DNA of 64,000 nt from Fragilariopsis cylindrus CCMP1102 (lineage: Eukaryota; Bacillariophyta; Bacillariophyceae; Bacillariales; Bacillariaceae): positions 372,001 to 436,000 of the forward strand of contig FMBT01000291.1 of assembly GCA_900095095.1 (NCBI GenBank), read 5' to 3'. Of the stretch, positions 1-64,000 are shown in pieces. Every line of letters begins with the position of its first letter. The first letter of the stretch is position 1. The translations under genes were made by a program, and so were the position numbers. The notes under the pieces were generated by a model. It made no database searches, was not told where the DNA came from, and saw only the letters and a program-made list of their open reading frames with translations.

Positions 1-2332
1 ACCATTAGCAATGGAGCGCCCCGTCTAGCTTGGTATCCCATGACTAAAGAAAATACTCTTAAAATAGCGGCACATACAGTATCAAATGGAGTGGTAGTAG
101 GAGGTTCCGCAAATGTATTTCCCTCGTCGTCTTCAAAAGTAATCTGCCATAAACTCTTATTTTTTTCAAGTTCACTCAACAAGATGTCCGCAATATTATC
201 CACCATTTTAGTTACCTTTCCAGATTGCATGATCTGAGGACCAACTTTCCCGTCGAACCGAAATATCTTTTCTAATGACTCGTTGATGAGGTCCGTATCC
301 GCGAATAATCCTTCCAGAGCAACCGTTTTATGTTCTTCTTCTGCATTTTTTAATCCCTCTTCTAATAGACTCTTGCAAATTACGACAAAGACTTCGCTCA
401 ACACGCTGAATGGCTGTAATGCCTGGGACCCTGTTACACCGGTGACAACAAATTCAACCGTTTTTAGAATCAAAATCTTGAGATTTTCTTCTTCAAATGT
501 CGGAAATGCAAGTATATATAGCGTCAGAAAATGACTACGCTTTTCTAACAAGTCGTAATTGCGGACGTGTTCCGAATACAACTGTAGAGCTGACAACAAT
601 AGATCCGTGACGATATCGAAATGTTTTGACGTTTCGACCAAATTATTCTTTTTGGAAGGAGACGAATTAAATCTAGTTTTAGTAGCCACTTGAAGGGAAT
701 AGGTTGCCAAATCTCGTATGGATTGCTCGTTTCCAATTTCTGGTTTCTTCCCATTGTTTTCTTCGACATACATCCTTAGCATGGGAACCACCTGATACAT
801 TAAATCCTCGATAATATCAAAAGCTGCTGGATTTGAAGCTAATTTCAGGTCCTCGATTTTTGTGTTTTCTTTGCCGCCCTTATCAGTAGCAGCAGTTATA
901 TCGGTGGTCGTCGCGGTGGTGGTGGTGGTGGATTGGCAAGTTGCTAGTAGTGGTAGAAGTTCCATTAACTTTTTCCCGTGCATAGATTTGGACTGAAGAA
1001 TCGCCGTCTTCAAAACTTGATAACCCTTTGCCGCTTCAAAATCGTTCATAAGCTCATGACAATCGTGTCGACAGGAATAGTAGACTAGATGTACTACAGT
1101 TGATAACGAAATAGCCCACAATCCTGCCGCTTCGGCATCGGTTCCATATAAACTCGATGCGTTGCTACTATTACTGCCTTCTCCTGTTGACGATTTTTCG
1201 TTGCTGTCATTACCACCACCATCACCTCCACCATTGTCGCTACTACTACTATTATTTGTTGTTGTCGTTTGTCCACAAAGTTCCTTAATATCATCTGTCA
1301 TGTGAGTGATCATTTTTCGATCATGGAGGAACCAAACCAAGCTATTCGATAAGCAATATTGTGCAAAGGCAATAATAACCTGTGACGCTGCCTTAGCTAC
1401 GTGAACTCCCGACCTGGGATAGGAGGCACCTGATAATGCTAACAACCCAAAAAGATGCGGCCGAAGTTGCTCTCCGACCGATTGATCCGTACATAACGTA
1501 CAAAGTAATTGACTAACCTTCCCAGTTGCACGACTCGATATTGGCTTTATTGGTTGATCCGTTTTACCTTGTGCTTCATATTCTTTATAAGTTTGTGCGG
1601 CATGTTGCAATTCCAAGACACGTAACAACCTCAAACAATGTATCATGTTAGGGGGCAATTCATTTTCTAAACACCGCATAACAAACTTTTCTGTTTTAGG
1701 TGCCGCCAGTAAAACATCCAAATCGCAATGGGAAGAATCACCAGTACCATGATTACCGTTATTGTTATTTTTGTTGTCACTACTGTCTTGTTCTTCGTCG
1801 GATCCACCCAACAGTGTTAAAAGTTCCGCCTTCCATTCTACACCTGACTTTCCCTTTGCAGCCATAACGATCCGTTGTACTCCTTCACATAGGTTGCGTG
1901 CCGATAAGGATACTCTCCGATCGATTTCGGCATCTTGTTTACCAATACCACGAAAAAATCCTCGACTAAAAAAAGTAACCGTAAGAAAAAATATCACGTT
2001 TTTGTGAGAAAATGAGTACAATGTCTCATCACCAAATTTTTCTAGTTATGCTGCATTGTTACATTGTTATTCGTGTAATGAAAAATTGTCGCGGAAGTAG
2101 TTTGTTTGGTCTAATGCCGAAAAAAAAAAGACGAGCAAAAAATAAAGTACGTAATCCCTCACCTTGGTTGCGATTCCACACTGCTCGGAGTATTATTTGT
2201 AATTGTTTGCCCACGAGGGGTGGAGGAAGAAGCAGAAACGGGTGTATTAGATTCGGTAGATGGGTTGCCACCATCAGATCCTTTTTCCTCTCCTCCTTCC
2301 TTGTTCTTCGAACCAGCCCACCATGATCTCAT
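1..2332 (-). CDS. ALFY/WDFY3-like BEACH-family protein, N-terminal part (runs off left edge)
   Basis: About 711 residues are visible. Exon 1 is 2332-2163, a GT-AG intron spans 2162-1966, and exon 2 runs open from 1965 past base 1. The phases agree (codon AG|T across the junction). The N-terminus begins MRSWWAGSKNKEG and is followed by a helical, armadillo-like region. Segments such as LRPHLFGLLALSGASYPRS, SNSLVWFLHDRKM and MNDFEAAKGYQVLKTAI line up by eye with the N-terminal region of animal WDFY3 (ALFY), which contains DFRIWQGYNFLCD at the matching place. BEACH proteins are very large scaffolds in autophagy and membrane traffic; the PH-BEACH-WD40 end would lie to the left, outside the window. 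Asn- and Thr-rich loops interrupt the helical region, as is common in diatoms. It shares a 558-bp divergent promoter with NAF1. The family call rests on the N-terminal region only. Confidence 0.75.
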
Positions 2333-2890
2333 TCTTCAATTCTATATCCTACTTATAAAGTATCTTTGTTATTGTGTACGTCGAAGCATACAGTCGACAG
2401 AATTTAGTCCGTATACAGGTGGCTTGAAGTGATAGGAATGGGCCCAACAAACTCAAATCGGTCCTTTCTTTTCCAATGGGTGTGTTTTTGTATCTAAAAT
2501 CTTGGGTATCTCCTCTCTTTCTTTTGTTTTTGTCGTCATTAGATGAGGGTATTCAGGCGTGTATCAATGCAAAAAGCACAACAAGTACTCCTATATATTA
2601 CAAGGTTACAACACGTAAAATGCCTGTAAAAAAAGCTAACGTTTTCTTCATGCAAAAAATAAAATTTTAAAAGTCGGAGTGAAAGAGACTAACTATGACT
2701 AGGTACGTATCATATGTATCATATCCCCCAAATACACTGCTCACAGCAGCCACCAATAAAACAACACACAAAAAGCTCGTGATAAAAAAAAATGATAAAA
2801 ATAATCATAGTAAATTTTATTAAAACACAACAAAATTTAAAAATAAATCTGAAATCTTAAAATTTAAAAGACACAAATAAATAAACAACA
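2333..2890. other. Intergenic, divergent promoter region
   Basis: This stretch lies between the start codons of the ALFY-like gene (-) and NAF1 (+). It is AT-rich, especially 2780-2890 just before the NAF1 ATG, which has the A-rich context AAACAACAATGG. I see no RNA gene or repeat. Confidence 0.6.
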
Positions 2891-5089
2891 ATGGATAGAC
2901 GTTCGCAAGATAGAAACTATGGCGGTGGCGGTCGTGGTGGAAGCAGAAGACCGAAAAGAAGATTCCAGCAATCTGATCAGAGAAATAATGAGCAGGAAAC
3001 AGTAGATGATTTAGCCTATGCTGGTCAATTTGCGATCATACCCAACAATAACAATATGGAATCACTGTTATCTAATAATAATCTTACAGAAAAGAATGAT
3101 GGCAATGATATTGAAATAGACGATGATGCTGATGACGAAGAAGAAGATGATGATGACGACGATGATGATGATTCTGCAGCTAAGGATGTTTTTACTACTA
3201 TTAACAATGACAACAATAATGACGATGATAGTGACAGTGACGACGACGACGACGATGATGATATGGATCTTGCCGAAGCTGTACGAAGGATGGAACAAGC
3301 CACCGAAGAAGAAGATACGTTTGCAGGTACAGCTTCTAATCCACCAAAAACGGAAAATGAAGTCGATCCCTATAATACACCAATTCAAGAGCTTGAATCA
3401 CAGTTACAGATTCAATTGACGGTACAAAAAGAAGGAACAACAACGAAGAATGAGAATGGTGATCTACATTCTAATAAAATTTCTCTAGCAGGAAAGATTA
3501 AAAATTATATGATGACCGATAGGACTGTTGTTGTCGAATCACTGTCTCCATCATTACTACCACAAACCGATACAACAGCAATGATGGGGGGTTATAATAA
3601 TGGTGCTACCGGACCACTCGAAGAGGGAAGTTTGTTGGTTATACAAATTCCACAATCATTTCTAACAGGATCAATGGACCAAGCAACAGATAGTAATAAT
3701 AATGCTACTACTGACATCAATGATAATGACAATGTTGATCCTGAAAACAAAACGAGTTTGATTCCCTTAGGTAGAGTATTTGAAATTTTTGGACCAGTTA
3801 CGCAGCCTTTGTATATCATACGATTACCTTCTCCACCATCTTCGGCCGATGAAAAGAAGAAGAAAAATTCCAGTAAAAAAAGGAACAATAAGAATAATAA
3901 TAGGAGAAAACAAAAGGAAGACTCAGTCCAAGATGATGGTGACGAAAAGGGAGATGATGAAGCAAACGTGGATAACAACCAAAGTACTGATACGACGATG
4001 ACGACGACCACTACCACGACCGTGAACGATGAAAGCAACGAAGAAAACACGCCATGTGAAACCAGAAAAGAGACGAAAAGGATGGATCAACAAGAAGACG
4101 ATACTAACATCACTGATAAGGACGACGAAAAAATTATCCCTGTAGAAGAAAATATTGAATCTTCTTCTCTGTCGTCTCCCAAAACCGATACTACCACAAT
4201 CATTGTTGGAGAGGAAAGAGGAGTAGTGGAGACCAAAGAAACATCTGCTACTCCGTCATTACCATCATCCGATACCAAAAAAAAATCTCCAACTACTACT
4301 CGAGATGATAATAGTCCGATCTCTGATGTACACGGTACTTCTTCTGTTATTGATATTACTATATCTGAAAAGGACGTTCCTGTTGTTGTTGTTGCTGAAG
4401 AGGATCCGTGGGCTATAGATGGTAAATATGCAAAGTTTTTATCACAGAATAATAACCTCGAAGTGTACTACCTTCAGGACGAAGCAAAGCTTATTGATAC
4501 AGGATTTGTTATGCGATCAAGCGGAAAGGGATGCGATGCGTCTAATGTGTACGACGAAGAAGCTAACAATGCGAATGATGTATACTACAGCGATGATGAA
4601 AAAGAACGCGAGGCGAAGAATAAGAAAAAGGGTAAAAAACAACAACGAAATCGAGCACAACAACCGCAGTCGCAACAGCAATCTAGACCAGAAGATTATC
4701 ATCATCATCAACAACAACCACAACAACAAAGGCATAATAATTTCACTAGATTTTCAAACGCGACGCCTCCTCCTCCACCACCTCAGATGCCGCCCTACGG
4801 AGTACCACAAGGACAACATTCAAATCTACCCCAAGGATTTCACAACATGGCACCACAACATCATCCACTAGGGTTTCAACCACAACATTCTTCCTATCAG
4901 TATTCCGGACAGTTCCAGCAAAGGCAAACATCGGGGCCACCACCTCCACCACCACCTCCTCCAGGACGATACCATCAAAACTCGTACCAACCGATGAATT
5001 CCGTTCCGAAACAGGGAACATCAGTGATACCACCCCCTCCACCACCTCCTAGAAATCCAAACGAGCCCCCGGCATACCAATACAATTAA
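2891..5089 (+). CDS. NAF1: H/ACA ribonucleoprotein assembly factor NAF1
   Basis: Single-exon gene of 732 residues. NAF1 binds the H/ACA core protein (dyskerin/Cbf5) during nuclear assembly of pseudouridylating snoRNPs and is later replaced by GAR1. The Gar1/Naf1 beta-barrel can be read in two halves: GSLLVIQIPQS and PLGRVFEIFGPVTQPLYIIR at about residues 245-310, and KYAKFLSQNNNLEVYYLQDE to SSGKGCDASNVYDEE after about residue 520. The last string matches the conserved NAF1 signature after the barrel (GSDASNxxDEE). An RGG-like N-terminus, long Asp/Glu runs (residues 75-125) and a Pro/Gln-rich tail with PPPPPPPP blocks are typical of NAF1. The odd feature is a low-complexity insertion of about 200 residues (Lys-, Thr- and acid-rich) splitting the barrel between the IIRLP strand and the next conserved strand. 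Confidence 0.87.
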   Translation: MDRRSQDRNYGGGGRGGSRRPKRRFQQSDQRNNEQETVDDLAYAGQFAIIPNNNNMESLLSNNNLTEKNDGNDIEIDDDADDEEEDDDDDDDDDSAAKDVFTTINNDNNNDDDSDSDDDDDDDDMDLAEAVRRMEQATEEEDTFAGTASNPPKTENEVDPYNTPIQELESQLQIQLTVQKEGTTTKNENGDLHSNKISLAGKIKNYMMTDRTVVVESLSPSLLPQTDTTAMMGGYNNGATGPLEEGSLLVIQIPQSFLTGSMDQATDSNNNATTDINDNDNVDPENKTSLIPLGRVFEIFGPVTQPLYIIRLPSPPSSADEKKKKNSSKKRNNKNNNRRKQKEDSVQDDGDEKGDDEANVDNNQSTDTTMTTTTTTTVNDESNEENTPCETRKETKRMDQQEDDTNITDKDDEKIIPVEENIESSSLSSPKTDTTTIIVGEERGVVETKETSATPSLPSSDTKKKSPTTTRDDNSPISDVHGTSSVIDITISEKDVPVVVVAEEDPWAIDGKYAKFLSQNNNLEVYYLQDEAKLIDTGFVMRSSGKGCDASNVYDEEANNANDVYYSDDEKEREAKNKKKGKKQQRNRAQQPQSQQQSRPEDYHHHQQQPQQQRHNNFTRFSNATPPPPPPQMPPYGVPQGQHSNLPQGFHNMAPQHHPLGFQPQHSSYQYSGQFQQRQTSGPPPPPPPPPGRYHQNSYQPMNSVPKQGTSVIPPPPPPPRNPNEPPAYQYN

Positions 5090-5177
5090 ATCGCCATATA
5101 ATTCTATATTTATTTTTTAATGTACTTCCTGAAATCATCATTGTCTATTTTATTTATTTTATTTCGTGTATGTGTCA

Positions 5178-7328
5178 TCAAGTCCAAGGAAGAAAGTTTA
5201 CATGGAGAATTACTCCTAGTAGCATATACAGTATCACATATAACCAAACCAACTGCGATAACCGACTTATTGATCCCTCTTTTTCTGATGGCTTTAATAA
5301 GCAGAATGAAATAGACCATATGATTGCTGGTGAGGTAGAGCATATCATACGTGTAGAAATCTGTACGTGAGCGATAACCAACCCGATCAGGGTTAAAATA
5401 GCTAGGATCGCAAAGTGTCCCAGTAGGCGCCCATTTTTGACGAGGAGATCTCGAGATGATAATGATAAGACGATTTCATTCGTGCTATTGATATTGCTCA
5501 TACTAGGAGGAGTAGAAGAGTCCACAATTATTTTACTGTCAGTGACACCTCCATTGCACGACACAGACTCTGATAAAGCGTGCAAAGGCCATCCAAATAA
5601 AATCATTTTGTACGAAGACGGGATTTTGCCTCTTCCGTAATCGGTTACCAAAGACCAATAAATCCAACGATATACTCCTGCTGCGCTGAGCAGAAGAATA
5701 GGCGCTGCCAAAAGAAAGTTCGGAATTTGTTTCCATTCATAGTATCGGAAAAATCCAACATTCCAATGTTTGCCTTGAATGTGACTGTAAAGAGAAAATG
5801 GAGAATTTAAAACAGACGAACCTTCGTTATTGTTACTACACCATTCGGGTCGAACTTCTGTTGCATCTACACAGTGCCTTTCCCACCCCTTCAAGTCGTG
5901 ATATCGAACGGGAAGGGCTACAAAGATTGCACCGACAATGCTTTGGATCCCAATCATGATTGTTCTAAATAAAAATGCTAGATTCGTAGCAGTAGTCTTG
6001 GATTGTTGGTGAATGGATCTGTTCCGCAATACAAGTATTATACGGGCTAGTCCATGTTGCAGTAACCAAAGGCAATGCAATGTCCCATTGGACCGAGTGT
6101 ACGATCCTATCATCCAGCAACAAATTCCCATTAACCACCATAGGACATTTTTATGATTTTTTGTGCTCCGTTCTATACAAATATGTCCCACGAAAGTCGT
6201 TGCAGCAAAGAAGGATTCGGAATAATTTGTCGCAAAAAATACGATGGCTGGATTGAAAATACCGAAGACAAGACATACGACGGTTGCCACGCAATGATTA
6301 CTGTTTTCTTGCTGCTGCTGCTGCTGCTGCTGTTCTTGTTGCAGCCGCGTTATTGGGTGTTCTTTTCTTGTCATAAGTAGAATAGTTAAATCGTACAATG
6401 CCATTGTAGCCACAATCAAACAAACAAAATTGTTAAATAAGAGTCCACTCAATACGACCAGAGTTTCAAACGTGGGCGGTAGTAGTTGTGACGGCAACGC
6501 ATAGTATAGGAATAATGAAAATTGCCGCAATATCCAAGGAAACAAAGGAAAAAAGGCGTGAGCCTGTTCGGAAGTCTCCCATGAGATTACTGGTGACGCT
6601 GTATTCGTCGTCGTCATCATCGTCGTTAGCGTCTTTGGTGGATCTCTCAGAGATGGGTTCACCGCTAGGTTTAAAAAACGTGCAGCATCCCACTTCGTAA
6701 GAGGTTCCAGGAAAAATTTCCACACGGTCGTTGGAATAAAAGAAGAAGTACGTACAAAATTGCCGTCCCTGTTCGATAGTAGTGAATCTGAAGAAGAAGA
6801 AGGATAGGATCGAATCGCACACTTTTTAGTTTCATTTTTTGATTCCTGCCTATTCTTGTACTTTATCATCTTATCGCAAGCGTGACCCCGTATACAAAAG
6901 CACTCATCGACGTTGTCCAGTCGCATTTCAAATCGCAATACTCCATTTCCAGGATTATGATCGGGTATCAAATGACAGGATATAGCCATAGCGGAAAGAT
7001 ACAAAGTACGAAAGATAAGAATAGCGGCAATTGTGCGGAGTAAGCTCATTCTTGACATCGTGCGGAGTAAGCACATTCTTGTGTTCATTGGTGTTATCTT
7101 TGTTGCTGTCGCTGTTGCTGTCGCTGTTGCTGTCGCTGTTGCTGTCGCTGTTGCTGTCGCTGTTGCTGCCGCTGTTACCGCTGCTTCTTCCGTTTTTTGT
7201 GAGCTCATTACTGTATCATACTGTTGGTAATCTTTGTTGCCGTTGGTGTTGTTGTTACTATTGTTTTTGTTGTTGCTTGATTTTTGCTGATTCTCAATTT
7301 CCGGAATTTGAATTAAAAGAATTGACAC
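5178..7328 (-). CDS. PIGV: GPI mannosyltransferase 2 (PIG-V family)
   Basis: Single-exon gene of 716 residues. PIG-V adds the second mannose to the GPI-anchor precursor in the ER lumen, using dolichol-phosphate mannose. The family signature is visible: LTKWDAARFLNLA (about 211-222) followed by SEQAHAFFPLFPW (about 253-265). The Asp of WDAxxF is the presumed catalytic residue of this GT-C fold. Many hydrophobic segments follow, including ATNYSESFFAATTFVG, SYTRSNG and KHWNVGFFRYYEWKQIPNF, all characteristic of PIG-V. A polyQ run lies around 6310-6350. The first ~80 residues are Asn-rich with an (AT)n repeat coded by a hexanucleotide microsatellite; a more conventional start could be the Met near residue 81 (about base 7088), directly before the first membrane helix. 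It is convergent with NAF1, 88 bases apart. Confidence 0.88.
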   Translation of the reverse strand: MSILLIQIPEIENQQKSSNNKNNSNNNTNGNKDYQQYDTVMSSQKTEEAAVTAAATATATATATATATATATATATKITPMNTRMCLLRTMSRMSLLRTIAAILIFRTLYLSAMAISCHLIPDHNPGNGVLRFEMRLDNVDECFCIRGHACDKMIKYKNRQESKNETKKCAIRSYPSSSSDSLLSNRDGNFVRTSSFIPTTVWKFFLEPLTKWDAARFLNLAVNPSLRDPPKTLTTMMTTTNTASPVISWETSEQAHAFFPLFPWILRQFSLFLYYALPSQLLPPTFETLVVLSGLLFNNFVCLIVATMALYDLTILLMTRKEHPITRLQQEQQQQQQQQENSNHCVATVVCLVFGIFNPAIVFFATNYSESFFAATTFVGHICIERSTKNHKNVLWWLMGICCWMIGSYTRSNGTLHCLWLLQHGLARIILVLRNRSIHQQSKTTATNLAFLFRTIMIGIQSIVGAIFVALPVRYHDLKGWERHCVDATEVRPEWCSNNNEGSSVLNSPFSLYSHIQGKHWNVGFFRYYEWKQIPNFLLAAPILLLSAAGVYRWIYWSLVTDYGRGKIPSSYKMILFGWPLHALSESVSCNGGVTDSKIIVDSSTPPSMSNINSTNEIVLSLSSRDLLVKNGRLLGHFAILAILTLIGLVIAHVQISTRMICSTSPAIIWSISFCLLKPSEKEGSISRLSQLVWLYVILYMLLGVILHVNFLPWT
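7101..7180. repeat. Hexa/dodecanucleotide microsatellite inside the PIG-V 5' coding region
   Basis: The + strand shows repeated GTTGCTGTCGCT units, coding on the minus strand for an alternating Ala-Thr tract. It keeps the frame and is probably length-variable. Confidence 0.85.
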
Positions 7329-7678
7329 AAATTTTCAAAAAAGTTAACTCTACTTCAGTACTGTGCCGTTTAACCCTCCATTTATTTATCTAATTGTTCA
7401 GAAGCCAAAACTCGCCAATCTTGCAGGTTTTTTAACGTACTGTGTATCTATATTCTAATCGACACGTGCGTACGCGAATCACGTACTTTAACTGGTAAAG
7501 CGAAATGTAGATTGATGATTCATTTCTTCAACATGCATTCTTATTTGTCTTCGCGGGTGAGGACATCCTCTAATGTGATTGGTAGTTGGGATGCACAAGT
7601 TCTCAATGAAAAATAGAAGCATACATAAGCTCTAGTGTACCACAATAGCCTCTCTTTTCTTACTTTTTAGCAACAACA

Positions 7679-8000
7679 GAAGTCCTGCCCAATCGATAAA
7701 AATCTGTGCGGCGTTTCGGTCGAAAAAAAAGATATAATTAAAGGAAGATTGACAGTAGAATTGAATATTGAACAGAGGAGAAGCGTGCGTGATTGTTGTA
7801 TCTCGTATCTCCCACTCGACAAACGAGACAAAACGACAATAGAAGTCCTGCCCAATCGCTATAAAAATCTGTGCGGCGTTTCGGTCGAAAAAAAAGATAT
7901 AATTAAAGGAAGATTGACAGTAGAATTGAATATCCTGAACAGAGGAGAAGCGTGCGTGATTGTTGTATCTCCCACTCGACAAACGAGACAAAACGACAAT
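7679..8000. repeat. 160-bp tandem duplication in the ammonium transporter upstream region
   Basis: Two adjacent direct copies, 7679-7840 (162 bp) and 7841-8000 (160 bp), both begin AGAAGTCCTGCCCAATCG and end CAAAACGACAAT. They differ only by small indels: a CT insertion, a +2 change near TATCCTGAAC, one extra A, and loss of a 7-base GTATCTC repeat. The second copy ends 33 bases before the ATG at 8034, so the copies form the proximal promoter and/or 5' leader. Near identity implies a recent event. Confidence 0.93.
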
Positions 8001-8033
8001 ACTATCCATTATTAATCTAATTTTTCTCTCATT

Positions 8034-10053
8034 ATGACGACTACTACTGCGCAACCTGATGTCGATGTTATATTTGAGGACTGTAAAAATTCTGGGGATG
8101 GTTCACAAGAATATCAAATGAAATGTGTTATTCAACATCTTGTTACACAAGATTCAAAGGATTCCCAATACACAAGTCAAGTATTTTTAGTATACAGTGC
8201 CGCATTAGTTTTTTTCATGCAGGCAGGATTTGCTATGATATGTGCTGGTGCTGTCCGAAAAAAGAATGTAGGGAATAGCATGTTAAAGAATCTATTAGAT
8301 GCGGTGAGTACAATTGTATTGTGAAATAACGAAATACACACTATGAATTTGATCTTAATTGTTCTCGTTTCTTATCTTAGATTCTTATTCTTTCTTCTCT
8401 CACATTTTATCACGACCACAAATACTCGTTTTCTTCTTTATATATTGCGCTCATGAACATCTTCTTTTCTGATTAAAAATATAATTAATTAGTGCGGTGC
8501 CGCAATTGCTTACTTCTGCTTCGGTTATGCATTTGCCTTTGGAGATGGGAGCAATCCGAACGGCTTCATAGGAACAACCAATTTCTTCCTAATGGGAGTT
8601 GATAATTATGCTTTCTGGATGTTTGAATATGCATTTTCAGCTGCATCTTGTACAATCGTAGCTGGAACGTTAGCAGAACGATGTCAAATGGCCGCATACC
8701 TTTGCTACTCACTTGTACTAACCGGTTTCGTCTATCCAGTTGTTTCACATGCTATTTGGAGTCCACATGGTTTCTTAACCTCAAATATACAAAATGAAAA
8801 TCCATTGTTTGGAAGCGGCGTTGTTGACTTTGCCGGTGGTGGTGTTGTCCATCTAGTTGGGGGTTGTACTGCACTCTTCGCAACGATGATCTTAGGACCC
8901 AGACGAGGAAGATTCCACGATAATGAGGGACGGAAGCTAGACAAACCCAATAACTTTCCCGGTCATTCCATTGCCTTGCAGGTACGTTCTCGTTTTGTTA
9001 CGTGCTATTGTTCTCCTTCTGCTTTTGTTGCTGTTGCTGTTGCTGTTGATATTGCTGTTGCTGTTGATATTGCTATTGTTGTTGCTATTGCTATTGCTAT
9101 TGCTATTGACACGAGAAATGACGATTAGACACAGCCCCTTTATCTACCGAAATATGCTATGCGTCTTCGTCTCTCATTTCCCCCTTTTTCTTAATAACTG
9201 AAATTTTCCGCAGATGCTTGGGTCCTTCATTCTATGGTTTGGTTGGTACGGATTCAATTCAGGGAGTGCTCTAATCACTTCTTCCCATGAGCGAGGGAAA
9301 TTAGTAGCTCTCTGTGCGGTCAATACAACACTTTCTGGAGGAGCTGGCGGATTAACGGCCCTTTTTGTCAATTTATTGATTCTTGAACGACGGTTAGGTG
9401 AACCTATCTTCGATCTGAAAATGGCAATGAACGGAAGCTTGAGTGGATTGGTGGCCATTACAGCAGGATGCGGTGTAGTAGAGCCTTGGGCTGCTTTACT
9501 CATTGGAATATTTGCTGGTCTCTTATATCTTGGCGGTAGCAACCTTTTACTCAAGCTTCGATTGGACGATGCGGTCGATGCAATACCTATACATATGGTG
9601 AATGGTATGTGGGGCTTAATTGCTGTTGGTTTCGTGGCATCACCCCGTAACTTGAATCTGACATACGGAATAGAAGTGCCCCACGTAGGATGGTTTTATT
9701 CTTTGGCACGAGGTAGCGGCGATGCTCGATTGTTGGCAGCTCAATTGGTTGGCATTCTTTTTATTCTTGGATGGTGTTTGATAATCATGATGCCTTTTTT
9801 CGTTTGGCTGGACTGGAAAGGATGGTTCCGTTCGGATCCTTTGGAAGAAATTGTTGGTCTAGACACATCGTACCATGGTGGTCTTATATTAATGAGTGGT
9901 GACGACTCTGTTAATCCTGAATACGTTTCACAATTCAAGAAACAGAGAAACGAGATAAGGCAACGTCGAACATCCAAAGCAGTCCCACTCGACGCAGATG
10001 ATGAATCTTTAGACGACAGAGGAGGGAACGCCACTACTGTAGGGACGACATAA
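8034..10053 (+). CDS. AMT1: Ammonium transporter (AMT/Rh family)
   Basis: Three exons, 8034-8303, 8493-8981 and 9214-10053, with introns in phase 0, give 532 residues. The protein is a plasma-membrane ammonium channel/transporter forming trimers. The first helix segment is [20 protein letters not shown]. The segment [15 protein letters not shown] holds the conserved pore Asp and the first pore His (about residue 210). The segment [16 protein letters not shown] holds the second pore His (about residue 380). [10 protein letters not shown] and [13 protein letters not shown] are standard AMT blocks. A hydrophilic cytoplasmic tail of about 80 residues ends with Asp/Arg-rich sequence. Intron 2 contains a (GTTGCT)n microsatellite (9027-9110). 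The unusual part is upstream: a 160-bp sequence is duplicated in tandem just before the ATG, which may change nitrogen-dependent control. The exon structure is unambiguous. Confidence 0.95.
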
Positions 10054-10421
10054 TAGAATAAAAAATATTATACAATATTCACTTAGATTTTACTATCAAT
10101 TATTAGTATTATATATAATAAGACCAAGTTCACGAGCTTGAACCCCTTCTTCGCTCTACTGTCCGTGCAACCCGGCTTATCTTTTTTGATTTATTTATCT
10201 TCGTTGGGAGTATGTAGGGATAGCAGACACTGCACGATACAGACGCGTATACACGAGTAACAAATAACATAAAAGTTCATTTCAACGTTTTTACAAGATA
10301 ATTCAATGGCAACTTCAACCTCCAATTCGTCTCCATATTGGACGGGAGGAATACCGAATGATATTTCAAATCCGTGGACGGTTTACTGTCATCTTACACG
10401 TTGCCCTCGTACGCACTATGC
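10054..10421. other. Intergenic
   Basis: Convergent 3' space between the ammonium transporter and the kinase gene. It is AT-rich and shows no gene, RNA or repeat. Confidence 0.6.
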
Positions 10422-12252
10422 CTAAAATTCAAGGTACGATTTCTCTGACAAGAAATGTTCCTGCTCTTCTGACTTCACTCCCAACAATACATCATTTATC
10501 CATGGGGAAGATCGTCGCGCCTTTCGGATTGACACTCGTTTTTTCTCCGAAACCTCTGTAAGATTTTTAATCAAATCTTGGAGTTCTTCCGATAGTTCTG
10601 AAGTTAAACGATAGTGAACCGACCTTTTCCCCTGATCCTTTTTATTACCTCCACAAAGTTTGAAGCAGAAACTATTTTGGGTACTAATTGCTGCCTCAAC
10701 GCTTTCACCGGGCATGACACCTGTCATACAGTACCGAATGGTATGACCCATGGAATAGGAATCAACAAGCAAACCATAGTCTGCTACGTATTCCGATATT
10801 GTTTCCGTCACCGACGAGATCCCCCCTTCTTTTTCTTCGGAAGTGGCATGCTTTACCTTATTAATAATTTCTGGTGCAGCAAAGTTACGATTACCCAAAG
10901 CTTCCAACATGAATTGGTAACAGAATGAATGAGTGAGTTTTTACAAAAAATATAACACTACTGCACTAAGTTACATCGTATTGAAGATATCGCGTCGCGT
11001 ACCTGACATTCGACTATGCGTTCCATGTGATACACTCCCACGCCCCCGACTGCTTGATTCATTCGTATCCTCGTTAGTTGATTCAGTCTTAGCAGAGTCA
11101 TCTAAATTTCTGAAGCTCGCTCTTTTATTTTCCTGGTGAATTTCCTTGCTGGGATTAATGATGTCCTTTTCTTTTAGTGCTCGTGCAAAGCCAAAATCGA
11201 TTAGGGTTACCTGGGAAAATGCATGTGTTTTCAAGCGATAGAAAAGTGGTTCCGTTGAGTCAAGTCAAGTCAAGTCAAGTCAATTTGTAGGTGAATTTGC
11301 AAACCGATACCTAACAGACACTAGATATAATGTCACATACCTTCCATTTTCCCCTTTTTTCATCCCAATTTTTAGATTTCGATGAAGGACCTTCGTTGTC
11401 CCAAATCTCGTCATCTTTGGACACAGCACCTAATTTATTATATTATTGCGCAAACCCGTTAATTTTAATAATGGTAAGATAACGATGTGTTTTTGAAACA
11501 AACAAACAAACAAACAAACAAACAGATCATTCATTATCTTATAATTGCTACTGTACCCGTTATTCCTCCCAGGGAGTAACAATAATATAGTCTATCTTAC
11601 CAGTTATCATTATATTATCTGGCTTGATATCGCGGTGAAGGACGCCTCGATAATGCATGTAGGCGACTGTATCTACCACCTGTGCAAGAACAACGCGTCC
11701 AAATACATTCGATAGGGCACCACCATGTTGCAAAAGAGATTCTACCGTTGGACCTTTTGCGTAACTCAGAGCTATGACACATATCGCGTTGTTCTTTGGA
11801 CGATCCTCTTTTCCTTCCAACAGGTCCCAGTAGTTTATGACCTAAAAGTATTTATATATGAAGTATACGAATATATAGAGGACACACAGATTATTTGGGA
11901 TGAGATAGAATAAATCACTTCATACGAATAAAAATTATCGTCAACCGATTTCAATATATATACATATATATATAATATTGATCAAGAAGTATTATCTCAC
12001 CTTCACAATATTCTCATGATCTAATCGGCGTAAGATTTCAATTTCACGTTGAGCGTATGCTGCGGTCTTCTTTTCTGCTTCGACGTTACCCACATCTTCA
12101 CTAGAACTACCGACAACCTTTACTGCAACCTTAGTTTTGGAATCGTTCTTATCACGTGCTAAGACAACCGACGCAAATCCACCTTTACCCAGCACACGGA
12201 TCGGAGAATAGATATTTGATACTTCCGTAGGCCATTCTTTTGGAATTTCCAT
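10422..12252 (-). CDS. Serine/threonine protein kinase, five exons
   Basis: Exons are 12252-12001, 11841-11601, 11429-11341, 11210-11003 and 10900-10422. All junctions are GT-AG and phase-consistent, giving 422 residues. Kinase landmarks in order: glycine loop GKGGFASVVLA, ATP-binding Lys in KVAVKVV, helix C Glu in QREIEILRRLDHENIVK, catalytic loop HRDIKPDNIM, metal-binding DFG in LIDFGFARAL, and APE motif FAAPEII. It is therefore predicted active. The activation segment is stretched by a Ser/Arg/Thr-rich insert of about 60 residues between DFG and APE. The C-lobe is unusual, with FCFKLCGGNKKDQGKR in it. I cannot place it in a named subfamily. The last acceptor (before LGNRNFAAPEII) lies inside what looks like a start codon context, so a gene finder could miscall that exon. 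A (GTCAA)n stretch lies in intron 3 and an (AAAC)n stretch in intron 2. Confidence 0.85.
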
Positions 12253-12918
12253 GATGCTCTAGCTAGTTTCTGCTATTACGATGCTTACAATAATAATGAA
12301 TAACGACAAAAGTATGATTGTTCTTCTTGTTTGGTATCAACGCCAACAATACCGACTATAAACAGTAGAATGGGGAAAAGAGCAAAAACAATTACAAACG
12401 CAGGAATTTTAAATTAATCATGCTAACACGTATCCTTGTATGGTGTTTTTACTTAAATAAATAATTTTAAATGGAGTAATACAGGCTTAACTTAAAAGCA
12501 TTGTCAATATTGCCCTAGATTAAAGAAGCGAAGTAAAATTGCGTAGTTCCGGAATTTTAAAGGAACCATGATTGTGGCATCTTTTCTAGGGTTTGAAATT
12601 TCACTAGTCGTCCAAATAGGTGAAACTTTCAACGTGAAATTTCGTGAAGTTTCCATTAGGAATGTGACTAGTGACTAATTTTTTTATTCACTAAATGAAA
12701 GTTTTTCTTTCAAGTTTCAAGATCCACCTGCGGGACTCACACAGGGCCGGGCCTACTAAAGTCCTTCTTTGCACGAAAATCATCAGCCATCAACCAATGT
12801 TTTCAACTCACACAAATCAAATAAATAATTTGCAAAATCGAAATACTATCTTCATCATTCATCATCATGTTAAATTTTCACAATAAAACACAAAACACAA
12901 CAAAGGAACGAAAGATAA
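12253..12918. other. Intergenic, divergent promoter region
   Basis: Between the kinase (-) and the TrmO-like gene (+). AT-rich; I see no repeat or RNA gene. Confidence 0.55.
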
Positions 12919-14442
12919 ATGGATAGAGGACTTCACCTATTATTATCCTTTTGTGGGTGCTATTCTTATATCGTCTTTTCCACATACCCAATCCTTGCGT
13001 GGCAATCGGGTGGAACGCTAACGACGTCATCATCATTTTCAAGACGAAAGCCAACAACAATCGCAGCAAAGGCAGTAGTAATCTTATCGCCGACAACAAC
13101 TTCATTGGCTGCTCAAGAGGAGGATCATCTCGTAGAAATAATGACGGGACTTGGTTACAGCAATAATAATATAGTAGCAGCAGCTGGAATTGCCACTGTC
13201 ATTGCTCTCGTATCATCTCTTTTGTCTTCGAGGAAACTACAAAACGTCCAAAATGAATTGGATGCATTGAGAGATGAACAGAGATTAATCCGCATAGGAA
13301 ACCAAAAAGAAAAGGAGATTAAGCAACAACGTAACCAAAAAAAGCAGCAGAAAAAGCAAGAGGAACAACAGGAGCAGGAGCAGCAGAACCTGGTTGTAAA
13401 GCCTATAGGAGTAATTAGATCTATATATCGATTATGCGTGGGCACTCCACGTCAAGGTTTGCTCTGTCAAGACGCTCGCGGACGTATTGAACTGGCTAAA
13501 TTAGGAGATTCTTCCGCGGCCGCAGCTGTGAGTGGACTAGAGGAGTTTTCATACATCTGGGTTTTGTTCCACTTTCATCTCAATAACAAATCTGGTGGAG
13601 GAAAGAAGGTGAAATCAAAAATATCTCCACCAGCCCTAGGGGGGGAAAAAGTTGGTATTTTTTGTACTCGAACACCTCATAGATATAATCCAATCGGCAT
13701 AACATTATGTAAATTAGATCGTGTCCAAATTAACGGCCCACACGATGTTACACTTCATGTTTCAGGTCTTGATCTCGTCGACGGAACACCCGTGATTGAC
13801 ATCAAACCTTACGTTTCTGTATACGATTCAGTGAATTCCCCTTCACTTCCACCCCCACGTGTTCCTGAATGGGTCGAGGGAGGATTGGCTACAAAACGAG
13901 ATGTTGTCATCACGGAAAACGCCAAAAATGAGCTGGAAGAAATTTTACGACAAGATCCTGAGGCATTGGAATTTTACGGTCCTCATTGTGGCGACAGTAC
14001 TAATGATAACGAGTCAGAGTCCAATAGAACCGCCAATACCACTACTACGGACACAATGCTTCGTGTGATAAAACAAGTATTGGCAATAGATGTTCGAAGT
14101 TCATTTCAGACAAGAAAAGCTCGTACCGGACGTTCCCAAGCAGATCGAGCAGAACGTGTTCGGAATAAGTTTGAAATTGAGACGACTGCAACGAAAAACG
14201 ATGATAGTGCTGCCGCTGAACAGGAGGTGGAAACGAACGACGTTCCAGCACTAGTTCAAGAAGTTCAGGAGAAGAGGATGTGTACACAGCAACTTGACAA
14301 TCTTTTGATAAACTATAACGTCAAAGAAGTCGCAACTAAAAGGGAACAATCCAACAACAGTGGGGCTGAAGATACTATTGTTGTGGAGAGTATCGAGCTG
14401 CTTCCAAGTAGTATCAGCAAGAAAAAGCGGGAACGTCGGTAG
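12919..14442 (+). CDS. TRMO: TrmO/TsaA-type tRNA (adenine-N6) methyltransferase, membrane-anchored
   Basis: Single exon, 507 residues. TrmO proteins N6-methylate t6A37 of certain tRNAs using S-adenosylmethionine. The TsaA beta-barrel domain spans about residues 158-307: KPIGVIRSIYR, TPRQGLLC, LEEFSYIWVLFHFH, IFCTRTPHRYNPIGITLCKL, and DLVDGTPVIDIKPYV, the diagnostic strings of the family. Before it lie a signal-like segment (residues 5-27), a second hydrophobic helix IVAAAGIATVIALVSSLL (about 85-102) and a Gln/Lys-rich coiled coil (105-157). The cleavage area reads YPILAWQSGG; W at the position usually held by F in diatom plastid pre-sequences makes plastid or other organelle delivery possible, but this is inference. 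The C-terminal ~180 residues contain SFQTRKARTGRSQADR and a charged tail. It is convergent with the ABC1 kinase gene. Confidence 0.84.
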   Translation: MDRGLHLLLSFCGCYSYIVFSTYPILAWQSGGTLTTSSSFSRRKPTTIAAKAVVILSPTTTSLAAQEEDHLVEIMTGLGYSNNNIVAAAGIATVIALVSSLLSSRKLQNVQNELDALRDEQRLIRIGNQKEKEIKQQRNQKKQQKKQEEQQEQEQQNLVVKPIGVIRSIYRLCVGTPRQGLLCQDARGRIELAKLGDSSAAAAVSGLEEFSYIWVLFHFHLNNKSGGGKKVKSKISPPALGGEKVGIFCTRTPHRYNPIGITLCKLDRVQINGPHDVTLHVSGLDLVDGTPVIDIKPYVSVYDSVNSPSLPPPRVPEWVEGGLATKRDVVITENAKNELEEILRQDPEALEFYGPHCGDSTNDNESESNRTANTTTTDTMLRVIKQVLAIDVRSSFQTRKARTGRSQADRAERVRNKFEIETTATKNDDSAAAEQEVETNDVPALVQEVQEKRMCTQQLDNLLINYNVKEVATKREQSNNSGAEDTIVVESIELLPSSISKKKRERR

Positions 14443-14665
14443 TTTATCCAGTATATATGTAGTTTGTAAAGAAAATATATAAAATGCTTCTTCATTTAAA
14501 ATTGTATCTAAGATTAATGAATTATCGTTTTTGAGATAAAACAAAAATGAAAAAGAAATGTATTTGCGTAGTGTACTGAGATTCGATGCTTTTTCGAACG
14601 GAGTGAATCAAAAGTGAACTTGGGGTTTCTTCATTTCTTTTTCTCTCGTAATAACCTGTACCTTC

Positions 14666-17501
14666 TTATTTTTTATCCTCATCTAACCCAGTGAATTTTT
14701 TTTGTACAAATTTAGCTTGTGTCTTGTCAAACTTTTTCACCTGAATATTGGCCATAATGGCTTGGAAAACAAAGAAAGCAAAACCAGCATATCCAGTTCC
14801 TTCCAAAAGTCGTTTTGACGCAAATCCCGCCACATTCAAAAATGCAGTGGCTATCAATATGTTCTCGGATCGTGATTGGGTCAACACCATACGTTCTAGA
14901 GTCTTTTCATTTTCTAGGGAACGCGTTCGAATCTTAAGAGAACCATCTTCCATTGATCGAAGAGTTTCTTCGATATATGCAACCTTTCTGGGTGATGTAA
15001 TGGCTATATCAACGTCCTTTAAATTGAGACCGGTTGCTTTCTGGAAGATAGAAAAGTTCTTCTGTGCTTTGTTTTTATACTGCTGTGAATCGGTGAATCT
15101 TTCAATGAACGGTTGCGCTAATTTACCAATTTCAAACCCTTCGTCTAGACCTTTACCAATACCTTCTACCGAAGCAAAGGCGCGGAAAATAAATGTAAAT
15201 GTACTCGGAAATCGGAAAGAATTGCTTCCTGTTAAGGTTTGAAGGTCTGTGCCAACAGTTTCTTTGAGATTATTGGATGACTTTCCCAATTGGTTATTCT
15301 TGAACGACCGCATAAAAAACCGCGCCAATTTTTCTACAGCCAATCGATCCGATCCCTTTGCTAGAACACCTGCTTCTTCCACTCCATCTACCAATAATTT
15401 CGCATTCTTAGCCAATGTCTGGTCACTTACAGTTGGACCTCCAGCAAAGAGTGCTGTACAAAATTTACGAAATCCTTCCCGGACGTTCGGTTTGAGTTCA
15501 TCCATCATACCGAAATCATAGTAGACTAAATTTCCCTCATCATCTACACACTATTATTTGTTAAGAATAGGTGGTAAATTACAGTACAAGAAAATGAGCA
15601 AAATGAAAGAGAAAAAATAATCACATTCACGGCCATTGAGAGAAGGAAAAAATAACAAAATATAGACTTACCAAATTACCTGGGTGAGGGTCGCAGTCTA
15701 TCCGTCAAATTTAAATAAGTAAGAGTGATGAAAAATGAGTACGAGTTAGTTAATAAAAAACTGGATACCAAGAGTTGGTTTGATCATCAAATCATTGATC
15801 ATCAAGAGGTTCATAAATATACAAAAATTACTCACGAAAGTAGGAAGTTTCTACAATTTGTCGTAGAAATGCATCGGCGGTTCTTTGCGCCAATAGATTT
15901 CGATCCAAACCCAGAGACTCGATCTTTTTAATATCTGTTAACTTTAACGATTCGATAAATTCCATAACTAAAACTCGAGGAGTAGATATGTCTCTGTAAA
16001 ATTGTGGCACTCGCACATAATCAACATTCTTAAAGTCTCTAGCGAAGCGTTCACCGTTATTTGCCTCGTTTATATAATCAATTTCTAGATACAACAGACG
16101 TTCCGATTCATCATAAATGCTCACCCAATCACGATCGGCACCATCCGCTTTTGGGTCAAACTTATCGAGGAGTACGGCAAGCTTCCTCAAGTTTTTCAAA
16201 TCAAGGTCGAAGAGCTCCTTAAGTCCAGCTCGTTGGACTTTAATGGCAACCTTCTTTCCTTTGTAATAGGCAGTATGTACCTGTCCTAAACTAGCTGCCT
16301 TCAGTGGAATTTCAGAAAAGTCGGTAAACATCTCGTCGACGGGTACACCGAGTTCCTTACTAACAATTTCTTTTGCCCGAGCACCAGAGAATGCTGGTAC
16401 ATCATCTTGAAGGGAATTCAGAACATCAGTATATGTTTTAGGCAATATATCGGTTCGGGTTGAGATAACTTGCCCAAGTTTGACAAATGTGGGCCCTAAG
16501 GTTAGCAATCCATCTCGAATATATGTAGCAGCTGCTATTTGTGCCTGTTCTATCTCTTCATCTGATGCACCCTTTGTACGCATAGATCGTGGTTTTAAAA
16601 CTCGGAATACGCATTTGAGACCAAACTTCCATATTTCAGCATTACGTCTTATGGAAGAAGAACTTCCTCTGTCAGACCACCCAGCTTCCAAACTGTCTCC
16701 GTCATCGTCAACTTTTTCTTTTGGAGTTCTTCGGAAGATCTTTTTAAGTTTGGAACGAAAGCCCGTTGATTCTTCATTTACCACACATAGTGGTTCAGGA
16801 TCGAGGTCTTCGTCTTCGCATTCTGGTACTCCTCGGACAACTTGCATCGTCTTTCCAACCGTCTCTTTGAATTTGGCACGAAAACCTTCCATTTCTTCCT
16901 CGTCTTCACATAAGGCGTCCATCGGTCCTCCCGTTTTATCATTGATTTCGCATTCTTCCTCGATTAGTTCTTGTGTTATTTTTTCTGAATCGATTTCAAT
17001 GTTATTCATTAATTCATTAATATAGTCTCCGTCAGCCATGGTACCATTAAGTAATACAATGTCTTTTTTTGATACTTCTTCTACTTCTTCCATAAGCAAT
17101 ACTACATCTTTGACCGATACTGATTCTACTACTTTTTCCTCCTCTTCCTTCAATAATGGTTTCTCGGTTTCCTCAATGACTACGGCGTCCTGAATATTAT
17201 TTTTGTCTAGGAGGGCTACTCCTAATCCATCTACATCTTCCAACAGTACCGGACTGGCAGAGTTGTTGCTGTTGCTCAGACGAGTTGCCAGTAGTCTCCT
17301 TTGAAAGATTTCACCCGATTCTTTCTCTGATGCCTTTAGTAATGAATTACCATATGACGATGACGAGGAAGGTTCAGCACTAGTAGCTCTGCCGCCATTG
17401 ATGATACGACCCGGAAGGAAACTGCTAATAGTAAATGACTGTACCGCTACGTCGTGACAAGTTGCAACGAGCAGTAAAAGTGTCGAAGATGGAAATTTCA
17501 T
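14666..17501 (-). CDS. ABC1/ADCK atypical kinase, plastid-type leader (three exons)
   Basis: Exon 1 is 17501-15836, exon 2 a 26-base microexon (15697-15672) and exon 3 15550-14666; the spliced product is 858 residues. ABC1 kinases act on isoprenoid-quinone metabolism in plastids and mitochondria. Visible hallmarks: KLGQVISTRTDILP (KxGQ motif), SLGQVHTAYYKGKKVAIKVQR (Ala-rich loop and Lys), RVLVMEFIE, the catalytic HCDPHPGNL assembled from exon 1 plus the microexon, and VYYDFGMMDE. The leader LLLLVATCHDVAVQSFTISS is a signal peptide ending with Phe after a Ser, the ASAF-like pattern for diatom plastid import. A long acidic spacer (residues 60-270) precedes the kinase core. Skipping the microexon would remove the catalytic loop, so it could be a control point. 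A second ABC1 kinase lies at 31750-34445. Confidence 0.9.
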
Positions 17502-18879
17502 TATTGCAGTGTTGAAAAGTATTTTAAGACGAATTAGATGCTTGTGAGGAAGTAGTTGTCAATGGAATTATTCGGAGATTGCCGTTAAGAGAAGGTAGTT
17601 GGATTAAACGATAGCCTAATACAGATCTGAATATTGTTTATAGAGTGCATCGATCGCTGTTTTGCTGCAGAAAGTCGAAGTGCGTTACTTATCGTACAAG
17701 GGTGAATTCATTGAGTGTATCGTAATCTCAACTCATTTATTGGTGCTATGAGGCGTTCCAGGGTTCACAATTGACAATTCTAAAATTCACATCACAAACA
17801 TCGTTTGTTCTATCTATTCTTCTAAACGTAGCAAATGTGCGTGCTACTTTGAACTTACTTTCGTGTGGTACACGTAAATAAAGATACGGCAACCAATCAT
17901 GCTTGAGGGGGGAAACACGTCATCATCATTTTTCTGTTCTTCCCTCAACCCCGTGTTCGGTGTGATTCGGGGAGGGGGTGGTGCTGATAAAAGGGGTGAG
18001 GTACTGGGTCAGTCTGCAAGGGGTCCAAGCAGTAAATTTGGCTAGTCTGAACGAAGTCAATTGATCTTGTACTGTACAGCAATAATCCATTGTAGTACAA
18101 ACTGGTCTAGTTGGAAAGATGGCTACACATTTAGATTACTTGGATCCACCAGACAAACTGAAGCTTATTCCAAGACTGCACAAGATAAATATGTGGTGGC
18201 TAGTATATGTATTGGAAGCAACATATGTGGTAGTCACCGTTAGGGACGATGATTTCATTGTGTCAGAATGCACCAGTTGATTGGGCATAACCATATGTAT
18301 CCAGTGGAGTGATCATATCCAGCTATCCTTTTTGCTTTTAAAGCAAAGGGATAGTGGAAATTGAATTGAATCATGATGTGATCGAAGATTGTTGTTGAAA
18401 TATCCCCATTTATCTAGATCTTATTAAACTCCTGGAGATTTAGCGGATGATTGTTCACTTCCACAAAAACACATATAATTCTGTAGTTACTATTCACTTA
18501 GTCTATTATTTTTTCAAATCTTGAATCCATTAAAGTGCTGGATTTCAACAAATTGGAAAAATATTGAATGATGAATGCAATTTAAAAAGGCAAGTTCGAT
18601 ACACCTATTAATACAATACATCAAGAAGATCTATGTAGCAGTATTAAATGCGGTATGATCTACTACCAATTGATCAGTTGCACATTAGAACATTTCCTTT
18701 TGTTTATTATAAGTTACTAAGAGAAAGACAAATCCAACGAAGAAAACATTGTTATTGTGTACAGGCTCTATCTTATGATAACCAGCTTCGCTATATTAGA
18801 ACTACAAGTACGATTACGATTACGATTGCGGTTACGAATATGATTTACAATTACAGTTACAATTACTAATCAATTCAGT
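17502..18879. other. Intergenic, 1.4 kb
   Basis: No convincing gene. It contains a near-perfect palindrome at about 18323-18355 (arms CTATCC...GGATAG around TTGCTTTTAAAGCAA) that could fold into a hairpin, and a short GATTACGATTACGATTGCGGTTAC repeat stretch near 18810. The part nearest 17501 is the promoter of the ABC1 kinase. Confidence 0.5.
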
Positions 18880-19803
18880 TCATGTTCTTTCTCTCTGGCT
18901 TTTCGGTAAGTAATAAAAAGCAACCACCGAAACTGTGGCCACAGCTGTGGATACAATATATTTCAGCCACCAAGGATTTATTTTGACTGATGTCATTAGT
19001 TCATTGTTTCCTTTCATGCATTCTTGACAAGTAGTAACAATACGATCGAATTTGAATGATTTCCCATCATCATTATTAGTGTCTTTCTTTTCGTCATTAT
19101 TCTTTTCGTCTTTTGTAAGAGAATCAAACATCTGAATGAATTTTGTCTTCCGTTCACTACGTCCTGGACCTGTCACATCACGAAATAGATGACATGCATC
19201 CTTCCCGCACAATGATTGTACTCTTGGCATGGCCATTGCGCCACCTCCGATGATTAATGCACCCCATAAACAAAAAGCAGCACCAGCCAACTCAGTACCA
19301 GATGACATATTTTCTATTGTCTCTATATACGCCTTAGCACCAACGGTAGATTTCAGAAGCACCTTTTCTACAGTTAGTTTCAAATCAGCATTTGTATTGT
19401 TGCCATCATCATCCAAGTTGTAAAGCGTTTTGATATCTTTTTCGTATTGAGGAGCGAATCGATATCCAAGGGAAAGCAATTTGCCACATATTTCGTCGCA
19501 TTCTTCGTCTTTCAAAGCAAGCATTCTTGTTTCCATAGCATTAGTCGCTGCATAAAACAGGACGATCACTTCACGGTATACTTTGACGTCTGTGAACAGC
19601 CCCGATACAACAAGTACCGATCTTAATCGGTTGGCAGATTTATGTGCGTTTCTTATGGATTTCATACATGCTCGAAATAAACCTTCCTCCTCACCCTTTT
19701 CGGTTGTTTTATCGAAAATGGCAGCCTCTTGAGCTTCAGATTTTCCTTCACTTTCAGCGCTATCGACAACCGTCGTTGTCTCAGTAGTGGCGGTTGACTT
19801 CAT
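18880..19803 (-). CDS. Haem oxygenase-like protein with C-terminal tail anchor
   Basis: 307 residues from the Met at 19803. The frame is open to 19947, but the extra 48 residues look like leader sequence. Haem oxygenases open haem to biliverdin, Fe2+ and CO. Although divergent, the order of landmarks matches the animal HO-1 type: SIRNAHKSANRLRS (candidate proximal haem His), VLFYAATNAMETRM (helix ending in an acidic pair), YRFAPQYEKDI (compare the VYAPLYFPEEL region), LWGALIIGGGAMAM (GG-rich distal helix, compare GDLSGGQVL), then TKFIQMFDSL. A charged linker and a single hydrophobic helix WLKYIVSTAVATVSVVAFYYL close the protein, as in membrane-anchored HO-1. There is no plastid leader, so it is not the plastid enzyme for bilin pigments; ER location is inferred. 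A 21-base palindrome lies about 200 bases upstream. Confidence 0.75.
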   Translation of the reverse strand: MKSTATTETTTVVDSAESEGKSEAQEAAIFDKTTEKGEEEGLFRACMKSIRNAHKSANRLRSVLVVSGLFTDVKVYREVIVLFYAATNAMETRMLALKDEECDEICGKLLSLGYRFAPQYEKDIKTLYNLDDDGNNTNADLKLTVEKVLLKSTVGAKAYIETIENMSSGTELAGAAFCLWGALIIGGGAMAMPRVQSLCGKDACHLFRDVTGPGRSERKTKFIQMFDSLTKDEKNNDEKKDTNNDDGKSFKFDRIVTTCQECMKGNNELMTSVKINPWWLKYIVSTAVATVSVVAFYYLPKSQRERT

Positions 19804-20000
19804 GACTGCAAAGTTTAAAGGACTACCTTCAAATGATAAGAGACTGTGTGCTACATTATAATGTGGAAATCGATAGCAGAGAAGGTATTGTTTGACTGTG
19901 GTTGACTCATGATTTGTGAAAAAGATAAGAAGAAAATCATAGACCACACACTAAAAAATAAGGTGAAATTTCCGTGTACAAAACACGTCAATTCTAATAC

Positions 20001-20021
20001 AATCCGGATAATATCCGGATT
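20001..20021. promoter_or_regulatory. Palindrome upstream of the haem oxygenase gene
   Basis: Two copies of ATCCGGAT lie in near-perfect dyad symmetry around an AATA centre, 198 bases before the Met codon at 19803. Its symmetry and position suggest a dimeric factor site. No factor is known to me for it. Confidence 0.4.
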
Positions 20022-20414
20022 ATGTGGTCTACAGTACTATAGATATAACTTTTACAGCATTTAAGAGAAATAATGATTAACACGTTTGAACGTGCTCGAA
20101 ACAATTTTCGAAAGATTCTCTAAAAGCAGGGTAGGAATTGCTAAAATGTGATTAGCTACAAAACTACAATTGACGCAATAAGAATAGTAAAGGAGGATCA
20201 AAAAGAAGCAGAGGAATACCTCGAAACAACAAGACACGAATGGCGACCTAAAAAACTCCAAGATCCTGATCTTTCGAGTGTGTTGGCGAGGTTTGGTGAA
20301 AGTTGGCACGATTAATTGACACATCATGTTATATATTCTACTGCATAGTATGGTATAATATGGAAAGGCTCTTAACGAAGAGGACTAATTTGTGTGTGTA
20401 TATGTGTGTTTGTT
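20022..20414. other. Intergenic
   Basis: Between the haem oxygenase promoter and the 3' end of the serine acetyltransferase gene. AT-rich; nothing recognisable. Confidence 0.5.
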
Positions 20415-22914
20415 TTATATACCTTCCGATAAGAAATTATATGTCGAGTTCATTGAAACACTCGGTTGCTCGGTGACGTCTACAAAACTTCCGATTATTT
20501 TTACCGGAACACCAACTGCAACGGAATGCGGGGGTAGATCGGTTATGACCAAACCTCCAGCACCAACTTGACAGCCGTCACCAATTTTGACATTGCCCAG
20601 AACACTAGTTCCTGCGCCAAGTAAAACTCCATTGCCAACCTGATTCACAATCATGACCGAAAAGATAAATTGTGTCACAACAAATCAATGTCAGTATCGA
20701 GAAATAAAGGCAATGAATAAATTCACACACACAAGCAGTTTTATGGCAACATTATCAGTCTCTTCCCTTTCTATTCTAAGGCAAATCTTACCTTTGGATG
20801 GCGATCAACACCTTTTTTGCCTGATCCTCCTAACGTCACATGGTGTAAGATGGAACAATTGTGACCGAGATGAGCAGTTTCTCCGATGACAATGCCTTTT
20901 AAAAAACCAAAAAAATCCGATGGGAAGGGAACAAAAAATTGATCACGTTAGTATCTCAGAATCACATTTTTGGGAAAAAAGAATGTACAAAGATACAAAA
21001 AAGAAGGGATGCGTGATTAATCAGCAATCGAATCGCAATAAGATTCATTCTACTTACCCGTCCCATGATCCAACATGATTCCATTACCTGTAGCGAATAA
21101 AAGTAGGACAACAAATGACAAATTGTAGTGATTGTATTATTATGTTAGATAGGCAGGGTTTTAAAATCGATTCAATACATTTGATTCTCCCCTTGGACCT
21201 TTGTCTTTTTGCAACTTACCCAGTGTAGCATTAGGATGGATATCGATCTGAAACGTTTGTGACATTTGTGACTGAAGGTAATGTGCCAGTACCTGTTTAT
21301 TGTCTGTCTTCCAAATAGCATGGGCAACGCGATAGGTTTGTAGGGCATGGAATCCTTTGAAATATAAAAATACATCAGGCAAACAGGTACAGGCAGGATC
21401 TCGATCCCGAACCGCCTGTTATATCGCAATTAACGATATAGTAATGATAATGATAATGATAATATTGAAAACGGGGATTGATTAGTGTAATTTTCAAATT
21501 GACAATGTAATAAAACTGATGGTACTAGTATGTTTTGCAAACAAACGATTAAAAAGCGCCCCCCCCCCCCCCCCCCCCTTCTTTTACTGTGCAAATAATC
21601 AGAAGTGCTTGTTTAATGTAGCACTTCTGTTTAGCTTGAGATTCTCAACCGGGTTCTTTTGTGGAGCGCACGGGTATCTCAGTTTTTTTAAAATTTTTCT
21701 TCGTTTTTCAAGCAAGCATTGAACGCAGTTTACGGCATTATCTGTCCCTATACAATAAATTATATGTCATAACATAAACGTACCATGATATCAGCACGGA
21801 TGGCTCGTCCAATAGATCGGTCTTTATGTAGAGCATTCAAAATCAAGGATTGGACTTGGGTTGAAATCATTGCCGCACTCGATAGCTTATTTGCCAATAA
21901 AAATGCTAAGCTCGACTCAAGACTATCATGATTTAGAATCGAAGAATATAGGAAACTAACCAAAAGGGGTTCTCGTTGCGATTCTTGGTAGGCCTCCCAT
22001 CGCATTAAATCCCAAACAACATCCTTGGACGTTTCAGGATCATATATGGTAGATGGAATGGATAAATCAATATTTGGATAAAATAGTTCTGGTTTCGCGA
22101 ATGGGCCATCATCCTCGCTGCTATCTACTGCTGAACTAGTGGTATTTGCTATCAGCGTCGACGAAGGAGAAACCAAGGATGACGACGACGACGATGATGT
22201 TATTGTTCTTCCTATTGCTTCAGAGATTTCTATTTCTTCCCTTTCATCATCAACCGAGTAGTGTCCTTCATCCCATATCGCACCTCGAAGCCTACTTGAT
22301 TCTTCCGTACGAGCCACCATACGTCTCACCCGTTTGGGCTGAGTGTCGTCATCACTGGGAGTAGCAGTGTACCTTGACGTTATGCTTTTCGTTAGACTTT
22401 CAATTTCGTCAGTATTCTTTCTATTAGGAGCTTCTGGAACGTTCCAGTGAAGTTTGTCGTGATCGATATCTGTGCTAATAACCGCTGCATCGTCATCGTC
22501 GCTATATCCAACAGGAAGATTCTTCCCAGCACCCAGATCGTAGCTTGATACTACTTTCCTTATTGTATCCATATCTTTGTACTGTTTCACAGGTACTTTT
22601 GGAAGATTCTTCCCAACCCCCAGATCGTAGGTTGATGATACTTTCCTTATTGTATCCTTATCTTCGCTTTCATCTTTAGCGCTGAATTCATCCCCCCACG
22701 CAACACTAAGCCTAGGCGACAAGTCTTGGCAGCGATTATATTCTTGTTGATAAATTCTATACCTTGAAAAATGATGGGTACGTTTACGTCGTAGGCTGCG
22801 TCGTTGTCGTATACATACCAAATTTCTTACTTTCTGATGTTGATCATATCTTGTTGTAAAAGACGAGACCGGAAGTAATTGTAGTAATACAAACAAAACA
22901 GAAAGCAGTTCCAT
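20415..22914 (-). CDS. SAT: Serine O-acetyltransferase, plastid-type (five exons)
   Basis: Exons are 22914-21784, 21415-21220, 21087-21058 (30 bases), 20895-20792 and 20639-20415, all phase-consistent, giving 561 residues. The enzyme makes O-acetylserine from serine and acetyl-CoA, the committed step of cysteine synthesis. The N-terminal domain shows QREPLLVSFLYSSIL, NHDSLESSLAFLLANKLSS and AIRADIM|AVRDRDPAC. The hexapeptide-repeat domain shows FKGFHALQTYRVAH, IDIHPNATLG, GIMLDHGTGIVIGET (catalytic DHG area), CSILHHVTLGGSGK (catalytic His) and GVPVKIIG. The leader LLSVLFVLLQLLPVSSFTTR is a signal peptide with an SSF plastid-import pattern. Between leader and enzyme lie about 230 extra residues, including two near-identical copies of DTIRKV-SYDLG-GKNLP, an internal duplication. 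The 30-base microexon encodes most of the GIMLDHG active-site strand. Confidence 0.95.
21559..21578. repeat. 20-base poly-C run in SAT intron 1
   Basis: Uninterrupted C homopolymer, striking in AT-rich DNA and prone to length error in sequencing. It lies in the 368-base first intron of the serine acetyltransferase gene. Confidence 0.9.
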
Positions 22915-23608
22915 AGTGATTTTTCACTGTCCGCTATTCAACTTTCTCAGCAGTCGGGCGGGGCGGGGGCGTTGGATTTGTGTGTTTGTGTCTCGTCGAA
23001 AAGATGATTCGATGAATAAATAATATTGATGTAATAAAATGGAAGTATGATGTGTCTCATGAAGAATAATATTCTGCCTCGTCGCCTCGTCCAGTGTACA
23101 AGTACGTATTTTAGAAAGAACTAAATCATGCGTGATTGATTATTCATTCGATTCGATTCGATTCGATTCGATTCATTCGTGCAACAATATATTCTTCTAG
23201 GTAATAGTAAGTAAACGATAATAGGTCCTATTATTATTGAAATGGGTAACTCCTGTTTAAAAGTACTATGCATTATTTTACTTTATTCTTTAATTTAATT
23301 TAATGATTACAATAGTTGATTTACGTCTGTATCAAAGATGATAAAATATAAAATTCATTATTAAATATGAAGAATATATTTCCAAACAAACAAATAGAGA
23401 TAATATTAGAAGATCTGTCAGTTGTATTTTGTAGAACGGATTAATTATTTATTTATTACGTCCTACTCTATCACTTCCGTTAAGATCAATCTACGACGAT
23501 CAACGTCATTAAAATTATCAGTGCATCGTAAATTTGATTTAGAGAGAGAAAGGGAAGAGATGGAAACACTGATGTCTATCTCTATCAACATTTTAGATTT
23601 GAAAGTTT
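22915..23608. other. Intergenic, with an ATTCG microsatellite
   Basis: Between ALG11 and SAT, both on the minus strand. A (GATTC)n stretch occurs at about 23146-23179. Otherwise AT-rich, with no gene seen. Confidence 0.6.
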
Positions 23609-25405
23609 TTATGAGTACAACAGCGGTAAGACTTGTTCTAAACTTTTATCAAATGCATCATCAGAAAATCGTGTTGCAGATGCTTGTGCATTCCGTCTCA
23701 TATTTTGAGAATCTTTCACATCCATCGTTAGGGCTTTAAATATTGCATCAGCATACTCTTCAATGGTGGTTGCTAAAAATCCAGTTCCAACTATTATCTC
23801 GTTCTTATTAGTATCTTTTGGATCATCATCATCATCGTCATCATCATCATCATCAACAACTTGTAGTATAATGTCCGTTTTGGGACCCCCAGAGTTATGG
23901 GCGATGGTTAATAATCCAGCTGCCATCATTTCTACTATCCCGATACCAAAATGTTCTTGTCGCATCGTATGGATTCCAATGGATGCCTTCATCATCGATG
24001 ATTGTAATTCATGATATGGTGGATTGATAGAAAAGATAACATGATCTTGCAAATGAAGCTGCTTTACTAGTCGACGTAGATCATCAACACGACCCTGATC
24101 GGCATCATTTCGGCAACTACCAATCAATAATAGTTTCACATCACCACCAGTTGATATTATAGGTGACGGTGATATTCTTATTTTTGTTGTTGCTTTGGTC
24201 TTTGGTGTCATTTTTCGAAGCTCGGGATGCTTTTTCAACACCACGGAAAGGGCCTGTATTTGTAACTTGTGATTCTTTTCTGGTCGAAATTGCCCTATTG
24301 AAATTATAGTATTTTCCCGTAAAATATCATTATTATTATTATAGTCGACTCTATTCGGTACACGACATGGCGGATAAACGATCCGAATCGGTTGTTTTTG
24401 TGAACCTGTACCATCCCCACCACCCCCGAACCTCCATAGACTGTTGATATGATTGTAGGTCCAAGTCGAATTGACTAGGACCAAATCTGCTAATGATCCA
24501 CATATTCCATATATCAATGAGAATAAATAATAATAAATAAGTTTGATAACGGTCTTGATTCGTCTTTTGATAGATATAGATATATTATCATTATTACTAC
24601 TATTTTTTCGCCATTCCCATAGCATCATATCAGTGCTTATTGTTGGATAATGTACGTACGCTAAAATTCGAGTTGTTGTTGAAGAGCACATCCATCGTAC
24701 AACAGCAAAAGTAAAAGCATATCCAGTAGTATCACAAAATATAAATTCAGATTCGAATTCACATTCAGATTCAGGTTGTTGTTGTTGTTGTTGTTGTTTT
24801 TTCATTAATAATATTGCTTGACGAGCAAGTTTCATTGTCCCCCATGATTCCATTACCAATGAAAGGAATGGACGGGGTGACAAATATTCTTTATATTCTT
24901 CAAGAGAAACAAGACGAACTGGACAAGGAATTTTTACATCGAATCGTTGTTCCACATCGAGTCTTAAATCGGCTTCATCGGTAGATGGTGGATCAATACT
25001 GAAAATAACAATTTCAACAATATCATCACCATCATCATCGTCATCGTGATCGTCCTTATTGTCGCCATCATCTTCTTTTTTGCTACTTTGTTGTTGTTGT
25101 TGTTGTTGTTGTTGCTGTTGTTGTCTAAGTCTTAGTTGACGATGTTGATTTTTTTGAGACAAAAGTTGTAAAAATTGAATGATTTTCCATAGTACTCGTT
25201 CTCCACCACCTCCACCACTCGCATATGGATGGAAGAAAGCATATGTAATCTTCTTCGGACGACGATTTTGTTGGTCTCTTCTACTTGCTGAATATAATAA
25301 TCGGAACCTGTACAGGAAAAAGAATAAGGCAATAAGTCCCGGAAATATCGACGACGATGTTACCATTATCATAATTTCCTTGAAAATATGGACGTCCCGT
25401 CGCAA
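23609..25405 (-). CDS. ALG11: GDP-Man:Man3GlcNAc2-PP-dolichol alpha-1,2-mannosyltransferase (ALG11)
   Basis: Single exon, 598 residues. ALG11 adds the fourth and fifth mannoses to the lipid-linked oligosaccharide on the cytosolic ER face. An N-terminal membrane anchor (SSIFPGLIALFFFLYRFRLL) is followed by the family signature AFFHPYASGGGGGERVLW. Further ALG11 marks are YVHYPTISTDML-type sequence (here YVHYPTISTDMMLW), VNSTWTYNHI, VYPPCRVP, IISIGQFRPEKNHKLQI and the GT4 donor-site block EHFGIGIVEMMAAGLLTIAHNSGGPK. A polyQ tract, an Asp-rich stretch and a second Asp run near the C-terminus are low-complexity insertions. With PIG-V at 5-7 kb it is a second dolichol-dependent mannosylation gene in the window, though the two are not adjacent. 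It diverges from the next gene with 338 bases between. Confidence 0.92.
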   Translation of the reverse strand: MRRDVHIFKEIMIMVTSSSIFPGLIALFFFLYRFRLLYSASRRDQQNRRPKKITYAFFHPYASGGGGGERVLWKIIQFLQLLSQKNQHRQLRLRQQQQQQQQQQQQSSKKEDDGDNKDDHDDDDDGDDIVEIVIFSIDPPSTDEADLRLDVEQRFDVKIPCPVRLVSLEEYKEYLSPRPFLSLVMESWGTMKLARQAILLMKKQQQQQQQPESECEFESEFIFCDTTGYAFTFAVVRWMCSSTTTRILAYVHYPTISTDMMLWEWRKNSSNNDNISISIKRRIKTVIKLIYYYLFSLIYGICGSLADLVLVNSTWTYNHINSLWRFGGGGDGTGSQKQPIRIVYPPCRVPNRVDYNNNNDILRENTIISIGQFRPEKNHKLQIQALSVVLKKHPELRKMTPKTKATTKIRISPSPIISTGGDVKLLLIGSCRNDADQGRVDDLRRLVKQLHLQDHVIFSINPPYHELQSSMMKASIGIHTMRQEHFGIGIVEMMAAGLLTIAHNSGGPKTDIILQVVDDDDDDDDDDDPKDTNKNEIIVGTGFLATTIEEYADAIFKALTMDVKDSQNMRRNAQASATRFSDDAFDKSLEQVLPLLYS

Positions 25406-25743
25406 GCCACGTCAATTTTTGCTAGGATGATTGAAGAAGAAGTAGTAGTAATAATGAAGGTCAAGCAAATGAAGAAGACGATAGGCAGCAATGGCAACAA
25501 AAGTAGCAATTATGGCATTGGCAATGGTGGAAGATATAAAATAGCATTTCGACTCACTCGACTCACATCACAACTAGACAACTATAATCGAATCTAATTC
25601 ATGCGGGACTAACTGCATGGTCCAGCACGAATTTTTAAATTGATTGAACTTCACAAATTCGATGATGCGTTTGCTTATTCGCGTTTTCCCATCACATAAA
25701 AAAGCAACAGCCTACCGTAATGACATGAACCCCGGTATAAGAA
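25406..25743. other. Intergenic, divergent promoter region
   Basis: Between ALG11 (-) and the membrane protein gene at 25744 (+). No repeat or RNA gene seen. Confidence 0.5.
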
Positions 25744-26293
25744 TTGAACAAAAGACGCAGCAAGTGCGAAGGGATGATGGCGACTTCAGCTACCATGATC
25801 AAAAGTCAGGTGATTTTCCCCAGACTCGCTAATAAGGGAATACAACAACTACGGTCGTTGACGACAACGGTGTCATCGTCGTCGTCATTTAAATTCCTAT
25901 CGGCGAATACTAATAATAGCCGACATTATTTCGGTGGCAGTAGTAGTACTAATTGTATGAGCAATGCTAATAATACCAATCACCCTTATCACTGTCATGG
26001 ATATTATTATAACATAGGGATAAGAAGGAGATGGTCGTCGTCGTTGTCGAGATATTATTCCTCGTCGTTATCGTCGTTATTGTCGAGTAAAGAATTCGAA
26101 CGGATACGTATTGTTGGTCAACAACAATCAAAGATAAAACCAATAATACCGATACGACGAAATTCATATACCTTGTTTTCGTTGCAAAGACTGTTCATCA
26201 ATAATTGCAATCACCAATCACCATCATTTTCTTTTATACCCGACGGCGAGACAAAAAATTATCAGAGTTTGAATCAGATTCGTTGTTATAGTA

Positions 26294-26328
<35 letters not shown>

Positions 26329-27677
26329 AGTAATCAACCATGGGGAGGATCCTCTGTTATGTCGTCCGCAATGATGCGTTATTCCTATCCAATAAATAAT
26401 GCAACAGCTATAACATTGTCAGAGACAGTAAGAAGGCAAGTTTCTTCTTCAACAAAAACACAATACAATCTAATGACGACGACGACAACAACAGCGACAA
26501 CTCCACAACAGACGATTCGGTTTTTGACTACCCGTAATAGTAGCAGTGGCAGTGGCAATGGCAGTGGTAATAACAAGAAAAGTAACGAAAAAGAACAATC
26601 CATACCGAAGGAAAAAGAACTAGATCCCCAGAAGTTGCTATCATCGTCAACAACTACAACTACTACTACTGCTACAAACAGCAATCATAAAAACAAAATA
26701 CAAGAATTTATGGATTCTACCGTATCTACTGTTCGTCCAATGGTTGGATCAGCTGAGGCTACCATCAAACGTGCTGTGGTAGAATTAACTACACCAGATT
26801 TATTATCTGTATATGGTATTATTTTTCTTATGGGTCTTATTGCTGTTGCACCATCTATGATCCGGTGCGTTATTATTCTATATATGCATGCATGTATACT
26901 GTATTGATGAATCGTTTCTACCTTAACACTATATAGAAGTCCTCACACACACATTTTCCCGCTTTCTTCGTAACGTTATCGGTTATTATGCTGTGGTGCA
27001 CTATCATCGTATCATTATCATATAGTCATATGCGACAGTCCGATTCTACGTATGACGATATAGATCCTGAGGATCCTGTAATGGATCTAGCACGAATGCT
27101 TCGGGATGGGAAATTGAATTGGAGGGGTGGAAATGACGATGAGATGAAAGAAAGTGGATCGTCATCGTCCTCAATGGGACTGGATCGTATCGTTGCTGAT
27201 TTATTAAAATCTCCACAAATCCAAGAGGCGGCTAACAATTTAGTTACAAAAGTCATCCAATCATCACAATTTAAAACGGCCTGTCAGGTATTGTTGAAGG
27301 AATTACTACAAGATTTATTAGATGATCCCGATACGTTAAAACAAGTAGTGCATTTGTTACAACATGCGATTGTAGATGAAAAAATTAAGGAGGCTGCTGT
27401 ACAATTGGCAACGGACATATTCGGAGATGATCGTGTCCTTGATGAATTGGTAACACTCGTACAAAGACTTGGGTTGGAACAACAGGTTCAACAGGCGACG
27501 CAGGCACTACTAGTAGAATCTGCACACAATGCATTGAATGATCCTGAGATTTTGGATCATTCAATGGAATTTGCAACGGACGTTGTTGGGGATGATGTTG
27601 TCCAACAAACGGCAGGTGAAGCTTTATACAATACCATGTCGTATGCATTCCGACCCACTTTATCAGTTAGTAAGTAA
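25744..27677 (+). CDS. Unknown, putative mitochondrial membrane protein with helical repeats
   Basis: Exon 1 is 25744-26864 and exon 2 27026-27677, joined in phase 2 (CG|T, Arg), giving about 590 residues. An equally likely start is one of the two Met codons at 25774-25779, after which ATSATMIKSQVIFPRLANKG looks like a mitochondrial presequence. The middle is Ser/Asn/Thr-rich with a (AAT)n microsatellite (26294-26326). A short amphipathic block (MDSTVSTVRPMVGSAEATIK) leads into one membrane helix VYGIIFLMGLIAVAPSM. After the intron come repeated helices of the pattern LLxDPxxLxxVVxLLxxAxxD (for example KELLQDLLDDPDTLKQVV, KEAAVQLATDIFGDD, VESAHNALNDPEILDH). I do not recognise the family. The final codons sit on a GTAAGT donor-like site, so the gene may splice on into the next reading frame. 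Confidence 0.6.
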
Positions 27678-27813
27678 AAGTATCTCATAATGATTATTTG
27701 TTGTGTATTCGAAGAAACATTACAGCTGTAAAACCAAGCTAGATGTGAAAGTCCTCGCTTATTTCTTGCTGCATTATACTCACACTCTAAATAATAATAA
27801 TGATAATATTATT

Positions 27814-28596
27814 ATGCTGTTGCCTTTGTCATCGTTGTTAGTATTAACCCTATTGGGGGTAGGATTGATATTTGTTTCTATTGCTGCCTTTCGAAATGTG
27901 AACCAAACTCCCAACGATGCAAACGATCGGGCTTTTTTCGATACTATAGAAACGTATACATCACGATTGCTAAAACTGTTGTTTCTTCCATTGGATTTCG
28001 TTGCTGCCTGTAAGGATGCAATAGTGGGTATTTTCCTTTTCCCATTTCGCATACTCTCGTCTAGCTTATCATGGGCAGGAAAGCTAGGGGAAAGTATGGT
28101 CGCTTCTATCCAAAAATGGTTCATTTGGTTGCTGTACCTGCCGACAAGATTCTTAACATCAATACAGGAAGGTTCAAGGACAATTCTTTGGTCGACTTCT
28201 GCGTACATAATAAGTCAATTAAGTAGAGTGAAAGATGTAGCGAGTACGTCATTTATGGGCGTATTTTTTCGAAAGGCAATAGAGCAAGTGTCGGGCGTAT
28301 CAAATAAAACCAAAATCCAATGGATTATTCTGAATCATCGTTTGTCGGATTATATTCTCTTCGTAGAAAGATTTGGAAAACAAACGATTGAAGCAATACA
28401 AACAGCAACGAATGATCTATTTGGTAAATTGGTAAGAGTGCAAGACGACGCAACAAAACTTACAGCATTAGTCCAGCGAGAGAGAAAAGCACATGTTGAT
28501 AAATTATCAAAGGGATATAATTCGTTGAATCAAATTCTTGAGGATTTTGCCTTTTCTATTGAGGACGTACTTCGAAGATTTTCTAGGATATTCTGA
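27814..28596 (+). CDS. Unknown membrane protein, or 3' exon of the preceding gene
   Basis: 260 residues from the Met at 27814; the frame is open from 27703. It begins with a membrane helix (LLVLTLLGVGLIFVSIAAF), then a second hydrophobic stretch (LLKLLFLPLDFVAACKDAIV, FPFRILSSS), a third (WFIWLLYLPTRFL) and a C-terminal helical part (ERFGKQTIEAIQTATNDLFG to LEDFAFSIEDVLRRFSRIF). It starts only 136 bases after the stop of the previous gene on the same strand. A donor-like GTAAGT at 27670 and an AG near 27731 would join the two in frame, but the pyrimidine tract is poor, so I keep two entries. No family recognised. Confidence 0.5.
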   Translation: MLLPLSSLLVLTLLGVGLIFVSIAAFRNVNQTPNDANDRAFFDTIETYTSRLLKLLFLPLDFVAACKDAIVGIFLFPFRILSSSLSWAGKLGESMVASIQKWFIWLLYLPTRFLTSIQEGSRTILWSTSAYIISQLSRVKDVASTSFMGVFFRKAIEQVSGVSNKTKIQWIILNHRLSDYILFVERFGKQTIEAIQTATNDLFGKLVRVQDDATKLTALVQRERKAHVDKLSKGYNSLNQILEDFAFSIEDVLRRFSRIF

Positions 28597-28931
28597 GATA
28601 CTTCTGTGGAGAGTAAGGGTATGGGAAATACAATTTTGAGTCGGTCGAGCAACCCCCTAAAAAAATATCCAGCAGAGTGATCTAGTTATATAGTCAATGT
28701 ACATAACTAGTAATTTATGCCATAATAAGTTAGTTTAGATTGTTGAATTTGAAATAAGTAATTCGAAGTTAAATATTAATATTCCTTTTTAATAGACAGA
28801 AACCTTTTAAATTGATAACTCTTAGGTAGAGTATGCTATTATGTTGCACATCAGTCAGATACAGTAATTTATATACTAAGAAGCTTCCAACTTTTGCAAT
28901 CGCGCCAGACTCTGATCAGCCCTCAGTTATC
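28597..28931. other. Intergenic
   Basis: Convergent 3' space, very AT-rich. Nothing recognisable. Confidence 0.5.
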
Positions 28932-31114
28932 TCACATGTATACCTGCAAAATTGCAAATACAATGTATCCACCATATGCCATAAGGAATACGAACCCATG
29001 CCATTTATGCATGACAAAACCAGAGGAAATCATAAAAACGACAAATACGGCTAATAAAACAGCGAGGATGACAATTGATTCAAGAATCCCTTCATCTTTG
29101 AGGCCATGGTAAGGTTCAAATCTATTATTGATACTTATGTAGAGCATCCAGGGGAGACCAAGACCAACCATGATATTGAAAGTGTTGCTTCCAAAGGCAT
29201 TAGATACGGCTTGGTTTCCAAATCCATTTTCAGCAGCAACCTTTGATGCAACATAATTAGGGAGAGATGTTCCTGAAGAGAGAGAATAGAGGAGAGAGAG
29301 ATAATTAAGCATTGATTCAATATCAAAAACAATTGTTCATACAAGACGAGACGTATATTATCTTCCAAATTACCTGCAGCAGACACAGTAAAGCCAATAA
29401 CAGCATCAGGTATATCCATCAATTCAGCTAGAGCCTCCAAGGAAGCAACCATGGAGTAACTGCCAAGAATCAGCCATACTAGACACATTATAGTCGAAAG
29501 GTAAGCTTTTCCAATAGTTGCCTTCATTTCTCCGTTTTCGTCGAGCAATCGAATATCGGGCACGGTGAAGTGCATCAAGAAGCGTAGTGGGAATAGCAAG
29601 AAAAAGAAAATAGTTTCAAGGTTGCTACTATCTCCATTGTATTCGATAAGACTTTCATAGCTTTGAGCCCCCTCAAACTCAGCTTCATCAAGGTCGTCAT
29701 CGTCGTCGTCGTCGTTGTCCTTTGCCTCACCTAGATCCACGGCGCAGTTGCGGTCCATGAATATCTCCATTTTTTCAATGACCTTATCAAAAATAGGCTT
29801 CGATGGAGCCATTATGTAAAAATCACGTTTTCCCTCGACTGGGTTGACAATTCTAATGATTAGATGATTCTCATCGACATCAATTGCCTTAAAGTGAGGG
29901 TATCTCATTCTGTGGTTGTCGGGATCACAACTGTCTGGAACGCTTGAAATCTTTTGTTCTGAAATTGTGAACCATCTCAATTGCCAAGCATTAGCACCAA
30001 AGTATGCCTTGTTGTAGAAAATAGATCGTTGAAATAGGAAACATGAAATCTGGTTTTTATATTCGTTAATTTGGACATCGTGAAGATCGTGGAATTCGCT
30101 TGGACGCTCGGATACTTTCACAAGTGATTTTAGGATATTATTGCGCATCGAAAAAGTAGATCGAATAGAACTGGCAAGAGAACCTCTCCTTAGACTACCT
30201 GACAATGGACTACCTGACAATACCCTTAGATTACCTGTACTTGCGGCTACACCATCCGTAGAAATTACAGGCATATAATACTGCACGGACTTCCAATTAC
30301 CAGCGGGTTCTCCAGAGAGATTTTTTTTATCCATTAAATATTCCATCTTGCCTTGGTCCAAATTCCTTTTTGATACAGCAGCACCGTAGTTCGTTTTTTT
30401 ATAGGAAGAAAGTTTCTTGCCAACTGTCCTCCCTGTTGTCGAAGCACAAGCAACGATCGCCTCAAAATTTGAACACACGATGACATAAAGGATGTAACCA
30501 CTGAAAACCATAGTAGCCTGATAAAAAGAAATGTAAATGTAGTTCGGACCATCTGGGTCATCGTCCAATGGTCGAGTATCTTGAAGAGCCAAGTATAAAA
30601 GGATGATAGCAAGAGCATAGAAGCCAACCTCGCGAGCCAGAATTGATTTGTCTAAAATTAACTTTCCTGTTTTCGAGGCAAAAACTGCTCCAGCACAAAT
30701 AATGAGTTGGTTGAAAATCTCCGATCCTACAACTGTACCCAGTCCCAAACTAGAATGGGTGACGAAAAGTGCGACAACCGAAGAGAATAGTTCAGGAGAA
30801 GATGCACCGGCAGCCATCAGTGTAGCACCGGCAACATCAGGTGGGATTTTATGGTGATTTGCAATCACATTTAAGGCCGGTACAAGTCTAAAAAAATGTC
30901 CCGAAAATGAAAGGAATTAGGTTACGTATTACATATGAGTGCATTTATGTGGCATTTATACTCAATAATCAACACAATAACAAATAAGAACATCATTTGA
31001 ACCTTACCTTTCTTCAGTTACAGTGGCTTGGCACCAAAAAGATACAAAAGTGCACACCCATAATAAAGTCCATACCCACCAGGCCGCTGTGGGCACCTCC
31101 TCGACTTCGTCCAT
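28932..31114 (-). CDS. K+-dependent Na+/Ca2+ exchanger (NCKX/SLC24 family) with a PH-like domain
   Basis: Three exons, 31114-31008, 30887-29374 and 29272-28932, phase-consistent, giving 653 residues. NCKX proteins export Ca2+ in exchange for Na+ (with K+ co-transport) across plasma or organelle membranes. Both alpha repeats are clear: PPDVAGATLMAAGASSPELF with VGSEIFNQLIICAG (alpha-1), and the region IGFTVSAAGTSLPNYVASK plus SNAFGSNTFNIMVGLGLPW (alpha-2), split by intron 2. There are about eleven hydrophobic helices. The cytoplasmic loop (about residues 160-400) holds Ser/Arg-rich sequence and a PH-like module: SCFLFQRSIFYNKAYFGANA, WQLRWFTISEQKISSVPD, then LIIRIVNPVEGKRDFYIMAP and a final helix FDKVIEKMEIFMDRN. 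An Asp run follows. A PH-type lipid sensor in this loop is unusual. The start was chosen because exon 1 supplies a first helix (WWVWTLLWVCTFVSFW). Confidence 0.9.
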
Positions 31115-31749
31115 TACGAATCTCTCCTTATTCAGTAGCAATGCGTCTAATTATCAATCTAAATCTCTATCTTTAATCTGTTGACGGCGAACGGCGAACG
31201 GCGAAGATTGCTCAAGAAATTCATTTATTCTATGCGACGTTATCGAATGTTCGAGGTTCGGATAATGTCGGTGTCATATAATATCTTTCCTGAATTTCCC
31301 GGGTGGATGGCAATCTTCGTCAAGGTGTATGGATTTTTTTGTCTTTTTTTGTTAAGATGATGGGCCTTTGGGCATGATTTAGTTTTTATATGCGAAATCA
31401 AAATCAAAACTAAAAAAAAAGCAGAAGATCGACGATGGACGTAATTTTTCTTCTTGAATGAATCTCACGCGCCAAAGCAAAAACAGAATAGATTTTTAAA
31501 AGCAGGAATAGCTTCTAGAAGATAAACAATAGGCAACAGACTAAATGAATTCGCAATCGTCTATGTTGAATAGAAAAGTAGTAGATACGGTTTTTTTTGA
31601 CTGACTAGTTTTTACTGTTTGTAGTGAACAAGTCATGAAATAAATAGATAAAGAGGAGTAGAAAGTAACCAAAACGAACATTCGCTCAAAGAACGAATGG
31701 GGGAGTTTATACATGATTTATAACAATCTATATTACCAGCCAATTATAT
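31115..31749. other. Intergenic
   Basis: Promoter side of the exchanger gene and 3' side of the ABC1 kinase. It contains a short GGCGAAC triplicate (about 31186-31206). Otherwise nothing seen. Confidence 0.5.
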
Positions 31750-32599
31750 TCATTTCCCCTTAGTCCTAGTTAACTTTCTTCTTGACTTTCGTTCCTCCAT
31801 CTTCACAAGCAAAGATGCTAATCGAGATCGGATTGGGGAAGGGAGTCTTGTTGCGTATCTACCACCTCTACCTTTCGCCCACTTTTTTAATGAACTCAAA
31901 ACATATCTAAAACGCACACGCTTGTCTGTAGAAGCAGTTACAGGTTCTGTATTTACATATAGTACCGATCTTGCGATTGGAGCCCATTCTTTTGCAAGGC
32001 TCCATGGAATGCCTAAACGATCAGAAATACCCTTAATGAGTATAGAAGACCGACCAACCAACACCAGATCTTGAGGAAATGATTTGAGCTCCTTCACAGG
32101 GGAATTGGGTGATAGTTCACCGATGTCATACCTATTTAAAATTATATAAGTCAAAGTTAGATGCGATGAGTGATATCAACGACGGCGACATCATTGTTTT
32201 CGTCGTAAGTGTAGAAACAGAACAGTCTATAGTATAAACTTACCCTCCTGGAAGGACCTTCGTGGATCCATCAAAAAGCCACATAGCAACCGCTGCTGCA
32301 GCTTCATCCTGGGCATCCTCATTTAGTTCTACTCCTAGTTCTAGCGCCAAGTTTCCGATTTTTTCTAAATCCTCGGGTCTATCGTCTCCAATTCGTTCAT
32401 CTAAGGCTATCATTACCTTGGCAAGAGTCTCGCGACTTCGACCAGAGATCTGTTTCACTTGGCCAAAATCTATTAGCCCGATATCACCATTCTCCAGTAC
32501 AAAAATGTTACCAGGATGAGGATCTAGATAATATCAAAAAAAAGTCGATACAAAGAAAGAAATGGTTATTCGGCGTGTTTAGCATATACACTGTGGTAC

Positions 32600-32633
<34 letters not shown>

Positions 32634-34445
32634 ATTATGACCGGTCACGATTCTCAATGATAGAAACTTACCAGCATGGAAAAACCCGGTTTCCAGAATG
32701 TTCCTATGAAGGGGAATGTATAGAGAGAAAGAGATAGATCTCATTAGCCCGTGAAGTTCACGAGAATCTTAATACATACGCTTTCTGTATCTGACTATAT
32801 ACAGCCAATATAGCCTGTCATGTGCAGAATTACTAGTAACTGTACTTACCTGCCAAAACAATAGGTAAGACCTTTCAATAGTTTTCTTCCAAATAATTTT
32901 GCTTCGGGACTATCCGGATCGATTCCACGTCTTTCCATCTCCTCTGATGCTCTTGACAACGGAACGCCTTCTAGATAATCCATAACTAACACTCGTTTGG
33001 TTATTAGACCTGATACAGGACGTGGCAAGACCAATGGTGGTTCAGTCAATTCTGTACCATCAGCAGACCTAGTCAACGAATTGTATATTCGATCCATAGC
33101 AACAGCCTCGGCAACAAAATCAAATTCATCTGCCAATTGACTTTCTAATTCAGCAAAAACGGTATAGTAGTCCAACGGCAATGCATCAAGATTACGAAAG
33201 ACCTTAGAAACTGCCTTCAAATTGGCAACATCGCCCATTAATTTCGATTCAATAGACGGTCGTTGGACCTTAACGGCCACCTCCCGACCCCCGTATTCTT
33301 CGGTGAGTACTGCACGATGGACTTGTGCAACTGACGCAGCACCTAAAGGCTCGTCATCGAATTCAGCAAACACGTCACTAAATTTTTCATTTCGATTCAA
33401 TAGTTCCTTTTCAACAACTGCTTTAACGATGGATACTGGCATCGGGTCGAGATTGTCCGTAAATCCACTAAGAGCATCAGTATATTGTTTTGGAAAAAGA
33501 TCTTGTCGAGTTGATATGATCTGAGCTGTTTTGACGTAAAAACCTTTCAATTCGGTAGTGACGTCTGTATAGAATTTAAAAAAAACAATAAATTTTACCC
33601 AAGCAGTCGTTTTTCAGTATGATATATTCGATTCATACTTCATTTCAATTAGTTGATCATTTCATTACGCACAAACCACATCATCGTAACTTACCGGCAA
33701 GCTTCTTAGCACCATCTACGTGAAGGACATCCCACAGCCTCTACGATAATGTATAGAAAGAAGAAGAAAAGAAAGAAATATATTGGTTATCGGAAGAATC
33801 ATATCATATGTTCAATATTGACCAAAAATATTATATTCATTATCGTCGTAGTCCAAGGACTAGAAAATGAATATAATAGAATAGGAAAAATTGACGGAAA
33901 TGTTACAAAAGCTTTCCAACTAACTACGGATGCATTTTGCATGTAATTGAGCACATTATTAATATTACAACATACGTCATAAACATAGCACGTACCTCGA
34001 TATCTTCCTCGTCGATACTTTCTGATTTCAACATTTCTTGTAATTTAATATTACCAATTAAACCAATATAATTTGCTATAATTGGAACCGCTGTGGAATA
34101 AAATGTTGCTGCTCGTTTCATTTGATCAATAGATGTCAGTGGTGGAGGAAATTCAACATCACCGAAACTCTCATCGTCGTCCACGATGTTGCTGCTGCCG
34201 ATAATAGGAGTAGTAGTAGCAGCAGCAGCAGCAGTAGCAGCATTACTTTCTACATCGCTGTTACTACTGCTGGTTTCTAATTGTGTAGCTGCCGCATAGG
34301 ATCGTATCGTCTTTTTCTTCCATACAGAGGGCGTTACTCTATTGTGACCTTGCTGTAATGTTAGAGAATTCAGTGCATCATTTTGTTGCAGAGTAGAGAG
34401 AAATATAATTCCGACTAATGGTACGACGACACCGAGATTTTTCAT
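31750..34445 (-). CDS. ABC1/ADCK atypical kinase, second copy type (six exons)
   Basis: Exons are 34445-33996, 33740-33695 (46 bases), 33564-32850, 32703-32672 (32 bases), 32523-32244 and 32131-31750. Every phase agrees, giving 634 residues. Marks of the ABC1 family: GFYVKTAQIISTRQDLFP (KxAQ variant of KxGQ), PLGAASVAQVHRAVL with GREVAVKVQRP, KRVLVMDYLEGVPL, the catalytic HADPHPGNIF assembled across exons 4 and 5, and IGLIDFGQVKQ. The N-terminus (LGVVVPLVGIIFLSTLQQND) is a signal or anchor segment without a clear Phe motif, so the destination is open. The 32-base microexon encodes the residues right before DPHPGN, as in the other ABC1 gene at 14666-17501. The sequences differ enough that this is not a recent duplicate. 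It diverges from the selenoprotein candidate with 524 bases between. Confidence 0.9.
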
Positions 34446-34969
34446 TATGATACAGTACATGTATAATAATCGATTCCGATCCCTATCTTCGCTTCTGTGG
34501 CATAGATGTAATATTGAATTGCTCCCTCTCAACGACTGTCAGATTCTTCGTAGTTGTCGTTCTATTATACTGTAACTCCTACTCCTTACAACTTCTGACA
34601 CTACGGCACACAATAATTGGCACAAGTCAAGAGTCAAGTTATTGTTATGTGTTTCGATCATGTTGTCGAGATAATTATTGTTCATACTTTTCTCTCGATG
34701 CATACTGTCTGACCGTACGGGACTGATAAAAACAAATACTAAAATGACGTCATATTATTATTGATTGATCGACTACAAAACACACTCTGACCGCATGCAT
34801 GACTCACTCACATCACTGTTACATGCATCTTACTGTAACATCGTACGGTCGGTACATTAGAGATTTGTTTTCTGTTGGAACACGAAGTGTTCAGTTTGAT
34901 TTCTTTCGACAACATAATAATAATAATCAATATCTTATCTTTAGAAAAGCCACATAATATTATTACGAT
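34446..34969. promoter_or_regulatory. Bidirectional promoter with a perfect CRE (TGACGTCA) and a TGACTCA site
   Basis: Between the ABC1 kinase (-) and the selenoprotein candidate (+). TGACGTCA lies at 34745-34752 and TGACTCA at 34800-34806, both palindromic bZIP targets. TGACGT-type elements are known from work in Phaeodactylum to mediate CO2/cAMP and light control of plastid genes; a similar role here is inference. Confidence 0.45.
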
Positions 34970-35305
34970 ATGACCAAGTTATTAATCATCTTTCTCGCTG
35001 CTGCACTTCTTACTCTCTCATCAGTCTCTGGATTTGCACCGCAACTTCATCAACCTACTTCTTTTGCATCAACATCAACATCGACGCAACTAGACGCTGC
35101 TCCAACTATGGTCGTCTACTGAACCATAAAGAGTGCTATCGACTATGTCGGTTACGCCACGGGACAAACAGATAAATGGCAAGGCACAGGAGTTTGGAAA
35201 GGCCTGAAAGTAAGTCGTGATGACGAAGAAGGGGATGATGGTTCACCTAAGAATCCTCCTCCCTCGAAAAAAGAGGAAGAAAAGACTGCTCCAAAATCGA
35301 GTTAA
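34970..35305 (+). CDS. Candidate plastid-targeted selenoprotein (one in-frame TGA, codon 51)
   Basis: Single exon of 111 codons ending with TAA at 35303, if the TGA at 35120-35122 is read as selenocysteine. Upstream of it: a signal peptide MTKLLIIFLAAALLTLSSVS followed by GFAPQLHQ, almost the textbook diatom ASAFAP plastid-import motif, then a Ser/Thr-rich transit region. The TGA sits in the context MVVY-U-TIKSAID. Another 60 codons stay open, with sensible protein sequence (YVGYATGQTDKWQGTGVWKG) and an acidic/Lys-rich tail (KKEEEKTAPKSS). A SECIS-like hairpin lies about 200 bases after the TAA. I do not recognise the family; there is no CxxU redox motif. Alternatives are a truncated 50-residue peptide, a pseudogene with one nonsense change, or a tiny intron (no good splice sites flank the TGA). 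Confidence 0.6.
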
Positions 35306-35501
35306 ATAAAGAATGTGGTGTGTTGTGTTGTTCGACGAAGATATTCCACAAACACCATAATATCTGCCCTATCATATTGATTTTTCTGTTCGAGAGATAA
35401 GAACATCTTGTGAGATAGACGAATTAATTAGTGAATCAAATCGAATCAAATCCATCCAGTTAATTGATTTTTTAAAGTAACCGAAAGTGTACCGTTTATG
35501 G

Positions 35502-35569
35502 CAGTGAATGACGATTGAGATAGAAGACCAAGTTTTTCCTTTCTTTCATTTCAATCTGAAGAAAAACTG
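35502..35569 (+). promoter_or_regulatory. SECIS-like hairpin in the 3' UTR
   Basis: ATGA at 35508-35511 is followed by a stem: GATTGA (35513-35518) pairs perfectly with TCAATC (35551-35556), and GAT with ATT. After one A/C mismatch, GAAG pairs with CTTT. The 3' strand runs into TGAA (35557-35560), giving the AUGA/UGAA quartet. AA occurs 12 bases after ATGA (35524-35525), the usual SECIS spacing, at the base of the apical loop. Below the quartet is an internal loop (GA opposite GAAAA) and then CAGT/ACTG pairing. These are the parts of a eukaryotic SECIS, but I judged the folding by eye. Confidence 0.5.
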
Positions 35570-36323
35570 ATGCTATTACCTACATACAATTTTGTCTATT
35601 GATTTCACCGTTGTCCCGTGTGAATTCATTATCCAAACAAAACGAAAAAAATTGTAGAGAATGGCAACTGTTGCGTCCATAACGTTACTATTTAGTTAAG
35701 AAGAAAATCGGAAATTGATTCATATTTTATTTTAAAGGTTGGGAACGCACTACGATACGAATGTAGAATGATAAAGCAATACATTGTAAACATTCAAGAT
35801 TAAAATAAAAAAAAATCATAAGAACTATATTCTTGACTTTGTACGTGTACTTCAATACCAAATCTATATTGTATATAATAATATATACCGCTTTCACAAT
35901 GTTGTATACACTTAAAATTAGAAATACAGTGATGAAAAAGATTAAATCATAGTTTCTCGTGCAGCACGGAAAAAGCACCGACGATAACTGGATCACCAGC
36001 AGTGATTGTAGATTTTCGTGCTAAATTGTTGTTGACAGTAGTGAAGTGAAAGCCTGTCGTCGTCATCGTCGTCATGCCGAAATGCGAAAGTTTTACAATT
36101 TGGAGAATTTTTGTAAATTACGGGACTAGATTTGATCACGGATATGTTAGTAGTCCGCCGTGATCAAATCTACATTCCCGTAAGCTCCAATTTGGAAATT
36201 GATAATCGTGAAAATAAGGCAGCACGAACGACACAACAATAAACAATTACAACAACAGAACAACAACAACAACACAACAACACTCACACATCATCTGATA
36301 ATAAAAGACTTGAATAAATAAAA
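35570..36323. other. Intergenic, with an inverted repeat
   Basis: AT-rich DNA up to the CWC15 start, which has a CAA-rich leader (36240-36300). The one structured feature is the inverted repeat listed separately. Confidence 0.5.
36119..36183. repeat. Inverted repeat, 24-26 base arms
   Basis: The core arms TAGATTTGATCACGG (36127-36141) and CCGTGATCAAATCTA (36158-36172) are perfect complements around a 16-base loop. Pairing resumes outside them (TTACGGGA with TCCCGTAA) after a 2-base slip. It lies about 140-200 bases upstream of the CWC15 ATG and could be a foldback-element scar or an RNA/DNA hairpin. Confidence 0.85.
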
Positions 36324-37133
36324 ATGACTACCGCACACAGACCTACGTGGAAGGCCGCAGTCGGTAAGACAGGCGAAGGAGGATGGAATTCTGGCGGTAT
36401 AGGGGGTTCCGCTGGTTTGAGCCATTTAGACTTACCAGCTCATACAAAATTGAAATTCCGTACGGGAAAGCAAGTTGTGGATCGTCAACAATCTTTAAAG
36501 GAATCTCTTAATAAACTTGCAAAGGCTGAAAAGGAAGCCAATAAACGATTACTACAACGACCAGCCGTCGATGAAGAAGTTGAAAAGGAGGGTAGATTAA
36601 AGTTATTAAAATCAACGGCCGAAGTTGATGAAACTGCAATTAAAGCAAAATACGACGATGCTGATGCTTCTGATGATGACGGCGATGACGATGATGATGA
36701 TAATAATAACGGAAAAGGAGGTGGTGGGGATGGATGGAGTGATGCAGATAATGATGATCTAGATGCGAGTAGTGACGAAGACGATTCTGATGACGACGAT
36801 TCTGACGACGATGAAGATGATGAAGCTGCACTAATGGCAGAATTGGCAAAAATAAAGGCAGAACGAGAAGCCGTGAAAAAACAAGAGGAAGAAAAAGAGG
36901 CAGCACGAGATGAAGAAAAATTAGAAGAAGCTGCATTGTTGGGAAATCCATTGTTGGCTGGTGCTAGTAATAACAACAATAATAGTAGTAGTGGTAGACT
37001 CAAACGACGATGGAATGAAGATGTTGTATTTCGTAACCAAGCAAAGGGAGAGCCTGAAATTAAAAAACGGTTCATCAATGATACCGTTCGAAATGACTTC
37101 CATAAAAGATTCCTAAACAAATTCATACGATAG
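36324..37133 (+). CDS. CWC15: Pre-mRNA-splicing factor CWC15 (Cwf15)
   Basis: Single exon, 269 residues. CWC15 is a component of the Prp19/CDC5L-associated complex in activated spliceosomes. Both conserved ends are present: MTTAHRPTWKAAVGKTGEGG with LSHLDLPAHTKLKFRT at the N-terminus, and RRWNEDVVFRNQAKGEP with FINDTVRNDFHKRFLNKFIR at the C-terminus. Between them is a disordered middle with long Asp runs and a Lys/Glu coiled coil (ALMAELAKIKAEREAVKKQ), also usual for the family. Length is typical. It is convergent with the oxygenase gene 193 bases away. Confidence 0.96.
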   Translation: MTTAHRPTWKAAVGKTGEGGWNSGGIGGSAGLSHLDLPAHTKLKFRTGKQVVDRQQSLKESLNKLAKAEKEANKRLLQRPAVDEEVEKEGRLKLLKSTAEVDETAIKAKYDDADASDDDGDDDDDDNNNGKGGGGDGWSDADNDDLDASSDEDDSDDDDSDDDEDDEAALMAELAKIKAEREAVKKQEEEKEAARDEEKLEEAALLGNPLLAGASNNNNNSSSGRLKRRWNEDVVFRNQAKGEPEIKKRFINDTVRNDFHKRFLNKFIR

Positions 37134-37326
37134 AAAAATTGTTCGCGAAACCAAAGAGAAAAAGACAGCACTCTTTTACAAAATAATATAGCTGTAATTA
37201 TGAATATAAATAAATATATATATATACTGTAATTTAGAAATATTAAATATATTATTTTGAATTTGCTGATAGGATGATTGAACATGTTGAGAGTAGTTGG
37301 TACGTATTATACATTATAGATAGGCT

Positions 37327-38576
37327 TTAACTTCTAGCTAGATTGGTTGATTGGTCTCTTCTCTTTATGATTCTACCATCATCTAATATCTTTAGGTCTT
37401 TATGATGTCGAGCGAAGACTTTGGGATGGGACCGAGCTAAACTTTTAAAGGTATTATCTCCCACCGATGGTATCATAAGATTATTCGGTCTTTGCCATTG
37501 TTGATAGTCTTGAGGTCGTTCCCATGATAAATTACTTATTTTGTTGCTGTCCAATGGTCCCATTGTAGCAGCCAAGCTAGGATTGTAGAAAAGTGCCACA
37601 GAAGTTCGCGGAGTACGTGGAATATTACTTGTAGTGGCGAATGACGACGATGATGATGTCCTCATGATCACCCGATGAGGCGTGGCTAGAAAATAACCAT
37701 TGGACCAGGTTTGTACTTGTTCTCCGAGATTGCATATCAAGTACCTACTACTACTGCTACTACTACTACTACTACTACTACACTTTGTACTATCGCCGTT
37801 GGTATCATCATCGTCGATAGAAGAAGAGGGTACGTCGATCCATTCACCCTGAGAAAAAGCTTGAAGTACTCCGTCCGTCGACGAATCTTGTGCAAGCAAA
37901 GTTAGGAAGTTAGTATCTGTATGCTCTCCAACTCCTTGTTGGGTTGATTTTTCAGATTCAGATTCAGATTCATTGGGTGGATAAGAAATTAATTTGATAA
38001 CCCAGTGTGGAACTTCGGTAGGGTGGAAAAATTTATCGTGTAATGTATCCTTTGGATCTAGTTTCAATGCCAAACAAAGTGAGTCCCTAATTACATCCGC
38101 TATGGCGCACACTTCCGTGGAATATTTCGTGGTTGTTGATTTCAGAGTAGGTTGAATATCATCGGGCCATGGATTTCTACCCTTCAAACGTTCGTATACG
38201 GGAAAGGATTTGTTGTGTTGATATGCGCTGCTGTTGTCCTTGTCCTTATTTTTCAAATTGTATTCGACGGCGTATTCCACTTGTTCTCTATAATCCAATT
38301 TGCCACTTGTATTCTCAACGCCGAGTTTCATAAAACCTCTAAATGATGGACTATTTTCGTATGAAATACGCATTTTATCATCTAGTGGTCTTCTAAAGAA
38401 CGATCGTGTTTCATCCAACATATTTTGTGCTAGATCACCGAATTCATGTCTAATCAAAAAGAATCCAACATTATGACAGGCAGCTCGAAGCTCTTCACAA
38501 ATGCCCGACGGTCACTGTAATACTGTTTTATGCTGAGAATTGGTATCCTCCGAGGACAGCTCCTGTTACGATTCAT
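37327..38576 (-). CDS. 2-oxoglutarate/Fe(II)-dependent oxygenase, IPNS-like
   Basis: The main frame (37327-38457, 376 residues) opens upstream to about 38510. Landmarks: GFFLIRHEF, YREQVEYAVEY, a jelly-roll core with iron ligands in EHTDTNFLTLL (HxD) and TPHRVIM (distal His), and PRTSVALFYNP with the 2OG-binding Arg-x-Ser/Thr. This is the DIOX/isopenicillin-N-synthase type; the substrate cannot be read from sequence. The natural N-terminus seems to start at the Met at 38576 (RRIPILSIKQYYSD, the usual IPxxD-like opening) but lies in a different frame. The join to ICEELRAACHNVGFFLIRH needs a single-base frame change near 38505. This is either a sequencing indel or a disabling mutation; a shortened product from 38457 would lack the first strand. 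A (TAG)n stretch codes polySer. Confidence 0.82.
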
Positions 38577-39255
38577 GATAGATGCCGTTCTTTATTACAT
38601 TTCATTTTATTCTTTTTATGTTCTCAGTCTTCAGTCTCATCGAGTTGCTTGTTCATGGCGGTTCGTGATAATAAATATTAATAACGCATTGGAAAATACG
38701 CGCTATTATTATCAAGGAAATTCCATGCTATGAAGCACAATAACGAAATGTATGCCAAGAAGCGACTTCCAATACTATCAAGATAAAGACTCTACTATAA
38801 CCATACACTACCCTTCATACATAGAAGTTGACACAGCGAATATTATATGTCAATGTAAAAGAATATTAACTTTCAACCTAAAATAATCCACCTTTGTTCC
38901 CTAAATATATATATATATATATATATATTATGCATTATATACATGGTGAAGGTTTTTTTTTTCTTCTAGCTTTTTTATCCATACTGTTTTTATCTAGCAA
39001 CACCATGGTATGACATTCCTTAAGCTACTATTTAATTCCATTACAAATATGAAATTCTCTTCAATTGATTCTTCATCACATTTTTTTGCTGTACAAGAAT
39101 TTTGTGTTGCAATTCCAACCAAATTGGAACAATGTACAAGTTCTATTTGATCTAACCCCCTAAAAATTATCCAGCTATTTGGCGCATCATATGTTTATTC
39201 GACAGATGTCACTATTCTCCTGGACTTTGAACCCAAATATTGACTATTTGGCTTA
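38577..39255. other. Intergenic
   Basis: Contains an (AT)n microsatellite at 38904-38928 and poly-T. No gene seen. Confidence 0.55.
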
Positions 39256-39653
39256 TCAAATTATGTGAGTGGCATCGTCGATATCCCATTCAAACGTGTC
39301 GGGATCGCTACAATACGGTCCAACATCATCCATTTGAAAGTATTGAGAAAACTGACCAATTCTGTCTTCGCTTTCCGCTTCCTTCTCGAGCTGCCACCCA
39401 CTGATTATAACTTGATAAAGCCCCGGTCCGAGCTGACAATCTTCTGAGCTACCCTCAATGTACTCCTCTTGCTCCCATTGGATGCTTAGCTTGGGGTGGA
39501 ATAGAAAACTTCTGCATGGAGTTCCGATGGCCTTGCTACTTTCGAGCTTGTACCACTGCTTTTTTTCCTTGTCGTATTCCCAACTAAACGGGAAACCCAT
39601 CCGTCGCTCTCGACGTTTTGCACATTCTACGCTTGCAGAAAGCCGGCCCCCTG
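39256..39653 (-). other. Open C-terminal extension of the rhamnosidase in another frame
   Basis: From about 39680 to the stop at 39256 a second frame is open: VFPDVAGGRLSASVEC, MGFPFSWEYDKEKKQWYKLE, GTPCRSFLFHPKLSIQWEQE, LGPGLYQVIISGWQLE. It reads like normal protein and begins where the main frame ends, so the gene probably continues through it after a one-base frame change. No domain recognised; it may be a diatom-specific tail. Confidence 0.5.
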
Positions 39654-42600
39654 CTACGTCTGGAAAAACTGAGCCCTTTGGATGGATGCGCTTACTTTCT
39701 TTTGAAGATATAAGGGAAGTCGGAGTGCTCCTTCTCCTCCTGGTGGAATCATCAAACGAATGCGAATACTCACGAGGGCTGAATCGTATTTGTCCCTATC
39801 TTCTGGTAAGTCATTAAATTCCCACGCTAGGGCAAAGTCCCCCCTCGGCGATCCCTGCATTGCGCTGGCATACTCTAAGGTCGCCGCCGACTTCGGAAAT
39901 TGGGGCCAGAATAGTACCTTCCTCCCCCCAGATGTCGTCGGATGAAGGGACAATCCAGCTACTGACGATGGCATCCATTCCACCATCGCACCAAGCATAG
40001 GATGGTTGCGTGAGTATAGGCTTTCCGACCTCCACCAGCTCTCCCACATACTTGTTGCATTGTGCCGAAGCATGTATTCGAATGTAGCGAAGCCTTTTCC
40101 GTTTGCTTTGCCCAGCGCAACATTATGGAAACCTGATTCGGAAAGTGCTTTGAGGATATAACGGACACCAAAAATTCCTTCATTAAATCCCCTCCATTGA
40201 CTCCAGAAAAAAACATACTTTTCACTGTCATCATCGTAAATAAGTTCTCCTGCTGTAATCAGCTCTTGTTTCATATCATTTCTCAAGTTTTCCAGGAATC
40301 TTCTTTCTTCGTTACCCGGCCAGGTATTTCCTCTCCGCTTGAACAAATTTCTGAGAACTTTGCATCGTTTCTCGCCAGGTACGATCCGAGCGAATAAGCC
40401 CATATCCGGACCTGGAGATGCCTCAGCCCGACCCTCTGGGTAATCAAAGTCGTCCTTACCATTCTTAAAGTATAACTTATTTATTCGGTCTTGTAATCTC
40501 TTCGCCGTGGTCATTCCTCTTTCCTGCAAAGAGTCCATGCCAAGCTTCTTGGCAATATAAGCAACTGACCTAGCACTAGCCATGTAAAATCCTGTATGCG
40601 TTAGAAATGTGTCTCTGTTTCGAAGTCCAAGCCAATCGCTAAGACCACTGCCATTTCCATCGTATCCCTTCAATTCGTCATCATAACGATGTTTCTTCAT
40701 CCCTTTATCGAAGTACTTATCTAAAAAATCTAACCACTTGATATGATTGGGTAAGGATTCCTTCAAGAAGGAAATGTCTCCAAACATTTGCATATGTCTC
40801 ACTGTCAAGACCGGTGGAGCAGATGCCCACACGGTCTCCCCTGCACCATGCCCTATACCAGCATAATCGTTTAAGTCTTGCCACATCGACGTCTCGGTAT
40901 ATGCACCATTCTCCCATTGACCATCCATCCAATCTCGCACAGATTTACGATAAAAAGCACTCATATCAAACATGTGTAGGGCGGTCGGACTACTAGCTAC
41001 CAAATCTCCTCCGTACGGTAATTTCTCGCGATGGGGACAGTCGCTTTGAACACTAAGCATGTTGCTATTCATTGCATTCTTTACAAGTTCGTACCCACCG
41101 TTAATCAAAATATTACTGCTGTCAAAATTTCCCCACTCATCAAAGGCAGTACGATACATCAATGCATGCACTGTTGCTGGGGGCTTTGATGAACAACAAA
41201 TCTCAGCGAAGCGAAAAGCATGCGTCGTGAAATGGGATTGACTGGCTTTCTTGAATAATCTTGCTCGATCGACTTCTTTTACTGAAGAGGAGACGACATA
41301 AGTGTCCCTTTGCGATAAAGTCCCATCCTGATCATCCGGAAAGCATGCTATACCGAATGTTTCGTTGTACAAATGACGTGGACCGCCATCATGAAGTCCA
41401 AACCCTGCCGTCAAAACTCGATTGATATCTCCTGTAGTCATTTCGAGTGATTCTCCATAAATAATGGTAACAAACGCATCCCCATTAGTACTTGCTGCCT
41501 TGAAGGAATGCCCCCGAGGGTACTTTTTTGGAACAATGGGTATTGGCAATCCCTCATCAAAATGTAGCATACCCGATATGGCTTTACCAAAGTCGAAGAG
41601 CCATCGACCAGAACCTAAGTCGAAAATCTCATCTGGTGATAGTCGCTCCATAGGAAGTACTGGTGGTATTTCGGAAGGAATTAATTTGCCAATGGGTGAA
41701 GCAAAATGCCTGGGATCTAAAGAATCTGCTGAATCTTCACTACCTGAAGGATCCGACGAAGTGTATGGTTCTTCTTCTTCTTCTTCTTCTTCCTCCTCTG
41801 ATTTTTGATGCCAAGCTTCCAACGTCACATCGGTTCGATGCAGCAAAGCTAGTCGTTCCATAGGAAGTACCGGTGTTATTTTGGAAGCAATTAATTTGCG
41901 TGAAGATTTTCTTTTTGAATCTGCTGAATCTTTACTGCCTGAAAAATCCGACGAAGTAGATGGTTCTTTCTCCTCTTCCAATTTTTGACGCCACGCTTCA
42001 AATGTGACATCGGTTTGATACAGAACTGGATCCACCCATTTCTTTTTGGATTCTGAACCACTCCTAGTGGCATTGATAGGACTCCAATGTTCTGGCGTGT
42101 CCCACCCTTCCATTGATTGTAGGATATTCAAATCGACAGTTTCCCCTGTGAACAAGTCGGATTCACGGATATGACCACGGGAAACTTGCCATTCGCTTGC
42201 GTCAATACCAGTGGGAGCAACCACACGAGACATTCCCGATGATGTAGTTACATATAATTGTGCCACGATTGTTATTGGACCATTCGGTAGAAGTTTGTAC
42301 TCGACACCTACACCATTACGACCCAAAGGACGCGGATCGTACCATCCAGATCCCGTCGTGATTCCAATGACGTGGAAAGCTTCGTCGTTATCTATCGTTC
42401 CTCTTTCCCATTTTCCATAACTTTGATTTTTAGCATTCCTATTATTACGTAAGAAGGGAGTGACATCGAAACCACGATACGAAACGCGTTGAGTGTAATC
42501 CGTAAAGGCTGGATCGATAGGCCCAGATGTTGACAGCGGTATACCATCGAACGAAACCCTGAAAGATCCTAGACCAGAAACGACGAGTAATGCCGAGGTG

Positions 42601-43454
42601 ATTGTTTCGTCGTCGTCGTCGACGATTTTCTTTGTATTAGTAGATATCTTAGCTCGAAACAATGGCAATGAATTTCGCAGCTTCCACCTTTTGCACCTTT
42701 TTTTATAGTCCCACTTATCTTCTTCAAGAAAGCTGTTGTCAAGTTTATTCTTATCGAATGTGTCCATATCAGTGGGGTGAGCAATCCAAGATGCTATCCA
42801 ACCATTATTATTACTGCCGCGGTTTGAATCATCATCATCATTATTATTATTATTATTATTATTCTGCTGCTGCTGGTCTGGACCGATAGCAAACTTAGAC
42901 CATTCAGAGGAGTATGGTCTATTTTGTGAGTCCCACACCTCTACACACCATTCAGCAATATTTCCTGGTAGGGGGAGTAGTAGTTTCCAATGTATCGAAT
43001 CTGGAGAGCCTAGTAGTCTTCCAGAATCCCATAAGATCTCGTCGTTGTTCAATAACCGAACAATGATGCGATGGGCAAGAATCGTCTCTATATCAACACT
43101 TTTCGATCCCACTTTAGCACGATGACGCCATCGAAAAACAAGTTCATCAGATGTCACCACGGGTAGAAAATCTTCGGTAATTAAATTGTGTAACGATGAT
43201 GCCGTCGATGAAGGAATCGGTGGTGGAGGAGCACCCGGAGCTTTTGCGATAAGTTTTAAGTGATTAATTGAAAGCTCATATGGTATGATAGATCCGGATG
43301 TCCTTGTTCCTGCTGCTATATTCCCAGGGTATTGTACGTCGTCCCTCGTATATCCAAAGTCAAGCTGGCCAACCCACAAGTATGCCTGAAAGAGTATCAC
43401 CAAAAGAATAGAAAACAAAAGGATACGACGACAGAACGTCCGATTTGTCGTCAT
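39654..43454 (-). CDS. Alpha-L-rhamnosidase, GH78
   Basis: 1266 residues in one open frame. GH78 enzymes cut terminal alpha-L-rhamnose from glycans by inversion. Order: type II membrane anchor (RRILLFSILLVILFQAYLWV); an N-terminal beta domain (DELVFRWRHRAKVG, EWCVEVWDSQNRPYSSEWS); the Bac_rhamnosid_N-like domain (SALLVVSGLGSFRVSFDG, IDPAFTDYTQRVSYRGFDVT, TTGSGWYDPRPLG); the GH78 (alpha/alpha)6 barrel with QSDCPHREKLPYGGDLVASS, in which the acidic residues correspond to the DCPxRxE general-acid area, plus GETVWASAPPVLTVRHMQM; and a C-terminal beta domain (RIRLMIPPGGEGALRLPL). Between about residues 465 and 630 is an acidic insertion containing an internal duplication. The membrane anchor suggests Golgi or cell-surface action on rhamnose-bearing polysaccharide. 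The family is mainly bacterial and fungal, so ancient transfer is possible. It diverges from a GH99-like gene. Confidence 0.86.
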   Translation of the reverse strand: MTTNRTFCRRILLFSILLVILFQAYLWVGQLDFGYTRDDVQYPGNIAAGTRTSGSIIPYELSINHLKLIAKAPGAPPPPIPSSTASSLHNLITEDFLPVVTSDELVFRWRHRAKVGSKSVDIETILAHRIIVRLLNNDEILWDSGRLLGSPDSIHWKLLLPLPGNIAEWCVEVWDSQNRPYSSEWSKFAIGPDQQQQNNNNNNNNDDDDSNRGSNNNGWIASWIAHPTDMDTFDKNKLDNSFLEEDKWDYKKRCKRWKLRNSLPLFRAKISTNTKKIVDDDDETITSALLVVSGLGSFRVSFDGIPLSTSGPIDPAFTDYTQRVSYRGFDVTPFLRNNRNAKNQSYGKWERGTIDNDEAFHVIGITTGSGWYDPRPLGRNGVGVEYKLLPNGPITIVAQLYVTTSSGMSRVVAPTGIDASEWQVSRGHIRESDLFTGETVDLNILQSMEGWDTPEHWSPINATRSGSESKKKWVDPVLYQTDVTFEAWRQKLEEEKEPSTSSDFSGSKDSADSKRKSSRKLIASKITPVLPMERLALLHRTDVTLEAWHQKSEEEEEEEEEEPYTSSDPSGSEDSADSLDPRHFASPIGKLIPSEIPPVLPMERLSPDEIFDLGSGRWLFDFGKAISGMLHFDEGLPIPIVPKKYPRGHSFKAASTNGDAFVTIIYGESLEMTTGDINRVLTAGFGLHDGGPRHLYNETFGIACFPDDQDGTLSQRDTYVVSSSVKEVDRARLFKKASQSHFTTHAFRFAEICCSSKPPATVHALMYRTAFDEWGNFDSSNILINGGYELVKNAMNSNMLSVQSDCPHREKLPYGGDLVASSPTALHMFDMSAFYRKSVRDWMDGQWENGAYTETSMWQDLNDYAGIGHGAGETVWASAPPVLTVRHMQMFGDISFLKESLPNHIKWLDFLDKYFDKGMKKHRYDDELKGYDGNGSGLSDWLGLRNRDTFLTHTGFYMASARSVAYIAKKLGMDSLQERGMTTAKRLQDRINKLYFKNGKDDFDYPEGRAEASPGPDMGLFARIVPGEKRCKVLRNLFKRRGNTWPGNEERRFLENLRNDMKQELITAGELIYDDDSEKYVFFWSQWRGFNEGIFGVRYILKALSESGFHNVALGKANGKGFATFEYMLRHNATSMWESWWRSESLYSRNHPMLGAMVEWMPSSVAGLSLHPTTSGGRKVLFWPQFPKSAATLEYASAMQGSPRGDFALAWEFNDLPEDRDKYDSALVSIRIRLMIPPGGEGALRLPLYLQKKVSASIQRAQFFQT
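41640..42045. repeat. Internal duplication within the rhamnosidase coding region
   Basis: Two diverged direct copies of roughly 210 bases (about 41640-41860 and 41870-42045) each encode TDVTxEAWxQK, an acidic run, YTSSD/STSSD-SGS-DSAD and KLI-S-I-PVLPMERL. They lie in an insertion of the GH78 protein; the (GAA)n run gives the longer Glu tract in one copy. Confidence 0.8.
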
Positions 43455-44025
43455 CGTCCAAAGTGATGGGTTCTCGTATTCGTTATCTACATTTACCTGG
43501 TAACCATTTTACCGTTAGTTGCTTGTACATTGTATATATTAAGGTATTCTATGTTGGTCCCTTTGTCCTCTGTCTCTTTGTCCCATTCCACTCGTCCGAA
43601 ATGCATTGTATTGTTTCCTTGTATTGCACGCGCTGAGAGTGTTATTGCGACCATCTTATATTGATTGCTTTGCTGTCTATTATTTAGTGATTGTACTATT
43701 ATTGCTCTATTTATATCTTTTTGGAATGGAGGAACATCTTCGAATCTTGTTTACAGATACAGGCATGCCCCGCTCAAGAAAATTCACGCTCGCATTTAAC
43801 TGGACAGGAGTATATAACCGGCCGAAAATTTTAAATCGTGGAAAAACGTTGGCTGGGGCTTATATTTCGCGCTATTAATATGCGCTGTATGTTGTCGAAA
43901 CGGAAAGATAATTTGGCCTTCATGATAATACATAATTCTCAATTCCCAATTCCCAATTTTGTCAAGAAAATTTTAAACAATTGTTTAATATAGATATAAG
44001 GCTAGCGTTTCATTAAGACACAACA
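43455..44025. other. Intergenic, divergent promoter between GH78 and GH99 genes
   Basis: 571 bases with no recognisable gene. A short TTCCCAATTCCCAATT repeat lies near 43940. Confidence 0.5.
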
Positions 44026-45981
44026 ATGGCGATGATGTCGAAGCAATCGAGTAGGACTATGAGCAGTGCAAATGGGAGAAGAAAACGACGATTTGTCGTT
44101 GTGATAATGATGTGTGTGGTGGTGATGGCGATGGTATCTCTCTTTGCGACGACGAGGACTACGACGGTATTCCTCGTGGCTGCAATGCCTCTTCTCGAAG
44201 ACAGCATAGGCGATAGCAGTGCCACTGCTACGACAATTAGTGGGGTTGAAACGATAGTAGTAGACGAAGCAACAACAACTACTTCCGCTTCCGTTACAAA
44301 ATTATCGTCGGCGTCGTCAAGTGATTGCATCGATGATTCCAGTTTCCGATACAAGACGGAAAAGAATTGCAAGTGGGTGGGAGGTGGAAGTACAAAAAAT
44401 AAGCGAAAGAAAAACAAGAAGCGAAAGAAAAGATGCAAGAAGACTACCGGGGCGAACCACTTGCCGCACGATGCCGAAACACCTGCGATTATAATAAATG
44501 CAGAACCACGAAGATTTTGCTCACGGTCGGCGTATATTACTATCCCTGGTGGGGCAGTGACTTTCATCGAGGGAAAAGACCCGATTTATACCTTCGTAGT
44601 CAACTCCAAAAACAGGAATTCCCTGCGTTGGGTGAATACAACGATACGGAACCCGACGTCATTGGACAGCATTTGAAATGGAGTCGCAAAAACAACATTC
44701 ATCTCTGGGTCACGTCATGGTGGGGAGAAGATCGACGGGAGGACCTCACCATCAAGAACAATATCTTAAATCATCCAAAGCTTGGTAGCCAGAAAATTGC
44801 AATTTTTTACGAAACGACCGGACGTATAAGGGAAAAGGACGACTACAACCTGGATAACGTGAAACCCGATCTGAAATACTTGTGCCAGCAATACTTTCGT
44901 AATGACAATTACTACCAGAAAGTTGTTTCTGTAGTAGACGACAATGGGGATATCCAAACAAGATCAAACGTCCCAGTTTTCTTTGTCTATCTGACCCGAA
45001 AGCTCGAAACTCTTGGACTGCTAAATAAAACAGTTGCCTTGATGCGGGAGGGCGCCAGTGAGAGCGGCTGCAACGAAATATTTATTGTTGGCGATCAGGT
45101 AATGCAATACAAGCTTATTGTTCTTTTTTGCCGACGTTGACTACAGTCCTACTTATGTCACTTTCATTTTTTCGCTGTCGTTCGTCTCTGAAACTTTTCT
45201 TCTATTCTTACCTCTTCAACTGAATTATTCAGGTCTTTCAAGGTCCGCCATCCATTACCGATAACGTCACTGATCAGACTTGATTCCCTTTGAACTTCTG
45301 GACGGTGTCACCAACTATGATGTTTACGGATCGTTACGAGGTGGCAAAACGAAGGATACGTGGGCAGCCGTGAAAAGGTTACTCAGTACTACCAGGAAGA
45401 GCAACGAAAATGGAAAAACTTAGCGCAAAGCAAAGGATGTGCCTTTATTCCTGGGACTTCCCCAGGGTTCAATGATTTGGGCGTTCGACCAGAAAAGAAC
45501 CGCATCCCCGCTTTCGCGAAGACTCAATGTGAATGCAGCAGAGGGATCCCTTTTTCAGGCGGCCCTTCAGGAAGCCCGGACCTTGGTCGATCCCCAATTG
45601 GACTATTTACTCATGGTTAACAGTTTTAATGAATGGCATGAAGACACTCAGATTGAGCCGGTGGTGGCGGTGGATGGAAGCAAGGGTCTGAACAGTCAGA
45701 CCAACCTACCGACGAATCTCACGTACAATCTAGAATACGAGGCTTATGGAAACCTGTACCTCAAAATTTTAAATGAAGAGACGAAAAAATGGGATATTTC
45801 TTCCTTGGCGGCTTCGGCTGCTTCCACTGTGGTTTCAACTTCGTTGACGGTAGCAGCAAGCACAATCCAAACGGAAGAATTGTGGACCATTTCCAGTGAC
45901 AGCAGTGGCAGTGGCAGTGGTAGCAGCATCGACCAGGATATTACGACCATTAGTGACATGATTGGTTTTGAACTGGATTGA
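44026..45981 (+). pseudogene. GH99-like endo-alpha-mannosidase, frame-disrupted
   Basis: The N-terminus has a membrane anchor (RRFVVVIMMCVVVMAMVSLF) and a cysteine motif DCIDDSSFRYKTEKNCKW then CRNTCDYNKC. The catalytic domain matches MANEA-type GH99: TVGVYYYPWWGSDFH, GEYNDTEPDVIGQHL, LWVTSWWGED, TNYDVYGSLRGG, FIPGTSPGFNDLGVRP, and NSFNEWHEDTQIEP, where the two Glu match the catalytic FNEWHEGTQIE. A clean intron is 45099-45232 (GATCAG|GTAATG, TTCAG|GTCTTT). Apart from it, the reading moves between frames about four times: near 44435-44475, 45280-45290, 45360-45380 and 45500-45560. Conserved motifs survive in every piece, so either decay is recent or the assembly has indels here. GH99 enzymes cleave glucosylated mannose from N-glycans in the Golgi. 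It is paired head-to-head with the GH78 gene. Confidence 0.75.
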
Positions 45982-47394
45982 GATCACACGTACAGAAGAA
46001 AAGTGGAAGGATTCTATTATTCAACCTAATATTATAGAATTCATAATTATGAATCTACGTGATTACTAATTGCGGCATTTTCTACTTCATCATGAACTTG
46101 GAGGTGGGAAGATCAGTGTCACTCTTTACTATGATGTCTTGTTAGTTGGGGTATCACGATTTATGGTTGTCTGAGCTGCTGCTGCTGCTGCTACTTTAGC
46201 AATAACAACAGCTTTAGGCAGGCATTGTTAGCTAGAGGATAAAATAAAATAGTAATAGTAATTACTATAACAATAATAAATAATATTGGTATTGTTGTTG
46301 CATACTACTTTCTAAAAGTATTAGCAGCTAAATGGATTGGAACTTGTTGTATTCGAAAAAAATTACATGACATTTGTGAATTTGCTAGGTTTTATTTGAC
46401 CACATCATATGGAAAATTCCGCAGAGATGCAACTGAATGTACACACATCCATATTTCCGTGACTAAAAGCAATTACAATGATTCTTTATCTTCTCTGTTA
46501 ACATCCAACCTATAACCAACCAACGTTATATATGGTAATTTTAGTTCTTTTTGTTGTTATTGATGTTATTGATGTTGCTGGTGGTGGGGGTGGTGGGTGC
46601 TATCTTCATACACTACCACAGTATTGAAATTTGTTTTAAACCAAATTTGAATAAGCAATGCTTTCGGTGTTGCACTTTGTTGATGCAGACATTGAATTGC
46701 GATTGCTATTATTTGATACCATTATATATACTGTCAATCCACCAATTATCGTGCAATATGATGACGTAATGTAAGCCACCAATCGGTCTCTTGGATGTTC
46801 TAGAGCTGATGTCTACTCTAGCTAGGGTATGCCGACTTTGGTGAAGCTCTTCTTAAAGAATCAGAAGATTACCCGAGTAAACTGAAGAATTGTTTCCTCT
46901 TTAGCATATGGTACTATAGCTAATCCCTAGTACTATTAACAGTATTGGATAATGATGTATCAATAACAGTAACAATAACGATAACAAAGACACCCACAAT
47001 GACAATAACTTCAACTAAGACTCAACAAAAACAATAAACTACACAATAAATTGTGTAAAAATGATTATAATAATTATTGAATATTAACATTAATCATTAC
47101 TACACATATGATGATTTATTTTATCTTGTTTTGTTTTATTTTAGTTTATTTCTTAGTCTACTTCTTAGTCTACAAGATATTTATAATCGATTCGCTTTTT
47201 GGTATACGACGATTGGGGCGGAATCTGGTTGATTTTCCTTTTGATTTCGGCAGTACGATCTTTCTTGGTCTTTATAGGGGAGAAAAGCAGTGGTTTCTCA
47301 TAATTTTGTTGGTTTAAGTTCACTTTCTTCAGAATGTTCGGGTGACTTGTTTGAAGCTGTTTAGAAACTCTGCCATACTTTGGTTGCTTCTCGT
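45982..47394. other. Intergenic, 1.4 kb
   Basis: AT-rich with small CTG and AAC microsatellites (46177-46194; about 46960-47035). On the minus strand 47165-47400 is open in one frame (Lys/Gln-rich, for example RVSKQLQTSHPNILKKVN), next to the coiled-coil frame; no family seen. Confidence 0.45.
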
Positions 47395-47727
47395 TTATCT
47401 CGTTCCCATTAGGTGTTCGTGAGTTGCGGAACGGCCGATCCGATGACTTAAGTTCATGTTCAACTCTACAATATCATGTAGATCTGTACAATGAGTTCCT
47501 AATTCGTCCACTTTTCTTTCTAGTTTCGAGACTCTTGTTTCCAGCGGGATTGTTACATCCGTACGAAGTTTGAGGATTCTTGTTTCCAGTTTCGTGATAC
47601 CAAGCTTATGCTCCTCACGAAGTTTCGTGAAATCAAGCTTATGCTCCTCACGAAGTTTCGTGAACTTATTCTCTGTATCAAGCTCAAACTGATTAAATCG
47701 ATCTATGAATTCTGTAATGGATGTCAT
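47395..47727 (-). CDS. Small coiled-coil protein, hypothetical
   Basis: 110 residues, almost entirely heptad-patterned: FNQFELDTENKFTKLREE, then two near-identical copies of FTKLREEHKLD/ITKL, then ETRVSKLERKVDELG. The repeat is visible in DNA (AAGCTTATGCTCCTCACGAA twice). There is no signal peptide or membrane helix. I recognise no family, and an isolated coiled coil in an AT-rich gap may be a remnant of something larger. Low confidence that it is an expressed gene. Confidence 0.3.
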   Translation of the reverse strand: MTSITEFIDRFNQFELDTENKFTKLREEHKLDFTKLREEHKLGITKLETRILKLRTDVTIPLETRVSKLERKVDELGTHCTDLHDIVELNMNLSHRIGRSATHEHLMGTR

Positions 47728-49250
47728 GGTTGTTAATTTATTCTATTCTATTCGATTGACGATGATGATAAAGTGAAAGTAGAATGAATCTGAATTCGCT
47801 TTTTGTGATTAGTTGATAAAGAATTTGTGAGAACACGATCGTTCTCTGTGTGCTATTGGTAACTAACATATAGCAAACAACAACCAGCGATTATTCCTGG
47901 GAGCAAACAAATTGCAACAGGTTTTCGAACCGTAATAAACATGGTTTGCGTCTCAGCGTGGATGATATTGAATTTATCGGAATTAATTGTGCTTGAGAAA
48001 CTGACAATTCATTACTTAGTATTTTATTATTTTTGATTTTATTGACGATGTCGGTCGTGTTTTAAAAAAAATGCAGTCCCTAGTAGATAGTGAATGAGAC
48101 GGACAACAAAAGTAATAATACAAAAATATATGTCTAGTTTCTACATGGGGCCCTATCCCCTAATATGATAAAACTGTTAAGGATAATAATTGAAACACAA
48201 CCTTCATATTAATATAGATAATTTTGATCTTAATTAAGCTGTATTTGTTATTGTACTTCTACTGTTTGTCTCTCATGTACCTACTTTCAGGGTTGTTTCC
48301 AACTAGGAATCAGTTATTGTAGTCAATAGTTTAACAACTGCCGTTTTTTGGTTAGATTTTTAACTTTAAAGAACACTATTATAGGTAGTAATGTAATGTG
48401 TACGACAAACTAGACACTAGACTGAATGTGATATGGCTTGAGGTGGGTGGTTTGTGGTACTCACTATTGTGTGAATAGCTTCCATATAGTTTACCTTCCA
48501 TTTAACTGCATGTGTAGAGCAAATATTTGGTCCTAGTTGAGTGATATTGTATGATTATAATTGTCCTTTTGATTGAGACAAAACGCCTAGAGATAGTAGT
48601 TATATAGTTAGTAGCAAGGCTAGCATATGATGTGTAAAACAATACTGTAGCTTGACTTGTGAAGAATCATCAAAGGCAAAGTAAAGGCATATATTTTGAT
48701 TGAATCTCTTGCAAGTATGCATGGGTAGTACTATGGACTGTATGTAAACAATATCTTTGAAAGCTGACCATTCAGTAATAAATAGAGATGGTCAGCTGAA
48801 GACTAACTATAGTTAAAGTACCGTATCCTAGCTGCTCTGGATTTAGTCCGCGCCTAAATAAAATGTAACACGTGCAATAAAAGTATCGCCCTGATGCTAA
48901 TATATCTAAGTACTCTTTGAGATCAATTCAACGTGTAAAGTATACCCGTTGAACGTACAATTTCCTACGTAATAAAAGTATGTTCATTGGATTTTTTAGC
49001 CGATGACACACTTCAAACAATCCGATACGGGTTTGGCGCTCCCGCGCCCGCCGATGAAACTGGCGCATCGGAAGTTTTAGTTACCGTTATGAGTTCAGTT
49101 TGCCCTTACTATCGCTGTTTTCGGAGAAAGATTTCGATCAAAAACTGCAATCATTTCATTATTTTCTGTCGACTAAATCCTTTTGTTTCTTGTTTGAATA
49201 ACAACTTATCATCAGTCATATATATTCTAACCTGTGTCTTATCTGAAACT
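47728..49250. other. Intergenic, 1.5 kb
   Basis: AT-rich. No gene, RNA or clear repeat found. The last 250 bases are the promoter and leader of the surface-protein gene; a frame open from 48987 into the gene lacks coding character and is treated as leader. Confidence 0.5.
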
Positions 49251-50875
49251 ATGTTGTTCCGATCCATTATCGTCGCTGCTCTTGCAGCATGTGCTACTGC
49301 CAAGAAGAGTGGAACCCGACATGCAGCAGACCATGAATCTATGATTCCTGACTTTGACATCCCAGTTGAATCCAAGATGGGAAAGAGACTTTTGTCAAAT
49401 GCTCGTCGTCTTGAAAATAATAACAACGACCAGGAAGCTGATTGGTTAGCCAGTTATTCCATCAAGTACGAATCATGCTCATCTCTCATTCAAGTCCGTG
49501 AAGAGGGTGGTGACGAGGATGGTGGTATTTTATACACTCAAAACTTGGTTAAATTCGTTATCTGTGCTGGTAATACCGCGGGAAGCTGTAACGACTGCGG
49601 TAATGGTATTGCACAATACGTTGTAAGCATGATGGAATTCGTCGATGCTTACACTGAATCGAAAATGGAAGCACAAGAACAAGCATGTGAATACATCGCT
49701 GAATACTGTTACTGTGACAATGCCAATGACGAAGAAGTCTGTGAAAACCAATGTTACGTCGATGCCGGTATGGACGTCTGTATCGAATATGAGGGTGGGG
49801 ATGAATTCGAAATCCAAAGATACTTGGAGTGTGATGGTAAGTTATAAGTCTGATATGATAATTACTTATACCATGTTCTTGTTACCTTTTGTCTTAAAAC
49901 ATTACCTATAATATGAGAGAAAATTTCAAGCATCCTCTTTGTTCTTCGCTTTGTTTTTAACTCACCCTCCCCCCTCTTCTTGTCCTTCTTATTTATTTTA
50001 ATTTATAGAGATGGAAGGTGGTAACGATAACGACAACCAAAACGGTAACAACGGAAATTACAACTATGGAAATCAAAATTCGAACTCGAACAGTGGTGTT
50101 GATTTGTATCGTTCTTACTGGCTCGGTCCTATGTGCTCTCCCAAGGATGGAAAGAGTATCTTCCTAGCTGCTTTCTACGATGCAGGTTGTACCAGTTACG
50201 CCGGAACCGGTGTGTACGAAGCCTTCAACTACGGTTACTCTCTTCCTTTTGAAAGTGAACCTATTGTCACTCTTAATGATTGTATCTCGTGTCTTGTTGT
50301 CGACGAAGACAATAACAATAACAACAACAACAATAACAACAACAGTAAGTTCGCACGTTCGCAGTGAATGTGGTATTGTCTATGACTTGACGGAATGAAA
50401 TGTATTTTACTACCTTGATTCACGCACGAACTTACGGTCATTTTTCCTTTTCTATTCCTTGTTTCCACGATATTTTTGTACAATTCGATTCATTCAAAAA
50501 TTTGCAGACAACAATAACAATAACTACAATAACTATAACCAGGATTTGGAAGTTAATGAACTCTGCCAACAATCGTACGAAATGGCTGCCAAATGTGAAA
50601 CAAACTTAGCCTCATACCTTGGTCAATACTACTACACCGACACTACCGGTTGTAATTACATCAACAACATCCTTCCTAATTTGGAAGCTGCAACAAGGAA
50701 GATCACGGGTGGAAGGAGTAGTTCCAGTATTGGCGGCGGCAGTGGAGCCGCTACTGCATGTGCCGTTATCTTTGCGATGACATCAATGCTTTTGGGAGCA
50801 TACGCATTCTTCTTGTACCGCAAGATCCATCGTGCTAAGATTAATCTTGCACAGGCTGAAATGGGTATCAACTAA
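49251..50875 (+). CDS. Cysteine-rich type I membrane protein, diatom family (three exons)
   Basis: Exons are 49251-49836, 50009-50344 and 50508-50875, both introns phase 1, giving 429 residues. It has a signal peptide (LFRSIIVAALAACATA), a dibasic stretch RLLSNARRLENNNN that could be a maturation site, then a cysteine-rich ectodomain: WLASYSIKYESCSSLIQVR, LVKFVICAGNTAGSCNDCGN, CEYIAEYCYCDN, ENQCYVDAGMDVCIEY, YWLGPMCSPKDGKSIFLAAF, and NDCISCLVV. Two Asn-rich linkers follow, each split by an intron at the same kind of AAC repeat, then a final Cys-containing block and one membrane helix (AATACAVIFAMTSMLLGAYAFFLY) with a short basic tail. The order signal peptide - RRL - Asn-rich - Cys - membrane - short tail is reminiscent of silicanin-type proteins, but I cannot assert homology. 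Function unknown; cell surface or vesicle membrane is likely. Confidence 0.82.
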
Positions 50876-51961
50876 AAAAGGAAGGGAACTAACTAACTAA
50901 CCAACCTGACCCCAATTATTTGTTGTGAAATTTATAAAGTTACTACATGTCTGAAAACTTAACCAACCCGTATGATACATAATTAAAAAAAATTGCATTT
51001 AATAGTTCTACATTAATAAAAATCTGATATTGCGTCTTCTCTTAGACATTATGACAGGAGCTAAATGGAATGTGCTTATATGTATCTCACTATTAGTTAG
51101 TAGCAGTGTTTGTTTGGAGAAATGGACTTAATTTCCAATTCCCTTCAACTTAATGAGGCAACCACCAGAAATGAAAAACAGTTCTCAGATATATTTATTC
51201 ATTTATGGAAGCCAGGGGTATGTGTAGTCCTAGTGTGTCAGACTACTACTACCTTTAACTTTAACTCATTGATTTACTATGCTGTGAGATACAGTGTGTG
51301 TACATTTGGTTATTTGGACATAGTATTGTGAAATTTCTCAACATACAGTACCTCTGAGCTAGTTGCTAATCGTGAAAGAGTAATGATGTATTCAACTTAA
51401 TACTTCCAGTGCTACAGTATGTAGTATCTACTGCCGTAGAAGTACTGTATGCAGCTACCAGCTAGCATATCTAGTAGTAGATCGAGTGAGGAGAAACTTC
51501 CCGATTGTGCTCGTTAGGGTTAGGGTTATCATGAATCAACAGAATGAAGATTTTGATCTGAAAAGGCCGATACGAAGTACCATATAGAGCCAAATCGAAA
51601 ACAGAGAGAAAGTGAATAAAATTAATTGTCTCAGAGATCTTTTATCTGCGACCGCAGTAAAGTGACAGAAGATAACGGCGTACTATTCATTTTTCTTCCA
51701 GTGAAGTGATATAGAGAGATATCATACGCCAATTCTAACTTCATTGTACCTTAATTGTACCTTCCGACGACAATACGATCATATATACGACGACATTTTT
51801 CCATTTTCTTTTTTAGACGGCACGATTGATATTTTCATTCGATTGCTGAATACGAATACCAAGCTACGACACGACACGCCATCATATCACCGTATATTAC
51901 CTCGCACCATGGATAGCCAATCTCAAGCCTCTTCCACTCAGGTGTCTCCTCTTCGTCGGCT
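50876..51961. other. Intergenic and CSN3 leader
   Basis: Contains two TTAGGG-type units (GTTAGGGTTAGGGTTA, about 51514-51529), too short for a telomere. A short upstream reading frame starts at 51909 and ends TGA at 51963-51965, overlapping the ATG at 51962 as ATGA. No other gene seen. Confidence 0.5.
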
Positions 51962-52407
51962 ATGAATAATCACAGCGCTGATGCCGGAGATAATAGCAAC
52001 AACAGCTCCAGCAATAACGATAGCAACAACAACAACAACAACAACAACAGTACGATTATTTTGCCACCCAATTTTATCGACGATCCCGCCACTTTCTTGA
52101 CGTCGATTGCATCCCAGTCTCCTTCTTCTCAAGGTATCTCCTTGCTTGCCGGGCCTGTATCAAGATGGTTTATGACGGCGGCGTCATCGTCGAACCAAAT
52201 GGGACAACCAGGACAGCATCATCATCCTGCGAAACATGTCGCTCATATCTACTTAGGTGCTGCGGCTACTCAGCTACGCGTAAGCAAAAACCAAGTCATG
52301 TTCAACCCTTGGCCGGTGTCACTGCTGCTGCTTCAGTTGGTAGCCGTTCTGCATTGGGTGCAATGGCTTCAGCCATCTTAGGAGCGAGGGCTACTACTGG
52401 TACTGCA

Positions 52408-52445
<38 letters not shown>

Positions 52446-53711
52446 AGCTACTGCGAGAGACGCCGAACAGGAAAAAATTCAAAACAGATATCGAAACGAA
52501 ACTCTTGCAGCAGTTGAGGCGGCGGCTATGTTGTGTTCTGATAATCGTGAGGCTATCGTGAATAGTGGTATTCTTCCCGTCTTGGCTCAAATTGTGACTG
52601 ATTCGTCGAATAACAATAATTCTAACGATTCTTCCAACAACAACAACATCAACAACAACGAGACTTCTATAGCAACATCCTTATCGTCCCTATCGGCATC
52701 GTCTTCGAAAGCTTACCCACCTTTACATCCAGCCCATACTGTGTTCTTACAATGTATCATCGTGGCCGAACAGTACCAATACGTGGAAGGTATTCGGGGA
52801 TCATGGCCTCGTCCTTCATCTGCCCTCAAAGACGTTTCGATCGTCTTGAGATACTACTATTTACGGGGAATTGTCCATTTTAGTTGTCGCGATTATGCGA
52901 TGGCGCATCGATGCTGGTGGACCTGTCTCTCGGTTCCTGCCGATGACGGATGCAGTGTCATTGCGATTAGTGCATGGAAAAAAGTAACCTTAGTGCAGCC
53001 TCTCCTCAACAATAATACAGGTTCAACCGCCTCAGGTAAAGTCCATCCCGCAACTCGTCTTCCCAAATGTATGCCAAAATTACCGACGAAACTTAGCGAT
53101 ACACTCATCATCAAAGTCGGTTGGCAAGAAGTCTCGCCGCCGAATCGAAGGAGGAAGAAAAAAAAGATAACATGTTAGTCTATACGAAACTGGGACCGGC
53201 CGTCGAAGCAGGAGATCGACAAGCCGTGGAAACACTTGTTCGTACTCATGAATCTATCTTACAAGCCGACGGTAACCTCGAACTGGTCCGACAATGCATT
53301 CGACGTGTTCGAGAGGTTCAGGTTCAAACTGCGGCGAAACTTTTTTCGGTAACGTCGGTTGCGATTTTAGCACGACGTTGGAATGCTACTCCCGAAGAGG
53401 TTACACAACAGTTATTGGATGCAATTGGAATCGTCCCATGTCAGATTGAAGAGGATGGGACAGTTGTGTTCTCGGACAATGAAGACATTAGTTGCAACAC
53501 TGGTAGTACTCAATCCTTGGACTTGGCTCAATGGATGAAATTGTTGGAACGAATGCAACAATTGGATGTGGACATATCGACTAACTCCAAATACAAAACT
53601 TTAATTCGAAAAGAAGAAAAGGGTGGAGGTAATAGTAGTGGTAGTGGTACGATAATTAGCGATATTTTTGCCGCGGCGGGAGCGGGCCCACAAGGCGTGG
53701 AAGACTTTTAA
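51962..53711 (+). CDS. CSN3: COP9 signalosome subunit 3 (CSN3), frame-disrupted
   Basis: CSN3 is a PCI-domain subunit of the COP9 signalosome, which removes Nedd8 from cullins. Recognisable parts: HPAHTVFLQCIIVAEQYQYV, RYYYLRGIVHFSCRDYAMAH, ISAWKKVTLVQPLL, then the PCI winged helix with VETLVRTHESILQADGNLEL and VRQCIRRVREVQVQTAAKLF, EEVTQQLLDAIG, EEDGTVVFSDNED and a C-terminal helix. This follows animal CSN3 block by block (for example DGMVSFHDN). Asn-rich runs and an (AAT)n microsatellite (52408-52444) are local insertions. Three segments in different frames carry it: from 51962, from about 52300 to 53100, and from about 53120 to 53711. Changes fall near 52280-52320 and near an A8 run at about 53158. 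No intron with good sites explains them. Single-copy function argues for sequence error. Confidence 0.75.
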
Positions 53712-54119
53712 ATTCACACTGCGGCATCTCTTTGATGATCTATTTTGTTGTGGCGGTGGTGGTGGCGGCGGGCATATGATGTGGTGGAAGTCATATGCGT
53801 ATGAAGCGTTGTCTTATTGTGCTAGATACCTAAATTTCCACCACAATCGTAGAATGAATCAAGAAACGGGGAATATGATTGAAAAATAGGAATTGATCCG
53901 ATCCGATATTCAATAGTATGGATAACGAAAGAAAATTATCTAATTACTATAAAACTAACCCTAAATACTGTACAATACAATACACACAATACAATACAAT
54001 ACACACAATAATCACTGTTCAGCTGAGTAGACTTTATCTTGATAATGCATTATTATTATGTAATAAATAATATATATATGTAAAAAATGTACTCATATTA
54101 TTCTACAATACTTTGGATA
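53712..54119. other. Intergenic, with ACAAT repeats
   Basis: Convergent 3' space with a (CAATA/CACAATA)n stretch at about 53970-54012. Nothing else seen. Confidence 0.5.
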
Positions 54120-56470
54120 CTACTTTCTTCTTCGTTCATCTCTGCCCTCTGTCTCTTGATAGTCATAATCATCATAATCACCATTATTTTCGCCTTCGCC
54201 AGTAGCTTCTCCATACGGTTCTTGATCGTCACCGTATTCATAATCATCACTATACTCGTTATTTGACGTATCGTACGGTTCCTCTTGATAATCCTCATCA
54301 TCACCATCATTATTATACGGATCTACGTATCCGTTCGTATCGTACGGATCCTCTTGTTGATAGATATCATCATCACCACCATCACGATGACCATCACGAC
54401 CACCATCGTCACTATACGGATCTACGTATCCGTCCGGTTCATCAGCAAATCCATCTTCGTCGTCGTCGTCGACTAGACCCCATTTTTCATCAAATTCGTC
54501 TGGAGTCTTCTTTTTCTTCTTTTTCTTTCGTTTGACAGGTGGTTTCTTACATAAGTTGTAAATCGGTGGCTATTGGCAGTAAATATTTATTTAAAAAAAA
54601 AGGGGGGGGGGGGGGGGAGCCATGGTCAGATTTGTAAAGTGATGTATACATTATACTACACAACAACAAACAGGCAAGTTTAATGTTTCATTGCATAAAA
54701 ATAGCATCAAGTGAACTCACCGGTCTCGGGGTCATACAGACTAACATTTGAGCAATCATATACGCCATCACTGCCACCACAGATAACAAGCCAGAAAAAC
54801 CAAGTGCACAATCTTGATCGTATTTGCTGTTAAATTAGAAAAAAATGATTGTTATGACAAGAGGATGCGTGTAATAGGTAAAAAGGTGAGTCAAGCCATT
54901 CATTTGTGACGATAAAAGAGAGTCGTAAGTAGGAACAAAGATGAATGAATAAAATGGACTGGATGATCAACTCAACACAAATCAAATCAATTCAACGTAC
55001 CAGAAATCTTCTGACATGAATAAGAACACTGTCATTAATTGTAACATAAACGCTCCATATAAGCATATTGCTGTTGGTAACCAACTACATTTGTACTCGC
55101 AACAACAAAATTCAACTAAACAAGATATTAAACCGATTGTAGCAAGGATTGGTGCCCACATCGCTATTATATGTTATTTAAATGATTTGAAAAAGAAAGA
55201 AAGAAAGGAAAAAACATAGTCAGATTATTAAGTGAATAGATACTTCATTTTACAACAACAAAACAGAAAAGGTCATACATAATACACACACAATATTGCA
55301 TTAAGAATCGAATTAAGAAAAAGTGAAACTTACCTCCCATCTGTCCGTTTGAAAATAGTGAATCAAATTTGGCACCAGCTGGGTATGGTTTGACAACACC
55401 AATATCAACATCAATCAAATCATTAGGATTCGTCATAGTCGGTGATGGTGTTGGTGATGTAGTAGGAAGACGTACATCTGCATTACTACCCGGAAGCACA
55501 TCAGGGATCAAAGATGTCGGTATACTTCCGTCGTAAGGTGTATCTGAAGGTGATCTTGTTAAAATTAAACTTGTTGTATCATTTTGATATGTTGTGATTT
55601 TATTATTGTCCCCTCCAATCATATTGTTATCGTCCATTATTTGGGAAGAAATTACGTTATCATCGTCGTAAAGGTCGTCCCCTTCATTCACATTGTCATC
55701 ATCCATTGTTTGGGAAGAGATTAAGTTATCATCGTCGTAAAAGTCATCGGGGAATTTGTTTGGTAGTAGTCTATTGAGTAGTCTATTCATATACGTATTA
55801 ATAGTACTCGCAGTTGTAACTTCGTTATTATCAACATCAAAATCAACATCAATTGCATTAAGCCGTTTAAGTTCTCGTTCGTGCATAGCATCGAATAGTT
55901 CACGTTCATTCTTTGGTGGCCAGGGATATTCATAAACTTCTAATATCTCATACCGAAAAAGACCTACATTAGCCTCTGTCGCATATTCGAATGGGTGCGG
56001 TTGTAGCTTATCTGGATCAGTAAATGTATCATTTCGTGTACTAACGAAAGAAAAGTAACGCGGAGATAAACAAACAAAACTTGAACATGCGATACCAACC
56101 AATCCCAAGAGGAAAACAACCATACTTTATTGCATCAGGAAAATGAAAAAGAAAAATGAAACGGGGTAAGCTAGGGGGTGGTTAAGAAGACAAGGCAGAA
56201 TAAAAGCGAGAATAATATCAATAACAATTCTTGTTATTGGTCATTTATTCGAATGTGATGATATGATGACAGTTAGTTACGAGGGTGTGGAGGTAGGCAG
56301 TTTTTTCCTCTTCTCTTCACTTCTCTCCCTTTCTCTTACCGAGAATTTCGACCACAATTAGTTCCACAACACCAAAGGGGCATATCCTGCCTAGTTTGTT
56401 CATACACAGGATTCCCTTTGGCTTGATCAGGGATCTCCTCCTCTGGAGTAGCATTAGTAGGGACATTCAT
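54120..56470 (-). CDS. Multi-pass membrane protein with acidic repeat tail, unknown function (five exons)
   Basis: Exons are 56470-56340, 56124-55334, 55163-55001, 54826-54721 and 54569-54120, all GT-AG and phase-consistent, giving 546 residues. The N-terminus has a cytosolic-looking QDMPLWCCGTNCGRNSR motif, then helix 1 VVFLLGLVGIACSSFVCL. A long exposed loop contains EYATEANVGLFRYEILEVYE, PWPPKNERELFDAMHERELK and two near-identical DDD-(N/V)ISSQ-MDD repeats. Helices 2-4 are ILATIGLISCLVEFCCCEY, TAICLYGAFMLQLMTVFLF and GFSGLLSVVAVMAYMIAQML. The tail begins KRKKKKKKTPDEFDEKWGLV and carries repeated GYVDPY, EDPYDT, EEPYDT and QEPYGE units in Asp-rich sequence. This resembles a four-helix (tetraspan-like) diatom family of unknown role. 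The first exon is easy to miss; I include it because its junction restores frame and the acceptor has a good pyrimidine tract. Confidence 0.75.
54602..54617. repeat. 16-base poly-G run in an intron
   Basis: Uninterrupted G homopolymer, preceded by an A run, within the last intron of the multi-pass membrane protein gene. Confidence 0.9.
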
Positions 56471-56606
56471 GATCTAATGTTTGATTGACTTCTTATTTCC
56501 TTCTTTTTTCAGGTCTTTTCTTCAAGGAAATTCGTAGTATTACAGTAGATATCAGAAAATGATGATTCGGTTTAAAGAAAAAACGATCCTTATGTTAATT
56601 GTTGAT

Positions 56607-56642
<36 letters not shown>

Positions 56643-57286
56643 GTCTTCGCGACTGGAGGCAGAGCAGAGGTCAGCAAATCAATCAATGCGTCTCGATCAC
56701 AGATAGATGGCAGTGGATTGAAGATCAAGTAAGTAACAACTCAATACAAGCTGATAGGTATAATATGTAATAGCAGGAATAGTTGAAGAGAGTAGAGTAA
56801 GTTATGTTGAGAAATGAAGATAAATATCGTTTCTGTAGATCTGTACTAGTATCACGATTGCTTTCATAAGTAGTATTCATGCCTTAATTGAAAAATGGTC
56901 ATTAATGCCTTGTAAAAGGGGGAGGTGACCATACTGTTCAATTTTTGTGTGGGAGGGGGAAATTCAACACAACAATCCACGACTGAAAAAGCGAAACAGG
57001 GCAAATCAAGACCGCACAATTCGGGGCGAATTAAATTAAAAATGCATTCAAAACAATAAAAACTCTTCGATTTTCTTCTCTCTCGTTCGTCGACGACCAT
57101 AGTAACATTACATTGCCTCGACGATAGACTAGTATACCTGCGACTAAAGCTACGGCATCAACAAAAGAAAGGCATCCGAATCTTAAATATACCTCTCTTC
57201 AAACATCATAACTTGTAGAAACAATACAATACGATACAACACAGGACACATTATCTATTGGAACTGAAAATTTGTAACCAACAATC
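56471..57286. other. Intergenic, divergent promoter region with GTT microsatellite
   Basis: Between the membrane protein (-) and the CHORD gene (+). A (TTG)n run lies at 56606-56641. No RNA gene seen. Confidence 0.55.
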
Positions 57287-58422
57287 ATGAAAGTCTTTTT
57301 ACATTATGAAGACAACGAAAATAGTGATCTACACAAGGCACTGAAAATTACACTTCCAAAATCATGGAGGACCGGACCTGCCTCTAACCTACTTGATACG
57401 TTTGTAGAATCGTACAATGTAAAATTTCAAGAAACTAATCCACTCCAAGCATCGGAACTTCATCTGAGTATTCGTGAGAAAGAGGAACAAGAATATGGTA
57501 GCATGGAAAAAGCTGCTGAGACTAAATTCACTCCTATCTGTAATGACGCAGCAGTCATCGATGAATTTCTTGACCGATCAGATATTTATATTTGTCACGG
57601 AAAAGGTAGAACAAAGGGAGAAGTAGAAGCCGAAAAACAGGCTGAAGAAGATGAACGACAGCAAATTCTTAAGAATACGGTCGCATGTACTCATTTTGGT
57701 TGTCAACAAAGATTCAATAAGGGCGGGCCGTATCCAATATGTAAATATCATAGACTACCTCCAGTATTTCATGAAACAGCTAAATTTTGGTCATGTTGTC
57801 CTGACAAGAAAGCATGGGATTTTGAAGATTTCCAGAAAATTCCAGGTTGTCAAGAAGGCACCTGTACTGATATCAAAGAGGATGGAAAGCTTTTCTTGGG
57901 AGGGACTGATCTTCGAGAAAAGTCGGAAGTTGCAAAATTGAAATCAATTGACGACTTTAATAAGGCTGAATCTGCAGGTGGTGCAGAAGCGGCTCCAGTA
58001 TTGGAACGATTACGTAATGCAATGTTCGAATTGGGAATTGATAAGGAATTATTCGACCAAGTTGTAGATGGAATTAAGCGTGAATATGAACCATCCACGT
58101 CAAGTGAAGCTGAACTCTTAACCGCTGTGTCACAAGAACTTGGTATGTCGTTGTTAAGGACTTTTTTTTCTTCTCTGTCTCTCTACTTAATTTGGATGCA
58201 TTTCCCAAGGATATTTATATGTCTTCCATCTATGATCATCGTGCAATGAATTCTTCTTCGTTGTCTTTCGTGTTTTCCATCCACAAAAACTAGTGCCTTA
58301 TACATTATTCTTTGCCGTTTTTTTCTTTCTCCTTTTTTACTTTCTTATAAATCGCGCCAATAGGATCTAAGCTAAAGGCCACTATGAAGAGCATAGCTGT
58401 GGATCAACTAAGATTGAAATGA
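57287..58422 (+). CDS. CHORD-domain protein (CHORDC1/RAR1-related)
   Basis: Exon 1 is 57287-58142 and exon 2 58364-58422, phase 1, giving 304 residues. CHORD zinc modules bind Hsp90 and help co-chaperones such as SGT1. One CHORD is complete at about residues 128-195: ACTHFGCQQRFNK, YPICKYHRLPPVFHETAKFW, SCCPDKKAWDFEDFQKIPGC and QEGTCTD, with the full Cys/His set. Before it lies a diatom-type N-terminal domain (MKVFLHYEDNENSDLHKALK, ITLPKSWRTGPASNLLDTFV, YICHGKGRTKGE). After it is a helical tail (VLERLRNAMFELGIDKELFD) and the short second exon ending SIAVDQLRLK. Plant RAR1 has two CHORDs and animal CHP a CS domain; this protein has neither second module. Zn2+ binding and chaperone role are inferred from the family. 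Confidence 0.9.
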
Positions 58423-59270
58423 ATTTTTAAAACGCTAATTTTTAGCAAACAGCAGTTACAGCAGCTAAAGGATGATATTAAATGTAAGAGTATGATATTA
58501 AATATAGGGGGACGAAGGTCAATATTTATGGGGTTCTTAGCTTTAAGCTTTTGGTCCCGTTCGATATGAGCAAAGGAACGGAAGCAATTAATTTTTGCTA
58601 CGTTTGGTGTATTTTCATCGTAACTGGACTTGAATATGCATCACGGTATGAATCATCACGTAACAACTATGGAATGTTTCAGCCATTTTCTTTATTTTAG
58701 TTTGTACAACCAAGAAAAAAATGTGATTTTGAAAGAAAGCAGGGGTGCGCATTTCAGGCTACGTGTAGAAATAATTCCTACTAAAGAGTGGTAGAAATTA
58801 ACATTAATAAAATGGGTGATAATTACATTTTATTATTATCGTATAGAATTGATATAAATAATATAGACTGACTCGAATCAATTCAACTTTCGATCGTCCG
58901 TCCATTTACATATGCACACTGTTGTTTTAGCGTGACTTTTTCTATCTGTCTTTTCACAATCGATCATATCTAAAAGGACATGGACATACGATATAATACA
59001 TGATATAATACATGATATAATCGGATTGATTGAGATGATTAATTTAGAGTTATTGTTATGAGGACGGAGAGCGTGATATTAGCATTAAGAAGAGACAACA
59101 ATTGTTGATCTTCAGTTTAGTTTCCGCCCGCCGCTTCAGTATGGCCAAATAATTACGGCAGTAGCATTATATTCTGCACTGTACTTTTCTCTAGAGACAT
59201 TTGTTCGTTAGAAGAAGAATCCTTGAATCAATCTGATTGATTGATTGAGTGAAGTGAAGTGAAGTGATAT
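58423..59270. other. Intergenic
   Basis: AT-rich, with short ATATAATACATG repeats near 58990 and GAAGT/GATT repeats near 59240-59270. No gene seen. Confidence 0.5.
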
Positions 59271-59742
59271 TCGTTTGACTTGTCTTCATCCTTTCAGTAG
59301 AAGACCGTCATGTTTCACGAGTTCAGCGGAAACCCGTTGAAGTATATTTTTCTCTGATAAAAACCTCGTCCAACGTTCAAAACATTGTTGAGGTATCAAT
59401 TCGAATGCGATACTTCCATAGTCATCCTCGAAGAGTAACTATCTTCGTTTGACTTGTCTTTTCATCCTTTGAGTAGAAGACCGTCATGTTTCGCTAGCTA
59501 GTTCAGCGGATACCCGTTAAAGTACGTTTTTCTCCGATAAAACCTCGTCCTACGGACACAGTATCGTTGAGGTGTTAGCTCGGCTTGTCTTCATCCTTTC
59601 AGTAGAAGACCGTCATGTTTCACGAGTTCAGCGGAGACCCGTTGAAGTATGTTTTTCTCTGATAGAAACCTCGTCCAACGCTCAAAGCATCGTTGAGGTA
59701 TCAGTTCGAATGGAATTTTTCCATTATCATCCTCAAAGAGTA
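59271..59742. repeat. Triplicated 3' end of the ankyrin gene
   Basis: Three direct copies of about 136-164 bases: 59274-59437, 59447-59582 and 59583-59742. The last is the real 3' end of the ankyrin gene; each has a near-identical core around AGAAGACCGTCATGTTTC. The outermost copy still reads through on the minus strand as CFERWTRFLSEKNIL to VKHDGLLLKG and a stop; the middle copy has diverged and no longer reads through. Confidence 0.88.
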
Positions 59743-60541
59743 GTTGCCTTGGTGCATGCATAATAACAAAGTCAATATTGTCAAAGTTAGGTAAAGCCGA
59801 CATACATGCATTATGAAGGGGTGTCCTACCAAATCGATCTCGTACATTCAACGGAACCTTGGCATCATCTACCAGAAACTCCAACACATCTCGGGAGATA
59901 CCCATCCGACATGAAAGATGGACAAGGTTCTCCCCAAACTGATTACGAGCCTGGAGTTTCAATGATCGATCGTCGTCGTCGTCGTCTGTCTTGTTTTCAT
60001 CTTTACCTTGTTGTTGTTGATCTTGGTTTTTATCTTGATGTTGTTTATCTTCATTCCCGCCTACGCCGACACCGCCACTGACACCAATGACTTGTTGACT
60101 CGTATTATTCCCAACTTCTTGAAATGATCGTAGTTGATCAAGATCAGAACTTCGTAACGCCTTAAGAAGTTTTATCTGTATTTCAGATTCTTGGTATGGT
60201 TCAAAATAAAGTGCTTGTTCTAAACTGAAAGAATCAATTCGTGGTTTAATTTTTTTGTTTTTTAATGAAATCGTCATGTACGTACACGGACTAAGTACGG
60301 GTATCATCGATTCAGGTGATGCGGAACGTCTAGAAAATGTCATAAACCGTACAGTAGGTGGCCCTGATATAGACGATGACGATGACAACGAAGAAGAGGA
60401 GGAAACTGGAAACGATCCATTCAATCTTCGCGTTTTGTTCCTATTACTGTTAGGGGATTGGCCTTCCGTGGAATAACAACCAGAACTTATTCTGCTACCA
60501 TTTTGTTTGTTTATATTAATGTTCATAGTCATAGTATCCAT
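59591..60541 (-). CDS. Ankyrin-repeat protein, function unknown
   Basis: 316 residues from the ATG at 60541. The frame is open to about 60673 without an ATG, so an upstream exon is possible. The N-terminal half is Ser/Asn-rich, followed by SFSLEQALYFEPYQESEIQI, IKLLKALRSSDLDQLRSFQE, a Gln/Asp-rich linker, and ankyrin repeats ARNQFGENLVHLSCRMGISR, VRDRFGRTPLHNACMS and EDDNGKIPFELIPQRCFERW. The RDRFGRTPLHxAC form is familiar from a large diatom ankyrin family. A C-terminal helix ends LVKHDGLLLKG. No catalytic domain. The last ~50 codons are copied twice more just downstream. Confidence 0.78.
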   Translation of the reverse strand: MDTMTMNININKQNGSRISSGCYSTEGQSPNSNRNKTRRLNGSFPVSSSSSLSSSSSISGPPTVRFMTFSRRSASPESMIPVLSPCTYMTISLKNKKIKPRIDSFSLEQALYFEPYQESEIQIKLLKALRSSDLDQLRSFQEVGNNTSQQVIGVSGGVGVGGNEDKQHQDKNQDQQQQGKDENKTDDDDDDRSLKLQARNQFGENLVHLSCRMGISRDVLEFLVDDAKVPLNVRDRFGRTPLHNACMSALPNFDNIDFVIMHAPRQLLFEDDNGKIPFELIPQRCFERWTRFLSEKNILQRVSAELVKHDGLLLKG

Positions 60542-61968
60542 GTTTGTATGCTCTTGATTTATATCCCTACAAGATGTTGTACCTCTTATCGAGATAGTTG
60601 TAGGGTAGTTTGTTGGGTTTGTTCTATGTTTTGAGACTAAACTTACTGGTGCTTCTTGTAGAATTGCGTACAAGAAAGCTACTGCTGTGTCATCTAGTCA
60701 GAATTACAAGTGTATGCGTTTTTATCGCCTTTTTTTTTTTGGTTGATTTGCGTGTTGTTTGTGGTCTTGTTAAAGCGTGTTAACGTATTTTTACTTTACT
60801 CCGTGAGCTCTCGCCTTCTATATTTTCTACGACAACTCCTCGTAGAAAGTTCAGTACTTAAAGATCAGTTAGAATACCGGTAAAATGTATGCACTTCAGT
60901 GTCAAGATTAATAATTAAAAATATCTCTCGACAGATGTTAATTTAAAAAATGAATTCTTTATGCGTCTTGCCATGAACCGTTAAAGCACCAACAAAGAGA
61001 ACATAAAGTGATCTCAGTCCGTCAAAATTCAGCCACTTAATGGACTGTATTATTTCAATAATAAAAAAAGAAGAATTCACAATATAGTAATGGCGCTAAC
61101 TTACTGTATCTAGACTTCCATCGAAGTACGCTACAGTACACAACAAACACTACGAGAGTAGCTCTAGTTCTACGGATAGTAACTGAACTGCTCATCGCTA
61201 ATAATGGACTAAAATTATACTTATGATTTTTTTAACCTTGTATCTGAATACACATTTCATCAATTATATTGCTAAACTTATTAAGAGAAGCATTTATGGC
61301 TAGAATAGCTATACTGTAGTTGATGAGGCCCTAGAAACACAATTAATTGAAAACTGCTCCTGTGAAGCCCCGCTCTTTTATATCCACCATGTCATCTTTT
61401 TACAAAATGAAAAGAAGATAAAATTATATGCTCATAACCATACCTGTTAAAAATGTATCTCTAGCTAAATATCAATCATACCTAGGATCACTATACACAT
61501 AAAACCACCTTGTATTTGTTGGGATTAGAAATGTGTTTATTATGGATATAAAAGTTAGCTTAGTTGCAAGCTTTTAACTACTCTACTAAGAGTTGCAATT
61601 ATGTCTTAGTTGTCTGTCTCTACTAAGTATAATAATTAATAATGGCCTTATTGGGGAACCAATATGTAGTACTGTATGTTGAGAATAATTGCCATTGGTT
61701 GCTCAGTCTTTCGCATCTTTTCGCCTTTTGCAATTTGCCTCATGCATGGAGATACGGTGAGTATTAGCCCTAGTAGGGATATGCACACATAAAGGCAAAT
61801 AATAGCTACTACAATGAGCAATTCTACTGTTACATAAATTGTTGATTATACTGAAATATGACGCATCCTGTAGTCAGCAGGGGTCTTATGCGGAAGCATA
61901 TATGTGTTTGTGTATCTGTACTTCCATAGTAAAGTATATCTATAGTACTAAATCTAGATTAAACAATT
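60542..61968. other. Intergenic, 1.4 kb
   Basis: AT-rich. No gene, RNA or repeat I can support. The first ~130 bases continue the open frame of the ankyrin gene. Confidence 0.5.
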
Positions 61969-64000
61969 TTAAACACTTTCATCGTCACTATCCTGAATAG
62001 TAAGGGACCGCTTTCTCGCAGAAGCGCTTGACGTAGCACTGGTAGTGACAGCAGAAGAAGGTGTTGACTTTCGTCGTATAAGTTTCTTACCGACAGGCGT
62101 TCTGGCGGCATTTAAATTACTTGGCTTTCTTTTCGTATTCGACTGTGGTCCCGTACTCATATCTGGTGTCTGCTTTCGCTTTCGTCGATCTTGTAATTTT
62201 AGCATCCATTCGTCATTTTCTTCTTCAATTGGGGAATAATAACCGTTCCTCAACAGTTTCTCTTTATCATCTTTGTCGTTAGCGTTTTCTTGCTCACCGT
62301 CGACGAATTCTAATCCATCATCACCATCATCATCGGTAGACATGTCGTTGCTATCACTTTCTTCTGCATACTTTCTCTGAATTTTTGACACTAGATCGTT
62401 ATCATCGGATCCATCATTCTTAGATAAATATTGTTGATGAAGAATAGCATGTGGCTTCGCATCTTCTTCCTCTTCGTCAACATTCGTATCGTTTGCGATA
62501 AAGTCGTCCATATTCTCATCACTCTTAAGAAATGGTGATGCATATCAATCCATCGTTGATCAACTTCAGTTGTGAACGTGGCAAAAAAATCGCGTGCTTC
62601 ATTCCTATAATCTTCGAGTTCTTCTTTCGCTTCTTCAGAAAATTCAGCATCAAATAATCCTCCTGAATAGACCTTGACTCGTGTCATTAAGTCCATAATT
62701 GAATAAAGATCTGATTGTTCCCTTGGTTCCAGTACATTAACATATGACCCTGCTTTACTTGACCATTAATTTGTAGTGTCGATAACCATCTTTGTAATAG
62801 ACCATCAGGAGCCCTAACAAGATATCTCTTGTATAATTCATTACCTTGTATCCCCGTGTATCAACGTTATGGTCTTGACGTAGGTGCTTCTTTAGGTCTG
62901 ATACTCGTTTGAAACAAAATTGGGATGCACGATGCATGTTCTCGTCGTCCAGATCACCTAAAACCATCATGGGGTCGTAAACTGAATCATTTGGTGCATC
63001 TTCATTATCACTTTCCTCCATTTCACGCTGTACCATGTTCCGATGAATTTGACTGTAACACAGTGGACAGGCGTAAATATCTTGACTCCCCATTCCTTTT
63101 CTGAAATATTCTTTAACACGCTCCTGGAATGCGGTAAAAGAGTCGTACACGTCATCATCACTAGTGTTCGAGTCGTAGTCTATCTCGTTAGTTCTTGATA
63201 TGGACTTCCCTTCCTTATTTTTGTAATACGAACCCTGCAAATCTAGTGCACCTCGACCAAATTTAGAAGCAATTTGATCGATTAGGTCATCTGACATCGC
63301 AGAACGAAAGGCGGGGGGTTGTAAGAAATTCTGTCTTTCTTTATCCAAATCGACACGAAGATTAAGTTGGGAGCTTTTCAATGCAATTTGTCGCAATGTC
63401 TCGAGATTGAAGCACTGGCGTGATTCACCGTCTGGTGCAACATAACATAAATGAGGCTGGCGTAATATTTCTGCTGTAATCGCGTCTTCTGTAGATGGAC
63501 AATTGGAACATTTCAGTCGACATCGGGTCGTCGTAAGTTTGTCTTGGTCCAATTCGTCATCTTCATCTGATAGACCAATTCCGCGTGGAGTGGGTAATAT
63601 TTCCTTTTTCTTTACTACATTATGTTTGACTGGACGACTTTTAAGTTTCTCACCATCGCTTGAATCGTCTTCATCGATAGTACCGAATTGTTCGTTATCG
63701 ATATTAATAGCATCAGCGGCGTAATCGTTTACTTTTCCCTTTCCATATTTATTCTCGCCAGCACTATCATCAGATAAATCAGGATCTCCAATGAAATCAT
63801 CGTTATCATATTCAGAAAGTCAGCGTCACCGCCACTCAACGAGTTGTCTTGTGACGAGTCTGAATCAGAATCTACTACAAATTCTTCGTCCGAGGATGCA
63901 ACATCTTTTTTCCGTTTTGATTTCTTCCTAGAACCAGGTCTACTTTTATTGCTCTTCTTACTCTTCTCCTGTGACTTTACTTTCCTGTCTTCTTCATTAT
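61969..64000 (-). CDS. Acidic zinc-finger-like nuclear protein, partial, frame-disrupted
   Basis: The gene enters from the right edge and ends at 61969. Reading order: KSKKSNKSRPGSRKKSKRKK and acidic sequence; KCSNCPSTEDAITAEILRQP (CxxC); DIYACPLCYSQIHRN (CxxC) with FCFKRVSDLKKHLRQDHN, a C2H2-like half; then YKRYLVRAPDGLLQRWLS, MLMYWNQGNNQIFIQL, LMTRVKVYSGGLFDAEFSEE; and a disordered acidic/basic tail ending KRSLTIQDSDDESV. I recall similar blocks (VRAPDGLLQRxL with YWxxGxNQxF) only from uncharacterised diatom proteins, so no function is given. The blocks lie in different frames, with changes near 63820, 62850, 62700 and 62540. All look like one-base indels (for example in a GGGG and a TTT run). 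The clusters of basic residues suggest a nuclear role. Confidence 0.6.

Follow-up and report, generated by a model that had tools for sequence, protein, structure and literature searches.

Algal selenoproteins have been grouped into 42 families, with 20-44 genes in diatoms (PMC7539508, in the text available), and their genes combine an in-frame TGA with a downstream SECIS element in genomes rich in selenocysteine (Sec) genes. Some families have no assigned function, including the hypothetical selenoproteins of Ostreococcus (PMC2375036) and the algal 'Hypo' class (PMC7539508), as described in the available portions of these papers. Neither plastid nor chloroplast is mentioned in the available main text of PMC7539508, and a literature search that took in the available parts of PMC7539508, PMC2375036 and PMC5139114 found no small plastid selenoprotein of the kind considered below. 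Selenoprotein genes are easily truncated in annotation because the TGA is taken as a stop. Proteins of the SelK/SelS type are small, carry a single Sec outside any CxxU motif, and reside in the ER membrane with the Sec near the C-terminus.

The open reading frame (ORF) described here lies in a window of 64,000 nt, the whole stretch of DNA that was analysed (C90:372001-436000 of a 67.9 Mb, 818-contig assembly), and its frame is as originally predicted: 111 codons on the plus strand with a single TGA at codon 51, followed by 60 open codons to a TAA (Table 1). With SelK/SelS it shares small size, a single Sec and the lack of a CxxU motif, and differs from them in its plastid-type presequence and in a Sec placed near the presumed mature N-terminus. 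Like the algal selenoproteins of PMC7539508, it has an in-frame TGA, a downstream element that is SECIS-like, and a genome rich in Sec genes; unlike those described in the text available, it lacks a Pfam or NCBIfam match and a thioredoxin-like motif. The pairing of a Sec with a protein of no assigned function recalls the Ostreococcus hypothetical selenoproteins and the 'Hypo' class (PMC2375036, PMC7539508, available text), and the ORF may equal one of these published proteins, to which it is likened by description only. Judged from the sequence, TGA-51 probably encodes Sec, and the ORF would be a nuclear gene for a selenoprotein of 111 residues that is imported into the plastid. The original proposal of Sec at codon 51 gained a SECIS-like element of fitting place, strand and style, a genome that decodes Sec, and coding signal past the TGA; homologues in support of it were not found in the collections searched.

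Table 1. Features of the ORF, its 3' element and the neighbouring genes, in window positions
Feature	Position	Strand	Basis
ORF with in-frame TGA, 111 codons, ending in TAA	34970..35305	+	translated frame
Signal peptide-like stretch, residues 1-21, cleavage expected before F22	34970..35032	+	hydropathy; motif rule of PMC4329603 (available text); interpretation
FAP motif and Ser/Thr-rich transit-peptide-like stretch, residues 22-44, end guessed	35033..35101	+	translation; interpretation
TGA, codon 51, proposed selenocysteine	35120..35122	+	translated frame
Codons 52-111, coding-like, without Cys	35123..35302	+	codon scores; residue check
SECIS-like element in presumed 3' UTR	35498..35576	+	scanner; species rule; fold
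Helix I, 5' arm, pairing with 35566-35567 and 35571-35576	35498..35505	+	fold
5' core AUGAC	35508..35512	+	scanner
Helix II, 5' arm, 9 bp with 35548-35556	35513..35521	+	scanner
Apical AA, 12 nt past AUGA; paired in minimum-energy fold, open in SECIS reading	35525..35526	+	
3' core UGAA	35557..35560	+	scanner
ABC1 kinase	32846-33613	-	neighbour gene
Cwc15 splicing protein	36324-37130	+	neighbour gene
2OG-Fe(II) oxygenase	37327-38511	-	neighbour gene

By sequence, the ORF has no relative in Pfam, NCBIfam or PDB, and no domain match, thioredoxin-like motif or CxxU was found that would place it in a described family. Apart from the putative Sec, the 111-codon chain has no Cys, and U-51 lies outside any CxxU motif, as had been claimed. 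The ORF stretch is present in the assembly as a single copy, at its own place only, and no homologue was found in prokaryote genomes, phages, viral contigs or elsewhere in the same genome; a literature search by sequence words returned no match. The family PF08806 had no match in this genome, nor in the control genomes. AlphaFold2, run without an alignment, gave a low-confidence model with two helices (mean pLDDT 57), with which Foldseek found no match in PDB; neither outcome was counted as evidence.

The presequence had been read as a signal peptide followed by a plastid motif. The hydrophobic start and the VSG-FAP sequence are both there, and it is from the motif that a plastid destination is read. 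Residues 1-20 are strongly hydrophobic, with a mean hydropathy of 2.19 for residues 1-15 and 2.23 for residues 6-20. Next comes VSG-FAPQ, a sequence that conforms to the ASAFAP type, F being at +1 (PMC4329603, available text). By reading and hydropathy, the three hallmarks of red-lineage plastid targeting (a signal peptide, F at +1 and a Ser/Thr-rich transit peptide) were found, and the product appears, from this predicted presequence, to be plastid-targeted.

The genome decodes Sec, as it contains tRNA-Sec and ten loci of known families with an in-frame TGA. Among the 53 of 3172 tRNA-Sec candidates that were scored, at least 13 lie above the Rfam cut-off, and the anticodon is TCA in all three genes inspected. 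The tRNA-Sec genes L004-L011 (contigs C69, C547, C56 and C138) are arranged in tandem, the spacing between copies being 163 bp on both C69 and C547, and several pairs of contigs that carry tRNA-Sec genes look like two haplotypes. The TGA stands at the known Sec position in SelT (L012), five GPx loci (L016, L017, L018, L019 and L022, of which L022 continues with its next exon in L020), TGR (L030), SPS2 (L035), SelU (L037) and MsrA (L046); SPS2, like tRNA-Sec, belongs to the Sec machinery itself. Second copies, apparently from the other haplotype (L021, L023, L031 and L036), were excluded from this count of distinct loci; L016 and L017 may be alleles.

The SECIS-like element matches at 35509, on the same strand as the ORF and 203 nt past its TAA. 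Nine pairs of helix II (GAUUGAGAU/AUUUCAAUC) abut the core, helix I has eight pairs, and the fold is at -15.8 kcal/mol. The candidate 5' core, GUGAAUGACGA, shares an 11-nt identity with the core of GPx L020. In the known genes the distance from stop to core is 186 nt for SelT, 180, 149, 93, 83 and 56 nt for GPx L016, L017, L018, L020 and L019, 132 nt for TGR, 124 nt for MsrA, 69 nt for SelU and 159 nt for SPS2, which leaves the candidate slightly outside the range of 56-186 nt. The ORF list holds no further plus-strand ORF of at least 60 residues between 35306 and Cwc15, and a plus-strand SECIS there would therefore have no other obvious owner. An AATAAA at 35305-35310, which shares its first base with the end of the TAA and runs on into a GT-rich stretch, is a possible early poly(A) site, the hexamer occurring about 1.1 times per kb on the plus strand of the window; cleavage there, if used, could leave the mRNA without the SECIS-like element.

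The SECISearch pattern (NTGA, 10-13 nt, AA or CC, 15-39 nt, GA; PMC2375036, available text) accommodates the spacing of the candidate, ATGA-12-AA-32-GA, and when ATGA, eight contiguous helix II pairs and five pairs in helix I are required it matches the candidate and one minus-strand site in the window. Under these same requirements 2000 local shuffles gave 6 sites and 200 window shuffles gave 10. Six known 3' regions were tried as well, and even with the settings relaxed none passed at its true element; the filter is therefore not in the style of this species. Against the limits in the available text of PMC2375036, the candidate scores -15.8 vs -12.6 kcal/mol for the whole fold and -11.5 vs -3.7 for the upper stem; with the apical AA held open it reaches only -10.4 kcal/mol, too weak for the -12.6 limit, in a comparison in which the energy models may differ. 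Its folding z is -1.08, with 32 of 200 shuffles equally stable, and those of three known elements are 0.13, -1.21 and -2.07; as these values are ordinary, support for the element comes from geometry, place and strand, not from stability. Rfam found no SECIS in the window, nor any in 34900-36400 up to E 10. It likewise found none up to E 10 at the four true selenoprotein loci tested, and the null at the ORF was therefore not taken as negative. For the SECIS_1 family (RF00031), 133 of 1400 candidates across the genome were scored, and none was a match.

A first scanner looked for a canonical core UGAN, helix II, NGAN and helix I. When the energy cut-off was placed at the value of the candidate itself, the candidate was its sole plus-strand match in the window, beside three on the minus strand and four in 20 window shuffles; with no energy limit the counts were three, four and 23. 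Early scanner versions, which overlooked several of the true elements, were superseded. The elements of SelT and four GPx loci, and that of TGR as picked out by eye, have a common 5' core, AATGA[CT], and a 3' core that is mostly UGA. The final rule requires an energy of at most -12.7, at least seven pairs in helix I, at least eight paired positions among the first 12 nt of helix II, and C or T as the base that follows AATGA and as the one that precedes the 3' GA. Its thresholds were tuned stepwise after elements had been viewed, the candidate included: the helix II threshold was lowered from 9 to 8 once MsrA had been seen, and the C/T conditions followed an inspection of the known elements and of the candidate. 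An alignment of the ten known elements was poor beyond the 5' core, and no covariance model was built for that reason.

So defined, the rule matches nine of the ten known Sec loci. The exception is TGR, whose by-eye element has no helix I in a constrained fold. An earlier rule (nine pairs, without the C/T conditions), which had matched the TGR locus away from that element, gave 107 matches in 6,400 kb of shuffles and, in the window, three on the plus and one on the minus strand. The controls, 19 other loci on both strands (131 kb in total), produced four matches under the final rule. Three of these lie 3' of SelU, SPS2 and GPx L019, which had entered the set as stop-free controls from search tables and whose TGA was recognised only after the rule had matched; the fourth, at about 848 in L047 and upstream of an MsrA match, is unexplained.

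Within the window the final rule has two matches, at 35509 and at 11159, and none on the minus strand. The second (11143-11276, plus strand) lies about 1.1 kb past an ammonium-transporter ORF and is probably a chance match, translation of 10001-11300 having shown no fitting ORF. Shuffled sequence gave 75 matches in 12,800 kb for the window and 11 in 2,985 kb for the local stretch, and real sequence two unexplained matches in about 259 kb with both strands counted; chance matches are thus to be expected at about 0.004-0.008 per kb. The window contains 18 ORFs (12 + 6 on the two strands) that begin with ATG and have one internal TGA flanked on both sides by 40 codons or more. One of them, the candidate, has a rule match less than 300 nt past its stop, for an expectation of about 0.03 at the window-shuffle rate.

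These rates bear on the main alternative, that a recent nonsense mutation or an erroneous base created TGA-51 in an ordinary plastid gene, the simplest route being from TGG (Trp) to TGA, and that the SECIS-like stem is a coincidence. The single-base step, the Trp-containing segment after the TGA (KWQGTGVWK), the single assembled copy and the failure to find a Cys homologue in the collections searched all agree with such an origin. It would, however, require a SECIS-like element to have arisen by chance at the low rate given above, in the 3' region of a frame that has neither a frameshift nor a second stop, and under a rule that picks out true selenoprotein genes previously unrecognised. We regard it as unlikely, while giving it more weight than either of the explanations that follow. 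The AATGA[CT]-core rule is also a practical route to further selenoprotein genes in this genome, where SECIS_1 matched nowhere among the candidates scored.

Coding signal continues past the TGA. The mean codon log-odds is 0.180 for codons 52-111 and 0.105 for codons 1-50, and is negative in both shifted frames of the ORF; the ordinary composition attributed to the region past TGA-51 is borne out, the score there being at least equal to that before. Training of the log-odds used 23 long ORFs from the window, chunks of which have a median of 0.070, and the scores are rough because the training ORFs are impure, at least one (36488-37306) being antisense to Cwc15. Scores as high as that of codons 52-111 or higher occur in 2 of the 132 open stretches of at least 60 codons outside kept ORFs, the stretch itself being among the 132. 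The open length after TGA-51 is by itself not unusual: outside kept ORFs on both strands, 57 of 1267 TGAs are followed by at least 60 open codons. The region past the TGA does look coding, and the codon signal is stronger evidence for this than the open length. A true stop at TGA-51, with a 50-residue product or an ORF that is untranslated or due to chance, would be compatible with how often such open lengths occur, but the codon signal past the TGA is no lower than that before it, and a 50-residue product would presumably be nearly all targeting sequence; we consider this reading most improbable.

Equally improbable is that TGA-51 is spliced out, or undergoes low-level readthrough that inserts no Sec, for which a GTAAGT at 35210 might be cited though it lies 3' of the TGA, since the two halves share one frame, GT[AG]AG is absent between 34601 and TGA-51, and all the GTs in the ORF 5' of the TGA (GTTATT, GTCTCT, GTCGTC and GTCTAC) are not donor-like, which makes removal of the TGA by splicing unlikely. 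The site at 35210, AAA-GTAAGT in the second half of the ORF, is splice donor-like, and the C-terminal tail of the real transcript may differ from that translated here.

If TGA-51 is read as Sec, SBP2 and eEFSec, which we presume to be the factors involved, would bring Sec-tRNA(UCA) to UGA-51 by way of the SECIS-like stem, and insertion of Sec would let translation run on to the TAA. The presequence would route the product via the ER into the plastid and then be removed, leaving a mature protein of about 65-70 residues with the Sec near its new N-terminus, in a helix predicted at low confidence; beyond it would come a Trp/Gly segment and a charged tail. With no Cys elsewhere in the chain, the selenol could react only with another molecule, be it the thiol of a partner, glutathione or, as a diselenide, a further copy of the protein. 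Whether this amounts to an undescribed family of tiny, Cys-free plastid selenoproteins, in which Sec is the sole redox side chain of the thiol type and acts intermolecularly with a partner thiol, with glutathione or in a diselenide dimer, we put at even chances. A role in the plastid that is peroxide-reacting or redox-sensing would be our guess. A protein of this kind would place Sec in an unusual chemical setting and would connect the plastid chemistry of an alga with its supply of selenium.

The ORF is flanked by the genes listed in Table 1. Directly upstream of Cwc15 stands a strong hairpin (36111-36190), which in Rfam has sub-threshold miRNA matches only and which is built of 15-bp perfect arms with outer pairing of 80%.
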